Below are positions 1 through 64,000 of a stretch of 64,000 nucleotides of DNA, in pieces. The DNA comes from Flavivirga spongiicola (GTDB lineage: Bacteria > Bacteroidota > Bacteroidia > Flavobacteriales > Flavobacteriaceae). The notes beneath the pieces were generated by a model. That model had not been told where the DNA came from. It searched no databases and saw only the letters and a program-made list of their open reading frames with translations. Made by a program: the position numbers and the translations under genes. Where the stretch lies: contig NZ_JAUOEO010000001.1 of assembly GCF_030540825.1 (NCBI RefSeq), positions 2,205,001 through 2,269,000 of the forward strand, in the 5' to 3' direction. The stretch's first letter is position 1. The number at the start of each line of letters is the position of its first letter.

Positions 1-1
1 A

Positions 2-1765
2 GTGACGTTTAGCATCCCCGAAGAAAGAGTTGATCATGCCTATCGGGCAGCAATGGTACACCTTATATTAGCCACAAGAGAGGAAGAAGGTAGAAAACGT
101 CAAGGAAGTGGACTGCCATACGACGGATTGTTTCTTAACGACTATTCAGATATGCGTTTGGCTTACGATGTACTAGGTCTTTATGATTATGTGAATGTAA
201 ATACGCCTTGGCTTATAGAGCAACAAACAGAAAGCGGCATGTTTATAGACAAAAGTTTGAGCCACGGACAAGAAATATTGGCCTCTCATGGACAAGCGCT
301 TTTCAGTATGGCACACCATTATACAATGAGTCAGGATAAAGCATATATAAAAGCAGCATACCCCTCAATAAAAAAAGGAGTAGAATGGATCGAGAACGAA
401 CATAAGACACATGAGAATGGACTGCTACGTACCTCCACTCCTTATGACAATGAAATGATAAAAGGGTATTATACCAGTCATAACCTATGGGGGATTTTAG
501 GGCTAAGAAGTGCAATTAATGTAGCACGATCTTTAAACAAGCAAGAAGATGTTGCTAATTGGGCAGCATTGCACGAAACCTATCTCACAGCAATAAAAAA
601 AGCTGTTAAAACCAGTACAAAAGAAGGTCATTATTTACCACCCGGATTATATGACTATATGATAGGCGAAGACGCCAGAGCTGGATTTAAGGAATATAGA
701 ACCAACCAAGATTGGGAAAATATGCTTTTGTTATATCCAACAGAACTTTTAGAAACCAAAGACCCCATAGTAATGGGGACCCTGGAGACCATTCGCAAAA
801 GCAAATATAGAGAAGGGGTTATGACCTATAGAAACGGTATGCATTTACATCAGTATATAACCTATAATCAAGCACAACAATATATGGCAGCAGGTTATTA
901 TAAACGTGCACTCACAGATTTTTATCATATTATGTTGCACAATGGATCAGTACATGAAGGTTTTGAAAATCTGGTAGACCCGTGGGAAGATCGTGATCCA
1001 GACCCATCACCATCACCCCATGCATGGGCAGCAGCGAAAACAGTTGTTTTTACAAGAAATATGCTTGTACGTGAATACGGAGGTCAAGCTGGGCTTGACC
1101 CTAAAGAGCGTAATCTTTATTTATTTTCGTTGCTATCGCCAGAATGGGCAAAAGAAGGACAGTACGTTGAAATTAAAAACGCTGTAACCGAAATGGGAGA
1201 TATTTCAGCAAAAATAGATTTCAACAGCACAGGAGCAGAAATAGTAGTCCAATCAAATTTTCATCAATTCCCACAATACATAGCTATTCCGACACCCTAT
1301 TTTAAAACATTTGAGAGTTTTGAAAGCAATGCCAAAAATTATTTTGAGAAAGATGGTATGCTCTATTTTAGTTCGGAAGTGAGTCAAATTACTATAAAAT
1401 GGAAAGACAAAAACCTTGAAGAAGAATACAATTACCAAGACATATTAAAGGCATATAGGTCAGAGCCAAATATACAATGGAAGGGATATGATGGTTTGGG
1501 AAGCCCTAAGCCAGCTATGCAGTTAATGGATGGTGAAGCAGGAGAATTAATAGCTATTGAAGGAGAAGAAGGCTATTTATTAGATGATGAGAAAAACTAT
1601 CCGGCAGAACATTTAAGTTTCAAACTAGTAGAAAAAACATTTAAAAAAGAATATAAAAGAAGATTTGAAGAGTACCTCAAAGCTGGTGAAAAAGCGATTG
1701 ATGTAACTCCTCTAAAAATATTGACTCCAGAAGAGCGAAAACAATTGTTTGAAAAGAAGAAGTAA
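2..1765 (+). CDS. Six-hairpin (alpha/alpha)6 glycosidase, 5' end cut by window
   Basis: The reading frame is open to the left window edge, and the GTG at base 2 is not a credible start, so this is the C-terminal 587 residues of a longer protein. The first ~370 residues are rich in paired helices with aromatic and acidic residues typical of toroidal glycosidases (YDGLFLNDYSD, STPYDNEMIKG, TNQDWENMLLLYP, VHEGFENLVDPWEDRD). About 200 residues of beta-rich sequence follow, as in the C-terminal sandwich of these enzymes. I cannot assign a GH family: trehalase-, GH63- and rhamnosidase-like relatives share this fold. No signal peptide can be judged because the N terminus is missing. A terminator-like hairpin follows at about 70 bases. 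Its role is probably periplasmic sugar degradation; this is an inference from fold only. Confidence 0.55.
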   Translation: MTFSIPEERVDHAYRAAMVHLILATREEEGRKRQGSGLPYDGLFLNDYSDMRLAYDVLGLYDYVNVNTPWLIEQQTESGMFIDKSLSHGQEILASHGQALFSMAHHYTMSQDKAYIKAAYPSIKKGVEWIENEHKTHENGLLRTSTPYDNEMIKGYYTSHNLWGILGLRSAINVARSLNKQEDVANWAALHETYLTAIKKAVKTSTKEGHYLPPGLYDYMIGEDARAGFKEYRTNQDWENMLLLYPTELLETKDPIVMGTLETIRKSKYREGVMTYRNGMHLHQYITYNQAQQYMAAGYYKRALTDFYHIMLHNGSVHEGFENLVDPWEDRDPDPSPSPHAWAAAKTVVFTRNMLVREYGGQAGLDPKERNLYLFSLLSPEWAKEGQYVEIKNAVTEMGDISAKIDFNSTGAEIVVQSNFHQFPQYIAIPTPYFKTFESFESNAKNYFEKDGMLYFSSEVSQITIKWKDKNLEEEYNYQDILKAYRSEPNIQWKGYDGLGSPKPAMQLMDGEAGELIAIEGEEGYLLDDEKNYPAEHLSFKLVEKTFKKEYKRRFEEYLKAGEKAIDVTPLKILTPEERKQLFEKKK

Positions 1766-1832
1766 TGGTATTTTGAGTGGTTTTATCCATTTATCTGTTT
1801 TTTATAAGAAAAACCAAGATATAAATAAGAGA

Positions 1833-1860
1833 GAAATCTTTTTAAGAGATTTCGTTTTTT
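1833..1860 (+). terminator. Intrinsic terminator after the glycosidase
   Basis: A 7-bp stem (GAAATCT paired with AGATTTC, 7-base loop) is followed by CG and a run of six T on the plus strand. It lies 68 bases after the stop codon of the glycosidase gene and would end its transcript. Confidence 0.6.
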
Positions 1861-2588
1861 AAAAAGTTTTATCGGACACTACTGATTATCAAATTAATTA
1901 TCGCTTTTACAAAATCAGTAACCGCGAAGACCAAGGATTTACTTTATGATAACCATTGACTAATACAGGTGAATTTTTAGATAAATAAGCAATACTATTT
2001 TATATTTAAATTTACCGTAATAAAACGCCCTTTTTTTCCTTCTATTTCAAAAGAAAAACATGTGCTCAGCTTGACTGGGTAGAAACCGTAACGAAGGCTA
2101 TGATTTGTTTTTATTATTCATATAAAGAAAAGAATCATCATTTTCTTTAAGGACAAATTCAAATATAAAAAGGTATAGCCTATGGCGATAAAGTTACGAT
2201 TAGTTTAAAACCTAGAGAAATGAACATTTTGGATTTTAATTAAAGTAAGAACGTAATAATTATTTCAGTGCAAAACCCAAAACACTTTAAAGTAAACTGT
2301 CCCTTATATGGGAATTAACTAATTGTCATAATAATTAAAGGTAGAGTTTGGTAAAGTATTAAGTTTCCCCTATTTCAGTTTTATAAAACTGTGTATTTAC
2401 CAATGTTTTAACTGAGTAGTGCAATGGGGAGATTTTCAATAGATGCTCAAACCTTTATGATCTATACTACTCCATATAACTTTTAGAACAGAGAAGAGTG
2501 CTTTCAAAACTCCATATAACTGCACTACACTATACTTATACCCAAATTGGTATAATAAGTAGAGCAAGTGGAACGACTTTTAAAATCA
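1861..2588. other. Gene-free stretch with palindromes and a direct repeat
   Basis: No convincing gene in any frame. I see a perfect 16-bp palindrome (CAGTTTTATAAAACTG) at 2376-2391, a 13-base direct repeat (ACTCCATATAACT) at 2469-2481 and 2509-2521, and an inverted pair GTAGTGCA/TGCACTAC at 2416-2423 and 2521-2528 that encloses the direct repeats. Short peptide-like stretches around 1900-2100 may be remains of a gene but could not be identified. Confidence 0.4.
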
Positions 2589-2620
2589 AGCCTCACAGTG
2601 ATGTGAGGCTTTTTCTTTTT
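2589..2620 (+). terminator. Strong rho-independent terminator
   Basis: A 9-bp perfect stem (AGCCTCACA with TGTGAGGCT) with loop GTGA is followed directly by a T-rich run. It points along the plus strand but is ~820 bases from the nearest plus-strand stop codon. It therefore probably terminates an unrecognised or lost plus-strand transcript, for example a small RNA starting in the gene-free stretch before it. Confidence 0.7.
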
Positions 2621-2824
2621 TAAAGGTTTTAGCATAGGTTAAACAAATTATCTTTTTATTTACCACCTCTATTTTTGTTTCAACTTTAATTTAACAACTT
2701 GATATTAAAATTATTAGTTAATATTTGTCAAGAAACACCAGCGTTTTTAATATTTCCATTTGTTAATTGGTGTTATTTGTGTTTCCTTTGATCGGTTTTA
2801 AAATATGAGCAAGAATAAATCTTC

Positions 2825-2899
2825 TGCTTAATCAACCGAGTGAGGGTTTTCCACAGGAAAATCGGACGCAAAAAAAGAGTACTATCCTTTGATTAAGCA
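2825..2899. repeat. 11-bp inverted repeat at the 3' end of aceA
   Basis: TGCTTAATCAA at 2825-2835 is perfectly inverted at 2889-2899, where it overlaps the aceA stop codon. The 53 bases between contain a small hairpin (TTTTCC-ACA-GGAAAA). It could fold at the 3' end of the aceBA transcript or mark a small inserted element. I see no other copy in this window. Confidence 0.5.
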
Positions 2900-4518
2900 C
2901 TTAATTTTTTTTGAACTTTATTGGCTTTAGATTTAACTTCAAACTGATTACTTGTATTCTTTTTTCCTCCGGCTTTTAATGCTTTGTCTCCAGCAAAGAG
3001 GGTTTTGTGATCATCCCCTAAATCCGAACCTGCCATGCGTTGATGTTTTACACAAGAAACGCCTTTGCGAATTTCTTGTCTCTGAACATCTCTTACATAA
3101 GCCAACATGCCTTCTTCTCCAAAATATCCTTCAGTTAAATCATTCATATGAAGTGCTGTAGTATGATAAGTTGGTAGCGTAATTAAATGATGGAAAATCC
3201 CAGCATCTCTTGCACCATCTATTTGGAACTTTCTAATATTCGCATCAGCACGATAGCATAATTCCGAATCATCATATTGTACGTCCATTAAATTATTTCT
3301 ATCATAAGCTGTCATGTTTTCACCTTCCGAAAGCATTTCTTCATATGCCTGATTACGGAAATTTAATGTCCAGTTAAAAGATGGTGAATTATTGTAAACC
3401 AATTTAGCATTAGGAACAACTTCTTTAATTCTGTTTACCATATGAGCAATTTGCTTAACATTTGGCGTTGGAGTTTCTATCCATAGTAAGTCGGCACCAT
3501 TCTGAAGACTTGTAATACAATCTAACACAACTCTATCTATGTTTGAACCCTTTTTAAATTTATATAAACCATTAGCTAATCTTACGGGACGTACTAATTT
3601 ACCATCTCTTTTCAGAAGTACATCATCTTCTTTGGCATCGTTAATCATTATTTCTTCTGCTTCTACAAAAGCTAAATATTTAGAAGCTAAATCTCCAGGC
3701 TCTTGACTAACTGGTAATTTTTGGGTTAAACCAGCACCTTCAGAATCTGTTCTTGCAACTATAATTCCGTCATCAATTCCTAACTCTAAAAACGCATATC
3801 TAATAGCATTTAATTTAGCAATAAAATCTTCATGAGGTACAGTCACTTTTCCATCTTGATGCCCACATTGTTTGGCATCAGAAACTTGGTTTTCAATTTG
3901 AATAGCACAAGCGCCAGCTTCAATCATTTTTTTTGTTAGTAAGTAGGTCGCTTCTTCATTTCCAAAACCTGCATCAATATCAGCAATAATAGGGACAATG
4001 TGTGTTTCGTAGTTGTCAATTTGATCTTGCACGTCTTCCCCATTTTCAAGTCTTTTAAATAAATCATTTAGCTCTATAGCATCTGCTTGACGTAAGAAAT
4101 CATAAATTTCTTTTATTAATGACGGAACAGCCGTTTTTTCGTGCATGGATTGATCTGGCAAAGGCCCAAATTCTGAACGTAATGCAGCCACCATCCATCC
4201 AGACAGATACAAGTACTTTTTGTTAGTAGTTTTATAATGTTTTTTAACAGCTATCATTTTTTGCTGCGCCACAAAACCATGCCAGCAACCCATAGATTGA
4301 GTGTATTTAGATGAATCTGTATCATACTCTGCCATATCTTTTCTCATAAGAGCGGCTGTATGTTTAGCGATATCTAAACCTGTTTTAAAGCGATTCTGAA
4401 CAACCATTCTAGCTGCGCTTTCAGGATGTATTGCATTCCAAGTTTCTCCGTACTTTTTTTTAAGGTTTTTTACAGTTTGTAATGCAGAACGATAATTTGT
4501 TTGTGGTAAATTTTTCAT
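2893..4518 (-). CDS. aceA: Isocitrate lyase
   Basis: Splits isocitrate into glyoxylate and succinate, the first step of the glyoxylate shunt, which permits growth on acetate and fatty acids. The 541-residue length fits the longer bacterial form (about 530 residues). The family signature appears as KQCGH with the catalytic Cys at 218, followed by GKVTVP. The metal/substrate motif DIDAGFGN lies at about 180-187. In the common signature the second residue is Lys (KKCGH); here it is Gln217, as in some long-form members. It is the second gene of an aceB-aceA pair on the minus strand, 73 bases after aceB, and the pair faces away from a RamB/ScfR-type regulator. Cytosolic. Confidence 0.95.
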   Translation of the reverse strand: MKNLPQTNYRSALQTVKNLKKKYGETWNAIHPESAARMVVQNRFKTGLDIAKHTAALMRKDMAEYDTDSSKYTQSMGCWHGFVAQQKMIAVKKHYKTTNKKYLYLSGWMVAALRSEFGPLPDQSMHEKTAVPSLIKEIYDFLRQADAIELNDLFKRLENGEDVQDQIDNYETHIVPIIADIDAGFGNEEATYLLTKKMIEAGACAIQIENQVSDAKQCGHQDGKVTVPHEDFIAKLNAIRYAFLELGIDDGIIVARTDSEGAGLTQKLPVSQEPGDLASKYLAFVEAEEIMINDAKEDDVLLKRDGKLVRPVRLANGLYKFKKGSNIDRVVLDCITSLQNGADLLWIETPTPNVKQIAHMVNRIKEVVPNAKLVYNNSPSFNWTLNFRNQAYEEMLSEGENMTAYDRNNLMDVQYDDSELCYRADANIRKFQIDGARDAGIFHHLITLPTYHTTALHMNDLTEGYFGEEGMLAYVRDVQRQEIRKGVSCVKHQRMAGSDLGDDHKTLFAGDKALKAGGKKNTSNQFEVKSKANKVQKKLSA

Positions 4519-4591
4519 AATTTTGTTATAAGTTATTTATTATTAATAATTAGATCCTGTTGATTGTTACCGCAATCGCAGGATTGTTTTT

Positions 4592-6190
4592 TTATATGTA
4601 TTGATAGGCAGGAAGTGTTAAAAACTCTTCAAACTCTTCTGATTGAACTAGTTTATCAAAAAGTGCTATAGCTACTTCAAATTTTGTTTTTTTGATAGCA
4701 ACTTCTCCATGCTCTTTTATGATTTTTTCAACTTCATCATCAAAAAACTCAGTGTAGAGTTCAAGGTTAAACTTTCTACCATCTTCTAGTGTTGCTTCGT
4801 TTTTTAACCATTGCCATACTTGCGTTCTTGATATTTCGGCAGTTGCTGCATCTTCCATTAAATTATAGAGAGCTACAGCTCCATGACCTCTTAACCAAGC
4901 TTCTGTATATAGAATTCCAACGTTAATATTTTTTCTTACACCTTCTTCTGTAACCGTCCCTTTTGGAATTTCAACCAGATCTTGTTCCGTAATACTAATA
5001 TCATCTTTAGTGACATTTAGTTGGTTTGGTGTTGGCATGTGTTTATTGAATTCTGCCATGGCTACAGCAACTAATGCTGGATGCGCTACCCATGTCCCGT
5101 CATGACCATTTTTAACTTCACGTTCTTTATCCATTCGTACTTTTTCTAAAGCAGCAGCATTGGCTTTTTCATTATTTTTAATAGGAATTTGAGCAGCCAT
5201 TCCACCCATGGCGTGGACACCTCGTTTATGACAGCGTTGTATTACCAACTTAGAGTACGCGTCCATAAAAGGAGTAGTCATGGTTACTTGATCTCTATTG
5301 GGTACTATAAAATGGAGATGATTTCTGAATTTTTTGATGTATGAGAAAATATAATCCCAGCGACCACAGTTTAAACCAGCCATATGATCTTTAAGCTCAT
5401 AGATGATTTCGTCTAGTTGAAAGCTCGCGGTAATGGTTTCAATTAATACCGTTGCTTTAAATGTACCTATAGGAATTTCTAAATATTCTTGAGCAAAATT
5501 AAACACCTCATTCCACCAGCGCGCTTCTGTATAATGTTCTAATTTTGGGAGATAAAAGTAAGGTGCTGTGCCATTTTTTAACAAGGTTTTTGTATTGTGA
5601 AATACATAGAGGCCAAAATCAACTAAACTACCAGAAGCTTCTTCATTGTTAATTATAATATGTCTTTCATTTAGATGTAAACCTCTTGGGCGAATCATTA
5701 AAACAGCTGTTTTTTCATTTAACTGGTATGACTTACTGCGCTTTGCATCAAAAAGAGAGATCGTCTTCTCATTAGCATCTATTAGATTTTTCTGACCTTC
5801 AATTGTGTTTTCCCAAGTAGGTGCATTGCTATCTTCAAAATCTGCCATAAATGTTTTTGCTCCAGAGTTAAGCGCGTTGATTACCATTTTTCTGTCGACA
5901 GGCCCAGTAATTTCAACACGTCTATCTTGCAAATCGTGAGGAATGGGCGCTGCCACCCAATCACGTTCTCTTATATCTTTTGTTTCTTTCGGAAATTCAG
6001 GGAATTTACCTTGATCAAAAATGGCTTGTTGCTCTTTTCTTTTATTAAGTAATTGCAATCTTTTATCATTGAAGTTTTCATGCAACTTGCTAATAAAAGC
6101 AAGAGCATCACCTGTTAAGACTTCAGGAAAATAGTTGTTCATGCCTCTTTCAAATTGAACTTTTGACTGTTTTGTCAGTATATTTTGCAT
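4592..6190 (-). CDS. aceB: Malate synthase A
   Basis: Condenses glyoxylate with acetyl-CoA to malate, the second step of the glyoxylate shunt. At 532 residues it has the size of the A isoform. Visible motifs are MIRPRGLHLNE (165-175) with the active-site Arg region, the family signature KATVLIETITASFQLDEI (245-262) with Glu251, and GRWDYIFSYIKKF (276-288). It is the first gene of the aceB-aceA operon; its start lies ~110 bases from the divergent regulator. Transcription probably starts within 6190-6300, next to a 14-bp palindrome that is a good operator candidate. Confidence 0.95.
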   Translation of the reverse strand: MQNILTKQSKVQFERGMNNYFPEVLTGDALAFISKLHENFNDKRLQLLNKRKEQQAIFDQGKFPEFPKETKDIRERDWVAAPIPHDLQDRRVEITGPVDRKMVINALNSGAKTFMADFEDSNAPTWENTIEGQKNLIDANEKTISLFDAKRSKSYQLNEKTAVLMIRPRGLHLNERHIIINNEEASGSLVDFGLYVFHNTKTLLKNGTAPYFYLPKLEHYTEARWWNEVFNFAQEYLEIPIGTFKATVLIETITASFQLDEIIYELKDHMAGLNCGRWDYIFSYIKKFRNHLHFIVPNRDQVTMTTPFMDAYSKLVIQRCHKRGVHAMGGMAAQIPIKNNEKANAAALEKVRMDKEREVKNGHDGTWVAHPALVAVAMAEFNKHMPTPNQLNVTKDDISITEQDLVEIPKGTVTEEGVRKNINVGILYTEAWLRGHGAVALYNLMEDAATAEISRTQVWQWLKNEATLEDGRKFNLELYTEFFDDEVEKIIKEHGEVAIKKTKFEVAIALFDKLVQSEEFEEFLTLPAYQYI

Positions 6191-6242
6191 CGGTTTATAG
6201 AATTTGTTTGAACAATGATAGAATTTTTTTTCTTAAAAAACA

Positions 6243-6256
6243 AGCGAACGTTCGCT
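6243..6256. promoter_or_regulatory. Palindromic operator candidate between aceB and the regulator
   Basis: The sequence AGCGAACGTTCGCT is a perfect 14-bp palindrome in the ~110-bp divergent intergenic region. A further TTCGCAAA, repeating the half-site TTCGC, lies at 6287-6294. The natural candidate binder is the adjacent ScfR/RamB-type protein, which in actinobacteria regulates the same genes. The known RamB site is different, so the assignment is inference. Confidence 0.55.
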
Positions 6257-6300
6257 AAAACGATAAAGTTCACATAAATTAGTTTATTCGCAAATTATGT

Positions 6301-6308
6301 TATCTTTG
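6301..6308 (+). promoter_or_regulatory. Bacteroidota -7 box decides the start of the regulator gene
   Basis: TATCTTTG matches the Bacteroidota -7 consensus TAnnTTTG. It falls between two possible ATG starts (6297 and 6318). If it is used, transcription begins near 6313-6316, so translation must start at 6318, almost without a leader. Confidence 0.45.
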
Positions 6309-6317
6309 AAAGCAATT

Positions 6318-7793
6318 ATGGAAGAAGATTATATTAAATTAATTTTTGGGTTAAAACTTAAGCAATTAAGAACCGCAAAAGGCTTGTCATTGTTTGGCTT
6401 GTCAAAACTCACAGGTTTATCGAAATCGTATCTTAACGAAATTGAAAAAGGGAAAAAATATCCAAAGCCAGATAAAATTGTCATCCTTTCTGAAAAGTTA
6501 GACGTACCCTACGACCATATAGTTTCTTTAAAATTAGATAATAACCTCGCGCCTATAGGTGAAATTTTGCGATCAAATATATTAAAGGAAATTCCGTTAG
6601 AGATCTTTGGGATTAAGGAAAGCAATTTAATTGATATTGTAGCGAATGCTCCGGCAAAAGTCAATGCCTTTATAAGTACGATTATAGAAATAGCAAAACA
6701 TTATAGCTTTGGTAAAGAGAGTTTTTATCTGGCATCGTTGCGTTCGTTCCAAGAAGCCAATAACAACTATTTTGATGGCGTTGAACAGAGTGTCCTGAAA
6801 TTTGCCACAACCTATCAGATAGACCTGAATAGGCCTATTTTATCTAAAGAATTGGAAGATATTTTAATTGAAGAATATGGATATATTATTAAAGAAAGTG
6901 AATTAGGTAAATATGAGGCTTTAGAAAATTTGCGTTCTGTTTTTGTACCTAAAACCAAAACACTATTGCTTGCTGATGGTATAGACGAAAGGCAACGCTC
7001 GTTTATTTATTCTAAAGAAATTGCGTATAATTTTTTAGAAATTACGGATAGATTATATACTTTTCCGTGGATAAAATTTGAGAGCTTTGATCATGTACTT
7101 AATAATTTATATGCTTCATATTTTGCAGGAGCGCTAATCATTCCTAAAAAGGAATTGATATTGCAATTAGAGACTGTTTTTGAGAAAGAAACTTTTGACG
7201 AAGTCTTATTTCTTAAAATGTTTGAAGCTTTTAATGCTTCACCAGAATCATTCTATCAGCGTTTAACCAATATCTTACCTAAAGCATTTAATATTCAGAA
7301 TTTATTTTTTTTAAGATTTACGCATAAGGCAGATAGCGAAAAATATCATTTAAAAAAGGAACTTCATATATCACATCAACATTCACCTCGCGCCTATGAA
7401 ACCAATGAGCATTATTGTAGACGTTGGGTGTCTTTAAAAGTTTTAAAAGATATTAACAAAAGTAAAAAGACTCATGAATTTGATATTCAAATTTCTAATT
7501 ATGTAGGTGATGATACAAAGTATTTAGTATTATCATCTGCGACTAAAGATCCTTTTAAAGACAATCAATATAGAAGCATTAGTATTGGGTTGCTGATTAA
7601 TAAACAATTGGAACGCAAATTAAAATTTTTAGATGATAAAGCTATTAAAACACAAGAGGTGGGAGTAACTTGCGAGCGTTGTGCTATTAAAGACTGCAAG
7701 GTTAGGCAAGCTCCAGCAATTATTTTAGACAAAGTAGCTAAAAACAAAAAGATAGAAATAATTGTTGAAGAATTAAATACTAAGTTCGGCTAA
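6318..7793 (+). CDS. XRE-family regulator of short-chain fatty acid/acetate metabolism (RamB/ScfR type)
   Basis: An N-terminal helix-turn-helix (about residues 5-60; motifs LKQLRTAKGLSLFGLSKLTGLSKSYLNEIEKG split over the first helices) is followed by an IrrE-like middle region and a long C-terminal domain ending in CERCAIKDCKVR, the Cys-rich tail typical of ScfR proteins. Relatives such as RamB control acetate and glyoxylate-shunt genes, and this gene is divergent from aceB-aceA, so it is probably their regulator. A longer start at 6297 is possible, but that ATG lies upstream of a -7 box (6301-6308), so I prefer the ATG at 6318 (491 residues). The effector may be an acyl-CoA, by analogy only. 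Confidence 0.85.
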   Translation: MEEDYIKLIFGLKLKQLRTAKGLSLFGLSKLTGLSKSYLNEIEKGKKYPKPDKIVILSEKLDVPYDHIVSLKLDNNLAPIGEILRSNILKEIPLEIFGIKESNLIDIVANAPAKVNAFISTIIEIAKHYSFGKESFYLASLRSFQEANNNYFDGVEQSVLKFATTYQIDLNRPILSKELEDILIEEYGYIIKESELGKYEALENLRSVFVPKTKTLLLADGIDERQRSFIYSKEIAYNFLEITDRLYTFPWIKFESFDHVLNNLYASYFAGALIIPKKELILQLETVFEKETFDEVLFLKMFEAFNASPESFYQRLTNILPKAFNIQNLFFLRFTHKADSEKYHLKKELHISHQHSPRAYETNEHYCRRWVSLKVLKDINKSKKTHEFDIQISNYVGDDTKYLVLSSATKDPFKDNQYRSISIGLLINKQLERKLKFLDDKAIKTQEVGVTCERCAIKDCKVRQAPAIILDKVAKNKKIEIIVEELNTKFG

Positions 7794-7935
7794 AATTTTT
7801 AATTTGAAGGTTCGCTGCAACGCTTGGTTACTTTGTCATTTTTAAAATACAGAAATGATGTATTCAAAACTCTCTATTGCTCCAATGACGTTTTATATTA
7901 CCATATTTTATGTTAAAACAAGTGAGGTCATGCAT

Positions 7936-8115
7936 AAGAGGCTGTCTAAAAAGTGTCATTCTGAATATTACCGAGAAACAAAATATATTTTGTTTAGAAG
8001 GTAGCAGCGAAGCTGTGAAGAATCTCTTTAAAACATAATATGTTGATTTATAAAATGATAAGATTCTTCACTATGTTCTGAATGACAAAACATATTACTT
8101 TTTAGACAGCCTCTT
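7936..8115. repeat. MITE-like element with 19-bp terminal inverted repeats
   Basis: AAGAGGCTGTCTAAAAAGT at 7936-7954 is perfectly inverted at 8097-8115. Just inside, TGTCATTCTGAA is nearly inverted again (TTCTGAATGACA), so the 180-bp unit could fold on itself. It has no coding capacity. Such units are common between flavobacterial genes, and it may have been mobilised by a transposase encoded elsewhere. No clear target-site duplication was seen. Confidence 0.65.
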
Positions 8116-8446
8116 TATTTAAAATGTTTTGGACGAGAAGCCTGTATCGAGCATAATCGAGATGAGTTCAAGTGGGATCACTAGTAAAATCAAGACTTCA
8201 CGGAGTTTTTATTCTTTGAAGCTTTTTTATTTAACTCGCTGTTTAAAACCAGCCTCCATATTTTTTCTCCCGGAATCGTATAGAATATCTATATCGATCT
8301 GCTTTTACTTCTCTTTAGTTACTGTTGCACTGATCTTTAGGGGGCTTTTTATTTGCGCGCGTTTACGGTGATAAAACAAACCATAAATGCTAAAATTGTC
8401 AGGTAATTTGTTACTGTTTTTATTCGTCCAAACTATTTAATGATCA
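8116..8446. other. Gene-free stretch downstream of the phosphoesterase locus
   Basis: An 80-codon open frame on the plus strand here has no recognisable domain and no good start context, so I do not call it a gene. No strong terminator hairpin was found for the minus-strand locus that ends at 8447. Confidence 0.35.
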
Positions 8447-9385
8447 TTATTTTTTAATGAATATTGATTCTGGCACTTCACCAGTCCAAGAAAGTGGAAT
8501 GTTTTTTATTCCAAATAAATGGGCTATGGTTGTTGCTGTATTCACTGAATTATTTGGCTCTGTAAGTTTTCCTTTTTGTATCCCCGGACCTGTAATTGCC
8601 CATGGCACTTCTAATTCCTGCTTGGTTTTGCCTCCATGTCCTCTTTTTGGATCTCCTCCATGATCAGTGAAGAACATGAAATGTGTATCACCATAAAGTT
8701 TTTCTTTTTTCAATTTTTTTATAAATGCTCCTATATGCACATCTACCTCTTCTATTGAAGCGATATATTCTGGTGACATCCACCCGTGGTTATGTCCCGC
8801 ATGGTCGGTATGTACTGAATATAAAAAGACTAAAGTAGGATAGTCTTTATTAGTCTTAATGAAATTAAAAGCTTGACCATAATTTTTTAGATATTCATCA
8901 TTATCTTCAAAACTAACTTCATCAAAATAACGTGGATTCATTGAATTAATTAATTCTGCCCAATTATAATAAAATGCTGTTTTTATGGTTGGAACTTCTT
9001 CTTTTAATAATTTAAAGATTGAAGGATAATAACCATCTTTATCTTTTTCAATTGCTGGTAATACTATTTTATCTTTTTGCCAACTGTTACTTAAAACGCC
9101 ATGTTGCTCTGGTCCACTGCCTGTTAAATGTGAAGTCCAATTTGGCAAGGTTACCGAAGGCATTACATTACGCGTGGTTAGTGATAAAACGCCATCCTCC
9201 ATAAGTTTATCTAAGTTTGGGGTTTTTGCTGTATTATAACCATCTACACTTATACCATCTAAACCAAGGATAACAACGCGTTTAGATATAGGTTCCTCTT
9301 TTTGATTTTTATCACTACAACTTGCTAGCAATGATAAACAAAACAACAGTAAAACATAACTTGTACTTTTCATAATTTTTCTCAT
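8447..9385 (-). CDS. NPP-type phosphodiesterase / nucleotide pyrophosphatase lipoprotein
   Basis: Member of the alkaline phosphatase superfamily, NPP branch, which hydrolyses phosphodiesters (nucleotides, or choline-type head groups in NPP6/7). A lipobox LASC gives a lipidated Cys23, so it is probably anchored facing the periplasm or cell surface. Metal and nucleophile residues are present: GLDG with Asp43, the loop MPSVTLPNWTS with candidate nucleophile Thr79, VHTDHAGH (Asp194, His198), FTDHGG (Asp241, His242) and His250. At 312 residues it is shorter than many NPPs. It is the last gene of the packed minus-strand locus. Phosphonoacetate hydrolase belongs to the same superfamily, so the substrate cannot be fixed from sequence alone. 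Confidence 0.8.
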   Translation of the reverse strand: MRKIMKSTSYVLLLFCLSLLASCSDKNQKEEPISKRVVILGLDGISVDGYNTAKTPNLDKLMEDGVLSLTTRNVMPSVTLPNWTSHLTGSGPEQHGVLSNSWQKDKIVLPAIEKDKDGYYPSIFKLLKEEVPTIKTAFYYNWAELINSMNPRYFDEVSFEDNDEYLKNYGQAFNFIKTNKDYPTLVFLYSVHTDHAGHNHGWMSPEYIASIEEVDVHIGAFIKKLKKEKLYGDTHFMFFTDHGGDPKRGHGGKTKQELEVPWAITGPGIQKGKLTEPNNSVNTATTIAHLFGIKNIPLSWTGEVPESIFIKK

Positions 9386-9403
9386 TTTTATTATTTTTTA
9401 AAA

Positions 9404-10654
9404 TCAGCGTCTAACAAACAAGATGATAAGTGCACTTAAAGCACACATAGATGCAGTCACTAAAAACACAATATTTTCTTGCCCGGTAAGATCCGCCATA
9501 TATCCAATAAACGGTTCTCCTGCACCAGCAAATCCATAAGCAAAAGTGTTCATCACTCCAACGCCTGTACCTGATCGTTTAACACCTAATAAATCAGGAC
9601 TTAAAGGCCAGTAACATGATTGTGGGCCATATACTAAAAAACCTGCTAAAAACATAAGTACTAATCCACCAACCATATTTTCTTTTGGAACAATGTATAC
9701 CATTAAAATCACTAAAGCTGCCAAGCTCATAGAAAGCGCTATAGGTTTTGAGCGGTTGGACTTAAACACCCTATCGGACAATTGCCCAAAGAAAATAGTG
9801 CCTAATGCCATTCCAATTGGGAGTGCCAATGCTATCCATAAATTTGAAGACCCTTTTATTGATGTTCCTAAATAATATAGAGGAACCCATACCAAAAGCC
9901 CATATCTCGCGGTATTCTGAAAACCAATAGAAACACAAGCCAAAATAAATTTCTTGTTTTTCAAAACTTTACCATAACGTTGTAACGATGTTTCCTTTTC
10001 TTCAGATTTTACTTCTTGAGTTGCTTTATCTTCCTCTAAAGGTAGATACCCTAAATCTTCAGGTTTGTTTCGTACAACATAATAAAAAACGGCACAGCCT
10101 ATAAGTAACAATAAAACAGGCCATCGAAACAACCACCTCCAGTCTAATTCATAAATATCGAGCATCACGATCGATAATAAATAAATTAGAATTGAAGAAC
10201 AACCTGCTGCAAATAGATAAAAGCCAAAGGCTTTTCCTCTTTCTTTTCCTCCCCACCAATTAGACACTAAACGACTTCCCGGAGCCCAGCCCAAAGACTG
10301 GCTAAAGCCATTTAAAGCCCAAAACAAAACGATCATCCAATAGGCAGTCGCAAAACTTGTTGCCCAATTCATTAAAACAGAAAGCAAGCCGCCAATAACC
10401 ATCATACGCCTCGCTCCATATTTATCAGCCAAATTTCCGTTAATGAATTGCCCTATTCCGTATGCCCATAGCATTGCTGCTCCTGCCCATCCTATATGCT
10501 GTTTGGTGACGTTAAATTCTAATCCTATACCTTGAATTGCCCAACCAAAATTTTGTCTTCCTGTATAATAAAACAGGTAACAAAACATAACAGCAAAAAG
10601 CATTTTCCATTGAGATCTTCTAAAATCGGAAGCTGAAACGTTTATATCACTCAT
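9404..10654 (-). CDS. MFS transporter of the organophosphate:phosphate antiporter (OPA) type
   Basis: A 416-residue inner-membrane protein with about 12 hydrophobic helices and the cytoplasmic loop DKYGARR after helix 2. The segment ALNGFSQSLGWAPGSRLVSNWW matches the OPA-family signature region seen in GlpT and UhpT, which exchange glycerol-3-phosphate or hexose-phosphates for phosphate. In this locus, surrounded by phosphodiesterases, it could bring a released phosphorylated head group or sugar into the cytoplasm. It starts 3 bases from the end of the dehydrogenase gene (10658), so the two are surely co-transcribed. Substrate unknown. Confidence 0.8.
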   Translation of the reverse strand: MSDINVSASDFRRSQWKMLFAVMFCYLFYYTGRQNFGWAIQGIGLEFNVTKQHIGWAGAAMLWAYGIGQFINGNLADKYGARRMMVIGGLLSVLMNWATSFATAYWMIVLFWALNGFSQSLGWAPGSRLVSNWWGGKERGKAFGFYLFAAGCSSILIYLLSIVMLDIYELDWRWLFRWPVLLLLIGCAVFYYVVRNKPEDLGYLPLEEDKATQEVKSEEKETSLQRYGKVLKNKKFILACVSIGFQNTARYGLLVWVPLYYLGTSIKGSSNLWIALALPIGMALGTIFFGQLSDRVFKSNRSKPIALSMSLAALVILMVYIVPKENMVGGLVLMFLAGFLVYGPQSCYWPLSPDLLGVKRSGTGVGVMNTFAYGFAGAGEPFIGYMADLTGQENIVFLVTASMCALSALIILFVRR

Positions 10655-10657
10655 ACA

Positions 10658-11728
10658 TTAAGGTTTAACCGATACTCGCATCCATTTTTGCTTCTGGGCT
10701 TCATGAACCGCTGCTCCTATGTCTTCTAATTTATAAGGAGGACTTACCAGTTTTTCAAAAGGAAATACCCCTTGATTGCGTTCCAGAAATGCAACAGATT
10801 CATCTAAATGCCATGGTGCATAATTATGAACCCCTTTAATGTGGATGCATTTTCTAATAATTTGTTCTGCCGTAATGCCTAAATCGGAATCAGGGTGAAC
10901 TAATCCAACAAGAATATAATCACCTCCTGGTCTTAATAATTGTAAGCCTTGAGGGACTAATTGTTTTATACCAGCTACTTCAAAAACAGCATCGACACCG
11001 TCGTTAGTGGCATCTAAAATGGATTGGATAGCATTGTCGTTTTTAGCGTCTACTGGAATAGCTCCAAAGTCTTTTATCATTTGAAAACGACTCTCGTTAA
11101 CTTCTAAACAATAGATTTGAGATACCCCCATTTCTTTAAGAAGGCCACAAGCATACACGCCTAACAATCCACCGCCTTGTACTACAGCCCTTTTAGGCTT
11201 TGCTGTCGTTTGTAAAACCGCATTTACCATGGTTGCCAAAGCACAATTGGCAGGAGCTACTGCTGCATGACTTACAGTATCTGGAACTTTAACCATATGG
11301 GTCCCTTTTCTAATAAGAATATGTGTCGCGTAACACCCATTCAAACCAGAACCATTATGAATAGAGGCATGACCATATTTAAAAAGTTCATCACATTTTT
11401 CAGGAAGTCCGTACTCTGTGCATGAAGGGCATTTACCACAACTATTAGCAATTGTCCAAGTTACACGATCTCCGATAGCGAATCCTTCTCTAGAATTGAT
11501 ATCAATAATTTCACCTACTGCTTCATGACCTAAAACACAAGGGGTGTCTTCCTTTCTCTTTCCCTCGATGGTGTGAAGATCCGATCCGCAAATGGTAGAT
11601 AAAATAATTTTTACCAAAGCTTCACCTGACTTTAAATCTGATTGGAATTCTTTGTTTTCAAGTTGAAAGGGTTTCCCTGTTTTTTCAAAGATTTGAAATT
11701 GGGTTTGCACTACGATTTGATTTGACAT
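10658..11728 (-). CDS. Zinc-dependent medium-chain alcohol dehydrogenase
   Basis: NAD(P)-dependent oxidoreductase of the MDR family, 356 residues. The catalytic zinc ligands are Cys47 (TICGSDLH) and His68-Glu69 (GHEAVGE). The structural zinc is held by Cys97, Cys100, Cys103 and Cys112. The Rossmann glycine motif is VQGGGLLGVYACG. The stretches VTWTIANSCGKC and LFKYGH resemble a subfamily often found with phosphonate-degradation genes, but no C-P cleavage gene is present here, so that link stays open. It probably oxidises a polyol or alcohol set free by the periplasmic enzymes of this locus. It lies in an operon with the OPA carrier and the PI-PLC-like gene. Confidence 0.8.
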   Translation of the reverse strand: MSNQIVVQTQFQIFEKTGKPFQLENKEFQSDLKSGEALVKIILSTICGSDLHTIEGKRKEDTPCVLGHEAVGEIIDINSREGFAIGDRVTWTIANSCGKCPSCTEYGLPEKCDELFKYGHASIHNGSGLNGCYATHILIRKGTHMVKVPDTVSHAAVAPANCALATMVNAVLQTTAKPKRAVVQGGGLLGVYACGLLKEMGVSQIYCLEVNESRFQMIKDFGAIPVDAKNDNAIQSILDATNDGVDAVFEVAGIKQLVPQGLQLLRPGGDYILVGLVHPDSDLGITAEQIIRKCIHIKGVHNYAPWHLDESVAFLERNQGVFPFEKLVSPPYKLEDIGAAVHEAQKQKWMRVSVKP

Positions 11729-11778
11729 CTTATGGTTTGATTTGAAAATAAACTTATTTTTAATTATCTTATAGAATA

Positions 11779-12915
11779 CTATTCCAATGTTTCACCAGCA
11801 CATTGTTCTTGATTTAAAACTGGATTGTAGCGTGCTATAACTCCATTAGGCATTTTAATTTTATAATCGGTACCTAGAGATTTATCTTCCTCATAATAAT
11901 CTGTACTAATAAATTGTGCTCCAGAACTAAGAGCGGCTTTAAACCTTGTATAATCTCCTTTTCTAGCTTCTTTGGTATCTTCATCTGCTCTGGTGCGAAC
12001 CATGTAGCCAGCTTTCACTAATGCCTTTATAGTATCCTGGTCTCTAATGGGGTAATTACGTATAATAAATGCCGCTTGTGGTGTTCCAGGAGGTGCCGCT
12101 ACAAACATAACCCGTCCTTTAAGGGATGGGTGCCCTTTCAGATAAGCCTCCATTTTCTCACCTCCTTCATCTAGAACGAACATTACTTTACCTCTGGCAT
12201 CTTCTAATTTTGGCCAATTATGAGATCTTACAGCTTCTTCGAGCGTGTTATAATTACCTCGTACATCATCAGGTTTTATAATTCTGTCTTTTGGAAATAC
12301 AGATAATATTTCCGAATCCAAAGCATTAAAAGCCTCGGTAGTAAATGGCAATAATTTTGTAAACCCCGGTTTGTCTATGTTGTCACTTTTTGCATTAGAG
12401 GTGATACAAATAGGGACATGCTCTGGATGTGAGTCTGACCAATCTTTAATTTCTTGTAAACAGTCTATAAACCGTAAACAATTGGACCTAAAATCGATAT
12501 CTGGTACGTGTATTGCCTTGAACCCTGGTTTTTCTAGCTTCTTGTGTTTATCATAAGGCTGTGTAGCAATTCCTTTTTGCTTTAATAGTTCTAAACCTAA
12601 AGGTTTTGCATATCGCCCTCCTTTGGGATCATAGACAATGTCGATCTCCAAATTTCTAAGGTTATAATTTTCTAATTGCTCTGTAAAAGAAAGGTGACCG
12701 TATTGTAAGCCTTCGAAAGATTGTGAAGTTTCTTGTTCAATCAATTTCAATAAAGCTGGCTCAATTTTTTGTTTGAAACTGTTATGACTTCCTATGACTT
12801 GAATATTATTAATTCGCAGCGGTGCTTTAACCTCTTTCTTAGCTACTTGTTTACAATTGCTAATAATAATTGAAAATAATAATAAGGTTATTATTTTAGT
12901 ACTATTTCGTTTCAT
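11779..12915 (-). CDS. Calcium-dependent PI-phospholipase-C-like lipoprotein
   Basis: A 378-residue TIM-barrel phosphodiesterase resembling the Ca2+-dependent phosphoinositide-specific PLC family. The N-terminal catalytic motif VIGSHNSFK carries His44. The NLEIDIVYDPKGG stretch supplies the calcium-binding acidic residues. Later come HVPDIDF, PDDVRGN and a C-terminal STDYYEED, all typical of the family. The signal peptide ends at a lipobox-like IISNC (Cys21). The family cleaves glycerophospho- or phosphoinositol-type diesters. It sits between a glycoside hydrolase and a dehydrogenase, which supports joint breakdown of a phospho-glycoconjugate. The exact substrate is unknown. Confidence 0.75.
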   Translation of the reverse strand: MKRNSTKIITLLLFSIIISNCKQVAKKEVKAPLRINNIQVIGSHNSFKQKIEPALLKLIEQETSQSFEGLQYGHLSFTEQLENYNLRNLEIDIVYDPKGGRYAKPLGLELLKQKGIATQPYDKHKKLEKPGFKAIHVPDIDFRSNCLRFIDCLQEIKDWSDSHPEHVPICITSNAKSDNIDKPGFTKLLPFTTEAFNALDSEILSVFPKDRIIKPDDVRGNYNTLEEAVRSHNWPKLEDARGKVMFVLDEGGEKMEAYLKGHPSLKGRVMFVAAPPGTPQAAFIIRNYPIRDQDTIKALVKAGYMVRTRADEDTKEARKGDYTRFKAALSSGAQFISTDYYEEDKSLGTDYKIKMPNGVIARYNPVLNQEQCAGETLE

Positions 12916-12947
12916 TTTTTATGATATAACTATATTAATGCTTTAAC

Positions 12948-15764
12948 TTATTCCACAACGTACCAGGTAAAACCACTGGCAGGTAGTTTAACCTCAACTT
13001 CTATGCTATAATCCCTGGCAAGTTCCACTTGTTTGGAAGCTCCTTCTTTTTCTCTAATATTTGCAACATCTGTCAAGCCTGTATGATATAGAGGGATCTT
13101 CATTTTTTTGATGATCGTTTTGTCGCTCGGATTAAAGAACATCACAAAGCCTTTTTCTTTTAGATCGGGATTTACATGTAAAAAACCATCGATGTCTTTT
13201 CCATCGGCTCTTTTAATACCCACTATGGGTGAGTTAAGAATGTTCCGGTATTTTTTGTACCACTCTACTACATTGATTACTAATGTTTTGGTACGGTCGG
13301 TATCGTACAGTCTTGCGCCTCGATAACATGCTTGCACGCCCATACCGTAATTTTGCACCATGTGTGCTTCGTAGGCATCCAAGTGGTCGTTCAATGGCTC
13401 AATAGTAGCTGCCGCCCCACCGCCGTGGTATTGTGTCAAGGGTACAAAAGTCCAGCTCATACTTGGTAATCTGTCTCTGGTGCCATCCAGCATATTTTGT
13501 CGTCCGATGATTAGCTGGCGTTCCCTTGGTAAAGACCAATTGACTTCTCTGTAGCCGATTCCGTTTTTAGTAGAGCCACTTAAATAATACCAATCAGGGA
13601 TGTTTAACGACACGCCATTTTCATTGCACCACTTGTAAAAATCCGTAATCCGTTTCCATGACTTCCATTGTGAATCTTCTAAACCTTCGTGAGCTACGTG
13701 TTTGGTTGAAGCACAATATTGCCCGGGATATGAGCCGTCATGCTCCAGTAGATCAAACCCAGTTTCTTTAAAGAAATATTTTACTTTTTTAAAGTAATCG
13801 ATACCCCACTCGCTGTTTAGACAGGGTGCACTTCCGTGAATAGTGCCTCCTCTTTTTCCTGTTTCGGGGTTAATCACATCAACTTCTTCGCTTATCCATC
13901 TACTAGATAATAAGGAATAACCTCCTAACTCTATGCCTTTTCCATGGGCATAATCTGCTAAGGCTTTAAATTTAGCTATGTTTTTTGGCGAATGATCTTC
14001 CATATTCAATCCACTACCAAAACTTAAAATGACCATTTCGTAGCCTGTTTCTAGGCATTGATCTATAGCGCTTTTTACAATTTCTTCTTTTGTAGATGTT
14101 AGATGCAGAAACAATGGGTTTTCTGTGACCCACGGCGCCAATACTTTGTACATTCTATTGGTAGATAGTCCTTTACGCTGGCGGTCGTCACTGTCAAAAG
14201 GAAGCTCCCATATCCTGAAAGACTCAAAATTACTGCCTTGTTTTATCAATTCGTTTGGTCCAACCGGAAGCTTACATTCGAGTAAACAAGGCGTATTAAG
14301 CAAGTAATTTGCTTGCGAGGTATATCTTTTGTCAAACTCCCAGTGTACCACTTTATTGGCATTTTTCATGGACATAGAATGGAATTCGTAATCGCTTTCT
14401 ACATGTATGTTTGGTAACTCCCAGTTTTTCTGTTTTTCTACAGCGCTTTCTGCTTCTACCACAGCCAGGATCTCACTTTTAAAAGTGTTGAGTCTAACAT
14501 CTTTGTTACCATTATTCTGGATGGTAAACCATTTGCTGATTAAAGGGATACCGTCATAAATGTTATAATGCACTTCAACTTTAAGGTTATCGAATTTTGG
14601 GTGCGAATAAACGAAGGTTAAACTTTTCCCTTTTAACGGTTCTTTCTTAGCTAAAGCCCAACGTCTGTTTTTCCAGTTGATGCGTTCTTTGATTTCTCCT
14701 ACTGAAAAACTTTGTACTTGAAAGGCTCCTTCGGGACTCCACATTTTGTCTAGCCACTCTTTTTTAAGGTAGGCGTATTCTATTTGTCCTTCCAACCCTC
14801 CTACAGCATACTCTTCACCATCTAAGGTAATCGTAGCTTCTGGTCGGGTACCTCTCAGTAAAGCTTCTCCGGTTATCAGATTTGTGTAATCTACTGTAGC
14901 GCAATTGGGTGTTAACCTGAATGTTCGACTCAGCAAACCATTGGAAAGCACGATTTCTTTTGGATTATCCCCTTGAAAAACACCCGATTTTATGGCGATA
15001 TTATGGACTAGCCAATCTTTGTTTGTTCCTTCTATTTGTTCCTTAGTGCTCTTAGGAAGGGCTTCAATCAAAGGTTTGATATTACCTGAAAAATGACCAT
15101 CAGCCTTTTGTTGTTGGTTGAGGTAATTGGCATACACCAATTGTGGCCTGTATCCTTTATAAAATAATTTGGCACCTGCCCAAACTGCATGATCTCCCGA
15201 AACACCATCACCAGCGTCTTCTACAATGAGTTCTAAAATTTTGATGCCTTTTACATCAAGCGATACGGGAATAGCAGCTTTTCCTCCAGTTGCTTTTTTA
15301 CTTTTCCAGAGAGTTTTACCATCACCTTTTATTACAAAACGAACACTTCCTTTTCCGATGGATTCCTGATTGGTGCCTATGCCTACGAATTGCTTTTCTT
15401 CATATTTATTGAATTTATAAAAAAGCTTGCTACCGTCATTTTGCACATTAAAATTTAAGTCTTCTTCTATTTTTTGCGGATCTTGAATGCCTACATGGGT
15501 TGTAAATTCTTCTGACTTTCCATCCAAAAAGACATAGATTCTGCTTCGGGACATGGTGCCGATGCCTTTCTTAAACCGTACTCCCTTTATATAAATTTTT
15601 TCTCCATTGATGGCTTTGTTCGATTGAGGCGTCCAGAAAGGTTGTTCTACCCTAGAAAGATCCAGGGTAGAAATCAATACTTCGTCTCTATTGTTTTCTT
15701 GTGCTCTTGATTTTGCTAACGTAAGTAATAGACATGTGATGGTAGCTATTCTTATGATTTTCAT
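12948..15764 (-). CDS. NPCBM-domain glycoside hydrolase, alpha-galactosidase-like (clan GH-D-like)
   Basis: A secreted 938-residue protein with a signal peptide ending near AQ22. Residues ~28-205 form an NPCBM-type carbohydrate-binding module (GVRFKKGIGTMSRSRI, VFVIKGDGKTLWKS-like pattern, AGDGVSGDHAVWAGAKL). A beta-rich domain (~255-500) is followed by a TIM-barrel region (~540-830). The barrel motif GFDLLEHDGSYPG carries Asp676, the best candidate nucleophile, with SMSWTFVPLTQYHGGG later. The layout resembles GH27/GH36 relatives, but the usual signature is not exact and the family should be treated as open. The next gene upstream (GH116) ends only 8 bases before this one starts. Confidence 0.7.
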   Translation of the reverse strand: MKIIRIATITCLLLTLAKSRAQENNRDEVLISTLDLSRVEQPFWTPQSNKAINGEKIYIKGVRFKKGIGTMSRSRIYVFLDGKSEEFTTHVGIQDPQKIEEDLNFNVQNDGSKLFYKFNKYEEKQFVGIGTNQESIGKGSVRFVIKGDGKTLWKSKKATGGKAAIPVSLDVKGIKILELIVEDAGDGVSGDHAVWAGAKLFYKGYRPQLVYANYLNQQQKADGHFSGNIKPLIEALPKSTKEQIEGTNKDWLVHNIAIKSGVFQGDNPKEIVLSNGLLSRTFRLTPNCATVDYTNLITGEALLRGTRPEATITLDGEEYAVGGLEGQIEYAYLKKEWLDKMWSPEGAFQVQSFSVGEIKERINWKNRRWALAKKEPLKGKSLTFVYSHPKFDNLKVEVHYNIYDGIPLISKWFTIQNNGNKDVRLNTFKSEILAVVEAESAVEKQKNWELPNIHVESDYEFHSMSMKNANKVVHWEFDKRYTSQANYLLNTPCLLECKLPVGPNELIKQGSNFESFRIWELPFDSDDRQRKGLSTNRMYKVLAPWVTENPLFLHLTSTKEEIVKSAIDQCLETGYEMVILSFGSGLNMEDHSPKNIAKFKALADYAHGKGIELGGYSLLSSRWISEEVDVINPETGKRGGTIHGSAPCLNSEWGIDYFKKVKYFFKETGFDLLEHDGSYPGQYCASTKHVAHEGLEDSQWKSWKRITDFYKWCNENGVSLNIPDWYYLSGSTKNGIGYREVNWSLPRERQLIIGRQNMLDGTRDRLPSMSWTFVPLTQYHGGGAAATIEPLNDHLDAYEAHMVQNYGMGVQACYRGARLYDTDRTKTLVINVVEWYKKYRNILNSPIVGIKRADGKDIDGFLHVNPDLKEKGFVMFFNPSDKTIIKKMKIPLYHTGLTDVANIREKEGASKQVELARDYSIEVEVKLPASGFTWYVVE

Positions 15765-15772
15765 ATAATTTA

Positions 15773-18550
15773 TTAACGTTTTTTGTTTGAATTAGATGAT
15801 GGGTTCACATTGTTTTTCTTTTCTATACTTATTATAACCTCCAAAATATCACCAATTTTTAAAGTGGTTTCATTAAATGCCAATTCGTAACGATTTTTCT
15901 TTTTATCGACTGAGGTTAATATATTCTGCCCATTTAATTTAAGCTTGACCTCTCCTTTTTTATCGCTATCTGAATGTAACGTGATCTTAGATAAGTTTAA
16001 AGCCCCATATTTTATATCCAATATATTTACTTGTTCATTATTGTCTTTTCTTTTTTGAGAAAAACGCCCCCATCCTTCTGCTGTTGAGAAAAACGACTTG
16101 TGGTTTTCTGGCTTCCACTTTGGGTTGAACTCAATAGATTGTTCGGGTCCATTGTATTCAAAACCTTGAGCCGCTAATAATACTGACCAAATCGATAAAG
16201 CTCTACCATAAAATTGTCCGCATTCGTCATCACCAAATGGATTGCCGCTAAAGCCAAAATTTCCCCAGACTCCTATATAGCCTGTTCGTAGTTTACCATC
16301 ATACCTGTTATAACCAGAACGAAGAATTGTTAATGCGTCCTGAATTTTATTGTATTTTAAAAGAGAGGCTCCTATGGTATATTCAAAAGTTGTCCATACT
16401 TCACTAGAGTACCCAGAAGCGTATTTTGGCCTGTCGTTATTGGGCCATGTGGTAGCTATCATACCTGCTTCTTCTGGCAATGCAAACGTTCTGTGCCCTT
16501 GGTTATGCTTCTTTAAGTTACTTTTAAAATTGTATTTTAAAACAGCTTCAGTGGCCGATTTGATTTTATAATTTGGATACAGACTGCCCAATCCCAATTG
16601 GTCTGCCCACCATTGCCCTAGTAGTTGGTCTGAGTGACAACCATCATTATAATCTGTGGCATGTTTTTCACCTTTTACCTGTATAAAATATTCACCATTC
16701 CATAATTTTTCATCTTGACGTTTAGCTGATTTTTCAGCAATGCTTCCCCACTCTTTTGCCTGTTCTATATCGTTCATGGCTATTGCCATTTTTTCACTGG
16801 CTTTAAGAGCCGCTAAATACAATGATGAAAGAAACGATGGGTTTCCTGTCATAGAAGCATCATAAGTTGTATGTTTCGGTTTATCTGATAACCAGCCATC
16901 TTTATCAGTATCATGAGTATTAATAGTATAGTTCATGGCTTTTTTGATGGCTGGGTACTGACTTTTTAACCAAATACTATTCGGTGACAGCAGGTACTCT
17001 CTATAAGCCCCTAAAATATCCCCACATTGCCCATCGAAAGCAGGAGTTCCTGCCGGTAATCTGTATGGAATTTGGCCGTTTTCTTTTATGGCATTAAAAG
17101 TTTGATTCCTAATGGTTCTTCCTAATTCCGGAAACAAGCGTGCATGAGATTGTGCATAATGCCATACGTGGTTACAATTACCCGCACATGAGCCATCTAC
17201 TCCGCCAGTGCCTTCCCACATACCGACAAAACCATTTTTATCATGGAAAAAGGTGCGGCTTTTTAATATACCCAACTGGTTGCCAATGCGCTCTGTCAAC
17301 CAATGCGGTAAATTGGTACTGTAAAATGTATTACTAAAAGATCTTGAGTTTTGGGTTAGGTTTTTATAGTTGCTTCTTACATAGGCAGTAAGCTCTTTTA
17401 TATGCTTCCAATGAGAGGCATATTGATTTCCATCACCCTCCCAATTACCTTTACCCCAGCCATCCCATTTATCCATAAACCCTCCATTTTTGCCATTGGG
17501 GAAATACCATAGCAAAGCCATATTAACGACCTTTTTTTCACCTGCTTGCATGACAAAAGATGTATTTAATGCGCCTGTCCAAGTATTACCGTCTTTACTT
17601 ATATTTGTTTGATCTTTACCATTTATGCTCCCTTTCTTAGAAAAACTATCGTACAAGCTTTTTTCGTTGGTCCAACTGGCTATGCCTTCCGCATTTTTAT
17701 CTTCAAATAGCATTAGTGCCATTTGTCCAAAGTGCTCGTCATTAGTATCTTCATTACCTTCCATATATAGAATCTTAGTTCCATTTTCGGTAGCTACGCT
17801 ATTTCTGTTTCCTTCATAAAAACGGGATGTATTACCCACCACATTTTTTTGGTCTTTAGATGCTTTAAAATTATATGCAAATCCGTTTTCGGTATGTTTT
17901 ATGGGTATTTTCGAATAGCCTATGGCGTTTTGCTGGGAAGACAGTAAGCTTATTTCAAGCTCGCTATCTGTTGGATTTTTGATGGTAAATTGATAAAAAA
18001 CAGCAGGGATTCCCGAATCTTTTAAATTTGTTGGGATAAATGGATTGTACACCTCCATACTCACTTTGACAGCAATATCATCTTGAAAATTATACTTTAG
18101 AAAAGGGAATTCGGACGTTGCTTCCAAGGCGTCCATGCCTTTGAATGGGCCTACATCTTCAGTTTGAAGTGCCCTGACTTTTATATCATTTTGATTTTTA
18201 ACCCGAATAGCAAAAAAACTATTGGGAATAAAGCCATGCCCCATGTTATTGAAAATCTGCCAGTATCGGGGTACAGCATTCCCATCATATTGAATACAAC
18301 CTGTCCCTATACCGCCTACTGGAAATTGGATAGCCCCCAAATGATCACCCTTATAAACTGTATTTTGTCCTCTACTTAAAAGCCCCGGTTCGTTAGAAAG
18401 CTTGTAATAATCTGCCAACAATTCATCTTTGTTTTCAATAGATTGCTCGGTAACTTCTTTCGATTCTAACTCTCGGGCTACTTGTGAAAAACCCACGGAA
18501 CTGCCTAATAACATTATCACAAATACTATTAATCTCTTCATTCTATACAA
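15773..18550 (-). CDS. GH116 beta-glucosidase (GBA2-like)
   Basis: A 925-residue secreted glycosidase. The signal peptide ends near FSQ23. The N-terminal GBA2-type domain shows GAIQFPVGGIGTGCIQYDG (72-90). The C-terminal DUF608 toroid includes the WEG motif (Glu446), SDQLLGQWW (Asp641) and EEAGMIATTWPNNDRP. The family includes human non-lysosomal glucosylceramidase GBA2 and bacterial beta-glucosidases/xylosidases, so a glycolipid or a beta-glucoside is a plausible substrate. I do not assign the exact catalytic pair. The start at 18550 is supported by the hydrophobic signal that follows. It lies within the tightly spaced operon, 42 bases after the metallophosphoesterase gene. Confidence 0.85.
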   Translation of the reverse strand: MYRMKRLIVFVIMLLGSSVGFSQVARELESKEVTEQSIENKDELLADYYKLSNEPGLLSRGQNTVYKGDHLGAIQFPVGGIGTGCIQYDGNAVPRYWQIFNNMGHGFIPNSFFAIRVKNQNDIKVRALQTEDVGPFKGMDALEATSEFPFLKYNFQDDIAVKVSMEVYNPFIPTNLKDSGIPAVFYQFTIKNPTDSELEISLLSSQQNAIGYSKIPIKHTENGFAYNFKASKDQKNVVGNTSRFYEGNRNSVATENGTKILYMEGNEDTNDEHFGQMALMLFEDKNAEGIASWTNEKSLYDSFSKKGSINGKDQTNISKDGNTWTGALNTSFVMQAGEKKVVNMALLWYFPNGKNGGFMDKWDGWGKGNWEGDGNQYASHWKHIKELTAYVRSNYKNLTQNSRSFSNTFYSTNLPHWLTERIGNQLGILKSRTFFHDKNGFVGMWEGTGGVDGSCAGNCNHVWHYAQSHARLFPELGRTIRNQTFNAIKENGQIPYRLPAGTPAFDGQCGDILGAYREYLLSPNSIWLKSQYPAIKKAMNYTINTHDTDKDGWLSDKPKHTTYDASMTGNPSFLSSLYLAALKASEKMAIAMNDIEQAKEWGSIAEKSAKRQDEKLWNGEYFIQVKGEKHATDYNDGCHSDQLLGQWWADQLGLGSLYPNYKIKSATEAVLKYNFKSNLKKHNQGHRTFALPEEAGMIATTWPNNDRPKYASGYSSEVWTTFEYTIGASLLKYNKIQDALTILRSGYNRYDGKLRTGYIGVWGNFGFSGNPFGDDECGQFYGRALSIWSVLLAAQGFEYNGPEQSIEFNPKWKPENHKSFFSTAEGWGRFSQKRKDNNEQVNILDIKYGALNLSKITLHSDSDKKGEVKLKLNGQNILTSVDKKKNRYELAFNETTLKIGDILEVIISIEKKNNVNPSSNSNKKR

Positions 18551-18592
18551 ACCCTAATAATTCTATTTTAAACACTTTAACTTATTCGACCA

Positions 18593-19507
18593 TCAATATG
18601 AATGTGGATAGTACGTATTCTCAATAGTCCCATCTTCAAATAAATTAATAATAGCATATCCAGGAGGTGTTTCTTTCACCCAATATTTCCCACCTGATTT
18701 TTCATTACCATCTTCCCACCAAAAACCGCTTAAGGCACCATTGCAAAAATAATTTACGTTGTTATAAACAATACTATCTAACAAGTGAACATGACCACTC
18801 AAACATGTTATTTTTTTGTCTTTATGCTTGTAGTACAAGTCCGTTATATAGTTACGGTCTGTGTGTGTTCCTCCATTGACACCAATAATTGGATAATGTG
18901 ATAATATTAATATGTTGCTGTTATCGTCCAGTTTGGCTAAATCTGTTTCTAGCCATTTGCGTTGTTCTTCATCTAATGACCCTGCGTTTTTATTATTACT
19001 ATCCAATACAATAAAATGCCAATTCCTTTTGTTAAAACTGTAGTATCTTCCTGGGGTTTCAAGTTGCTTTACGACAAAGTCTTTTCCATACATAGGGTCT
19101 GATTTGTCAGGAGCCGCCCACCACATATCATGATTTCCTAGGCAACTATGAACTTCATATTCAGAAAAATCATTTCTGAGTTCTTTCCATATGGCCCATT
19201 GTTCGTTAACACGTTCTCTTTTAATGTGTCCATAATCTGCAGCATAAATAGTATCGCCTCCATTAAGGAAAAAATCAACTTTATGTTTTTTTATATCCTT
19301 TAAACATTTCTTAAAACGGTTTGGTGCATCATGCTCCGGACGAATATGTACATCGGTAATATGAGCAACCGTCAATACTTTTTTGCTTTTCTTATTGCTT
19401 ACATCAGATGTAGCATGAACAATTGGAGAAACTAAAGTAGCACCTACAGTTAAGCCTAGAGTTTTTATTAATGTTCTTCTGTCTAGTACATTTTTATTTT
19501 TTGCCAT
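18593..19507 (-). CDS. Calcineurin-like metallophosphoesterase, exported
   Basis: A 304-residue two-metal phosphoesterase. All family motifs are visible in order: ITDVH, NGGDTIYA, LGNHDMWW, SHYPI and SGHVH. The N terminus RRTLIKTLGLTVGATLV has a twin-arginine pair before the hydrophobic stretch, so export by Tat is likely. The family hydrolyses phosphomonoesters or diesters (purple-acid-phosphatase/GpdQ-like). It is paralogous to the metallophosphoesterase at 21630-22601. The substrate is unknown; context suggests phosphate release from the product of the locus's diesterases. Confidence 0.85.
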   Translation of the reverse strand: MAKNKNVLDRRTLIKTLGLTVGATLVSPIVHATSDVSNKKSKKVLTVAHITDVHIRPEHDAPNRFKKCLKDIKKHKVDFFLNGGDTIYAADYGHIKRERVNEQWAIWKELRNDFSEYEVHSCLGNHDMWWAAPDKSDPMYGKDFVVKQLETPGRYYSFNKRNWHFIVLDSNNKNAGSLDEEQRKWLETDLAKLDDNSNILILSHYPIIGVNGGTHTDRNYITDLYYKHKDKKITCLSGHVHLLDSIVYNNVNYFCNGALSGFWWEDGNEKSGGKYWVKETPPGYAIINLFEDGTIENTYYPHSY

Positions 19508-19540
19508 TTCTTTTAATTTTTAAATTTTTCACATATCAAT

Positions 19541-20578
19541 CTATTCAATCAAAAAAGTGGTCAACAAAGCACTATGATCTGAAGGAAATTCAGGAAAACT
19601 TCGAATGGTGTTTGACGAGTGATGTTTAATAGTTCGTGATTTAATAGGTTTTATCTTTTTTCCTGCACTGTAAATAAAATCTATTCTAGCATAAGGGTCT
19701 TGGTACTTTGGATGAGGGTTTACATTAACTGGAATAAAACCTTGACCTGAGATATAAGTATATCCTTGACCAACTGTAGTCCAAGTATATCCTAAAGTTT
19801 CTTTAGTAATGTTAGGGTGTATAAATCTGTAAGAATCTATAAATCCGGTCTCTTTCATAGCTAATGAAGTTTTATTTGCTAAAATTCTAGAATAATTCAA
19901 ACCGTTGCCTTTAGTTTCTTGTGTATAATCAAAATGTGATACGCAATTAAAATCGCCTGCTACAATTACAGGGGTCTCATCTTTGTTTGCTAAATCACTT
20001 TTGAAATCTGGATGCCGTAATAATTCTTGAATATGATTATAACGATTTTGATCCCCATTATTAAATTCCTTATCAGAAATAGACTTGTTTTTTATTTCTA
20101 CAATATGTCTTCCACCACTTGTTAGCCAAATATTATAAATTCTAATTTTCTTGCCATTTGGCAATTTCACCGTTCCAGAAATAAAAGAGAACGGAGATAA
20201 ATTAGTAATTCTCCCAAAATTTTCTAACGGAAAACGGCTAAAGATTGTAAGGTTCGCATCTGGTGATGGTGTGTAATAATTATAATTCAACGCTGCTGCA
20301 ATATCTGATGCCGAGCCATATGTTTCAGTCATTGTGATAATATCGGCTTCACTTTCTTTTATAATTTCAATAACTCTATCTCTTCCTGTTTTTCCATTAA
20401 TAGTGTATTTAGGATCTAAATTAAGTTTCCCCCATATATTCCAGGTCATCAATTTAAATTCAAAAGGTTCTGAATTTGGCGTATTTTCTAATTTTTCATC
20501 AGCTGCTCTACAGCTTACATTAAAAAGTACAGCAATTATTAAAAGAGAGAGAGTTTTATATCTAAAAATATTGTTCAT
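19541..20578 (-). CDS. EEP-fold phosphodiesterase/phosphatase lipoprotein
   Basis: Endonuclease/exonuclease/phosphatase family, 345 residues, with a lipobox VSC (Cys23) after a hydrophobic signal. Active-site motifs are LMTWNIWG, TMTETYGS (metal Glu), AGDFNCVSHFDYT and a terminal PSDHSALL (catalytic His). Relatives include sphingomyelinase-type phosphodiesterases and phosphatases. Its 5' end is unusual: the frame upstream of the ATG continues without a stop into the remains of another EEP gene (20579-20801), so it may have been joined to a lost copy by recombination. The Met at 20578 starts a complete signal peptide, so I keep it as the start. Confidence 0.8.
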   Translation of the reverse strand: MNNIFRYKTLSLLIIAVLFNVSCRAADEKLENTPNSEPFEFKLMTWNIWGKLNLDPKYTINGKTGRDRVIEIIKESEADIITMTETYGSASDIAAALNYNYYTPSPDANLTIFSRFPLENFGRITNLSPFSFISGTVKLPNGKKIRIYNIWLTSGGRHIVEIKNKSISDKEFNNGDQNRYNHIQELLRHPDFKSDLANKDETPVIVAGDFNCVSHFDYTQETKGNGLNYSRILANKTSLAMKETGFIDSYRFIHPNITKETLGYTWTTVGQGYTYISGQGFIPVNVNPHPKYQDPYARIDFIYSAGKKIKPIKSRTIKHHSSNTIRSFPEFPSDHSALLTTFLIE

Positions 20579-20801
20579 TTTACGAATGTTTTTTTGTGTA
20601 TAGCCACTAAGCTCCTGTAGCGCTATTACATCTGAATTTTGTCTTCTAATCCAGTCAATAGCATTTTGTTTACGTTCTTCATCCGTTCCAAATATTACAT
20701 GAGATTATTTTAAGAGAATTAGCTTCTTTTTCACTCTGTTCTTGACCACAGACTTGATTTATTATTGATAGAACAAGAAGTAAACTATTAATATTTTTCA
20801 T
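20579..20801 (-). pseudogene. Remnant of a third EEP-family gene
   Basis: From the ATG at 20801 the minus strand reads a signal peptide (MKNINSLLLVLSIINQVCGQ) and the EEP start LKIISCNIWNG, then hits a stop. In the +1 frame it continues DEERKQNAIDWIRRQNSDV and IALQELSGYT, which is the next EEP motif (metal-binding Glu in LQE). The rest is absent, and this frame runs on into the neighbouring EEP lipoprotein gene. A frameshift and a deletion of most of the gene explain this. Confidence 0.75.
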
Positions 20802-20808
20802 ACTATTA

Positions 20809-21624
20809 TTACCTCAGTTCTAATGTCATTAAAACTGGTAAATGATCTGAAGCTACAGGTTCATTAAGTACCTTAACATCCACAATCTCCCATGATTTTT
20901 TAGGCCTTACAAGAACATAATCTATTTGCCTATCTGGACTCACAACAGGTATGGTAAATAATTCTTCACCACCTTCTTTATTTACCCATCCTTTTTTCTT
21001 TAGCTTTTTAAGAGGCTCACTATTTGGCTCTGCATTCAAGTCTCCTGTTAAAATTAACGGCAAATTATTGTTTTCAAGAAAGCCTCTTTCTATGACATCA
21101 ACTGTAGATAATCTCGCTTCTTGTGAACCGATGGATTGGGTCCAGTCAAAATGAGTATTTAAGAATCTCACTTTTGTTCCTTTTTCATAAATTGCAGATA
21201 AATCTACATCAACACCCATAACCTGATAGCGACTGGAACTTGCGCTGGGGATGGAATAATTAGCCACCCATTCAAAAGGATGTTTACTTAAAACAGCATC
21301 TCCATAACCTTTCATGGTTTCCTTAGAAGGACCAAAAATATAATGCATCCCTGTGAGTTTGCCCAAGGTTGCTGCCATGATCGAATCTCCTATTTCTTGA
21401 AGCCCTACAATATCCGGGTCTTGATCGGAAATAATTTTGGCTATTCTGGCTAAATCATATTTTTTATCCATTCCTAATCCATAATGAATATTGTAACTTA
21501 ATACCTTTATGGTTTTATTTTTTGAAGCTAATCTTTTGCTTCCATTTATAAAACCAAAGGATAAGAACCCAATTATAATTAAGCTAAATATTATAACCAA
21601 TGTTGAGTTGAAGCGTTTTTTCAT
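20809..21624 (-). CDS. EEP-fold phosphodiesterase/nuclease-like protein, membrane-anchored
   Basis: A 271-residue protein with one N-terminal hydrophobic segment (about residues 8-27) serving as signal or anchor. EEP motifs are KVLSYNIHYG, VGLQEIGDS, NTHFDW, LTGDLNAEPNSEP, DYVLV and ASDHLPVL. The domain is the compact form found in bacterial exported nucleases, phosphodiesterases and sphingomyelinase-like enzymes. It is 5 bases from the metallophosphoesterase gene before it, hence co-transcribed. The substrate cannot be told from sequence. Confidence 0.8.
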   Translation of the reverse strand: MKKRFNSTLVIIFSLIIIGFLSFGFINGSKRLASKNKTIKVLSYNIHYGLGMDKKYDLARIAKIISDQDPDIVGLQEIGDSIMAATLGKLTGMHYIFGPSKETMKGYGDAVLSKHPFEWVANYSIPSASSSRYQVMGVDVDLSAIYEKGTKVRFLNTHFDWTQSIGSQEARLSTVDVIERGFLENNNLPLILTGDLNAEPNSEPLKKLKKKGWVNKEGGEELFTIPVVSPDRQIDYVLVRPKKSWEIVDVKVLNEPVASDHLPVLMTLELR

Positions 21625-21629
21625 TTTAT

Positions 21630-22601
21630 TTAATTATCAAAAGTTAAATTCCTTTCTGTAATTGTAGGACTCATCTCATCTGCGTTGGGCATACCAATTT
21701 CTTTAGGAGTAGGTGCAATAAAACTTGTTGAGCTCCCTTCTAAATGTAGTTCGCCTCTATATGCATCCAAAGTAAGCAAAGTATATAATGGATCTTTGTA
21801 GGGGCATGTGCTCTTAACCCAAGGAAAAGCATTTTCCACATGCGGTGCAAAACGTTCTCTCTTATATTTTCCACCAACCCATTTATAGGACATGCTATTA
21901 ATTTGGATATATGGAATGCCATTGATTTCCTTGACATAATCTGTATGATGATGTCCACACAAACAAGCAATAACCTTTAATTGTTTTGAAGCCGTTTTTG
22001 ACTTCTCCAATATGTCCCTAATTTCTTCACCATTGGCAATGCCATGTTCTGCCTCCAAACTTTGATGTACAAAAACCACAGTTGGTTTCTGTGTTTTTTT
22101 AAGATCATCTTTTAGCCATTCCTTTTGTTCCTCACCAATATAACGATCATAACCGCTCCATGGTTTAGGGTTTTTATCATTGCCATCGAGTACAATAAAA
22201 TGAAAGTCTCCCTGATCGAATGAGTAGTAACGTTCTTTCATTCCCCACCAGGCCATAGTTTGTTCTCTGGTAAAACCAGAATCACGCATATCATGATTCC
22301 CTAAAATATGATATGCAGGCCCTTCAAATTCATTCCAAACATCAAGAAAAGGTTGATTTTGTAGTTTGGGAAGCGCAAAATCACCCATTTGAATAATAAA
22401 ATCGGGTTGCCTTTTTTTCATGTCATCCATAAAGAAACGTAATCTCGCATATCCATCGTGTATAACATCTTGATGTACATCGGCCACTATACCAATTTGC
22501 AACTTACTTGAACTGTTAAAATTAAATCCTGAAATTGGTAATGGTAAGGACATAGCCATACCTACTTGTCCAGACTTTTTTAAGAAACTTCTCCGATTCA
22601 T
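21630..22601 (-). CDS. Calcineurin-like metallophosphoesterase with Tat-type signal
   Basis: A 323-residue exported phosphoesterase. The N terminus MNRRSFLKKSGQVGM is a good twin-arginine signal. Motifs in order: GIVADVHQD, QMGDFA, LGNHDMRD, FVHQSLE and LCGHHHTDYV. It is the first gene after the SusC/SusD terminator and leads the row of enzyme genes. Related to the metallophosphoesterase at 18593-19507 but only moderately similar. It probably acts on phosphate esters in the periplasm. Confidence 0.85.
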   Translation of the reverse strand: MNRRSFLKKSGQVGMAMSLPLPISGFNFNSSSKLQIGIVADVHQDVIHDGYARLRFFMDDMKKRQPDFIIQMGDFALPKLQNQPFLDVWNEFEGPAYHILGNHDMRDSGFTREQTMAWWGMKERYYSFDQGDFHFIVLDGNDKNPKPWSGYDRYIGEEQKEWLKDDLKKTQKPTVVFVHQSLEAEHGIANGEEIRDILEKSKTASKQLKVIACLCGHHHTDYVKEINGIPYIQINSMSYKWVGGKYKRERFAPHVENAFPWVKSTCPYKDPLYTLLTLDAYRGELHLEGSSTSFIAPTPKEIGMPNADEMSPTITERNLTFDN

Positions 22602-22853
22602 CTGTTTGTTTTTTATTTTTTTAGACTTAATTATTTATATTCTCTGAATTGACAATATATGTAGGAATATATTTTTGACAAGAATTTAAAGATCAGACTA
22701 ATTTCATATAATTCAAATTATTATATTATTTGTAAAAATAATTATAATTTTGGAACAACACCATCATATTTTTAATTTAATACCAGACGTTTCTGGTAAC
22801 TGCTTCAATAAAAAAATAAATCCTCCTGCTTTTTAGCAGTTTAATTAAAAAAA

Positions 22854-22882
22854 AGCGACAATAAGAAAATACTATTGTCGCT
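22854..22882 (-). terminator. Terminator after the SusC/SusD pair
   Basis: A 10-bp perfect stem (AGCGACAATA with TATTGTCGCT) around a 9-base loop is followed, on the minus strand, by a run of T (22847-22853). It lies 55 bases after the SusD stop. It separates SusCD from the enzyme genes, either fully or partly, as is common where SusCD must be made in excess. The rest of 22602-22936 is AT-rich without a gene and should hold the promoter of the enzyme operon. Confidence 0.85.
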
Positions 22883-22936
22883 TCTAAAAACTAATCAAAA
22901 CCTGATTCAAAAGTTATGATTAAAAACTAAACTATA

Positions 22937-24592
22937 TTACCACCCAGGGTTTTGAGTTAAGTTTGTGTTTAATGCAATTTGCTCTGGAGGCAATGGATAT
23001 AAGTAATGCTTGTTCTCATCAAATGTGTTTGGGGGTGCTCCTATACCTGCATAAGGATCAACAAAACCATCAGGATCTGTGTCTATTGTGAAGCCTGCAG
23101 GATATTGCGAAGCAACAAATTTAATACCCAATACTGGCTTTAGGAAAAGCTTACCAGCTTTCCATCTCATTAAATCATCACGCCTAAAACCTTCTAACAT
23201 TAATTCAACTTTGCGTTCTCTTCTTATTTCATTCAATAAAGGAGAAAGTTCTGAGAATTCAGCATTAGGATCTGCCGTTGGTGCAGCTGTTAAATGTGGC
23301 ATAGCAACACGGTCTCTCAACAAGTTGACAGACACATCAAGTACAGACTGAGTACAAGTCCCTAATTCAGCATGAGCTTCAGCATAAATTAGTAAGGTTT
23401 CAGCGTATCTATATATTGGCGCATCAATTTCAATGGCATTAACTAAATCTATTTGATCTTCTCTATAGTATTTTTCAATACTATAGCCAGTACTAGTTAA
23501 ATTTGGTACAGTAACTGTTCCCAAGTAATTCTCGCCTGATTTGTTCAATGTCTGATCCATTCTAGGATCACGATTAATATATTCATCTTCCATAGCGTAG
23601 TCTGGTTCATTTCCTTGATACAAGGGGCTTAAACCAATAGGCAAACCATCGGTACATAGATAAGAATCTACTGCGGTTTTTGTTAAACCATATGAGTTAT
23701 CTTGAAAATATCTAGGTGTAGCATGTCCAATTCTAAGATCTACAGAATATTTTCTACCTAAAATGATTTCTTTATTTCCATTTAAATCTAAATCAATAAA
23801 TAAATCCTGATATGCATTACTTCCATCATTAGAAATTTCAAATTTATCACTATCAATTACCGCTTTCGCTGCATCTCTAGCCATCTCAATAAATTCTATA
23901 TCTCCAGAAATACCATGATATTTTCTAAAGGTCCCTTCAAACAGACATATACGAGCTTTTAAATGTAACGCCACTTCTTTATTAATACGCTCATCAATTC
24001 TAGTACTGCTTTTTGATGGTAAATTAGTAATTGCAAAATCTAAATCTGCAACAACATTTGCCATCACTTCTATTCGAGAAGTACGAGCCATTGATAATTC
24101 TTCTGAATCTACATCTAAAGGTTTGTCTAAATATGGCGTATCACCAAACGATTTCACTTTACCATAATAGTCCATAGCTCTAAAAAATCGAGCTTCACCT
24201 GCGTATCTGTCTTTAATAGATTGATCAATATCCGCTTGTTCATAATTAGCTAAAAAATGATTAATGCGTCTTACATCGGTATAATCCCAACCATAACCAT
24301 CATCAATAGTATGCGCTCCATTTGTTCTTCTAATTCTACCTAAAGTATTTCCTGTTAGCACATCCGATTGAATATCAGCAAACGCCATACCACTTTGTGA
24401 GAATCCAGTGCCGTGACCAGTTAGGTAACGCGGGTAAAGGTCGTTTAAGTAAAGTTTTAAGTCTGACTCCGTTTTCCAGAAGTTTAAATCTCCTATTTCA
24501 TCTAAAAAGGGTCTCTCTAAAAAATCATCGTTACATCCTGTAATTATGAAAAAAGTAGCAAATATGATATATATTATTTTTTTTGTTTTCAT
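22937..24592 (-). CDS. SusD/RagB-family outer-membrane nutrient-binding lipoprotein
   Basis: A 551-residue lipoprotein (lipobox IITGC, Cys20, then NDDFLERP as in most SusD proteins). The helical TPR-like region and the C-terminal RRERKVELMLEGFRRDDLMRW and the LYPLPPEQIALNTNLTQNPGW-like tail (here split for length) are hallmarks of the family. It forms a complex with the SusC partner encoded 16 bases upstream and captures the ligand at the cell surface. The ligand is probably the phospho-glycoconjugate degraded by the neighbouring enzymes. Confidence 0.92.
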   Translation of the reverse strand: MKTKKIIYIIFATFFIITGCNDDFLERPFLDEIGDLNFWKTESDLKLYLNDLYPRYLTGHGTGFSQSGMAFADIQSDVLTGNTLGRIRRTNGAHTIDDGYGWDYTDVRRINHFLANYEQADIDQSIKDRYAGEARFFRAMDYYGKVKSFGDTPYLDKPLDVDSEELSMARTSRIEVMANVVADLDFAITNLPSKSSTRIDERINKEVALHLKARICLFEGTFRKYHGISGDIEFIEMARDAAKAVIDSDKFEISNDGSNAYQDLFIDLDLNGNKEIILGRKYSVDLRIGHATPRYFQDNSYGLTKTAVDSYLCTDGLPIGLSPLYQGNEPDYAMEDEYINRDPRMDQTLNKSGENYLGTVTVPNLTSTGYSIEKYYREDQIDLVNAIEIDAPIYRYAETLLIYAEAHAELGTCTQSVLDVSVNLLRDRVAMPHLTAAPTADPNAEFSELSPLLNEIRRERKVELMLEGFRRDDLMRWKAGKLFLKPVLGIKFVASQYPAGFTIDTDPDGFVDPYAGIGAPPNTFDENKHYLYPLPPEQIALNTNLTQNPGW

Positions 24593-24608
24593 CTCAAGTT
24601 TTTTTTAA

Positions 24609-27600
24609 TTAGAAGGTTAAATTCACGCCAAAAGAATAAGATCTTTGAAAAGGATAACTCTTACCTGAACCTGAGTTAAAACCATCTGTTGCTTCAGGAT
24701 CCCATGGTACTTTTAACTTAGTTGTCTCCCATAAATTCTGTCCAGCAAAATAAACTCTCAATTTAGTCATACCTAGCTTTTCAATTACAGCTTGAGGCAA
24801 TGAATAACCTAAAGTTAAATTTTTAAGTCTTAAGTAAGAAGCATTTTGCAAAAAGCGCGTTTGGGTAGAGAAATTATAGCCAGTCCCTGTAGTGTACCTA
24901 GGAAGGTAGGCATCTGTATTTTCAGGTGTCCACGCATCTAATTGCCATGACCTTAAATGGTTCCCCCATTTTGAACTAACTGGTTGAAAAACTCCAGTAT
25001 TAGGTCTAAAATCACGCCTTCCAACGCCTTGAAAAAACATGTTAAAATCGAAGCCTTTGTAATCTGCACCTAGTGTGAAAGAATATCTTAATTTAGGCGA
25101 GCTATTTCCTATTACTTTAAGATCTCCAGGATTGTCTGCAGTTATATCACCTCTATTGACTACGCCATCACCGTTTAGGTCGTGATATTTAATATCACCA
25201 GCTTGCCAACCACCTCCTGAACGCCAAACAGATTGATCGTTAGAACCTCCTGGGTTTGCTGTAGCAGCTTCTTCATCTGTTTGGAATATGGACGATACAT
25301 AACCCCATATTTCACCAAGTACTTGCCCTTCATACAGTCTACTAAGAACACGTGTAGGGTTGTCTACTTTTGTAATAACTCCTTTAAAATCAGATAAATT
25401 ACCATTTATAAAGTAAGATACTTCACCTATTTTATCTCTCCAACCTAAGCTTAACTCCCATCCTTTGTTTCTAACAGATGCCAGATTTTCTTGAGGACCA
25501 GAAACCCCTAATAACTCAGAATAAACGTCTCTTCGTAGTAAACCATCTATATCTTTAATGAAATAATCAAAATTTAAATTAAATCTATTAGCGAATAGCC
25601 CTATATCAACACCAAAATTCTTTGTTTTTGATTCTTCCCATGTTATATTTCCAGCTGCTGGTAATGTTCCAGGAATTGTAACCCCTGGAGGTCTAGCCCC
25701 TGCAATAGAATACGATATTTCATCATCTATATTTAAAAAAGGTTCATACGGATGGTTACCTCCACCCGCTAACGCCTGATTACCCAAAGAACCATACGAT
25801 ACTCTAAACTTTAAATTGCTTAGGTAATCTTCAGAAAAATCCATAAATGATTCATTGGATACTCTCCATCCTAATTCAACAGAAGGAAAAAAGCCAAAGC
25901 GACCATCTTTAGGAAATTTAGAAGTTCCATCATAACGTCCAGTTGTTTTAATCATGTATTTTTCATCAAAGACATAGCTAAACCTATAAAAACTAGCTCT
26001 TACCGCCCAGTGGTCTGCACCAAATCTGGAAGTTCTTTCTCCAATTGTTACTTCTGGAATATCGCGTACTAATATATCCCTTTGTGTAGCTCCAGTATGT
26101 TCAAACTCTTTCCATTCTTGGTTATAACCAGCTAATGCTTTGAAATAATGTTTTGTTCCAAAAGTTTTTTCGTATTCTGCATAAGCATTGAAAACATAAT
26201 AAAGATCATAGTCAACATCTTTGTTATAGCGATCGTCACCAGTAACATAATTTGTAATATTCCCTGGTTCCAGAATTTCGTAATCAATCTCTTTCCAATA
26301 CAGGTTTCTTTGATAAAAAGAAGGGTTATATGTGAAATCACTTTTTATCTTCAAATTTTTCCCAATGTTAAAAGTCGGGGCAAATGTTAGCACAAAATCA
26401 TTCCTTCTTTGTATGTCACGTCCTCCTTTATCTAAATTAGCTATTGCATTATTATCCCAGATATAATTACCCGTTGGCTCATAAGCAGTCACTTCATATT
26501 GATTAGTAGCATCGTTCCACTGCCATATTTTGTTCTCATCATTCTTCAGGGCTCTATATTGTGGCGTTCGATATATATTATTCCAAACCTCTTGACTACC
26601 ATATTGAGTAGGGCTGTTCTCATGTGTGTTCGAATATCTAAGTCTAAAATCAAGGTCTATCCATTTTTTTGGTTTTAATGTAAGCGATAGATTTGCATTC
26701 AATCTAGTATACTTATCATTACCAAACTTTAAAACCCCCTTTTGATCTAAAAACCCTACAGACGCATAATAGGTTGCTTTATCATTTCCACCAGAAATAT
26801 TAAAGTCATGTTTTTGTAAATGTGTCGATTTTTTAATTAACGTGCCCACATAATCTTCACTACCTGTAAATAAAAATCGGCCATCTTCTTTTCTTAACAA
26901 TAACTTTGGATACTTATCAGGATCTTGCTCTCTTAATTTTATAAAATCAATCCATTGATCCATAGTTACACTTGGGCTATTGTACCAGTAAGTGAAATTT
27001 GTTAGCCCACCATCTTGTAAGGCTTGAACGTAATCTGAAGATTTTGCAAATTCTGGTAAGTTCGTTGGTTTTTGAATAGATATAGTGGAACTAATATTTA
27101 CTTTCATTTGAGTATTCTTACCTTTTTTAGTGGTAATTAAAATAACTCCATTAGCAGCTCGTGCACCATAAATTGAAGCAGATGCAGCATCCTTTAATAC
27201 TGATACACTAGCTACATCAGTAGGGTTAAGAAGTTCTAAATCCCCTGGTATACCATCGATAACAACTAAAGGTTCTCCTTTAGTAAAACCTGTCCAACCT
27301 CTAATGTTTATAGATGCCTGTTTACCAGGTTCACCTCCTGAAAAATTAAGATTAAGTCCTGGCAACACACCTTGTAAGCCTTCTGATAAATTAGCAATTG
27401 GCCTATCTTCCAACACTTTTCCTGAAACATATCCAACAGACCCTGTGATATTACGTGCTTTCTCTGTTCCATAACCAACAACAACAATTTCATCAAGTTC
27501 AGATGCATCTTCTTGCATTGTAATGTTAAAGACAGTGATTCCATTTACACTAATTTCTTGTGTAGCATAACCAATATAAGATATTAACAGGGATGCATTA

Positions 27601-28139
27601 GTATCCTTAACTGTTAAATTAAATTTCCCATCAAAATCGGTTTGCGTACCATTTTGAGTTCCTTTTTCTATAACTGTAGCACCTGCCAACGGTATACCGG
27701 AAGCATCTTTTATTGTTCCGTTTATTGGCTGCCCTTGAATATAATCTATACGTTCTCTCGGAACCGTTTTATTTAACTTTGCTTCTTTAACTAAAACAAT
27801 TTGACGGTCTATAACTTTATAGGTAATATAAGTTCCTTTAAAAAGCTCATCCAGTATTTTACGGATGCGTTTTTTATTAGCTTTTATAGTAACTAATCGA
27901 AAATCGTTGATTACATTTTCGTTTCCTAAAAATCTAAATTCGCTTAACGATTCAATTTTTTCAAGAATAGTCATTATTTTCACAGACTCCATATCTAAAG
28001 AAATCTTGGTATTCTGTGAGTAACTATTGTCTGCTTTCATATAAAAAAGCGAAACAATAAACAATAGTGACGTTAATTTCATTTTCAAACTAATTTTAGA
28101 GATATCATAGAACAACATCTCCTTTATGATTTTTTTCAT
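24609..28139 (-). CDS. SusC-type TonB-dependent transporter with STN domain
   Basis: A 1176-residue outer-membrane transporter. After the signal peptide comes an STN (secretin/TonB short N-terminal) domain (about 45-115), then a carboxypeptidase-regulatory-like domain (135-215, GTIKDASGIPLAGATV), the plug with EIVVVGYGTEKARNITGSV and SVLKDAASASIYGARAANG, and a beta-barrel ending in YSFGVNLTF. The STN domain is the part that talks to FecR-type anti-sigma factors, and a FecR gene lies directly upstream, so this transporter both imports and signals. It is followed after 16 bases by its SusD. Confidence 0.93.
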   Translation of the reverse strand: MKKIIKEMLFYDISKISLKMKLTSLLFIVSLFYMKADNSYSQNTKISLDMESVKIMTILEKIESLSEFRFLGNENVINDFRLVTIKANKKRIRKILDELFKGTYITYKVIDRQIVLVKEAKLNKTVPRERIDYIQGQPINGTIKDASGIPLAGATVIEKGTQNGTQTDFDGKFNLTVKDTNASLLISYIGYATQEISVNGITVFNITMQEDASELDEIVVVGYGTEKARNITGSVGYVSGKVLEDRPIANLSEGLQGVLPGLNLNFSGGEPGKQASINIRGWTGFTKGEPLVVIDGIPGDLELLNPTDVASVSVLKDAASASIYGARAANGVILITTKKGKNTQMKVNISSTISIQKPTNLPEFAKSSDYVQALQDGGLTNFTYWYNSPSVTMDQWIDFIKLREQDPDKYPKLLLRKEDGRFLFTGSEDYVGTLIKKSTHLQKHDFNISGGNDKATYYASVGFLDQKGVLKFGNDKYTRLNANLSLTLKPKKWIDLDFRLRYSNTHENSPTQYGSQEVWNNIYRTPQYRALKNDENKIWQWNDATNQYEVTAYEPTGNYIWDNNAIANLDKGGRDIQRRNDFVLTFAPTFNIGKNLKIKSDFTYNPSFYQRNLYWKEIDYEILEPGNITNYVTGDDRYNKDVDYDLYYVFNAYAEYEKTFGTKHYFKALAGYNQEWKEFEHTGATQRDILVRDIPEVTIGERTSRFGADHWAVRASFYRFSYVFDEKYMIKTTGRYDGTSKFPKDGRFGFFPSVELGWRVSNESFMDFSEDYLSNLKFRVSYGSLGNQALAGGGNHPYEPFLNIDDEISYSIAGARPPGVTIPGTLPAAGNITWEESKTKNFGVDIGLFANRFNLNFDYFIKDIDGLLRRDVYSELLGVSGPQENLASVRNKGWELSLGWRDKIGEVSYFINGNLSDFKGVITKVDNPTRVLSRLYEGQVLGEIWGYVSSIFQTDEEAATANPGGSNDQSVWRSGGGWQAGDIKYHDLNGDGVVNRGDITADNPGDLKVIGNSSPKLRYSFTLGADYKGFDFNMFFQGVGRRDFRPNTGVFQPVSSKWGNHLRSWQLDAWTPENTDAYLPRYTTGTGYNFSTQTRFLQNASYLRLKNLTLGYSLPQAVIEKLGMTKLRVYFAGQNLWETTKLKVPWDPEATDGFNSGSGKSYPFQRSYSFGVNLTF

Positions 28140-28196
28140 ATTTTTGTAGTCTTAATTTAATTGGGTTAATAATCATTAATTCAATCACTTAATTAG

Positions 28197-28224
28197 ATCG
28201 GGGAATGTTGGTCCATTTCCCGAT
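28197..28224. other. Hairpin in the FecR-SusC leader
   Basis: An 11-bp stem (ATCGGGGAATG with CATTTCCCGAT, one G-T pair, 6-base loop) lies between the FecR stop and the SusC start. The T run is on the plus-strand side, so it is not a minus-strand terminator. In the susC mRNA leader it could stabilise the downstream message or affect translation. Confidence 0.5.
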
Positions 28225-28292
28225 TTTTTCGATATAAGTGATTTAGTTGTTCGATTTAAATCGTACTGGTTTACATCATAGGCATATCTTTT

Positions 28293-29441
28293 TTAAGGGT
28301 TATCAATTATTACATTATTTCCATCCATTTGATATGAAAATGGGTATGAGTTCTGAAATGAAATTAAAATATCTTCAATGGTTTCAGTTTCAAATTTTGC
28401 AAAAAAGCGCTGGGTATCTAAGGCTTTATAATTGTTGGTAATAGACACATCAAAATGCCTTTCTAAAATCTTTGTGATTTCTGAAAACGGCCTGATTTTA
28501 AAAACAAGCCTTCCATCAACCCATGCGATATATTCATCTATATCAATGTTTCTTATTTTAATCTTAGCATCGTTCTTATCCCAAAAAGCGATTTGATCGG
28601 GAGCCATCAATATGGCATTTTCATCATAAACAGAGTCTTTATCATATACACTAACTAATCCTTCTACTAAAACTGTATGCGCTACAAGATCTTCAGAATA
28701 AGAATTTATATTAAATTTTGTCCCCAAGACTCGTATATTCATTTCCTTGGAGTTCACAACAAAAGGATGGTCTTCATCTTTAGTCACTTCAAAATAAGCT
28801 TCTCCATCAATAAAAACTTCGCGGTTTCTATTTCTTAAAAACTTAACCGGATATTTTATAGTCGTTCCAGCATTTAAATGTACCAGAGTTCCATCTGATA
28901 ATGCTAATTGAAATATTTTTCCATAGGGGACAGCTAATTCATTGTACACCAAATTTTCTACTATAGCTTCATTACTTTCTGAATCTTTAGTATAATTTAG
29001 TATTGTTCCTTCTTGTTTCCCAACAACAGTGCCGTTGGAGTCAACAATAGTTTCATCACCATTTTCAGAAATTATTTTTATATCACCGTTATCTAAGGTT
29101 AAAGTAATACTGTTTTCATTGGTTATTATATTTTGAGAAGGATAAAATTGCGACACTATATAAGAGGTTATCCCCAACATAATGATTAAGACTGCAGCAA
29201 CCTTATACCATTTTCTATACAAAGAGATTATCGGTTTTTTATTAGAACCAGACTGTTTAAGAAACGCTAAATAGGCCTCATCAACACATACATCCTGAAG
29301 CGTTAAATTTAAATTATAATGGTCTCTAATATAAGCTTCAAATAGTATTTTGTTATCTTGATTCTCTAATAATTCTAATAAATTATTTTTCTCTAATGAG
29401 GTAAGCGTATTTGCGAAATATTTTGTGATTAATTCTACCAA
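28293..29441 (-). CDS. FecR-family anti-sigma factor
   Basis: A 382-residue inner-membrane regulator. A short N-terminal cytoplasmic part is followed by one membrane helix (about 83-105, KVAAVLIIMLGITSYIVSQF). The periplasmic FecR domain follows (AVPYGKIFQLALSDGTLVHLNAGT, REVFIDGEAYFEVTKDEDHPF, VLGTKFNINSY), then a C-terminal DUF4974-like domain contacting the STN domain of SusC. It holds back the ECF sigma factor encoded divergently at 29717 until the transporter binds its ligand. It precedes susC on the same strand. Confidence 0.92.
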   Translation of the reverse strand: MVELITKYFANTLTSLEKNNLLELLENQDNKILFEAYIRDHYNLNLTLQDVCVDEAYLAFLKQSGSNKKPIISLYRKWYKVAAVLIIMLGITSYIVSQFYPSQNIITNENSITLTLDNGDIKIISENGDETIVDSNGTVVGKQEGTILNYTKDSESNEAIVENLVYNELAVPYGKIFQLALSDGTLVHLNAGTTIKYPVKFLRNRNREVFIDGEAYFEVTKDEDHPFVVNSKEMNIRVLGTKFNINSYSEDLVAHTVLVEGLVSVYDKDSVYDENAILMAPDQIAFWDKNDAKIKIRNIDIDEYIAWVDGRLVFKIRPFSEITKILERHFDVSITNNYKALDTQRFFAKFETETIEDILISFQNSYPFSYQMDGNNVIIDNP

Positions 29442-29716
29442 ACCAACGTTGTTTAATTTAAACTTATACTATTATAACAACTCGCTTAAAAAAAACCCTT
29501 AAGTAAATTTTGTTTATTTTTGTATTATTTGTTAAACTATTGTATCATAAGTAAATTACAAGCGTTTGAAATTGAATTGCTAAGCATCAATAAATTAAAT
29601 TAAAAATATTTCTCGTAATATAGCAGAATCCTTGTTATTAGCTGTGTAGTCTTTATTCTATACGGATATATATTTTACTATTAAAAAGGATTTGAAAAAC
29701 TGATTGGATTATTTTA

Positions 29717-30295
29717 ATGGATTATAACGAACTCGTTCCTAAAATTAAACAAGGTGATAAAAAAGCTTTTAAAATTATTTTTGAAGCGTTTTACGATTCT
29801 CTAGTAGCCTATGTTACTACGTTCACAAACGACCAACAAGAAGCAAAAGATATTGTACAAAACTGCTTAATTATTTTATGGGAAAAAAGAAGTCATCTAA
29901 AAGATGACTCATTAATAAAAAATTACCTATTCAAAATTGCTTACCATCAATATATAAATCATTATAAGAAAAAACAGTATCAAGATAAGGTTCTTGATGA
30001 AATAAAACAAAAGACATTAAACGATTATATAAATGCCCCAGACGATGGCAAAAATAATACCGTTAACCGTTTACTCCATTTGATAGAAGGTTTGCCTCCA
30101 AAATGCAAGCAAGTTTTACTATTAAATAAAAAAGAAGGTAAAAAATATAAGGAAATTGCAGAATTATTAGGTGTTTCTATAAAAACCGTTGAATCTCAAA
30201 TGCGAATTGCTTATCAAAAAATCAGAAAAGGTTTCAATGATGATGAGCTTATTTTGGTTTTTAGTTTCATGAAACATTTTATGAAAGCTAATTAA
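29717..30295 (+). CDS. ECF sigma factor (Bacteroidota SusC/FecR-linked)
   Basis: 192 residues. Region 2 includes FEAFYDSLVAYVTTFTNDQQEAKDIVQNCLIILWE (core-binding and -10 recognition). Region 4 includes GLPPKCKQVLLLNKKEGKKYKEIAELLGVSIKTVESQM with the DNA-binding helix-turn-helix. It is divergent from the FecR gene with ~275 bases between them. It should activate the fecR-susC-susD locus when released by FecR. Confidence 0.92.
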   Translation: MDYNELVPKIKQGDKKAFKIIFEAFYDSLVAYVTTFTNDQQEAKDIVQNCLIILWEKRSHLKDDSLIKNYLFKIAYHQYINHYKKKQYQDKVLDEIKQKTLNDYINAPDDGKNNTVNRLLHLIEGLPPKCKQVLLLNKKEGKKYKEIAELLGVSIKTVESQMRIAYQKIRKGFNDDELILVFSFMKHFMKAN

Positions 30296-30819
30296 TTATA
30301 AAAAATGTGTTTCCGAAAAAACTTGAGTAAGCGGCTAAACCATTGAGGTTGTTACCTTGTTTTAATAGGACTTCTTCTTCTCCTATTAGATAATAGCATT
30401 CTTCAGAAAGAACATATTTGAATTCATAGGCATCAGTTGTGACTTTTTTTCTTTTAGAATAGGAAGCAACATCTAATAAAGCAGCCTCAAAGCTTAGAGA
30501 AGACATTTGTTTCCCAAAAAGATATTGATACGAAAAACCAACGGCTTCATGTTCTTTTTCAATAAAGGTACTTTCTTCTTTTCTGAAAACAATAAAGTTT
30601 GAATTATTAATTTGTGGCATTCCCTAAAAGAATTTAGTTACTTCTATATCTAATGAATTTTAATAAAACAGGCAACGAAGGCATAATTATGCCATTTTCA
30701 ATTCTGGAAATTAGTTCACTGGTAGCTCCTACATTCAAGGCAATGTCACTTATGGTTTTGTTGTTTGTTTTTCTAATTTCTTTAATACGTTTTCCCATTC
30801 CAATAAGAGAACCTTCCAT
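30288..30819 (-). pseudogene. Broken XRE-cupin transcriptional regulator
   Basis: The 5' part (30634-30819) encodes a clear XRE helix-turn-helix (MGKRIKEIRKTNNKTISDIA, then SELISRIENGIIMPSLPVLLKFI). The frame then shifts. Reading on in the next frame gives LDIEVTKFF, a TAG stop, then GMPQINNSNFIVFRK, which joins the 3' part (30288-30620), a cupin-like domain. The pieces fit one ~175-residue regulator with one frameshift and one nonsense codon. Its 3' end overlaps the last 8 bases of the sigma gene on the other strand. It may once have regulated a neighbouring transport locus. Confidence 0.8.
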
Positions 30820-31091
30820 TGTTGGTTTTTAATAATTACAAACACTTGTCTTTTGGTGTTTTATAAAAAAATAAACAACTTTTTATGAGCTTGGGTTTTA
30901 TTGAGTAATAAAATATTTCATGAATATTTATGTGATAAAAATTAACTATTTGTAAACTTTCTTAGATTAACATTTTCTTAATATTCTTAATGTTTAAGTT
31001 GCAATATCTTAATACTAATAGCCTTTTATTTTAACTTTTGCTCGTGACATTTGTCTTCTAATAATTAATTAAAGTTTACAAATACGAAAAA

Positions 31092-34000
31092 ATGAAAAAA
31101 AGACTACTAGTAATGGTTCTCGCATTTTTTGCCTTTACCATTGGCCATTCCCAAACTATTTTTAAGGGAAAGGTGTTAGATGAAAACCAAGTTCCTTTAC
31201 CTGGAGCTTCAATTGTTGTTAAAGGAAGTTCCATCGGGGTGGCTACAGATTTTGATGGAAATTTTGAGATTAAATTGACAGGAGGAAATGAAACTTTGGA
31301 AATATCTTTTATTGGATATCTTTCTCAGGATTTTGATACGACAGGAAAAGCGACAGCCGAAATAATACTACAATCTAACTCTGAATCATTAGGAGAAATT
31401 GTTGTAACTGCTTTAGGGATTAAACGAGAGAAAAAATCACTTGGATACGCTTCTCAGGAACTTAACTCAGACGAGGTTGCTTCTGCAAGAGAACCCAATC
31501 TTCTTAATGGAATTTCGGGAAAAGTTGCAGGCTTGCAAATTACTAATAGCCCCTCCGGATTGGGCGGTTCCGCTAGAGTTTCTATACGTGGTGATGCTTC
31601 TTTAAATATTAATGGTAACTCGCCATTATTTGTTATTGACGGAACGCCTATAAGTAATGAAATTGTAGGATCTTCCGGTTCAGGGACTCAAGACGTGGAC
31701 TATGGTAACGGAGCATCAGAAATAAACCCTGAAAACATAGCATCTATAAATGTTCTTAAAGGACCCGCTGCAGCAGCTTTATATGGTGCACGTGCAGCAA
31801 ACGGTGCTATTATAATAACCACGAAAAAAGGAAAATCGCAAAGTGGCGTATTGGGAGTTTCTATCAATACCGGGTTTACCATGGAAAACCTTTTACTTTT
31901 ACCCGATTGGCAAAATGAGTACGGTCAAGGGAATAATCAACAATTTGAATTTGTTGATGGAAATGGAAGTGGTATCGCAGATGGCGTTGACGAAAGTTGG
32001 GGACCAAGGTTAGATACCGGAGCATTAATTGCTCAATTCGACTCCCCAAGAGCCGATGGTACCAGAGGAGGAGATTATTTAGTAAGTAATTCACCCATTA
32101 CACCAACTCTCTGGGTTTCTAACCCCGACAATACAAAAGATTTTTTTAACACGGGGTATACTAAAACCAACAGCATTGCCATATCTAAATCAGGAGATCT
32201 GGGGAATATTCGTTTTTCTTATCAAAACCTTGATCAGAAGGGGATTGTTCCGAATACAGATTTAAAAAGAAACACCTTTAATTTAAGTTCAGGTCTAAAC
32301 CTTACTGATAAAGTAAGGTTAAATGCCAATATCAACTACATAAAAACAGATAGTGGTAACAGGCCGTCATTAAGTTACGGTACAGAAAGCATCATGTATT
32401 TGTTTATATGGTATGGAAGACAACTAAACACAAATAGTTTACGTGATTACTGGATGCCAGGAAGGGAAGGTGTACAGCAGTTTAACTATAATTACAATTA
32501 TCATGACAACCCATTCTTTAATGTATATGAAAACACTAATGGGCAGGATAAAGATAGAATTTATGGGAATGTAAGTGTAAACTATAAAATCAATGACCAC
32601 TGGAATATAATGGTTCGTACAGGTCGAGATTTTTATCGTGATTTACGGACTAAGAAAAGAGCTTTCAGTACACAACGCTTTCCTTTGGGCTACTATAGAG
32701 AAGATAATGTGTTTTTCGAAGAATCTAATACAGACTTTCTAATTTCTTACGACAAAACATTTAATGAGAAATGGAATATTAATATGTCTGTAGGGGGTAA
32801 CCAGTTTAGACAAAAGCAGGACTTCACCCAAACCATTGCACCTCAGTTAATAAACCCGGGAGTCTATTCCTTTAATAATAACAGAAAACCATTAGAAGTG
32901 TCTTCTAATGATAAAGAAAAAAGAATTAACAGTTTGTATGGTTTTGCAAGGTTTGCCTATGATGATAAGTTGTTTTTAGACATTACCGGTAGAAATGACT
33001 GGTCCAGCACATTGCCAACAGATAACAACTCTTATTTTTATCCATCGGCAACATTAAGTGCCATTGTAAGTGATCTTGTAGAATTACCGGATTTTGTGTC
33101 TTTTGCTAAATTTAGAGCAGCATATGCAGAAGTTGGTAATGATACCGATCCTTATAAATTATCTAGTTTTTATACCAATGAAACGCCTTTTGGAGACAAT
33201 CCTGTACTAACTGAATCATCTTTAATTCCGAATGCCAATTTAAAGCCAGAGATTACATCCTCTTACGAGTTTGGTTTAGATGTACGTTTGTTTAGTGGTA
33301 GGGTTAATTTAGATGCAACGTATTACAGTGGCATTACAAAAAACCAAATTATACCAATTAGCACTGATATAGCTAGTGGTTATACCAGTAAATTAATTAA
33401 TGCAGGAGAAGTTAAAAATTATGGTTTTGAAGCTATTGCCAGTTTTATACCGGTAAAAACAGAAAACTTTTCATGGAGATCTACTTTTAATTTTTCTACG
33501 AATAAAAGTAAAGTAACAGATTTAGGAGGTGTAAACTATACTTTAACAAGTCGTAACGGTGCATTTATACAAGCACGTGAAGGAGGATCAATAAGTGCTA
33601 TCTATGGAAGAGGGTTTCAAAGAGTGGAAGACGAGAGTAGTCCTAGTTTTGGACAAATCATATTTAATGAGCAAGGTATTCCGCAAAGAACGGACGATTT
33701 AGTATATCAGGGAGATTATGCACCCGATTACACATTAGGTCTTCTAAATAGGTTTAAGTATAAAGCTTTTGATTTAAGCTTTTTAATAGACACAAGGCAA
33801 GGAGGTATTGTGGTTTCCAGAACAAAAACCATTGGTAGTACTTCGGGTCAATTAAAAGAAACATTATTTGGTAGAGAAACAGGAATTGTTGGAGAGGGTG
33901 TTGTTGAAACATCTCCAGACATATATACTCCAAATACAACAAATGTAGATGCCAGAACCTATAATAACCAGTACTATAAGAGAGATAATGTAGAAGCAGC

Positions 34001-34256
34001 TAAATATGATGCTTCATACACAAAACTTAGAGAAATAAGTTTAGGTTATACACTTCCAAAAAGATTTATAGATAAATTACCAATAAACAATGCCAGATTT
34101 TCAGTAACAGGAAGAAATTTAATTCTTTGGACAGATAACCCGCATTTTGACCCGGAAACAGTTTCAGTTTCAGGAGGCACATTACAGCCTGGTATTGAGA
34201 ACATGTCATACCCAAGTACAAGAACGTTCACATTTAACTTAAAAGTTGATTTTTAA
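31092..34256 (+). CDS. SusC-type TonB-dependent transporter (second locus)
   Basis: A 1054-residue outer-membrane transporter without an STN domain. The signal peptide ends at SQ21. A carboxypeptidase-regulatory-like domain (GKVLDENQVPLPGASIVVKG) is followed by the plug, with EIVVTALGIKREKKSLGYA and SINVLKGPAAAALYGARAANG. The barrel ends in FTFNLKVDF. Lacking STN, it is not expected to signal through FecR. It pairs with the SusD-like gene 12 bases downstream. The upstream region (30820-31091) is AT-rich and should carry the promoter; no clear operator was seen. Confidence 0.93.
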   Translation: MKKRLLVMVLAFFAFTIGHSQTIFKGKVLDENQVPLPGASIVVKGSSIGVATDFDGNFEIKLTGGNETLEISFIGYLSQDFDTTGKATAEIILQSNSESLGEIVVTALGIKREKKSLGYASQELNSDEVASAREPNLLNGISGKVAGLQITNSPSGLGGSARVSIRGDASLNINGNSPLFVIDGTPISNEIVGSSGSGTQDVDYGNGASEINPENIASINVLKGPAAAALYGARAANGAIIITTKKGKSQSGVLGVSINTGFTMENLLLLPDWQNEYGQGNNQQFEFVDGNGSGIADGVDESWGPRLDTGALIAQFDSPRADGTRGGDYLVSNSPITPTLWVSNPDNTKDFFNTGYTKTNSIAISKSGDLGNIRFSYQNLDQKGIVPNTDLKRNTFNLSSGLNLTDKVRLNANINYIKTDSGNRPSLSYGTESIMYLFIWYGRQLNTNSLRDYWMPGREGVQQFNYNYNYHDNPFFNVYENTNGQDKDRIYGNVSVNYKINDHWNIMVRTGRDFYRDLRTKKRAFSTQRFPLGYYREDNVFFEESNTDFLISYDKTFNEKWNINMSVGGNQFRQKQDFTQTIAPQLINPGVYSFNNNRKPLEVSSNDKEKRINSLYGFARFAYDDKLFLDITGRNDWSSTLPTDNNSYFYPSATLSAIVSDLVELPDFVSFAKFRAAYAEVGNDTDPYKLSSFYTNETPFGDNPVLTESSLIPNANLKPEITSSYEFGLDVRLFSGRVNLDATYYSGITKNQIIPISTDIASGYTSKLINAGEVKNYGFEAIASFIPVKTENFSWRSTFNFSTNKSKVTDLGGVNYTLTSRNGAFIQAREGGSISAIYGRGFQRVEDESSPSFGQIIFNEQGIPQRTDDLVYQGDYAPDYTLGLLNRFKYKAFDLSFLIDTRQGGIVVSRTKTIGSTSGQLKETLFGRETGIVGEGVVETSPDIYTPNTTNVDARTYNNQYYKRDNVEAAKYDASYTKLREISLGYTLPKRFIDKLPINNARFSVTGRNLILWTDNPHFDPETVSVSGGTLQPGIENMSYPSTRTFTFNLKVDF

Positions 34257-34268
34257 TTATATACTAAA

Positions 34269-35849
34269 ATGAAAAAACTAAAAAACATGAAAAGATTGGT
34301 ATTCATAACACTTTCATTGTTATGTATAATCAGCTGTACCGCCGATTTTGAAAAAATCAATAAAAATCCAAATTTTCCTGAAAGTGCTGAGCCCTCGCTG
34401 TTATTACCAGGAATAATGAGAGAAATGGCATCTAATTGGGGAGGCCAAGGATGGGAAGAAGGTTTTACTGTAACACAGTACGCTTCTCGTTTACAGTTTA
34501 CATCTGGAGATAGATACGATTGGTCGCCTACAGGAAACCCTTATGATGATGCCTACGCATCATTAAGAGATGTAGAGAACATTATTAGATCAACCAAAGA
34601 CAAGGATGATCAACAAAATTACTATGGTGTTGCTTTGATTTTTAAATCATGGATATATTCTTATTTAGTAGATGCCTATGGTGATGTTCCCTATACCGAT
34701 GCTACAAAAGGTATAAGTGATGATAATATTACGCCGGAATTTACGCCTCAAAGTGAAGTTTATGATGGTATTATGGCAGATTTAAAAACGGCCAATACCA
34801 TTTTAACAGGAACCGAAAATATATCTGGAGATATTCTATATGGAGGCGATATTTTAAAATGGAGAAAGTTTGCCAATTCTTTGCGTTTAAGATTAGCGAT
34901 GAGAATTAGTGATGTAAATAATGCTAAGGCCGTTGCTGAAATGCAGGAAATTATAGGAGGTTTTTCTACATATCCTATTTTTGAAAGCAATGCAGATGCA
35001 GCTCTATTACAATGGAACTCAGACAACCCTCAGCCTAAATACGATACGCGTTCTGGTAGTTTTGATGAGGTTCGTTTAAGCACCACATTAGAGACAAGGT
35101 TAAAAGCTTTAGGTGATAGAAGGTTGATTGTTTTTGCACAACCTACTTCAAACTCCGGAAAAGGAATTTATTCAGATAATTTAGATGATTATGTAGGTAT
35201 GCCTAATGGTTTAGATGATGATGCAGCCTTAGGATATAGCCCTTCAGGAGATCCAAATGAATCAGGATCTAATTTTATTTCAAGACTTGGGATTCTCTTG
35301 GCGTGTAGAGCATGTAATGTAGAACAAGCTTCGGCTACAGCTTCGCAAACAATTATTATGGACTATTCTGAGCTTCAATTTATTTTAGCTGAGGCGAGAG
35401 AGAAAGGATTTATAAGTGTAGGTGATGCTTCTGAGTATTATGAAAATGGTATACGAGCTTCTTTCGCTTATTATTTGGAAAGAGTTATTGCTGGAGGATG
35501 GAGCGACATTGTTAATGATTTACAAGGATTTGATGTTGATGCGTATATAGCTCAAACTGCTGTTGGACTTACCGGAACATTTAACGAAAAACTTGAGAAA
35601 ATTGCACTTCAAAAATGGATTTCATTATTCTATACTGGTTTTGAGGCATGGTCAGATTGGAGGCGTACTGGCATTCCGGTAATAATACCAGGCCCAGATG
35701 CAGTAAACGGAGGAAAAGTTCCTGTGCGTTTTCAGTACCCAAATTCAGTAAAGGCAACCAATAATGCCAACTATCAAAAGGCTGTATCTAACATGGGTGC
35801 AGATGATTTAAATACTAGACTTTGGTGGGATATTGCTGATAATGACTAG
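34269..35849 (+). CDS. SusD/RagB-family lipoprotein (second locus)
   Basis: 526 residues with a lipoprotein signal (LLCIISC, Cys near 23) followed by TADFEKINKNPN, the start typical of this SusD subgroup. ALIFKSWIYSYLVDAYGDVPYTDA and a late KWISLFYTGFEAWSDWRRTG are family hallmarks. An internal Met (MKRLVF, seven codons in) could also be the start. It forms a surface complex with the SusC encoded before it. Its stop overlaps the start of the degraded phosphodiesterase gene that follows. Confidence 0.9.
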   Translation: MKKLKNMKRLVFITLSLLCIISCTADFEKINKNPNFPESAEPSLLLPGIMREMASNWGGQGWEEGFTVTQYASRLQFTSGDRYDWSPTGNPYDDAYASLRDVENIIRSTKDKDDQQNYYGVALIFKSWIYSYLVDAYGDVPYTDATKGISDDNITPEFTPQSEVYDGIMADLKTANTILTGTENISGDILYGGDILKWRKFANSLRLRLAMRISDVNNAKAVAEMQEIIGGFSTYPIFESNADAALLQWNSDNPQPKYDTRSGSFDEVRLSTTLETRLKALGDRRLIVFAQPTSNSGKGIYSDNLDDYVGMPNGLDDDAALGYSPSGDPNESGSNFISRLGILLACRACNVEQASATASQTIIMDYSELQFILAEAREKGFISVGDASEYYENGIRASFAYYLERVIAGGWSDIVNDLQGFDVDAYIAQTAVGLTGTFNEKLEKIALQKWISLFYTGFEAWSDWRRTGIPVIIPGPDAVNGGKVPVRFQYPNSVKATNNANYQKAVSNMGADDLNTRLWWDIADND

Positions 35850-36163
35850 TGGATCAACATATAATATTTATAACCATGACCATAGGAATATGCTTTCTAT
35901 GGTCTTGTGTTTCTGAAAAAACTCAAGAAATCCTTAGAGCAAAGTATGTAGTGGTTATTGGTTTTGATAGTTTAGAAAAGGCAAACACACCAACTTTTGA
36001 TACATTAATAAAAGAAGGAGCTTCATTAGATGCCATTTCTGGATTAGTGACCATTAAGTTTATCGAAGATAGCAGGCTTTTGAAAAAGATAAATAAAGAT
36101 GCGACATATATGGAGACCTCACTTTTAGCGCTTAAAAAGAAACACCCGGTCTTTGGAGATTAG
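35849..36163 (+). pseudogene. Degraded NPP-type phosphodiesterase lipoprotein
   Basis: A 104-codon frame starts at the SusD stop with a lipoprotein signal (LWSC). It then shows the start of an NPP-type phosphodiesterase: AKYVVVIGFDSLEKANTPTF and DTLIKEGAS. The metal-binding GFDG loop is damaged (a gap after GFD). The nucleophile loop and the metal-binding C-terminal half are missing; the rest is unrecognisable. The following 335 bases (36164-36498) hold no gene and are probably further decayed remains. Confidence 0.65.
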
Positions 36164-36498
36164 GGTGATGGGACTTTTACGGGGCATAGATTAGTAACTG
36201 GTACAAAAACAAAGAAAAAGGCAATCAAAGAAACAGGATAGATTGTGTATGCGTGTTTAAAATTAAAGTATCTTCAGGGAATGTATTGCAGTTATCATCA
36301 GCATTAATCATTTCAAGAAAAGAGCAAAATAAGGCTTTTTAACATTTTGAACCACAACTTATAAACTATTTTAAACCATAAAGCAGAAATAAATCATGAA
36401 AAACTAGCATAATAAGGCTCCTTATAATCTTACATATTTCCATTTGTAGGAGTTGCTCAGCACGACCAAATGCAAATTTTAATTAAAACGAAAGAATA

Positions 36499-37596
36499 AT
36501 GAAAAGAACACAAGTATTAACAATTATATTTTCCCTTTTTGTCTATGTTCTAGTAGCTCAAAAAATATCAAAAACAGAAACAAAGGTTATCTTAATCACA
36601 TTAGACGGTTTGCGCTGGCAAGAATTATTTTCTGGTGCAGATTCACTTTTGATTACACATAAGGATTATGTACAGGATGCTTCTCATTTAAAAGAAAAGT
36701 TTTGGAGAGAAACCCCCCATAAGAGACGTGAAGCATTAATGCCATTTTTTTGGAATGAAGTTGTTGAAATGGGGCAAATTCATGGTAACAGAACGTTAGG
36801 GAGTAAGATGGATTTAACTAACACCATGTGGTTTTCTTACCCTGGATACAATGAAATCCTTTCTGGAAAAGCTGATGATAAGAACATTGCTAGCAATGAT
36901 AAAATAAACAACCCCAACAAAACAGTTTTAGAAATCATCAATAATTTGCCACAGTATAAAGGAAAAGTAGTTGCTTTTGGGAGCTGGGATGTGTTTCCTT
37001 ATATTATCAATGAAGAACGCTCAGGAATTCCTGTTAATGCTGGTTTTGAAATTGCGAAAGGAAGTGATTTATCGGATATAGAAAAGTTTTTAAATGAGCT
37101 ACAGCCTGAGATTCCCAGACTTTGGGAAACGGTTCGTCTGGATGCGTTTACGCATCATTATGCTGTAGAGTATATAAAAAGAGTTCACCCTAAAGTCGTT
37201 TACATTTCATATGGAGAAACAGACGATTTTGCCCATGATGGGAACTATGAGGCTTATTTGAAATCTGCACATAATACGGATGCTTTAATAAAAGAATTAT
37301 GGGAATTTACTGAGAAAGATGAATTCTATAAAAACAATACGGTATTTATTATTACTACAGACCATGGAAGAGGAACCCAGCCATTGGAAACATGGAAAAG
37401 TCATGGAAGTGAAATTAAAGGTGCTGGACAAGTATGGATGATAGCTTTTGGAAAAAACATTAAAAACCTAGGTGAAGTTACACATGCAGAACAATTATAT
37501 AGTAATCAAATAGCACCGACTATTTTGACTGTTTTAAATATCAAAAACGGTATTAACGTAATGAAAGGTGAACCCCTAGAAATATCAGAAAAATAG
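36499..37596 (+). CDS. Alkaline-phosphatase-superfamily hydrolase, secreted
   Basis: 365 residues with a signal peptide ending near VAQ21. The metal-binding start LITLDGLRWQELF, the loop LTNTMWFSYPGYNEIL (a nucleophile Ser/Thr lies in this stretch), SYGETDDFAHDGNYE and ITTDHGRG are all present, so the fold and both metal sites look intact. Relatives are annotated as phosphodiesterases, sulfatase-like or phosphoglyceromutase-like proteins, so the reaction is open. It is the last gene of the second SusC/SusD locus and is followed by a terminator. Confidence 0.75.
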   Translation: MKRTQVLTIIFSLFVYVLVAQKISKTETKVILITLDGLRWQELFSGADSLLITHKDYVQDASHLKEKFWRETPHKRREALMPFFWNEVVEMGQIHGNRTLGSKMDLTNTMWFSYPGYNEILSGKADDKNIASNDKINNPNKTVLEIINNLPQYKGKVVAFGSWDVFPYIINEERSGIPVNAGFEIAKGSDLSDIEKFLNELQPEIPRLWETVRLDAFTHHYAVEYIKRVHPKVVYISYGETDDFAHDGNYEAYLKSAHNTDALIKELWEFTEKDEFYKNNTVFIITTDHGRGTQPLETWKSHGSEIKGAGQVWMIAFGKNIKNLGEVTHAEQLYSNQIAPTILTVLNIKNGINVMKGEPLEISEK

Positions 37597-37705
37597 TTTT
37601 TTAATAAGTTTTTTTGTGATATTTAGTTAAATAAACATGACTTAAAATAAGCGACTTTTATATCAAGTTTGAATTTATAATAATTTGAACGAGTTTAGCT
37701 TTTAG

Positions 37706-37735
37706 CCGATGCTTATTGTAAGTATCGGTTTTTAT
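37706..37735 (+). terminator. Terminator of the second SusC/SusD locus
   Basis: A 10-bp stem (CCGATGCTTA with TAAGTATCGG, one G-T pair, loop TTG) is followed by a T-rich run. It lies ~110 bases after the alkaline-phosphatase-superfamily gene. The remaining 200 bases up to cutC show no gene. Confidence 0.8.
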
Positions 37736-37942
37736 TTGTGTTATAAGACGTTGTTTTTAATAAAAAAACAACCTAATAGGTTGAAGGGTCGTAAACGATG
37801 GATAAAAAGTAAAGCTTATTAGGAGCAGTTAAATACGATCAACACCAGTTCTGTTATAAAATGCGATATAAATAATTTGAACTAGTGAAAAATAAATAAA
37901 TTATATGTTGGATTTTATAATAGAAATGGTATAATATAAGAA

Positions 37943-38578
37943 ATGAAGAACAGAAATTATTTAGTAGAAGCTTGTGTAGAAGGATTGAATCAGGCAATAC
38001 GTGCGGAGAAACAAGGAGCAGATCGTATTGAGCTCTGCGCACGTTTAGATTTGGATGGTGTCACACCAGAAGTTGAAATGATCAAAGCAGTTTTTCAGAA
38101 TTGTAAAATACCAATTAGGGTCATTATACGTCCACGAGAGGGTGGTTTTGTTTATTCAGTCTCAGAGTTGGATCAAATGAAGGAAAGTATTCGAGTTTGT
38201 AAAGATATAGGTGTTGAGGGTGTGGTTTTTGGAATGACGACTAAGGAAAATACACTTGATATTTCGGCAATTGATGCCTTGACACGTATTGCTACTCCGC
38301 TTAAAGTGACGATTCATAAAGCGATTGATACTGTGTCTGACCCACTGAATGAATTAGGCAGGCTAATGAGAATAGGTGGTATTGATGCCATACTCACTTC
38401 GGGTAAGTCACCAACCTGGGAAGAAGGCCAAGAATTGATTAAGGAACTTATTAAAAAAGCAGCGAATCAGATACAAATTATTGCCTGCGGTAAGGTTACC
38501 GATGAAAATATCATGACAGTACATGGAAGGATTCAATCTAGTGCTTATCACGGTAAACGCATTGTTGGGGAGTTATAA
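37943..38578 (+). CDS. cutC: CutC-family protein
   Basis: A 211-residue TIM-barrel protein of the CutC family, historically linked to copper homeostasis but of uncertain biochemical function. Family patterns are clear: VEACVEGLNQAIRAEKQGADRIELCA, PIRVIIRPREGGFVYS, GVVFGM, LKVTIHKAID, DAILTSGKSPTWEEG and a C-terminal YHGKRIVGEL. It is somewhat shorter than usual (about 240). Standing alone on the plus strand. Cytosolic. Confidence 0.85.
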   Translation: MKNRNYLVEACVEGLNQAIRAEKQGADRIELCARLDLDGVTPEVEMIKAVFQNCKIPIRVIIRPREGGFVYSVSELDQMKESIRVCKDIGVEGVVFGMTTKENTLDISAIDALTRIATPLKVTIHKAIDTVSDPLNELGRLMRIGGIDAILTSGKSPTWEEGQELIKELIKKAANQIQIIACGKVTDENIMTVHGRIQSSAYHGKRIVGEL

Positions 38579-39247
38579 GACTGTAAGGGAGACAGAAATT
38601 TTTTAAACGAACAAACCTTGTGTTATTGATCGTGTTGGTTTTAGCTGGTTGTGGAAACAAATCAGATTAGAAAAATAAAAGTAAAGAGCTTCCAATAATT
38701 GCTATAATTATGAGAAAAATGCTTCCCAGTAAAATTAAAAGTATTACAATTAGTATCTCTGCTTTTTTTCTATGCATAGGACGATAACCATTTGATAATC
38801 ATTGTTTTTTAGTCTTGTTGAACACTTTTAGAGGAGTTACTTTAGTGTATATGTGATTTTCTGTTAATTGTTATTTTATTATACCATTAAGAATTTAGTA
38901 GAAACCAAAACAAAAATATTGGAAGAGATTAAAGACCTTCTTAAATGAGCTTATCGAAAAGGTAAAGCTTTTGAGAAAGGAAAGGCATTTGTATTATCGG
39001 ATGATTTTAACGCTGATTATTTGTAATCATTTAAAATAGAGGAAGTTAAAATTTAATTCATTTTTATTATTAATATTATATATCTTTGCCCATAAAATAA
39101 AAAGGAAGGATTATTTTTTATATGTAGATACCTTTTTGTTAAAAAAAATAGCTAATCAATACAATCTAGTAACAGATTAAAACTTGTATTTCAACGATGA
39201 TTTATAGCGTTTCATGGATGTTTTTTTACGAATAATGATATATTTTT
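38579..39247. other. Gene graveyard: scraps of a lipoprotein and another gene
   Basis: At 38620-38670 a frame reads MLLIVLVLAGCGNKSD then stop, a lipoprotein signal with nothing behind it. At 38889-39026 one frame reads KNLVETKTKILEEIKDLLK, an in-frame TGA (38946-38948), then AYRKGKAFEKGKAF and LSDDFNADYL before a stop. Both look like leftovers of lost genes. The box TATCTTTG at 39081-39088 resembles a -7 promoter element. Confidence 0.4.
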
Positions 39248-39277
39248 TTTGTGAACTCGCTTTTTTTAATACATTTG
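39248..39277 (+). promoter_or_regulatory. Promoter of the PID-CTERM gene
   Basis: TTTG (39248-39251) and TACATTTG (39270-39277), separated by 18 bases, fit the Bacteroidota -33/-7 consensus. The expected start of transcription (about 39283-39285) coincides with the ATG at 39285, which suggests a leaderless message. Confidence 0.6.
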
Positions 39278-39284
39278 TTACCCC

Positions 39285-39479
39285 ATGACAGTACAAAATA
39301 AAAGAATACTAGCCTCAGTCTTATTTGTATTAATAAGCTTTGCTTGTTTTGCTCAAGATCCACCACCACCACCAGGGCCTCCTCCGGGTCTTCCTATTGA
39401 TGGAGGGGTGTTAATGGGTATAATTTTCGCTTTATTTTATGGCGTAAGAAAGTTGTTGATTAAGAATAAGAATCATTAA
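39285..39479 (+). CDS. Small PID-CTERM-domain protein
   Basis: A 64-residue exported protein. The signal peptide ends near FAQ24. A proline stretch (DPPPPPGPPPGLPIDGG) carries the PID motif, followed by one hydrophobic helix (VLMGIIFALFYGV) and a basic tail RKLLIKNKNH. This is the layout of the PID-CTERM sorting signal of Bacteroidota, and here the protein consists of almost nothing else. Function unknown. It is a single gene, apparently from a leaderless message. Confidence 0.75.
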   Translation: MTVQNKRILASVLFVLISFACFAQDPPPPPGPPPGLPIDGGVLMGIIFALFYGVRKLLIKNKNH

Positions 39480-39550
39480 TTGTTACTTAGTAACTAGTCG
39501 GAAACAGACTAATTTTATAAAAAGAAACTTTTTTAATTTTGTGCTAGACA

Positions 39551-40141
39551 CTACTTATTCAATGACACTAATTTAGCGACATACTTTCCTAAAACATCAA
39601 ACTCTAAGTTTACAGTAGTACCTATTTTAAAAGTATTAAAATTAGTGTGATTATATGTATAAGGTATAATGGCAACACTAAAGGTGTCTTTTTTTGAATT
39701 TACAACCGTTAAACTAGTGCCATTAATTGTTATAGATCCTTTTTCTATAGTCATGTTATTAAGAGAAGCATCATAAGCAAACGTAAATACCCAACTGCCA
39801 TTTGCTTCTTCTATCTTAGTACAGGTTGCTGTTTGGTCTACATGACCTTGTACTATATGCCCGTCAAGCCTATCTCCCAATTTCATGGCACGTTCTAAGT
39901 TCACTTTATCGTTAATTTTTAAAGTATTAAGACTTGTTTTGTCTAGTGTTTCTTTTATAGCTGTAACTGTATATTCATCATCATTAATATTTACAACCGT
40001 TAAACATACACCATTGTGAGCCACACTCTGATCAATCTTTAATTCTGTTGTTATATTGCTTTTAATAGATATGTGGAGATTATCCAACTCTTCCTTTAAG
40101 TTAGAAACAACACCCATATCTTCAATAATTCCTGTAAACAT
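39551..40141 (-). CDS. ribE: Riboflavin synthase, alpha chain
   Basis: Converts two 6,7-dimethyl-8-ribityllumazine into riboflavin plus a pyrimidine. The 196 residues show two homologous lumazine-binding halves. Half one has MFTGIIEDMG, VAHNGVCLTVV and LGDRLDGHIVQGHVDQ. Half two has SITINGTSLTVV and NLEFDVLGKYV. Length is normal (about 200). No FMN riboswitch was recognised upstream. Confidence 0.95.
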   Translation of the reverse strand: MFTGIIEDMGVVSNLKEELDNLHISIKSNITTELKIDQSVAHNGVCLTVVNINDDEYTVTAIKETLDKTSLNTLKINDKVNLERAMKLGDRLDGHIVQGHVDQTATCTKIEEANGSWVFTFAYDASLNNMTIEKGSITINGTSLTVVNSKKDTFSVAIIPYTYNHTNFNTFKIGTTVNLEFDVLGKYVAKLVSLNK

Positions 40142-40366
40142 ATTATTCTCTTTTTATTTGGTTAAATTTGCCATACCAAATGACATTCAAAACAAGCGTC
40201 ATTATTTTGAATTATTTTTATTCAGATAAAATAGGAAATCTAAGCATAGCATTAGTTACAGTTATATTTTATATTGAAATATGAACAAAAAAGAAACAAA
40301 TACAATAGGTTATTTAGACGCTAATTTGGTATAGGGTCAAAATTACGAACAAAAGTTGTTATTTTA

Positions 40367-41407
40367 ATGGTACAAACAGAAAATATAATAGTAGGAATAT
40401 CGATAGGAGATTTAAATGGTATTGGTGGTGAAATAGTTTTAAAAACATTTGAAGATGCAAGAATTTTGGATTTTTGCACACCAGTAATTTTTGCTTCAGC
40501 AAAAACCATGAATTTTTTTAAAACTCATTTTAAATCTAGTATTAATTTCCATAATATTAATAATATAGGTCAATTAGCAATTGGAAAAGTTAATGTGTTT
40601 AATTGCTGGAATGACCCTGTTAAAATTGAATTTGGGAAAGCCGATGTTAAAATAGGTGAGTATGCTATAAAGTCTTTAGAAGCAGCAACAAAAGCGTTAA
40701 AAAATAATGACGTTCATGTTTTAGTCACTGCTCCAATAAACAAGCATAATATTCAATCGGAAGACTTTAAGTTTCCTGGACATACCGATTATTTAGCAGA
40801 ACAACTAGAAGGAGAAAGTTTAATGTTTATGGTAACCGATTCATTAAGAGTAGGATTGTTAACAGACCATGTGCCCGTAAAAGATATTGTTGAGCATATT
40901 TCGGAAGACTTAATTGTGAAAAAAATAAATACGGTTTACGATTCTCTTAAAAGAGACTTTAAAATAAGTAAGCCTAAAATTGCTGTTTTGGGGATTAATC
41001 CACATACTGGCGATAATGGTGTCATTGGCCATGAAGATGATGACGTTTTAAGGCCTACACTTAAAAAGATTAAAGAAGAAGGAAAATTAGTGTATGGGCC
41101 TTATGCAGCAGATAGCTTTTTTGGGTCTAGTAATTATAAAAATTTCGATGCTATAATTGCCACATATCACGATCAGGGTTTAATTCCTTTTAAAACATTA
41201 TCTTTTGGTCAAGGAGTTAATTTTACAGCAGGCCTAAATAAAGTAAGAACCTCGCCAGATCATGGCACCGCCTATGAAATAGCAGGAAAGGGAACCGCGG
41301 ATTCAAGCTCGTTTAAGGAAGCTATTTTTTCCGCCATACAGATATATAAGAATAGATTTGATTATGAAGAACTTACCTCAAATCCGTTAAAAAAAGCAAA
41401 GAGATAG
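40367..41407 (+). CDS. pdxA: 4-hydroxythreonine-4-phosphate dehydrogenase
   Basis: Oxidises 4-phosphohydroxy-L-threonine in vitamin B6 (PLP) synthesis by the DXP-dependent route. 346 residues. Family stretches GISIGDLNGIGGEIVLK, VTAPINKHNI, FPGHTDYLAE (metal-binding His), GINPHTGDNGVIGHED and ATYHDQGLIPFK (metal-binding His) are all in place, ending with RTSPDHGTAYEIAGKG. It probably forms its own unit before the yceD promoter at 41438. Confidence 0.95.
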   Translation: MVQTENIIVGISIGDLNGIGGEIVLKTFEDARILDFCTPVIFASAKTMNFFKTHFKSSINFHNINNIGQLAIGKVNVFNCWNDPVKIEFGKADVKIGEYAIKSLEAATKALKNNDVHVLVTAPINKHNIQSEDFKFPGHTDYLAEQLEGESLMFMVTDSLRVGLLTDHVPVKDIVEHISEDLIVKKINTVYDSLKRDFKISKPKIAVLGINPHTGDNGVIGHEDDDVLRPTLKKIKEEGKLVYGPYAADSFFGSSNYKNFDAIIATYHDQGLIPFKTLSFGQGVNFTAGLNKVRTSPDHGTAYEIAGKGTADSSSFKEAIFSAIQIYKNRFDYEELTSNPLKKAKR

Positions 41408-41437
41408 ATATAAACAAAAAAATGTTTATAAGTAATG

Positions 41438-41465
41438 TTGCATAACATAAAAATTCATATATTTG
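41438..41465 (+). promoter_or_regulatory. Promoter of yceD-rpmF
   Basis: TTG at 41438-41440 and TATATTTG at 41458-41465 (17 bases between) match the Bacteroidota -33/-7 pattern. Transcription would start about 15 bases before the ATG at 41488. Confidence 0.6.
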
Positions 41466-41487
41466 CAGGCTCAAAATAGATGAGAGA

Positions 41488-42024
41488 ATGAAGCCTTTGA
41501 AAGAGTTTACAATTCCATTTGTAGGGTTAAAAATAGCGAAACATCTTTTTGAGTACAAGATTGAACAAGCGTTCTTTGAATATTTTGAGTATGAAGAATT
41601 TAATGATGTAAATATCCATGTAAATGTTGAACTAGAAAAAAAAACAACATTACTTGAATTGCATTTTAAAGTTTCAGGATGGGTTAATGTTAATTGTGAT
41701 TTAACAAACGAACCATATAATCAAACTATAGAAAATGAGTTTGATTTAGTGGTGAATTTTGGAGATGCGTATAATGATGAACATATTGATATTCTTATAA
41801 TTCCTCACGGGACTTATGAAATTAATATACAACAATACATTTACGAATTAATTGTCCTTGCTGTACCAAATAAAAGAGTACATCCAGGAGTTGAAGATGG
41901 CACTTTAAATTCAGACATACTTAAAAAGCTAGAAGAATTAAGTCCAAAACTTAAAGAAGATAAAGAAAAAGAGGATATCGATCCTCGTTGGAATACATTA
42001 AAGAAACTATTAACGGATAAATAA
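41488..42024 (+). CDS. YceD/DUF177 family protein
   Basis: 178 residues; a conserved small protein encoded next to rpmF across bacteria and linked to 23S rRNA accumulation. The pattern VNVNCDLTNEPYNQTIENEFDLVV is the Bacteroidota version of the CxRC...P region, with only the first Cys kept. The C-terminal DPRWNTLKKLLTDK is typical. The rpmF gene follows after 9 bases, so they are co-transcribed. Confidence 0.88.
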   Translation: MKPLKEFTIPFVGLKIAKHLFEYKIEQAFFEYFEYEEFNDVNIHVNVELEKKTTLLELHFKVSGWVNVNCDLTNEPYNQTIENEFDLVVNFGDAYNDEHIDILIIPHGTYEINIQQYIYELIVLAVPNKRVHPGVEDGTLNSDILKKLEELSPKLKEDKEKEDIDPRWNTLKKLLTDK

Positions 42025-42033
42025 ATATAAAAA

Positions 42034-42234
42034 ATGGCACATCCTAAAAGAAAAATCTCAAAAACAAGAAGAGATAAGAGAAGAACACATTACAAAGCAA
42101 CTGCGCCACAGATTGCTACATGTCCAACAACTGGAGAAGCTCATTTATACCACAGAGCTCATTGGCATGAAGGGAAATTATACTACAGAGGTCAAGTTTT
42201 AATTGATAACTCAGAAGTAGAAAACGTAGCATAA
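42034..42234 (+). CDS. rpmF: 50S ribosomal protein L32
   Basis: A 66-residue basic protein starting [20 protein letters not shown], the standard L32 start (MAxPKxxxSKxRxxxRR). It contains [13 protein letters not shown]; the zinc-binding Cys set is reduced to one Cys. Second gene of yceD-rpmF, followed by a strong terminator. Confidence 0.96.
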
Positions 42235-42256
42235 ATAGTATGCACGCATATAATAA

Positions 42257-42283
42257 AACGCTCACATGTGAGCGTTTTTTTTT
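42257..42283 (+). terminator. Terminator after rpmF
   Basis: The perfect palindrome AACGCTCACATGTGAGCGTT (42257-42276) is followed by a run of T. Textbook intrinsic terminator 22 bases after the stop codon. Confidence 0.92.
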
Positions 42284-42413
42284 ATGAAGTGTTTTTTCTA
42301 AGACAAAAACAATTTATTTGTGTGTTATTAAACTAAAATTTAGTAGTTTTCACCAAAATTTGAACTTTTTTGTCCAATTCTAATGATTTTTTGGTCTAAT
42401 TAACTATAAAATT

Positions 42414-43415
42414 ATGAGTAAAATCTCAGCAGCAATTACAGCTGTAGGCGCATATGTGCCAGAATATGTATTAACCAACCAAATTCTTGAGACTATGGTT
42501 GATACAAATGATGAATGGATTACCTCTCGTACAGGAATAAAAGAACGCAGGATTCTTAAAGGCGAGGGAAAAGGAACGTCTTACTTAGCTATTAAAGCTG
42601 CCCAAGACCTTATTGATAAAAGAGGTATTGATCCCAAAGATATAGAACTTGTTATTGTCGCTACGGCAACACCAGATGTGAAAGCAGCCTCAACTGCAGC
42701 TTTTACAGCATCTAATATTGGAGCAATTAATGCCTTTTCGTTTGATATGGATGCGGCGTGCTCTAGTTTTTTGTTTGGGATGTCGGTAGCCTCAGGTTAT
42801 ATAGAATCAGGTAGGTATAAAAATGTATTATTAATTGGAGCAGATAAAATGTCCTCCATTATTAATTATGAAGATAGAGCTACTTGTATCATTTTTGGTG
42901 ATGGAGCAGGCGCTGTTTTATTTGAGCCTAATGAAGAGAATTTAGGACTTCAAGACGAATATTTAAGAAGTGATGGTTCTGGTAGAGAGTTTCTACGAGC
43001 TACTTATGGAGGGTCTTCATTTCCGTTAACACCAGAAACTATGGAAGAAGGTGGGCAATATGTTTTTCAAGAAGGAAGAACGGTATTTAAAAATGCGGTA
43101 TTCAATATGGCAGATGCAACTATTAAAGTGTTAGAACGAAACAACTTAACGAAAGACGATGTTTCTTGGCTGGCAGCGCATCAAGCAAATAAGCGAATTA
43201 TTGATGCCACTGCACAACGTATGAATTTAGAAGAAGAAAAGGTCATGATGAACATTGAAAAATATGGCAATACAACATCTGCAACGTTACCTTTGCTTTT
43301 AAATGACTACGAATCAAAACTTAAAAAAGGAGATAATATAATATTTGCCGCTTTTGGAGGCGGATTTAATTGGGGGGCCATTTATTTAAAATGGGCATAT
43401 AATTCAATAAACTAA
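42414..43415 (+). CDS. fabH: 3-oxoacyl-ACP synthase III (KAS III)
   Basis: Starts fatty acid synthesis by condensing an acyl-CoA with malonyl-ACP. 333 residues. The catalytic triad is visible: Cys116 in DAACSSF, His in AAHQANKRI and Asn in KYGNTTSAT. NDEWITSRTGI near the N terminus is family-typical. It is followed by accB and accC on the same strand, making a fatty-acid initiation cluster. Confidence 0.95.
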   Translation: MSKISAAITAVGAYVPEYVLTNQILETMVDTNDEWITSRTGIKERRILKGEGKGTSYLAIKAAQDLIDKRGIDPKDIELVIVATATPDVKAASTAAFTASNIGAINAFSFDMDAACSSFLFGMSVASGYIESGRYKNVLLIGADKMSSIINYEDRATCIIFGDGAGAVLFEPNEENLGLQDEYLRSDGSGREFLRATYGGSSFPLTPETMEEGGQYVFQEGRTVFKNAVFNMADATIKVLERNNLTKDDVSWLAAHQANKRIIDATAQRMNLEEEKVMMNIEKYGNTTSATLPLLLNDYESKLKKGDNIIFAAFGGGFNWGAIYLKWAYNSIN

Positions 43416-43436
43416 CCATTAACTAATTGCAAAATT

Positions 43437-43919
43437 ATGGATATAAAAGAGATTCAAAACTTAATCAAGTTTGTTGCCAAATCTGGTGCAAGTGAGGTTA
43501 AATTAGAGATGGATGATATTAAAATCACCATTAAAACAGGATCAGAATCAGACACAACAATTGTGCATCAGGTTCCTGCCGCTCATATACCTCAGGCTGC
43601 TCCAGTTGCTGTACAGCCAGCTATAGCAGAAGTTACAAAAACTGAAACAAAAGAACCTGCAGCAGATGCAGACTCAAAATACATCACGATTAAGTCTCCA
43701 ATCATTGGGACTTTTTATAGAAAACCATCACCAGATAAACCTTTATTTGTTGAGGTTGGACAAACCATCGCAGAAGGTGATGTACTTTGTATTATTGAAG
43801 CCATGAAACTTTTCAATGAAATTGAATCTGAAGTTTCTGGAAAAATAGTTAAAATATTAGTTGACGATTCTTCACCTGTAGAATTTGATCAACCACTATT
43901 TTTAGTAGACCCGTCATAA
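43437..43919 (+). CDS. accB: Biotin carboxyl carrier protein of acetyl-CoA carboxylase
   Basis: 160 residues with an N-terminal conserved segment, a Pro/Ala-rich linker (about 46-78) and the biotinyl domain. Biotin is attached to Lys124 in [10 protein letters not shown]. It carries CO2 between the biotin carboxylase (AccC, next gene) and the carboxyltransferase. It is 21 bases after fabH. Confidence 0.96.
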
Positions 43920-43922
43920 CCT

Positions 43923-43995
43923 ATTAAAAATTCCAATATACAAATCTCAAAATCCAATGTTTGGAATTTGGCGATTGGAATTTGTAATTTTTAAT
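43923..43995. repeat. Imperfect inverted repeat between accB and accC
   Basis: ATTAAAAATTCCAA at the left is mirrored at the right by TTGGAATTTGTAATTTTTAAT with a short insertion; further AATCCAA/TTTGGAAT pairs lie inside. This is the kind of flavobacterial intergenic repeat built from ATTCCAA units. It lies inside the accBC operon, so it will be part of the mRNA. Confidence 0.55.
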
Positions 43996-44005
43996 TCAAC
44001 AAGTT

Positions 44006-45361
44006 ATGTTCAAAAAAATATTAATAGCCAATAGAGGAGAAATAGCGCTACGTGTTATTAGAACCTGTAAAGAGATGGGTATTAAAACGGTAGCTGTTTA
44101 CTCAACGGTAGATGAAGAAAGTTTGCATGTTAAATTTGCAGATGAAGCTGTTTGTATAGGTCCGGCATCAAGTAGTGAGTCCTATTTAAAAATGTCTAAT
44201 ATAATAGCAGCAGCAGAAATTACTAATGCTGATGCTATTCACCCAGGATATGGTTTCTTATCCGAAAACGCTAAATTTTCAAAAATCTGTGACGAACACG
44301 GCATAAAGTTTATTGGTGCTTCGCCGGAGATGATCGATAGAATGGGCGATAAGGCGAATGCTAAAGCGACTATGAAAGCTGCGGGTGTACCGTGTGTTCC
44401 AGGAAGTGATGGGGTTATACAAACGTTTGAAGATTGTGAAAAAATAGCAAAAGAAACAGGGTATCCTGTTATGTTAAAAGCATCTGCCGGAGGCGGTGGT
44501 AAAGGTATGCGTGCCGTATGGAAACCCGAAGAATTAAAAGATGCATGGGACTCAGCAAGGCAAGAAAGTAAGGCAGCATTTGGTAACGACGATATGTATA
44601 TGGAAAAGCTTATTGAAGAGCCAAGGCATATAGAAATTCAAATTGTTGGAGATTCTCGAGGTAAAGCATGTCACTTATCAGAAAGAGACTGTTCAATCCA
44701 ACGTCGTCATCAAAAATTAACAGAGGAAACGCCATCTCCTTTTATGACGAAAAAACTTCGTACTGACATGGGAACGGCAGCTGTTAAAGCATCAGAGTAT
44801 ATTAAATATGAAGGTGCAGGAACCATAGAGTTTCTGGTAGACAAGCATCGCAATTTCTATTTTATGGAAATGAATACACGTATTCAGGTAGAACACCCTA
44901 TTACTGAACAAGTGATAGATTTCGACTTAATTCGTGAGCAAATTTTGGTAGCTGCGGGAGTACCAATTTCCGGAAAAAATTATACGCCTAAATTACATTC
45001 TATTGAATGTCGTATAAATGCAGAAGATCCATTTAATGGTTTTCGTCCATCACCAGGTGTCATAACGACGTTACATGCCCCAGGGGGTCATGGTGTGCGT
45101 CTAGATACACATGTTTATGCTGGTTATGCGATACCGCCGAATTACGATTCTATGATTGCTAAGTTAATTACAACAGCGCAAACAAGGGAAGAGGCTATTA
45201 ATAAAATGAAGCGCGCTCTAGACGAATTTGTAATAGAAGGTATTAAAACCACGATTCCTTTCCACAGGCAACTTATGGATCATCCAGATTATTTAGCTGG
45301 AAATTATACCACCAAGTTTATGGAAGACTTTGTAATAGAAAAAGAAGAAATAGAAGAATAA
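44006..45361 (+). CDS. accC: Biotin carboxylase subunit of acetyl-CoA carboxylase
   Basis: ATP-dependent carboxylation of biotin on AccB. 451 residues (normal length). Motifs: [23 protein letters not shown] (split here), [10 protein letters not shown], the ATP-grasp glycine loop [26 protein letters not shown] (active site) and RINAEDP. The downstream terminator ends the fabH-accB-accC group. Confidence 0.97.
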
Positions 45362-45367
45362 ATCATA

Positions 45368-45398
45368 AAACTCCGAAAGCAATTTCGGAGTTTTTTTA
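45368..45398 (+). terminator. Terminator after accC
   Basis: An 11-bp stem (AAACTCCGAAA with TTTCGGAGTTT, loop GCAA) runs into a T stretch, 7 bases after the accC stop codon. Confidence 0.92.
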
Positions 45399-45427
45399 TT
45401 ACTTGAAATTTAAAAACTAGTACCATA

Positions 45428-47320
45428 TTGAGTCATTATACAAAGAAGGTCTTTCCTTGTCAAAAATATAGAGACAATACCGTAATTTTCTTAGTGTTAC
45501 TCCTCTGTTTTAACACAGTTATTGGCCAAGAAAAGGTTAATTTTAAGGCCTTTGGCTATATGCCTAATATTATTCCAGATTCCGTTTATCATCAACTAAA
45601 ACACGAAACAGATATAGATAAAAAACTGAATTTGATATATAATATTGGAATAACACATGTTCGTGCAGGAACAACAGATTCTATAGTATTCTATGCTAAA
45701 AAAATAGATTCGGTTATTTCTCATACAGATGAAAAACTAAATAATTATAATTCATATCAAATTAAGGCCAAAAGGCTTCTCGGTGATGGAATGTATATGA
45801 ATGGGCTTTATGAAAATGCTCTTAAAGCGTATATAGAAGGTATTTCCATGGTCAAAAACTCTATAAAGTATTCAGAGTTAGGATGGTTGAAATTGGGCTT
45901 GGGAAAAGTGTACTTTCAAAAAGAGGATTATAAAAAGGCAGAAGCTCTATTTCAAGAATGTTCAAAATCTATTAAAGATAATGAGCTAAATACACAGGCA
46001 AACTATTGCTTAGGAGCTTTGAAGTATATGCAGAACAATATAGCTGAGGCTACTGTGTTTTTTGATGAAGCCTTAGCTAGTTCAGAAAAATCTTTAAAAC
46101 TAATTTTAAAAATAGAATTATATAAAGGACTTATAGCGTGGGAAAAAGAAAAACTAAATGAATCCTTAGATATTTTTAAGAGCGTTATGGATCGTAGTTT
46201 GGAACATAACTATTATGACCTTTATATTGAAGCGGTTTTAAATTTTGGAAAAATATACACAGAGCTCGGCAGGTATGAAGATGCACAGATAATACTCTCC
46301 ATGGCTTATACCAATGCCATACAATGGAACCGCTTTGAACTTCAAAAAAAGATAATAAATGATTTGCGACGTGTTTTTTATGCAAAAGGTGATTATAAAA
46401 ATGCTTATAATCTATTGACCCAATATTTGAATGTTTCTAATAAGGTTTTAAAACAACAGAATAGCATAGTCATCAAAGATTTGGAATACAAATACCAAAC
46501 TTTACAGAAAGAGAAGGAAATAAGTCGCCAAAAAACGATTAAACAAGCATTTTTATATGGGTTCTTAGCTCTTTTAATTCCTGTTTTGGCTTTACTTTAT
46601 GTTTACTATCAAAAATTACAGACACAAAGTCAACTGAATACAAAACAAAAAGAATTAAACAACCGTAAAATAGCATCTCTTTTAAGTGAACAGGAACTAA
46701 AATTAGCAAGAACATCCCTAGGTGCTCAACAAGAGGAAAGAACCAGAATAGCTCAACAATTACACGACAGTATTGGAGGTAATTTAGCAGGAATCAAATT
46801 ACGAATGTCCAACATGAAAAGTTTGAATAAAGAGGGTCAGGAAGTCATACTCCAAGTTGATGAAACGTATGAGTTGGTTCGTAACATTTCTCATGACCTT
46901 ATCCCTAAAAAGTTTAATGAAAATGCTTTTACGGCACTTATAGATGGATATGTTCAAAGCATAAAACAAAATGTAGATTTTTCAATAGCTTTTTTAACAC
47001 ATCCTGAGGAAAAAATAAACAATTTATCTGAAGCGGTTAAAATACAAATCTACCAGATTATTCAAGAGCTATTTACTAATACCATAAAGTATGCAAATGC
47101 AAAAAACGTTGATTTGCATCTTACTATTTATGAAAAAATGTTTCAGTTGTTATTTGAAGATGATGGTACTGGCTTTAATGTAGAGGAAGCACAAGGCGGC
47201 ATAGGGCTTTCCAATATAAAAAATAGAATAGAGCAGCTTAATGGAAAGTTTGTCATAGATAGTGCTCTTAATAGAGGTACGGTAGTTACTATTGAAATAC
47301 CTTTAGATGAAAAAGCATGA
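45428..47320 (+). CDS. TPR-containing sensor histidine kinase (NarL/LuxR-type partner), TTG start
   Basis: 630 residues. A signal-like hydrophobic segment (about 18-36) leads to a periplasmic TPR region (about 90-350, e.g. LGKVYFQKEDYKKAEALFQE), then a transmembrane helix (about 375-393), a coiled-coil linker, the HisKA_3 H-box QEERTRIAQQLHDSIGGNLAG and the HATPase (ELFTNTIKYANAK, FEDDGTGFN, GGIGLSNIKNRI). The frame has no ATG before the signal segment, so TTG at 45428 is the likely start. Its stop overlaps the start (ATGA) of a response-regulator gene that has decayed, so this kinase appears to have lost its encoded partner. Confidence 0.88.
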   Translation: MSHYTKKVFPCQKYRDNTVIFLVLLLCFNTVIGQEKVNFKAFGYMPNIIPDSVYHQLKHETDIDKKLNLIYNIGITHVRAGTTDSIVFYAKKIDSVISHTDEKLNNYNSYQIKAKRLLGDGMYMNGLYENALKAYIEGISMVKNSIKYSELGWLKLGLGKVYFQKEDYKKAEALFQECSKSIKDNELNTQANYCLGALKYMQNNIAEATVFFDEALASSEKSLKLILKIELYKGLIAWEKEKLNESLDIFKSVMDRSLEHNYYDLYIEAVLNFGKIYTELGRYEDAQIILSMAYTNAIQWNRFELQKKIINDLRRVFYAKGDYKNAYNLLTQYLNVSNKVLKQQNSIVIKDLEYKYQTLQKEKEISRQKTIKQAFLYGFLALLIPVLALLYVYYQKLQTQSQLNTKQKELNNRKIASLLSEQELKLARTSLGAQQEERTRIAQQLHDSIGGNLAGIKLRMSNMKSLNKEGQEVILQVDETYELVRNISHDLIPKKFNENAFTALIDGYVQSIKQNVDFSIAFLTHPEEKINNLSEAVKIQIYQIIQELFTNTIKYANAKNVDLHLTIYEKMFQLLFEDDGTGFNVEEAQGGIGLSNIKNRIEQLNGKFVIDSALNRGTVVTIEIPLDEKA

Positions 47321-47430
47321 AAATTTAGATTGTTAATGCAGATGAAGGTCTCTATTTAGAGACAATGTAGATATACTTGGAGAATTAAATAGCCACATAA
47401 AGGTAAAACACACCATATCCTTTTTATATT
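47317..47430 (+). pseudogene. Remnant of the cognate LuxR-type response regulator
   Basis: Starting at the ATG that overlaps the kinase stop, the strand reads MKI, stop, IVNADEGLYLE, which matches the usual receiver start (MKIxIVIADDHxLYLEG) with a nonsense codon at position 4. After a frameshift it continues DNVDILGELNSHIK. The rest of the receiver and the DNA-binding domain are missing; within ~160 bases the next gene begins. Confidence 0.65.
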
Positions 47431-47481
47431 ATTGTGAGCCGAGTACTTCTGTTCTTAACACGAAAACTGTAATTTCGTAAG

Positions 47482-48589
47482 ATGAATTTATCGTATTGGG
47501 AAATAAAAAGCTGGTTGACTAATGTGGATTTTACCATTGTAGGTAGTGGTATTGTTGGTTTAAATTGTGCTTTAAATTTAAAGGAACGCTTTCCTAAAGC
47601 CAATATTTTAGTACTGGAAAGGGGTGTTTTACCCCAAGGAGCGAGTACTAAAAATGCCGGATTTGCTTGCTTTGGTAGTCTAAGCGAAATTCTTGAAGAT
47701 TTAAAATCACATACTGAAGCTGAAGTTTTAGAACTCGTAAAAAAAAGAATGGTTGGTCTGCAATTATTGCGTAGAACTTTAGGGGATAAAACGATTAACT
47801 ATCAAGAACTTGGGGGCTATGAGTTTTACAAAAGAAGATAGTTTATTGGAGCAATGCCTTTCAAAAAAAACAGACATCAACAAGTTACTTCAACCTATAT
47901 TTAAAGATGATGTATTTAGCGTAAGGCCTAATAGTTTTAAATTTCAGAATATAGAGAACAAATATATTTTCAATCAATTTGAAGGACAAATTGATACAGG
48001 AAAAATGATGGTATCATTAACACAATTGGTGTTAAAAAAGGGAATAAAAATTCTTAACAATATGACTGTTAAAAGTTTTTCAGAAAATATCAATACGGTA
48101 AAAATAAAAACCAATCAATTTGAGTTTTCAACATCTAAGCTATTAATAGCTACTAATGGTTTTGCATCGCAATTATTAGGTGAAAATGTAAAACCAGCTC
48201 GCGCTCAAGTGTTAATTACGAAGCCTATTAAAAACCTTCATATAAATGGGACATTTCATTTAGATAAAGGTTATTATTATTTTAGAAATATTGATGATAG
48301 AATATTGCTTGGCGGTGGTCGACATCTTGATTTTGAAGGAGAAGAAACGATAGAATTTAATCAAACAATTTTAATCCAAAATAGATTGGAGGCGCTTTTA
48401 AAAACAACTATTTTGCCAGCAGCTAGTTTTGAAATTGATCATAGGTGGAGCGGTATTATGGGATTGGGCAATCAGAAAAAAGCAGTTGTAAAACACATAT
48501 CAAACCATGTGTTTTGTGGTGTTCGTTTAGGAGGTATGGGTGTTGCTATCGGGAGTTTAGTCGGAAAAGAATTAGCAGATTTAGTCTAA
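47482..48589 (+). pseudogene. FAD-dependent oxidoreductase (DAO family) split by a frameshift
   Basis: The first frame (47482-47841) carries the FAD-binding start FTIVGSGIVGLNCALNLKER, then LERGVLPQGASTKNAGFACFG, and runs into a stop. The second frame (from 47810) continues with KEDSLLEQC and the rest of the DAO fold, ending GVRLGGMGVAIGSLVGKEL. Joining at TTTTACAAAA near 47825-47835 with one base removed gives a continuous protein of ~370 residues. Either a recent inactivating insertion, a sequencing error or, less likely, programmed frameshifting. It is a glycine/D-amino-acid oxidase-type enzyme, exact substrate unknown. Confidence 0.85.
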
Positions 48590-48598
48590 AACAATTCT

Positions 48599-48614
48599 AC
48601 GAGGCTAGCCTCGT
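48599..48614. other. 16-bp palindrome after the oxidoreductase
   Basis: ACGAGGCTAGCCTCGT is perfectly self-complementary and lies 10 bases after the stop codon. No T run follows, so it is a weak terminator at best. Confidence 0.5.
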
Positions 48615-48630
48615 GGTTTCTGTTGGAATT

Positions 48631-48704
48631 GTCATTCCCGCCTTTCGACTTTAGTTTATACTGAGTGTAGTCGAAGTACTCAAGACAAACTCCAGCGGGG
48701 ATCT
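48631..48704. repeat. Dispersed flavobacterial intergenic repeat
   Basis: A GTCATTCCCGC...GCGGGGATCT unit with inner TTCGACT/AGTCGAA arms. These ATTCCCGC and TTCGACT-type units recur between genes in many flavobacteria. No coding capacity. Confidence 0.55.
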
Positions 48705-48738
48705 AAGTAAAAAGGAATCTTAAAAATAAAAAATCAAG

Positions 48739-49431
48739 TTGATAAAGCGTTTTTTTAAATTTATATTTAAAATTATATTATGGTTCTTTATAGTATCTAT
48801 AGGATTAGTTTTTCTATATAAATGGGTGCCTGTCCCTATTACGCCTCTTATGGTTATAAGACATTTGGAAAACTCAGATGTTAAGAAAGAGACTCTTTGG
48901 AAACATGATTGGGTGTCGATTGATGCTATTTCTAAAAACTTACAGTTAGCAGTTATTTGTAGTGAAGATCAAAACTTTTTAATCCACAAAGGATTTGATA
49001 TAAAAGCGATTGAAAAAGCTTATGAGAATAATAAAAAAGGTAAAAGATTAAAGGGCGCTAGCACGATCACGCAGCAAACGGCAAAAAATGTTTTTTTATG
49101 GCCCCAACGTAGTTGGTTTCGTAAAGGATTAGAAGTCTATTTTACTTTTTTAATTGAATGGGTATGGACCAAAGAACGTATCATAGAGGTCTATTTAAAC
49201 AGTATAGAAATGGGTCATGGGATTTATGGAGCAGAAGCTGCATCGAAGTATTGGTTTAAAAAACCAGCAAGTAAATTATCACAGTTAGAAGCTGCTGCCA
49301 TTGCTGCTATTTTGCCAAATCCGAGAGTTTACAAAGCAAATCCGGCATCAAACTATATTCAATCCAGAAAAACTTGGATTGTAAAACAAATGAACTATTT
49401 TGGGCCGCTAGATTATCTTAAGAATGAATGA
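48739..49431 (+). CDS. mtgA: Monofunctional biosynthetic peptidoglycan transglycosylase, TTG start
   Basis: GT51 glycosyltransferase that polymerises lipid II glycan strands. 230 residues, one N-terminal membrane helix (about 8-27), then the family motifs SEDQNFLIHKGFD (catalytic Glu), KGASTITQQTAKNVFL, ERIIEVYLNSIEMG and LEAAAIAAILPNP. TTG at 48739 is the only start that keeps the whole membrane helix. Its stop overlaps the next gene by 4 bases, so they are translationally coupled. Confidence 0.92.
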   Translation: MIKRFFKFIFKIILWFFIVSIGLVFLYKWVPVPITPLMVIRHLENSDVKKETLWKHDWVSIDAISKNLQLAVICSEDQNFLIHKGFDIKAIEKAYENNKKGKRLKGASTITQQTAKNVFLWPQRSWFRKGLEVYFTFLIEWVWTKERIIEVYLNSIEMGHGIYGAEAASKYWFKKPASKLSQLEAAAIAAILPNPRVYKANPASNYIQSRKTWIVKQMNYFGPLDYLKNE

Positions 49432-49892
49432 TGGAAAACCCCTTAAAAATTAAAGAAGATCTCTATTCGCAATGTTTGGATGTTATAAATAGTAGATTTC
49501 AAACCATACAGAATACTATAAACGAAATTCAAGTTTCATTAACTTCAGAAACTAAAAGCAGTGCAGGAGATAAGCATGAAACGGGACGTGCTATGCTACA
49601 GTTAGAACGCGAAAAGGCAGGGAACCAATTAGCCGAAATTCAAAAAATCAAAGAAATTCTATTTAAAATAGATATTTCTAAAACATTAAAGGTCATAGGT
49701 TTAGGAAGTGCCGTTTATACCTCTCAATCTAATTATTTTATTGCGATTAGTGTTGGAGAATTAACTATTGACGGTGTTCGGTTTTATGCTATTTCTCCCA
49801 GTACACCAATTGGACAGTTGTTGATTGGAAAAAGGGTTGGAGAAGAAGTAGTATTTAGGGAGCAGAAATTTATAATCAATCAGATTAGTTAA
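49428..49892 (+). CDS. GreA/GreB C-terminal-domain-like protein
   Basis: 154 residues. A helical N-terminal part (coiled coil, about 20-80, ETGRAMLQLEREKAGNQLAEI) is followed by a small beta domain with AISPSTPIGQLLIGKRVGEEVVF, which resembles the SPxGxALLGKxxGDEV motif of transcription elongation factors GreA/GreB. Probably an RNA-polymerase secondary-channel binder, but the acidic tip residues cannot be confirmed. Related proteins are sometimes misnamed 3-oxoacyl-ACP synthase. It overlaps mtgA by 4 bases. Confidence 0.65.
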   Translation: MMENPLKIKEDLYSQCLDVINSRFQTIQNTINEIQVSLTSETKSSAGDKHETGRAMLQLEREKAGNQLAEIQKIKEILFKIDISKTLKVIGLGSAVYTSQSNYFIAISVGELTIDGVRFYAISPSTPIGQLLIGKRVGEEVVFREQKFIINQIS

Positions 49893-50042
49893 AAATGAAA
49901 AAGCAGACTAACTCTCGCCAGTCCACTTTTTTTCTATGAATTGTTCTGTTTTAAGAATAGAATAAGTTCGCTTATAGATTCTAAATTCCAAGCATTATTT
50001 ATCTTTTATTTCGTTTTCCCATTTCTAAGATTTATTTTTCCT

Positions 50043-51871
<1,829 letters not shown>

Positions 51872-51889
51872 TTATTTTTAATGACACTA

Positions 51890-51925
51890 CAAATGTTATA
51901 GTGTATTACGCAATGTTTTTGCGTA
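51890..51925 (-). promoter_or_regulatory. rtcB promoter with WYL-regulon inverted repeat
   Basis: Inverted repeat TACGCAA-N5-TTGCGTA at 51907-51925. Read on the minus strand, TTG of its second half is the -33 element and CATTTG ending at 51890 is the -7 element, 24 bases from first T to last G. Seventeen bases (CGCAATGTTTTTGCGTA) are identical to the site before the tRNA-like array, with the same spacing to the -7 box. A bound regulator would cover the -33 element. Transcription should start ~15 bases before the rtcB ATG. Confidence 0.75.
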
Positions 51926-51978
51926 GCTTAAAGTTTAATAAAACCTGCAAGAGTTTTTATTAAACTTGCAGGCTTATT

Positions 51979-53079
51979 CTATTTATTCACAGAGAAAATA
52001 TCTTTTAACTGTTCAATCACATTGCCGTTCCCAGCAACTGTAATTTCTCCAATTTTGTCGGCAATTTTCTCAACATATTCCATCTCTTTCAATTTGAACA
52101 ACATGGTGTTGTCTTCCATTAATTTTGCAGTATTTAATAAGCTTCTTGTAGAAGCTGTTTCTTCACGTCTTGTTACCACATTGGCTTGCGCTTTTTTGTG
52201 TGCGATCAATACTTGGTTCATGATATCTTTCATGTCGCCTGGTAAAATGACATCTCGCATACCTGTGTGTAATACATTAACACCTAATTTGGTTGCTTGC
52301 ATTTTTACATCTTTTAAAACTGCTTCAGCAATGGTTTCTTTTTGCTCTAACAATTCATCCAATGTGTAAGCGCCTACAAATGCTCGTAATGCTAATTGCA
52401 ATGTGATGTATAATTGCTTTTCGTAATCTTTGTTTCGCATCAAAGCTGTTTCAATATCTGTGACTTTGTATTGTGCATAAAAGTTAATACGAACGGTTGC
52501 TTTGTCTTTAGTTAACAATTCCTGACCAGCTATTTCTAATTGCAATTGACGCATATCTGCTTTCACTATTTTAATGGTTTGCTCGTTTTTCCAGAAATGA
52601 TATGTGCCATGTTCAAGGGTTTTAACGAACTCGTCGTCGACAACCATGATAGCTTTTTCGTAAGCTGCAACTTCAAATACACGAATATATGGACGCAATT
52701 GTATGTTGTTAAACAATGCTTTGCTAATATCTTCGATGATGTCAATTTTGCCCAAATCGGCAGTCTCAAATTTATAATCAATCAAGCTATTCCAAAAGGT
52801 ATAGCGACCAGCGGTCAATAAGCGTTTGAAGTTACTGTTTTCGTAAACCAAAACAATCTCATTATCTTTTACTTCGATGACGATTAACATTTCGGACAAA
52901 GCTTGATCTTTAAGTAAGATCTCTAATGCCTTTGGTGCTTGAAATGGAACGGTCAAGTCATATTTTATAACGCGCTCACTAAATCTTATCCAATGTTTTC
53001 CAGCGGTAATAACACGAGCGTAATTACCATTTTTAAACACTAAACCTACAAAACCTGCATGAATTCTTACTTTTTTCAT
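51979..53079 (-). CDS. Slipin (SPFH/band-7 family) protein
   Basis: 366 residues. Two tandem band-7-like N-terminal segments (GFVGLVFKNGNYARVITAGKHW and VLVYENSNFKRLLTAGRYTFW, the second followed by a third EHGTYHFWKNEQ) lead into the SPFH core (about 170-290, LLTKDKATVRINFYAQYKVTD and LGVNVLHTGMRDVILPGDMKD). A coiled coil (about 280-340, AQANVVTRREETASTRSLLN) follows. It has no clear membrane helix. Slipins form ring-like oligomers at membranes and are frequent partners of RtcB genes. It lies 120 bases upstream of the rtcB start, and the tRNA-like array lies directly in front, so its mRNA leader may contain those RNAs. Confidence 0.85.
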   Translation of the reverse strand: MKKVRIHAGFVGLVFKNGNYARVITAGKHWIRFSERVIKYDLTVPFQAPKALEILLKDQALSEMLIVIEVKDNEIVLVYENSNFKRLLTAGRYTFWNSLIDYKFETADLGKIDIIEDISKALFNNIQLRPYIRVFEVAAYEKAIMVVDDEFVKTLEHGTYHFWKNEQTIKIVKADMRQLQLEIAGQELLTKDKATVRINFYAQYKVTDIETALMRNKDYEKQLYITLQLALRAFVGAYTLDELLEQKETIAEAVLKDVKMQATKLGVNVLHTGMRDVILPGDMKDIMNQVLIAHKKAQANVVTRREETASTRSLLNTAKLMEDNTMLFKLKEMEYVEKIADKIGEITVAGNGNVIEQLKDIFSVNK

Positions 53080-53465
53080 GATTTCTAATTTTTTGTTCCG
53101 CTGTTTCTTTTTTTACTTCGGAACGATTAAACATTTATAATAGAATTCTCTTATGAGAATGACTATTCTGAGTTAAAACAAAGCAAAAGAAAACGATCTT
53201 TCTAACTACGGAAATACAAGTGATTAAAAGTATTTCAAGAGTCGTTTTTAGAGATGTTTTGTCAATTTGATTTGTGATAGGTTACCATTCTCTTTTGACA
53301 AATGAATCCATAAAAAGGAAATTTAAAACGATTTGTAATACAACTGTATCTCAAGGTGTTTTCTGGACTGCTCAAGCAACAAGTTGCTTGTGCTGGTTTA
53401 ATTTCACTTTGTTTTTGCCGTTTAAAGTGCGACCCACTTGGTGGTCTATTTTTAAAAGTGACCTT
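53080..53465 (-). other. Long leader between the tRNA-like array and slipin
   Basis: No protein gene; open frames on both strands are accidental. Stable hairpins on the minus strand include CAAGCAA/TTGCTTG (53373-53390), ATTCTC/GAGAAT (53145-53160) and GTTCCG/CGGAAC around the A-rich stretch just before the slipin ATG (53095-53124). An AAGTG/CACTT hairpin with a GGTCG loop lies near 53425-53440. This may be the processed 3' part of the array transcript and the slipin leader. Confidence 0.45.
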
Positions 53466-53492
53466 CTTTGTAAAGATGGATTTTGAGTCCAT
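53466..53492 (-). ncRNA. tRNA-Leu(CAA)-like anticodon and variable arms without a body
   Basis: On the minus strand ATGGA-CTCAAAA-TCCAT is a perfect anticodon arm (U33, anticodon CAA, A37), followed by CTTTACAAAG, a short variable-arm-like hairpin. No D arm, T arm or acceptor goes with it. It follows the permuted tRNA-Leu directly. Confidence 0.45.
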
Positions 53493-53575
53493 TTCAAACT
53501 GTAACCTAAATACAGTGCGTCTGCCAGTTTCGCCATCACGCATTTGCGTGAGTAGGATTCGAACCTACACTTGAA
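53493..53575 (-). ncRNA. Circularly permuted tRNA-Leu(UAG)-like RNA
   Basis: Read 5' to 3' on the minus strand: variable-arm strand TTCAAGT, T arm GTAGG-TTCGAAT-CCTAC, acceptor 3' strand TCACGCA, linker AA, acceptor 5' strand TGCGTGA, TG, D arm GCG-AAACTGGCAGA-CGC, A26, anticodon arm CTGTA-TTTAGGT-TACAG (anticodon UAG), variable-arm strand TTTGAA. All seven acceptor pairs match, and TTGAA/TTCAA closes a variable arm. So every part of a class II tRNA-Leu is present, but the 3' half comes before the 5' half and the open ends lie in the variable loop. With the acceptor ends joined, no free CCA end exists unless the linker is cut. Read in normal order the same bases give no acceptor stem. Confidence 0.7.
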
Positions 53576-53644
53576 TCTATTGTTCTAACCAGACTGAACT
53601 ATCTCAAATTGATGAGAGTGGGAATCGAACCCACGACCGATAGA
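53576..53644 (-). ncRNA. Circularly permuted tRNA-like RNA, open in the anticodon loop
   Basis: Minus strand, 5' to 3': anticodon-stem strand TCTAT, variable CGGTC, T arm GTGGG-TTCGATT-CCCAC, acceptor 3' strand TCTCATC, linker AA, acceptor 5' strand TTTGAGA (five of seven pairs, TCTCA/TGAGA perfect), TA, D arm GTTC-AGTCTGGTTA-GAAC, A26, anticodon-stem strand ATAGA. TCTAT and ATAGA pair perfectly, so the transcript's ends meet in the anticodon loop, exactly where tRNA-cleaving toxins cut and RtcB seals. The AA linker is the same as in the neighbouring permuted tRNA-Leu. Anticodon identity is unclear; the loop seems to be TT...AA. Confidence 0.65.
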
Positions 53645-53653
53645 TTGGTGATT

Positions 53654-53670
53654 ATTATTTGGCAAATAAC
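53654..53670 (-). ncRNA. Anticodon-arm-like hairpin with GCC (Gly) loop
   Basis: GTTAT-TTGCCAA-ATAAT on the minus strand has five pairs (one G-T) and a seven-base loop with U33, GCC and A37. Nearby on the same strand are a T-arm-shaped hairpin GTGTT-TCGGTAT-AACAC (53734-53750) and a CCTTA/TAAGG hairpin (about 53702-53721), but I could not assemble them into a full tRNA. Confidence 0.35.
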
Positions 53671-53770
53671 CGAAGCCTTCAAGTCAAGTTGAATATAAAA
53701 ACCTTATACTAAACAGTAAGGATTTATACAATAGTGTTATACCGAAACACGTAACAAGACTTGCTTGATG

Positions 53771-53854
53771 TGGAAGTAGTAGGACTTGAACCTACATGTT
53801 CATAATGAAATCAGATTTACAGTCTGACGAGCCAACCAATTGCTCAATACTTCC
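53771..53854 (-). tRNA. tRNA-Tyr(GUA) or close mimic
   Basis: A complete class II cloverleaf in normal order: acceptor GGAAGTA/TACTTCC (7 of 7), T8, D arm GAGC-...GG...-GCTC, anticodon arm TCAGA-CTGTAAA-TCTGA with anticodon GUA (53818-53820), variable arm TTC/GAA, T arm GTAGG-TTCAAGT-CCTAC, discriminator A73. G1-C72 and A73 are what bacterial TyrRS needs. CCA is not encoded. It is the first RNA of the array, ~100 bases behind the regulated promoter at 53962. Whether it serves translation or only repair/sensing is open. Confidence 0.85.
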
Positions 53855-53889
53855 AATTTAATATTTTAATGAACGTTTTCTATTAAACC

Positions 53890-53945
53890 CCACCAGCGTC
53901 CGCGTCTGGTGGAGTGCTACTACCAAAGTCTAACTAATAAGACTT
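53890..53945 (-). other. Two hairpins in the leader of the array transcript
   Basis: CCACCAG/CTGGTGG with a GC-rich loop (53890-53912) and AAGTCT/AGACTT (53926-53945) lie between the promoter and tRNA-Tyr. The first contains CCACCAG on both strands. They may be processing or anti-termination elements. Confidence 0.5.
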
Positions 53946-53961
53946 CTTTATGATTACTCTG

Positions 53962-53997
53962 CAAATATTTTATACTATTGCGCAATGTTTTTGCGTA
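53962..53997 (-). promoter_or_regulatory. Promoter of the tRNA-like array with the shared inverted repeat
   Basis: Inverted repeat TGCGCAA-N5-TTGCGTA at 53979-53997. On the minus strand its second half gives TTGCG (-33), and TATTTG ending at 53962 is the -7 element, again 24 bases apart. Seventeen bases are identical to the rtcB site. It lies just after the TPR gene and points into the array. Confidence 0.75.
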
Positions 53998-54009
53998 ATA
54001 AATATTGTT

Positions 54010-54540
54010 TTACTTTTTTTTCTTCTTGCACTTCTTTTTCTTAGAAGTGTTTTTCTTTGGCTTTACTTTGTCTTTTATTCTGCTAATTTCATTATTGATA
54101 TAGCTTATAAAAGAGTCGTTATACCCAAATGTTTTTGCTTTTTTATATGCTTTTATAGCGGCTTTGTATGCTTCTTTTATTTCAAAAAGCTGACCTTGTT
54201 TGTCCCAAATAGCACCTTTATCTATGCCTTTTACGGTTAATGCAAAGTCTATTAATTTTTGAGCTTCATCCAGATCGTCATTCCATAATAGGGTTTGAAT
54301 ATATTTTGGATATACCTTTTGAAAATCCATTTTTGATGCCAAAGCTTCAGCGAAATACAACTTTGCTATTTCAAAATCTCCAATTTTTTCAGCTTGTAAT
54401 TTCCCCATTAAGAAAAGTGCGTAAGCATTATTGGATTCGTATGATAAGGCGTAGTTTAAATTTTCTACTGTTTCTTCTAAATCGTATGGATAAGCATCGA
54501 TGGCTTTTAGCACATAGTTGTTTAACAAATGTGTGTCCAT
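54010..54540 (-). CDS. TPR protein with poly-lysine tail
   Basis: 176 residues. About three TPR-like helical repeats (LNYALSYESNNAYALFLMGKL, AKLYFAEALASKMDFQKVYPKY, AAIKAYKKAKTFGYNDSFI) end in a highly basic tail, KPKKNTSKKKKCKKKKK, well suited to bind RNA. No signal peptide. It lies upstream of the tRNA-like array on the same strand, and proteins of this size with TPRs occur near RtcB in other flavobacteria as far as I recall, but I cannot name a family. Suggested role: adaptor or RNA-holding factor of the repair system (inference). Confidence 0.75.
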   Translation of the reverse strand: MDTHLLNNYVLKAIDAYPYDLEETVENLNYALSYESNNAYALFLMGKLQAEKIGDFEIAKLYFAEALASKMDFQKVYPKYIQTLLWNDDLDEAQKLIDFALTVKGIDKGAIWDKQGQLFEIKEAYKAAIKAYKKAKTFGYNDSFISYINNEISRIKDKVKPKKNTSKKKKCKKKKK

Positions 54541-54666
54541 TGTTTTAATTTTAATAAATTGTTTTGTAAAGTTTTTTAAGATTCAATTTCATGAATTGAG
54601 TCTTTTGACTTTAATTTTAAACTGTTTTTGGAAAATGCTTAGCAGAATTACTAACGACTGAAAACA

Positions 54667-54703
54667 AAAAATCCGAAACAGTTTTAAGTTGCTTCGGATT
54701 TTT
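54667..54703. terminator. Bidirectional terminator-like hairpin
   Basis: AAAAATCCGAA (54667-54677) pairs with TTCGGATTTTT (54693-54703) over 11 bases, with A and T runs on both sides. It lies in the ~500-base divergent region between the TPR gene and the WYL regulator, upstream of the TPR start, so it may insulate the two or attenuate the TPR transcript. Confidence 0.6.
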
Positions 54704-54731
54704 CATTTATAATTTGAAAAGTTTATCTAAC

Positions 54732-54777
54732 GATAATCACGAAGCATCACAAAAGGCACTATGCCCTTCGGATTGTC
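54732..54777. other. Long structured element of unknown role
   Basis: GATAATC-A-CGAAG pairs with CTTCG-GATTGTC over 12 bases (one bulge, one G-T), and the apical part holds a second hairpin GGC-ACTAT-GCC (54755-54765). It has the compactness of a folded RNA. It lies upstream of the TPR gene start in the divergent region. Confidence 0.45.
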
Positions 54778-54989
54778 TTGATATGATATAAATAAACACA
54801 TAGCTTCGATTTTAGTTAAACTTGTTTTTTTGCTTTATTGCGATGCAAAGATTTAGATTTATTTTTCAATTTTCAAAATTTATTTTTTTGTTTTCTAAAA
54901 AATCGAGCTCTTAATACGTAGTATTAACTTTTTTTGAAAAAAGCAACATAAGCCTCGAAATAATTTCAAATTTCATCATTTTTTGTATT

Positions 54990-55025
54990 TACGCATATTT
55001 ATTGCGTAGTAATTTTTTACTTTTA
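54990..55025 (+). promoter_or_regulatory. Promoter of the WYL-regulator gene with the shared inverted repeat
   Basis: TACGCA-N7-TGCGTA at 54990-55008. TTGCG of the second half is the -33 element and TACTTTTA (55018-55025) the -7 element, again 24 bases in total. The ATG at 55049 follows after ~17 transcribed bases. This suggests the regulator also controls itself. Confidence 0.72.
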
Positions 55026-55048
55026 TTTCAACTTAATTTTTTAGTAAA

Positions 55049-56770
55049 ATGGCTTCTAACAAAAATGCATTAATTCGTTACAAAACCATAGATAAATGCC
55101 TTCAAAATAACTTTAGACAATGGACGCTTGGCGATTTGATTGAAGCTGTTTCTGATGCACTCTATGAATATGAAGGAAAAGATATAGACGTGAGTAAGCG
55201 AACAGTACAGCTGGACTTGCAAATGATGCGCAGTGATAAGTTAGGATACAATGCGCCAATTGTAGTTTATAATAGAAAATTTTATAAGTATGATGATGAA
55301 AATTATAGCATCACGAATAGCCCTATTTCTAATCAGGATTTAACCAAACTATCGGAAGCTGTTTCGTTTTTAAAACAATTTCAGGGCTTTTCTCATTTTG
55401 CTGAATTGGGAAGTATGGTACAGAAACTAGAAGATCATGTTTATACTCAAAAAACACAGGAAAAATCTTTGATTGACTTTGAGAAGAATGAAAATTTAAA
55501 AGGTTTAGAGTTTTTAGATGAACTCTATCAATTTATATTAAAAAAACAAGCGATAGAAATCACTTATCAGTCATTTAAAGCACGACAGGAAAGCACATTT
55601 ACTTACCATCCATACTTATTAAAAGAATTTAGAAATCGCTGGTTTATAATTGGTAAGCGCAAAAAAAATGAAGGTTTAATGAATTTGGCTTTAGACCGAA
55701 TCATTTCAATCAAACGAAGTGAAAAAGCCTTTGTTTTTGATACTGGTTTTAATTCTGAAATCTACTATAAAAATGCCATTGGAGTTTCAGTAAGCCCCAA
55801 TTTAGAACCCGAAACAGTTTTGCTTTATGTGAATCATAAACATGCACCTTATGTGCTTACGAAACCTTTTCACCATTCCCAAAAGGAGGTGAGTCGAGAT
55901 AATTATGGTGTCACAATTTCTTTAGAGGTTCAGTTGAATTTTGAATTGGAGAAAGAAATACTAGGTTTAGGTGAAGGCGTGAAAGTGATTGCTCCCGAAC
56001 GTTTAAAACGAAACATTAAAGAGCGGCTATATGACGCTGTAGACGCCTATGAAACTGAAATTAGTGACAAAAACCTGAGAACGATTGCAAAGCGATTAGA
56101 GTATAAAGGTTTTGGGATCTTAAACCATGTGTATTCAAAACGAGATATCAGAAAACTTAAAACCAGATTTGATACTTATATTAAACAAAATGAAGAACAG
56201 GTTTTCGGCATGCGTGAAGTACTTTTAAAGATACCAGAATTAAAAGACATTTTATTCAATAAAAACTTCAGAAAACTAATAAAATCGATTGATAAAGAGG
56301 TGTTTTTAACGAAAGCTATTTATTTTGATAAATCGCCTAAAGATAATTGGTATGTTACATGGCATCAGGATATCCCGATTAATGTTGCAGAGAAAATAGA
56401 AACTAATGGTTTTAGTTGCTGGACTAATAAAAAGGGTGTGATTAGTGTGCGACCACCAGAAGTGGTTTCTAAAAACACATTTTCAATGCGTATTCATTTA
56501 GATGATACTACTGTAAAAAATGGTGCGCTAAAAGTCATTCCAGGCTCACATAATAAAGGATTAAATGATGCCGAAATCAAGTTGATAACAGCTAACTCCA
56601 TTCCTTTTGTTAGTGAGATAGGTTCTGGAGGTGTTCAATTATTAAAACCGTTATTACTACATGCTTCCTCTGAGACTACAGTTCAGAAAAGACGACGTGT
56701 ATTACATTTAGAGTTCTCCTCAATTGAATTGCCAAATGGATTGCAGTATGCCGAAAAAGAAGTATTGTGA
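55049..56770 (+). CDS. WYL-domain transcriptional regulator fused to a phytanoyl-CoA-dioxygenase-like domain
   Basis: 573 residues. The N terminus (about 8-80) is a winged helix as in WYL proteins (DLIEAVSDALYEYEGKDIDV, KRTVQLDLQMMRSD). The WYL domain spans ~160-330 (ITYQSFKARQESTFTYHPYL, FRNRWFIIGKRKK, NLALDRIISIK). From ~345 an Fe(II)/2-oxoglutarate oxygenase of the PhyH type follows (RLEYKGFGILNHV, WHQD with His439 and Asp441, RIHLDDTTVKNGALKVIPGSH, distal His538 in LLLHASS and Arg548-550), so the metal triad is complete. WYL domains sense nucleic acid or nucleotide ligands in phage-defence and repair regulators. It is divergent from the RtcB/tRNA-like locus and shares its promoter palindrome. 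Confidence 0.85.
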   Translation: MASNKNALIRYKTIDKCLQNNFRQWTLGDLIEAVSDALYEYEGKDIDVSKRTVQLDLQMMRSDKLGYNAPIVVYNRKFYKYDDENYSITNSPISNQDLTKLSEAVSFLKQFQGFSHFAELGSMVQKLEDHVYTQKTQEKSLIDFEKNENLKGLEFLDELYQFILKKQAIEITYQSFKARQESTFTYHPYLLKEFRNRWFIIGKRKKNEGLMNLALDRIISIKRSEKAFVFDTGFNSEIYYKNAIGVSVSPNLEPETVLLYVNHKHAPYVLTKPFHHSQKEVSRDNYGVTISLEVQLNFELEKEILGLGEGVKVIAPERLKRNIKERLYDAVDAYETEISDKNLRTIAKRLEYKGFGILNHVYSKRDIRKLKTRFDTYIKQNEEQVFGMREVLLKIPELKDILFNKNFRKLIKSIDKEVFLTKAIYFDKSPKDNWYVTWHQDIPINVAEKIETNGFSCWTNKKGVISVRPPEVVSKNTFSMRIHLDDTTVKNGALKVIPGSHNKGLNDAEIKLITANSIPFVSEIGSGGVQLLKPLLLHASSETTVQKRRRVLHLEFSSIELPNGLQYAEKEVL

Positions 56771-56793
56771 GTGTTTTATTTATTAGATAATGT

Positions 56794-57090
56794 CTATGAC
56801 ATTGGTAATATTTCTATTGCTTTTCCATAAACATTTTTAGTCCATCCGTTAATCCTACCGTGATTATTGCCAATTAATAAGCCGCGTTTGTTATTTTTTC
56901 CTTTTACAAGATGTGTAAAGCAATGGCCTCTAACTTTGCAGTAAACAATATCTCCTGTTTCGCAATCTTCCCATCGAATAGGTTTCAGTTTTACAGGTTG
57001 TTTAGACTTTAGCAAAGGTAACATAGAATTACCGGGTTCTTTTGAAATAATGGTTTCCCCATTTTGTAGTTTTTGAATTTTCCAATTCAT
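56794..57090 (-). CDS. Small S24/S26-peptidase-like protein, possibly inactive
   Basis: 98 residues. PGNSMLPLLKSKQPVKL contains the serine motif (Ser22) of LexA/signal-peptidase-like proteins. ETGDIVYCKVRGHCFTHLV and IGNNHGRINGWT follow the fold. The dyad Lys expected ~38 residues after the Ser is replaced by His60, so proteolysis is doubtful. No DNA-binding domain and no membrane helix. A TATGTAAG/CTTACATA inverted repeat lies just upstream. It is convergent with the WYL-regulator gene (23 bases apart). Confidence 0.6.
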   Translation of the reverse strand: MNWKIQKLQNGETIISKEPGNSMLPLLKSKQPVKLKPIRWEDCETGDIVYCKVRGHCFTHLVKGKNNKRGLLIGNNHGRINGWTKNVYGKAIEILPMS

Positions 57091-57109
57091 AATATTTAAT
57101 TTTAAATGT

Positions 57110-57135
57110 TATGTAAGACATTATTGCCTTACATA
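57110..57135 (-). promoter_or_regulatory. Inverted repeat upstream of the S24-like gene
   Basis: TATGTAAG-N10-CTTACATA, perfect 8-bp arms, begins 20 bases before the ATG at 57090. It fits an operator over the promoter; it differs from the TACGCA repeat of the RtcB locus. Confidence 0.5.
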
Positions 57136-57202
57136 GCTTTCAAAATTTATCAAAAGAAAGTTTCAATGAACTAATGCAAAGATATAGAAAATGAGTTTAA
57201 TA

Positions 57203-58111
57203 TCAGGCCTGATTTAAAAACACAGTTTTTCCTTTTTTAAGTTGTGTACCATGCTCAAAAAACACGATTTCACCATTTAAATCAGCTTCAATTAAATAGA
57301 AATACCCTTTATAATATGATTGTTTTACTATGGCTTTTAATTCTGATTTATCAACAGTTTTTAACTGATTAGCATAAACAATCTCACCATTTATTTCATT
57401 AAACTCTCCAAAGAAAGAAGCTATCAACTTGTTTTTTGGATTATCGTATAAATGTTTAGGTGTGTTATTGGCTAAAACTTCAGTGTTATGTAATACAATC
57501 ATATGATCAGAAAAAGACAAAACATCATCTTTATCATGCGTAGCAACAATACAGGTAATGTTCTTTTCTTTTAAATACTTAAATAAGCTTCTGCGTAAGG
57601 ACTGTTTTTTAAAGTTGTCAATATGGCTAAAAGGTTCGTCCAATAAAATGATTTCAGGTTGTTTGGCAATGGCTCTTGCCAGAGCAACACGTTGCTTTTG
57701 GCCACCACTTAATTCTTTAACTTTCGTTTTTGCAAAAGGATTTAATTCAACAACATCTAATAATTCGTTAATGCGCTCTTGTTTTTCTTCTGGGAAGAAA
57801 TTAGAGAGGAAAGCACCAATATTTTCGGAGACAGTAATAAAAGGCATCAGGTCGAATTCCTGGGCAACATATTTCATGAATTCCGGACCAATGATAAGAT
57901 TATGTTTAGGGCCTAAAATTTCAGAATCATTCCAAAAAATATGCCCTTCATCTAAATCGTAAGTGCCATAAAGTAACTTTAAAAGGGTGCTTTTTCCTGA
58001 GCCACTTTCACCAATGATAGAAACATGATCACCTGCTTTTACATGGAAGCTAATGTTTTCTAGAACCGCTTGTTTTTTATAGCGAAAGCATATGTTTTTT
58101 ACTTGTAGCAT
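57203..58111 (-). CDS. ABC transporter ATP-binding protein without adjacent permease
   Basis: 302 residues. Walker A GESGSGKSTLLK, Q-loop VAQEFDL, signature LSGGQKQRVALARA, Walker B IILLDEPFSHID and switch His (ATHDKDD) are complete. A ~70-residue C-terminal beta domain (about 230-302) resembles the TOBE-like extension of importer ATPases of the molybdate/spermidine type. No permease or binding protein is encoded nearby, so it must pair with subunits encoded elsewhere. Confidence 0.85.
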   Translation of the reverse strand: MLQVKNICFRYKKQAVLENISFHVKAGDHVSIIGESGSGKSTLLKLLYGTYDLDEGHIFWNDSEILGPKHNLIIGPEFMKYVAQEFDLMPFITVSENIGAFLSNFFPEEKQERINELLDVVELNPFAKTKVKELSGGQKQRVALARAIAKQPEIILLDEPFSHIDNFKKQSLRRSLFKYLKEKNITCIVATHDKDDVLSFSDHMIVLHNTEVLANNTPKHLYDNPKNKLIASFFGEFNEINGEIVYANQLKTVDKSELKAIVKQSYYKGYFYLIEADLNGEIVFFEHGTQLKKGKTVFLNQA

Positions 58112-58120
58112 ATTCTAAAT

Positions 58121-58153
58121 AGACCTGACAGGTTTTTAAAACCTGTCAGGTCT
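58121..58153. repeat. Long perfect palindrome between ABC and peptidase genes
   Basis: AGACCTGACAGGTTTT is mirrored by AAAACCTGTCAGGTCT, giving ~15 paired bases. It is a typical flavobacterial intergenic hairpin and can act as a terminator for the prolyl oligopeptidase gene read from the right. Confidence 0.7.
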
Positions 58154-58172
58154 GGTAGAATTTAAATTGATT

Positions 58173-60329
58173 TTATCCTTTTATTTTCTCTTTAGTTTTT
58201 GTCGGTAACACTTCAAAGCCCATATTGTATAAAGTAAAACCAAAAATATCGGCATATTGCTCAATCGTTTTGCTAACAGGTGTTCCGGCGCCATGACCAG
58301 CATCGGTTTCAATACGTATTAAAGTAGGATTATGACCTGTTTGTTTACTTTGTAATTCGGCAGCAAATTTAAAACTATGTGCAGGGACAACACGATCATC
58401 ATGGTCTCCTGTAGTTACTAATGTTGCGGGGTATTGTACACCTGCTTTTACATTATGCACCGGTGAATATCCTATTAAGTATTCGAACATCTCTTTGTTT
58501 TGTTCTGCTGTTCCATAATCATAAGCCCAACCAGCACCAGCGGTAAAGGTATGGTAGCGAAGCATGTCTAGTACGCCAACAGCTGGTAAAGCCACTTTAG
58601 CTAAATCTGGACGTTGGGTCATCGTGGCTCCGACTAATAAGCCGCCATTAGAGCCGCCTCTTATAGCCAAATAATCGGAAGATGTATACTTATTTTCAAT
58701 GAGATATTCGCCTGCGGTAATAAAATCGTCAAATACATTTTGCTTTTGCAGTTTGGTTCCTGCATCATGCCACGCCTTGCCATATTCACCACCACCACGA
58801 AGATTTGGAACTGCTAGAATACCACCTTGTTCCATCCAAACGGCATTGGTAATACTAAATGAGGGATTTAAGCTAATGTTGAATCCGCCATAACCAAACA
58901 ATATGGTCGGGTTTTTGCCATTTAACTCGATACCCTTTTTATGAGTAATTATCATAGGAACTTTAGTGCCATCTTTTGATGTGTAGAATACCTGATTACT
59001 TTCATAATCGTCACTATTAAACTCTATAGAAGGCTTCCAATACAATTCAGATTCGCCTGTTTCAATATTCAATTTATAAATACTAGAAGGTGTGTTGTAG
59101 TTTGTAAAAGAATAATAATCTGCTTTTTCTTCTTTTTTACTACCAAAACCATTCGCGTTTCCAGCCCCAGGTAATTTGATATCTCTAATTAATTTACCGC
59201 TATAGTCATATTGCATTACTTTAGAAATGGCGTCAACCATATATTCAGTAAAAAAGTATCCTCCACTTGTTGATGGGCTTAAGACATGTTTAGTTTCTGG
59301 AATGAGATCCACCCAATTTTCCGGAGTTGGATTGGAAGCATCAACAGTAACTATTTTTTTATTTGGCGCATTAAGATTGGTGACCAGAAATAATTTGCTG
59401 CCTTCATTCTCAATGATATTGGTGTCACTGTCTGTATGATCTAGAACAGTAATTAATTTGCTGTTAGGAACGGAAAGGTCTTTTATATACAATTTATTTC
59501 CAGAGGTAGAGACACGAGGTGCAATAACTAAATAATTATCATCTTCGGTGACATTCGCATATATATAGCGATGTTTCTCTTCCTTGGTACCTCCAAAAAT
59601 CAAAACATCTTCTTTTTGCAGCGTGCCTAATTTATGGTAGTATACTTTGTGCTGATCTGTTTTTGCTGAAAGTTCACTGCCTTCTGGTTTATCGTAGCTG
59701 GAATAGTAAAAACCTTCATTTTTATACCAGGATATTTGGGTGAATTTCACATCTATAAGTGTGTCTTCTATGATTTCTTTGGTTTCAGTATTCATGACAA
59801 GAATTTTTCTCCAATCACTGCCACCTTCCGAAATAGAATACGCTAAAATGCTGCCGTCTTTTGAAAAACTGGTGCCTCCTAAAGATACCGTGCCATCTTT
59901 AGAAAAAGTATTAGGATCTAAAAAGACTTCAGGTTCACCATTGTTTTTTTTTCTATGTATCACACTTTGGTTTTGTAAACCGTCATTTTTAGAAAAGTAA
60001 GTGTAATCGCCCTCAACAAAAGGGGCACTAATTTTTTCATAATTCCATAAACTTGAAAGACGTTCCTTTAGTTCACTTCTAAACGGAATATTATCTAAAT
60101 AGCCATATGTTGTTTTGTTTTGTGTTTTAACCCAAGCTTCAGTTTCAGGGCTTTTGTCGTCTTCTAACCAACGATATGGATCTTTTACTTCTACATTAAA
60201 ATAGGTGTCTATAGTATCTACAACCTTTGTTTCAGGGTAATTCACAAGTACAGCTTTTTTTTCTACGTTATTTTTTTTACAAGCCACTAATATTAAGAGG
60301 ATTAAAAGGTTTGTTATTGTTTTTTTCAT
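58173..60329 (-). CDS. Prolyl oligopeptidase (S9A), lipoprotein
   Basis: Cleaves peptides after proline. 718 residues with a lipoprotein signal (LILVAC, Cys17). Conserved N-terminal YPETKVVDTIDTYFNVEVKDPYRWLED (split here), a seven-bladed propeller and the alpha/beta hydrolase domain. The catalytic triad is present: Ser in RGGSNGGLL, Asp in GDHDDRVVP, His in DAGHGAGTP. The lipobox places it in the periplasm or at the outer membrane, unlike cytosolic homologues. Single gene. Confidence 0.93.
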   Translation of the reverse strand: MKKTITNLLILLILVACKKNNVEKKAVLVNYPETKVVDTIDTYFNVEVKDPYRWLEDDKSPETEAWVKTQNKTTYGYLDNIPFRSELKERLSSLWNYEKISAPFVEGDYTYFSKNDGLQNQSVIHRKKNNGEPEVFLDPNTFSKDGTVSLGGTSFSKDGSILAYSISEGGSDWRKILVMNTETKEIIEDTLIDVKFTQISWYKNEGFYYSSYDKPEGSELSAKTDQHKVYYHKLGTLQKEDVLIFGGTKEEKHRYIYANVTEDDNYLVIAPRVSTSGNKLYIKDLSVPNSKLITVLDHTDSDTNIIENEGSKLFLVTNLNAPNKKIVTVDASNPTPENWVDLIPETKHVLSPSTSGGYFFTEYMVDAISKVMQYDYSGKLIRDIKLPGAGNANGFGSKKEEKADYYSFTNYNTPSSIYKLNIETGESELYWKPSIEFNSDDYESNQVFYTSKDGTKVPMIITHKKGIELNGKNPTILFGYGGFNISLNPSFSITNAVWMEQGGILAVPNLRGGGEYGKAWHDAGTKLQKQNVFDDFITAGEYLIENKYTSSDYLAIRGGSNGGLLVGATMTQRPDLAKVALPAVGVLDMLRYHTFTAGAGWAYDYGTAEQNKEMFEYLIGYSPVHNVKAGVQYPATLVTTGDHDDRVVPAHSFKFAAELQSKQTGHNPTLIRIETDAGHGAGTPVSKTIEQYADIFGFTLYNMGFEVLPTKTKEKIKG

Positions 60330-60461
60330 GACGAATGTGTTTTAAGCTTTTCAAAAATAAACAAAATCATTTACGTATACTGTTAATGTTTATTGTATTC
60401 GCACGAATATTAGTGATGTTTATTATACCTTTAAACCTTCTAAATAAATTATAAAAAAGCA

Positions 60462-61418
60462 ATGAAAAAAAAGATTTTCTTTCTACTATTAAATGTTGTT
60501 TGTTTTAGTGTATTTTCTCAAGTAGAAATAACAGAAAACGAACTAAAAGACCATATATTATTTTTAACCTCAGAAGTAAATGGAGGAAGATATCCAGGAG
60601 GCAAAGCGAACAAACGGGTTGTAAAATATATAGAAGGCGAATTTAAAAAAATCGGTGTTATCCCCATTAAAAAGAAGTATAAACAACCCTTTAAAGCGGC
60701 ATTGCGTGTAGAAAAAGGAATTGATAAGAAACCCATTGTAAAAACATGTAATGTTATTGGCTTTATTGAAGGGAGCGATCCTATTTTAAAAAATGAATAT
60801 ATTGTCCTAGGAGCTCATTACGATCATTTAGGCCTCGGAGGGCCATCGTCTAAATCGGATAAAAAAAACACGATACATTATGGAGCTGACGATAATGCCA
60901 GTGGTACTGCTGCATTATTAGAAATAGCCGAAAAAATAGCATCTCAACAACAACAATTAAAACGAAGTGTTTTGTTTATTGCTTTTGGAGCTGAAGAACA
61001 AGGCTTATTAGGAAGTAAATATTTTGTAGAAAATCCATTAGTCCCTATATCTCAAATTAAATTAATGATTAATATGGATATGGTTGGAAGATTAAATGAC
61101 CAAAAACAGGTTTATATGGGAGGTGCAGGCACATTTCCTGATGGCGTAAATTTTATGTCAGAATTAGGAAAGTCGTTAGGTTTAAACCCTGTAGTACATG
61201 CAGGTTCTGTTGGCGGATCTGATCATGTGTCTTTTTATAAAAAAGAAATTTCTGTTTTAGGGATGCACACTGGTGGACATCCACAATATCATACTCCTGA
61301 AGACACCATCGATTTAATAAATATTAAAGGCGAAAAACAGGTTTGCGAATATATTTATAAAACCATTATGAAACTTGCTGCCACGACTTATAAGATGACA
61401 TTTATTAAGCAAGATTGA
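60462..61418 (+). CDS. M28-family zinc aminopeptidase, secreted
   Basis: 318 residues; signal peptide ending near VFSQ. Zinc ligands and active site are clear: GAHYDHLGLGG (His), GADDNASGTAALLE (bridging Asp), FGAEEQGLLGS (catalytic Glu and zinc Glu), NMDMVGR (Asp) and QYHTPEDTID (His). It removes N-terminal residues from peptides in the periplasm or outside. It is divergent from the prolyl oligopeptidase gene and shares a likely nutritional role. Confidence 0.92.
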   Translation: MKKKIFFLLLNVVCFSVFSQVEITENELKDHILFLTSEVNGGRYPGGKANKRVVKYIEGEFKKIGVIPIKKKYKQPFKAALRVEKGIDKKPIVKTCNVIGFIEGSDPILKNEYIVLGAHYDHLGLGGPSSKSDKKNTIHYGADDNASGTAALLEIAEKIASQQQQLKRSVLFIAFGAEEQGLLGSKYFVENPLVPISQIKLMINMDMVGRLNDQKQVYMGGAGTFPDGVNFMSELGKSLGLNPVVHAGSVGGSDHVSFYKKEISVLGMHTGGHPQYHTPEDTIDLINIKGEKQVCEYIYKTIMKLAATTYKMTFIKQD

Positions 61419-61429
61419 ATACCATAAAA

Positions 61430-61456
61430 AAAGCCCTTGTTTATTACAAGGGCTTT
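61430..61456. terminator. Bidirectional terminator between M28 peptidase and asd
   Basis: AAAGCCCTTG pairs with CAAGGGCTTT over 10 bases (7-base loop). It serves both converging genes, with A and T runs on either side. Confidence 0.85.
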
Positions 61457-61481
61457 ATCTTATTTTAAGATTAAAAAGAGT

Positions 61482-62471
61482 CTACACTAAATCATTTTCA
61501 ACCAAATATTCAGCTATTTGAATAGTATTTGTTGCCGCTCCTTTACGCAAATTATCGGAAACAATCCACATGTTTAATGTGTTTGGTTGAGTTTCATCTC
61601 TACGAATTCTACCTACAAAAACCTCATCTTTATCATGTGCATAAATAGGCATTGGGTAAGTGTTGGTATCTGTGTTGTCCTGTACAATAACACCAGACGT
61701 TTCGTGAAGCATTTTACGAACATCTGCTACATCAAAATCATTTTCAAACTCTACATTTACAGATTCAGAATGTCCACCAGCAGTTGGAATTCTAACGGCT
61801 GTTGCTGTAACAGAAAAAGTCCTGTCATTAAATATTTTTTGAGGCTCGCGAGCCAATTTCATTTCTTCTTTGGTATAACCATTTTCTAAAAAAACGTCGC
61901 AATGTGGTAAGGCATTTCTACCAATAGGATAAGGGTATGCCATTTCACCATCAATCCCAGCAATTTCATTTTCTAATTGTTTTACAGCTTTTACACCAGT
62001 ACCGGAAACCGATTGATAGGTGGAAACCACAACACGTTTCATTTTATATTTTTCATGCAGTGGCGCTAATGCCATGACCATTTGTATGGTAGAGCAATTT
62101 GGGTTGGCAATAATTTTATCTTCTTTGGTTAATTCACTAGCATTTATTTCTGGAACGACCAGTTTTTTGGTAGGATCCATTCTCCATGCCGAAGAATTAT
62201 CAACCACCGTAGTGCCAGCTTCTGCAAATTTAGGTGCCCATTCTACAGAGGTGTCCCCTCCTGCAGAAAAAATAGCAATCTGAGGTTTTGCTGCTACTGC
62301 ATCCGCTAAACCAATAACGGTATATTCGTTATTTTTAAAAGTTAATTTTTTTCCAACCGAACGTTCTGATGCTACAAGTAATAATTCTGTTACAGGAAAA
62401 TTACGCTCCTCTAACACCTTAAGCATCACTTCGCCAACCATCCCAGTGGCCCCAACAACTGCTACTTTCAT
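61482..62471 (-). CDS. asd: Aspartate-semialdehyde dehydrogenase
   Basis: Reduces aspartyl-4-phosphate to the semialdehyde for lysine/diaminopimelate, threonine and methionine synthesis. 329 residues. Motifs: VAVVGATGMVGEVMLKVL (nucleotide binding), NPNCSTIQ (catalytic Cys), STYQSVSGTG and RIPTAGGHSE (substrate-binding Arg and catalytic His region). Minus strand, after mscL but separated from it by a terminator. Confidence 0.96.
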   Translation of the reverse strand: MKVAVVGATGMVGEVMLKVLEERNFPVTELLLVASERSVGKKLTFKNNEYTVIGLADAVAAKPQIAIFSAGGDTSVEWAPKFAEAGTTVVDNSSAWRMDPTKKLVVPEINASELTKEDKIIANPNCSTIQMVMALAPLHEKYKMKRVVVSTYQSVSGTGVKAVKQLENEIAGIDGEMAYPYPIGRNALPHCDVFLENGYTKEEMKLAREPQKIFNDRTFSVTATAVRIPTAGGHSESVNVEFENDFDVADVRKMLHETSGVIVQDNTDTNTYPMPIYAHDKDEVFVGRIRRDETQPNTLNMWIVSDNLRKGAATNTIQIAEYLVENDLV

Positions 62472-62536
62472 TTTGTATAATATTTAATAAATTTCTTAAG
62501 GACAAAATTAAGTATTAATTCTATTCCAGAATCTAA

Positions 62537-62571
62537 AAAAAGACCTCATTTTTTTTAAACGAGGTCTTTTT
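62537..62571 (-). terminator. Terminator after mscL
   Basis: AAAAAGACCTC pairs with GAGGTCTTTTT over 11 bases; on the minus strand a T run follows. It lies 39 bases after the mscL stop. A second small hairpin (AATAAC/GTTATT around 62580-62595) lies nearer to mscL. Confidence 0.85.
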
Positions 62572-62609
62572 AACAACAAATAACACGTTGTTATTTATTT
62601 AACAAATAG

Positions 62610-63011
62610 TTATTTTTTAAGCAAGTCTCTTATTTCAGTAAGTAAATCTTCTTGCGATGGCCCTTTAGGCGCTTCAGGAGCAGGTTCTTCTTTTTTCTTC
62701 ATTTTGTTTACTGCTTTAACAATCATGAACATCACAAATGCCACAATAATAAAGTCAATGACATTGGTTAAGAAAGCCCCCCAAAGTACAGATACTTCAC
62801 CTTCTATAACACCATCGGCATTCGCAACCCCTTCTTTAAGGACATATTTTAGATCCTTGAAATCGGCATTGAATATTAACCCAATTAATGGAGATACAAT
62901 ACCTCCTGTAAATGAAGCAACTACCTTGTTAAAAGCAGCACCCATTACAAAACCGACAGCAATATCGACTAAATTGCCTTTCATTGCAAAGTCTTTGAAT
63001 TCTTTAAGCAT
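62610..63011 (-). CDS. mscL: Large-conductance mechanosensitive channel
   Basis: 133 residues; opens under membrane tension and releases solutes on osmotic downshock. N-terminal amphipathic MLKEFKDFAMKGNLVDIAVG, first helix AVGFVMGAAFNKVVASFTGG-like (gating glycines), second helix about 78-98 and the C-terminal coiled coil. Length is normal. Separate unit. Confidence 0.95.
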   Translation of the reverse strand: MLKEFKDFAMKGNLVDIAVGFVMGAAFNKVVASFTGGIVSPLIGLIFNADFKDLKYVLKEGVANADGVIEGEVSVLWGAFLTNVIDFIIVAFVMFMIVKAVNKMKKKEEPAPEAPKGPSQEDLLTEIRDLLKK

Positions 63012-63086
63012 AATCTTTAAAATTTTTAGTTAGTGAAGACTAAAATAGTTAAAATCTGTTAAAAATTTAACATTTGTTAAAATATC

Positions 63087-64000
63087 TTATTTTAAAAAAA
63101 GGCGTTTAACTCGTTGAGAAACAAAGGTTATCAGTTCGTAAGAAATAGTATTTGTTGTTTTTGCTAATTGCTCTGCAGTATTATCTTGCCCAAAAATAAT
63201 AGCCTCATCCCCTTCTTTACATTCTATATTGGTAATGTTAACCATAATCATATCCATACAAACATTGCCAACAATAGGAGCTTTTTGCCCATTTATAGTA
63301 ACAAAGCCTTTTCCATTTCCGTATTGCCTACCAATACCATCTGCATGACCAATAGGAAGTGTCGCTGTTTTTAAAAACGAATTAGATTTAAAAGCTCTGT
63401 TATATCCGACAGATTCCCCTTTTTCAATGTTATGAATTTGAGAAATGATCGTTTTTAAAGTAGCAATAGGTATTAAGTTTTTGTTTTCTTTGTCAGAATT
63501 TCCAAACCCATAAAGCCCTATGCCACCTCTAACCATATCAAAATGTGCCTCGGGGTAATTTAATATCCCCGAAGTATTGCACATGTGAAGCATAGGTCTA
63601 TAAGTAAGTTTGTCAATTAGATTTTTAGAAATAGTATTAAAGTTTTTAATTTGACCTAAAGTGAATTCTTTTTCATTTAAATCTTCACTAGCTGCTAAAT
63701 GAGAAAAGATAGATGTTACTTTTACAGCGTCTGTTTTGTTTATTTCTGAAACAATATGATCAACGTCATTTTCCCAAAAGCCAAGTCGGTTTAAACCTGT
63801 ATTGAATTTTATATGAATAGGGTAATCTTTTTGTTTTTCAACTGAAGCGATGCTAATAAATTCCTTTAAGATTTTCGCGTTATATAAACTAGGTTCTAAG
63901 GAATATGTTATTAATGTTTTTAAATTTACTGCTTGCGGATGTAATACCAAAATAGGTTTTGTAATTCCAGATTTACGCAATGCTACACCTTCATTTATGT
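63087..64000 (-). CDS. alr: Alanine racemase (PLP-dependent), 5' end beyond the window
   Basis: Makes D-alanine for peptidoglycan. The frame stays open to the right edge (reading NEGVALRKSGI before the first visible candidate start, a TTG at 63980), so the N-terminal part with the PLP-binding Lys is outside the window. Visible: KFNTGLNRLGF, HMCNTSGIL, DMVRGGIGLYG, GYNRAF (second catalytic Tyr), PIGHADGIGR and VGNVCMDMIMV. In many flavobacteria this domain is fused behind a MurF domain; whether that is so here cannot be seen. Confidence 0.93.
   Translation of the reverse strand, partial: INEGVALRKSGITKPILVLHPQAVNLKTLITYSLEPSLYNAKILKEFISIASVEKQKDYPIHIKFNTGLNRLGFWENDVDHIVSEINKTDAVKVTSIFSHLAASEDLNEKEFTLGQIKNFNTISKNLIDKLTYRPMLHMCNTSGILNYPEAHFDMVRGGIGLYGFGNSDKENKNLIPIATLKTIISQIHNIEKGESVGYNRAFKSNSFLKTATLPIGHADGIGRQYGNGKGFVTINGQKAPIVGNVCMDMIMVNITNIECKEGDEAIIFGQDNTAEQLAKTTNTISYELITFVSQRVKRLFLK

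Follow-up and report, generated by a model that had tools for sequence, protein, structure and literature searches.

A conserved RNA carrying tandem circularly permuted tRNA-like modules precedes slipin genes in Bacteroidota

Upstream of a slipin gene in Flavivirga spongiicola, two adjacent stretches of DNA carry the parts of a tRNA with the 3′ half before the 5′ half, and an RtcB RNA ligase gene follows. Circularly permuted tRNA genes are found in red and green algae and in archaea, where they yield working tRNAs. We ask whether the Flavivirga sequences are genes of this kind, remnants of ordinary tRNAs, or parts of a different RNA. Little is known of the RNAs that naturally partner bacterial slipin and RtcB, and a conserved RNA at such a locus is a concrete candidate molecule. 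The window analyzed here comprises 64,000 nt (contig NZ_JAUOEO010000001.1, positions 2,205,001–2,269,000). An initial annotation had placed two tandem permuted tRNA-like units at 53493–53644 on its minus strand; its letters and coordinates are correct, and relatives of the locus bear out the order (5.80 of 7 acceptor positions paired, against 3.58 in ordinary order; see below).

Layout of the locus

The order on the minus strand is tRNA-Tyr, an RNA of ~580 nt (~53769–53194), slipin, rtcB, and a gene for a 142-aa protein. Both permuted modules form the middle portion of the longer conserved RNA. The features are as follows.

53770–53854, minus strand: tRNA-Tyr (GUA), an extra divergent copy whose 3′ end abuts the RNA (ARAGORN)
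53663–53769, minus strand: 5′ domain of the RNA, non-tRNA, 107 nt, covered by model R1 (21-sequence alignment)
53650–53671, minus strand: hairpin GGTTATT...AATAATC between the 5′ domain and unit 1 (sequence; RNAalifold)
53576–53644, minus strand: permuted tRNA-like unit 1, anticodon loop open (sequence, covariation)
53493–53575, minus strand: permuted tRNA-like unit 2, complete anticodon arm, triplet UAG (sequence, covariation, ARAGORN on the rotated unit)
53476–53492, minus strand: third hairpin ATGGA-CTCAAAA-TCCAT, triplet CAA (sequence)
53194–53475, minus strand: 3′ domain up to a conserved TATTTCCGTA...AAAGATG-like element (alignment)
51979–53079, minus strand: slipin, an SPFH/Band 7 protein (PF01145, 93.3 bits)
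50468–51868, minus strand: RtcB RNA ligase (PF01139, 129.4 bits)
50043–50471, minus strand: 142-aa protein with a C-terminal hydrophobic stretch, overlapping rtcB by 4 bases (ORF)

The rtcB gene is the sole PF01139 match in the genome (E 0.001). The 142-aa protein had no match in a Pfam search and is present in 1 of 22 relatives (L035, 43% identity). The 3′ domain, aligned from 36 sequences retained by length from 46, is conserved in sequence and weakly predicted in structure; its 3′ boundary near 53194 is approximate. A coding reading was rejected: the 93-aa frame at 53262–53543 was matched in 13 of the 80 named loci (best 80 of 530; E 1), and 9 of these 13 contain a stop. A separate 176-aa protein (window 54010–54540, minus strand; no Pfam match) lies upstream of the tRNA genes and the RNA at 19 of the 23 loci, among them the window.

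Unit 1 runs from the 3′ strand of an anticodon stem (TCTAT, 53644–53640) through a T arm (GTGGG-TTCGATT-CCCAC, 53634–53618), an acceptor hairpin (TCTCATC 53617–53611, AA, TTTGAGA 53608–53602), TA, and a D arm (53599–53582) to the 5′ strand of the anticodon stem (ATAGA, 53580–53576). Unit 2 begins with a variable-arm strand (TTCAA, 53575–53571) and continues with a T arm (GTAGG-TTCGAAT-CCTAC, 53568–53552), an acceptor hairpin (TCACGCA 53551–53545, AA, TGCGTGA 53542–53536), TG, a D arm (53533–53517), an anticodon arm (CTGTA-TTTAGGT-TACAG, 53515–53499), and the other variable-arm strand (TTGAA, 53497–53493). The acceptor strands pair at 5/7 positions in unit 1 and 7/7 in unit 2, both as first described. 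The accompanying view that both units are complete tRNAs applies to unit 2; the anticodon loop of unit 1 is open. Each acceptor stem is a closed hairpin, so the modules lack a free 3′ end and cannot be charged.

The window alone leaves the order of unit 1 ambiguous. TTTGAGA of unit 1 also pairs at 5/7 positions with TCACGCA of unit 2, as an ordinary tRNA would require, and the Rfam tRNA model matches 53544–53608 in that order (32.7 bits; threshold 29). ARAGORN, run on the window, called neither unit as a tRNA in native order. With 5/7 pairing both ways, relatives are needed to decide.

Permuted order is conserved in relatives

Relatives were collected by a slipin search in 199 family genomes (23 matched), by a covariance model (R1) of the non-tRNA 5′ domain, and by a slipin-alignment scan of named genomes, from which the best 80 of 530 confirmed loci were kept. 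The 93-locus set comprises these 80 named loci, 12 from the R1 search, and the window.

For structure alignment we used 12 of 15 prepared near relatives, leaving out L106, which has a long loop, and L107 and L110, in which the last module's own anticodon arm is seemingly lost. The window structure pairs in 93.7% of cells in these 12 relatives, vs. 34–49% when partners are slid, and 25 of 36 pairs show changes on both sides. On four of five covariation measures the observed value was unreached by any of 500 shuffles; the number of pair types was not above shuffles (260 of 500). The same order with compensating changes, anticipated for other Flavobacteriaceae, thus recurs at slipin loci in that family and in wider Bacteroidota.

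The 93 loci contain 226 T arms, of which 112 (in 72 loci) have a motif-defined D arm and entered a pairing test; 100 of the 112 strand pairs are distinct, near-identical loci being included. In permuted order the acceptor strands pair at 5.80 of 7 positions on average, with 6 or 7 pairs in 82 of 112 units, compared with 3.34 of 7 for swapped partners (SD 0.13, maximum 3.80) and 3.58 of 7 for ordinary order (40 cases). With the third hairpin read as the last unit's T arm, acceptor pairing is 2.50 of 7 in ordinary order and 5.79 in permuted order (24 units). Conservation within the acceptor stem is lowest at its end pair, where 64% of pairs are standard, vs. 77–90% at the other six positions of the 112 motif-defined units.

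The 800 nt upstream of slipin contain 142 instances of a T arm followed by a 6-of-7 hairpin, spread over 72 of the 80 named loci (best 80 of 530); the reverse strand has 6 and shuffled sequence 5. Both controls are poor in T arms, so that this count tests arm and hairpin jointly. A stricter count places one or more 6-of-7 units within 900 nt of slipin in ~71 of these best 80 of 530 loci, and two or more in 40. No such unit lies within 900 nt in L127, L132, L142, L149, L151, L158, L167, L169, and L170; among these, L142 and L149 have no upstream sequence, and in L151 a unit is visible by eye. A looser detector, with a cut at 5 of 7, also catches neighboring tRNAs. Relatives carry one to three modules per RNA.

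Rotation to ordinary order restores a recognizable tRNA. ARAGORN was run on the 87 units (of 112) that had a findable anticodon arm and 5 or more of the 7 acceptor pairs. It called a tRNA in 68 of 87 rotated units, 0 of 87 in native order, and 7–21 of 87 with mismatched halves. Two finer points of the initial annotation fared less evenly. The identical AA linkers are present in both window units but are not conserved: 2 nt is the commonest linker length (24 of 112 units), and motif-defined lengths reach 46 nt, the long values being possibly misassigned. The letters of TCTAT/ATAGA, proposed to close the anticodon stem of unit 1, are as given, and this outer stem is only moderately supported, pairing 5/5 in 40 of 65 loci (7 skipped) vs. 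21.7 by shuffling (maximum 32).

The Rfam tRNA model also matches many relatives in ordinary order at 29.6–40.2 bits, above its threshold. The modules nonetheless pair in permuted order, and their pairing and conservation hold across these loci.

Anticodon arms and the third hairpin

Perfect hairpins with a 5-bp stem and a 7-nt loop number 120 within 130 nt past the acceptor strand of the last T arm in 88 loci, vs. 21.9 in shuffled sequence. The anticodon-arm place of the last module holds 62 of them, in 60 loci: 53 have U33, 58 a purine at 37, and 51 both. Their leading triplets are UUU (16), UAG (5), GUU (5), CAA (4), and CAU (4). Under the strict rule, a hairpin with U33 and purine 37 is absent in 21 of 88 loci.

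The third (ATGGA-type) hairpin, picked by its stem letters, occurs in 33 loci with T at loop position 2 in 33 of 33; its commonest triplets are CAA (10), UAA (5), and GAA (5). It could be an anticodon-arm-like mimic or the remnant of a T arm. In some relatives the Rfam tRNA model takes it as a T arm, e.g., at L015:995–1064 (40.2 bits), where the arm assignment follows from the match coordinates.

A longer RNA tied to slipin

Of the 30 pairs predicted in the 5′ domain, 16 show changes on both sides among 21 sequences. Model R1 was built from these 21, with L050 and L053 left out. In searches of 199 family genomes and 395 phylum genomes it matches 23 and 14, respectively, which together are 35 different genomes. 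A slipin gene lies downstream on the same strand in 34 of the 35. Within the family, 22 genomes have both R1 and slipin, one slipin alone, one R1 alone, and 175 neither; the Fisher value for this table is inflated because R1 was trained on 21 of the 22 genomes that have both. The phylum search is the independent test: in the 12 phylum genomes outside R1 training, slipin lies downstream in 12 of 12, 574–785 nt past the start of the 5′ domain. The RNA is thus linked to slipin, and sequence conservation reaches close to the slipin start.

The two discordant family genomes are G033 and G036. G033 has a slipin gene (46% identical) without an R1 match, and two T arms lie upstream of it nonetheless. 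In G036 (L101) the RNA ends after the 5′ domain, slipin is gone, and rtcB is kept, a telling case that counts as co-decay of RNA and slipin in favor of the mimic model set out below. A phage origin was considered and rejected: slipin had no match among 50,697 phage records (E 1e-5), and none was confirmed in viral contigs.

tRNA genes and rtcB around the RNA

The DNA of the upstream tRNA-Tyr gene has no other match in the genome at E 0.001. A second tRNA-Tyr gene stands in a Thr-Tyr-Gly-Thr cluster, and a tRNA-Leu(UAG) gene is also present elsewhere; with these ordinary genes available, the modules are not needed for decoding. The gap between tRNA and RNA is 0 in 7 of 22 loci, the window included, and at most 24 nt in 12 of 22. 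Because the tRNA end is the RNA start in several loci, the RNA is probably excised from a tRNA-containing transcript. Among the best 80 of 530 loci, 54 have at least one tRNA gene between 4,000 and 300 nt upstream, and arrays reach 18 tRNAs within 4 kb.

The locus had been introduced as an RtcB locus. An rtcB gene is indeed often near, lying within the examined flanks of 49 of the 80 named loci (best 80 of 530), but none was seen in the flanks of the other 31, which makes slipin the constant partner. In L040, L042, L044, L046, and L049, no rtcB follows slipin within the stretch examined, and a divergent second RtcB (27–29% identical to the window's) is encoded a few kilobases upstream of the RNA.

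Several neighboring elements deserve record. A GOLLD-like RNA (RF02032, 124.9 bits; gathering score 150) occupies L013:3402–3897 on the minus strand, with tRNA-Tyr and the permuted RNA following immediately downstream. In L037, L040, L041, L043, L045, L049, and L089, a conserved insertion of ~150–190 nt separates the D arm from the T arm of a tRNA-like gene; this gene ends 16–235 nt before the RNA, with acceptor strands such as CCTCTT / AAGAGG, or CCCCTT / AAGGGG in L045, and a sequence resembling its 3′ part occurs in Chryseolinea L151. ARAGORN reports a Tyr(AUA) tRNA at L016:488–559, whose body looks by eye like tRNA-His with an altered anticodon, and also in the arrays of L112, L125, L126, and L127.

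Ordinary order and other phyla

In L158 and L170, two of the best 80 of 530 loci, only an ordinary tRNA-Tyr-like sequence precedes slipin by eye. Beyond Bacteroidota, slipins 33–40% identical were found on five plasmid-collection records whose layouts were read by eye. In E. coli and Citrobacter, a T arm and acceptor hairpin are present with next to no D arm, and slipin and a nucleotidyltransferase come after them; in Citrobacter the regulator gene rtcR lies on the other side of the T arm and hairpin. Subdoligranulum has a single permuted unit. In an Rfam scan, neither the tRNA nor the YrlA model matched the units of E. coli, Citrobacter, and Subdoligranulum, which therefore rest on reading by eye. 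In Photobacterium and Burkholderia (L185, L186), tRNA-like sequences in ordinary order stand before slipin and rtcB, supported by the Rfam tRNA model at 54.1 and 46.4 bits and at 42.4 bits, respectively. The first Photobacterium sequence seemingly has a 6-nt anticodon loop. In Subdoligranulum, Photobacterium, and Burkholderia, an rtcB gene (25–29% identical) follows slipin.

The ordinary order in L158, L170, Photobacterium, and Burkholderia means that permutation is not essential to the partnership with slipin. A tRNA mimic before slipin may be a wider theme of which permutation is one form.

Proposed role and alternatives

With a ligase, an SPFH platform, and spare tRNA genes adjoining, a standing tRNA mimic is the simplest reading. 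We propose, at a confidence evenly divided between belief and disbelief, that the RNA may be an uncharged tRNA mimic, acting as decoy or scaffold, for a slipin/RtcB system concerned with tRNA damage, i.e., cutting by anticodon nucleases and resealing by RtcB. A single noncoding RNA of ~580 nt would be cotranscribed, probably, with the upstream tRNA gene or genes and freed at the tRNA 3′ end. It would fold into the 5′ domain, two permuted tRNA modules, the third hairpin, and the 3′ domain. The modules would present a tRNA elbow, to which the last one adds an anticodon arm, with no chargeable 3′ end. Such a mimic could hold or tempt factors that grip the elbow and anticodon loop: anticodon nucleases, and the RtcB that reseals cut loops. 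Slipin would serve as a protein platform to which the RNA may bind. A decoy role, one of the options raised in the initial annotation, would be consistent with these data.

The covariation, the 12/12 tie of R1 to slipin, the co-decay in G036, the arms with U33 and purine 37, and the upstream tRNA genes all speak for the mimic model, as does, from outside, the coregulation of a tRNA array, rtcB, and slipin in Anabaena described in the available text of one report (PMC10272220). Against it stand the 31 of 80 flanks in which rtcB was unseen, the varied triplets, the 21 of 88 loci lacking a U33/purine-37 hairpin, the seeming loss of the arm in L107 and L110, the above-threshold scores of the ordinary-order tRNA model, and the ordinary-order loci (L158, L170, Photobacterium, and Burkholderia). 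A further point against it comes from Salmonella, where, in the part of the report available, fragments of YrlA, which has a tRNA-like domain, were undetected during anticodon nuclease action, although the authors still weigh YrlA as a possible inhibitor of the nuclease (PMC7790460).

More tentatively, the sequences might define a new class of RNA that shows anticodon arms on uncharged, inside-out tRNA bodies, such that anticodon nucleases of phages, rivals, or the cell's own defense would cut the RNA instead of, or before, the tRNAs; RtcB would reseal it, slipin would carry it, and the tRNA array would hold spare parts. If so, the varied displayed anticodons would record the nucleases met by each lineage. 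More generally, if the RNA is a decoy or a sensor, they would point to nucleases facing Bacteroidota.

A somewhat more doubtful possibility is that the RNA is a leader controlling slipin-rtcB, whose modules sense tRNA damage or a tRNA-binding factor so that cutting or refolding alters expression. A leader would be expected immediately before slipin in the same orientation, where the RNA stands in 34 of the 35 R1-matching genomes; the conserved sequence extending near the slipin start would also suit one. However, a molecule with several folded domains, often with a tRNA right at its 5′ end, resembles a stable RNA more closely than a compact switch, and the Citrobacter T arm and acceptor hairpin in the same place have the regulator gene rtcR adjoining.

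We consider it unlikely that the RNA is a Y RNA of the YrlA family that lost Ro/Rsr, duplicated its tRNA-like domain, and took slipin as the replacement for Rsr, becoming an adaptor for delivery of structured RNA to a nuclease or ligase. The Rfam YrlA model does match unit 1 of the window (33.2 bits) and 14 of 16 relatives scanned (28.9–44.0 bits, E down to 1.8e-6), with the same arm order, yet all matches fall below the gathering score of 69. No TROVE (PF05731) partner was matched in the window's genome, in a search whose control matched in 1 of 14 genomes (Deinobacterium), and the likeness could be convergent.

True permuted tRNA genes, in which RtcB or another ligase circularizes the units and RNase P and tRNase Z cut out the linker to give working tRNAs, are very improbable. 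Their order agrees, rotated units look like tRNA to ARAGORN, and a 2-nt linker is compatible with the intervening sequences of 1–74 bp given for known permuted genes in the available text of PMC3978253. Unit 1, however, has no anticodon loop, the units lie inside a larger conserved RNA, the acceptor end pair is the weakest (64%), unlike the 1–72 pair of tRNA, and Tyr and Leu(UAG) tRNAs are encoded elsewhere in the genome. The closed circles that the initial annotation thought RtcB could make find no support in these data.

That the units are degenerate remnants of the tRNA array, or ordinary-order tRNAs, we reject as next to incredible: tRNA genes and odd tRNA-like sequences lie nearby, and the 5/7 pairing and above-threshold tRNA scores leave the window by itself undecided, but the pairing in relatives (3.58 of 7 in 40 cases; 2.50 vs. 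5.79 with the third hairpin as T arm), the compensating changes, and an arrangement constant in dozens of loci—where debris would show random breaks or no covariation—contradict this reading.

Comparison with known systems

The closest known RNA is YrlA (RF02553) of rsr-yrlBA-rtcBA operons. A Y RNA structure (PDB 6CU1) superposes on tRNA with circular permutation, according to the accessible part of one paper (PMC11472068), and YrlA sits in RtcB operons, according to that of another (PMC7790460). The RNA described here shares with YrlA the succession of T arm, acceptor hairpin, D arm, and closing stem, as well as the link to RtcB. It differs in having at least two tandem modules, a complete anticodon arm in the last, and further domains on the 5′ and 3′ sides; slipin rather than Ro/Rsr accompanies it, and tRNA genes lie upstream.

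The protein side has a possible precedent. In 2016, Burroughs and Aravind reportedly noted RNA repair systems in which SPFH/Band-7 proteins have a novel tRNA-like RNA as cognate partner. By that account, the systems have in common with our locus an SPFH gene and a tRNA-like noncoding RNA in an RtcB repair system. Permuted tRNA genes share the 3′ half before the 5′ half, the pairing of acceptor strands, and a short linker; unlike them, unit 1 here is without an anticodon loop and both units lie within a longer RNA.

GOLLD and ROOL of tRNA islands are likewise large structured RNAs among tRNA arrays. The RNA described here, by contrast, goes with slipin genes, and slipin was not found in phage or viral collections. 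Rfam gave no GOLLD (RF02032) or ROOL match to the RNA, in the whole window at the gathering threshold or in a 3.5-kb scan at E 1; a GOLLD search of four genomes with large arrays gave no match there, nor in its control genomes, and so carries no weight.

Closest in gene content is the TrcR regulon of Anabaena. In the available text, TrcR represses a 26-gene tRNA array, rtcB, and the slipin gene alr0740, whose levels increase under an antibiotic that blocks translation (PMC10272220). The same genes move together in a second study, where, in its accessible part, an erythromycin effect could not be excluded (PMC9938897). The three kinds of gene, there switched on jointly, are common ground; unlike here, the Anabaena genes are dispersed, and the available text of the first report mentions no permuted RNA (PMC10272220).

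The initial annotation had regarded a bacterial permuted pair next to an RNA ligase gene as new. That holds in part: the literature searched, mostly without subscription papers, yielded no description of tandem permuted tRNA modules before slipin, and the tandem permuted form looks new, but the permuted tRNA fold itself is known in bacteria from Y RNA, and YrlA is placed in RtcB operons by the accessible text cited above. Fixed upstream of slipin and often beside tRNA arrays, the RNA suggests that the permuted fold of Y RNA may be a wider theme.
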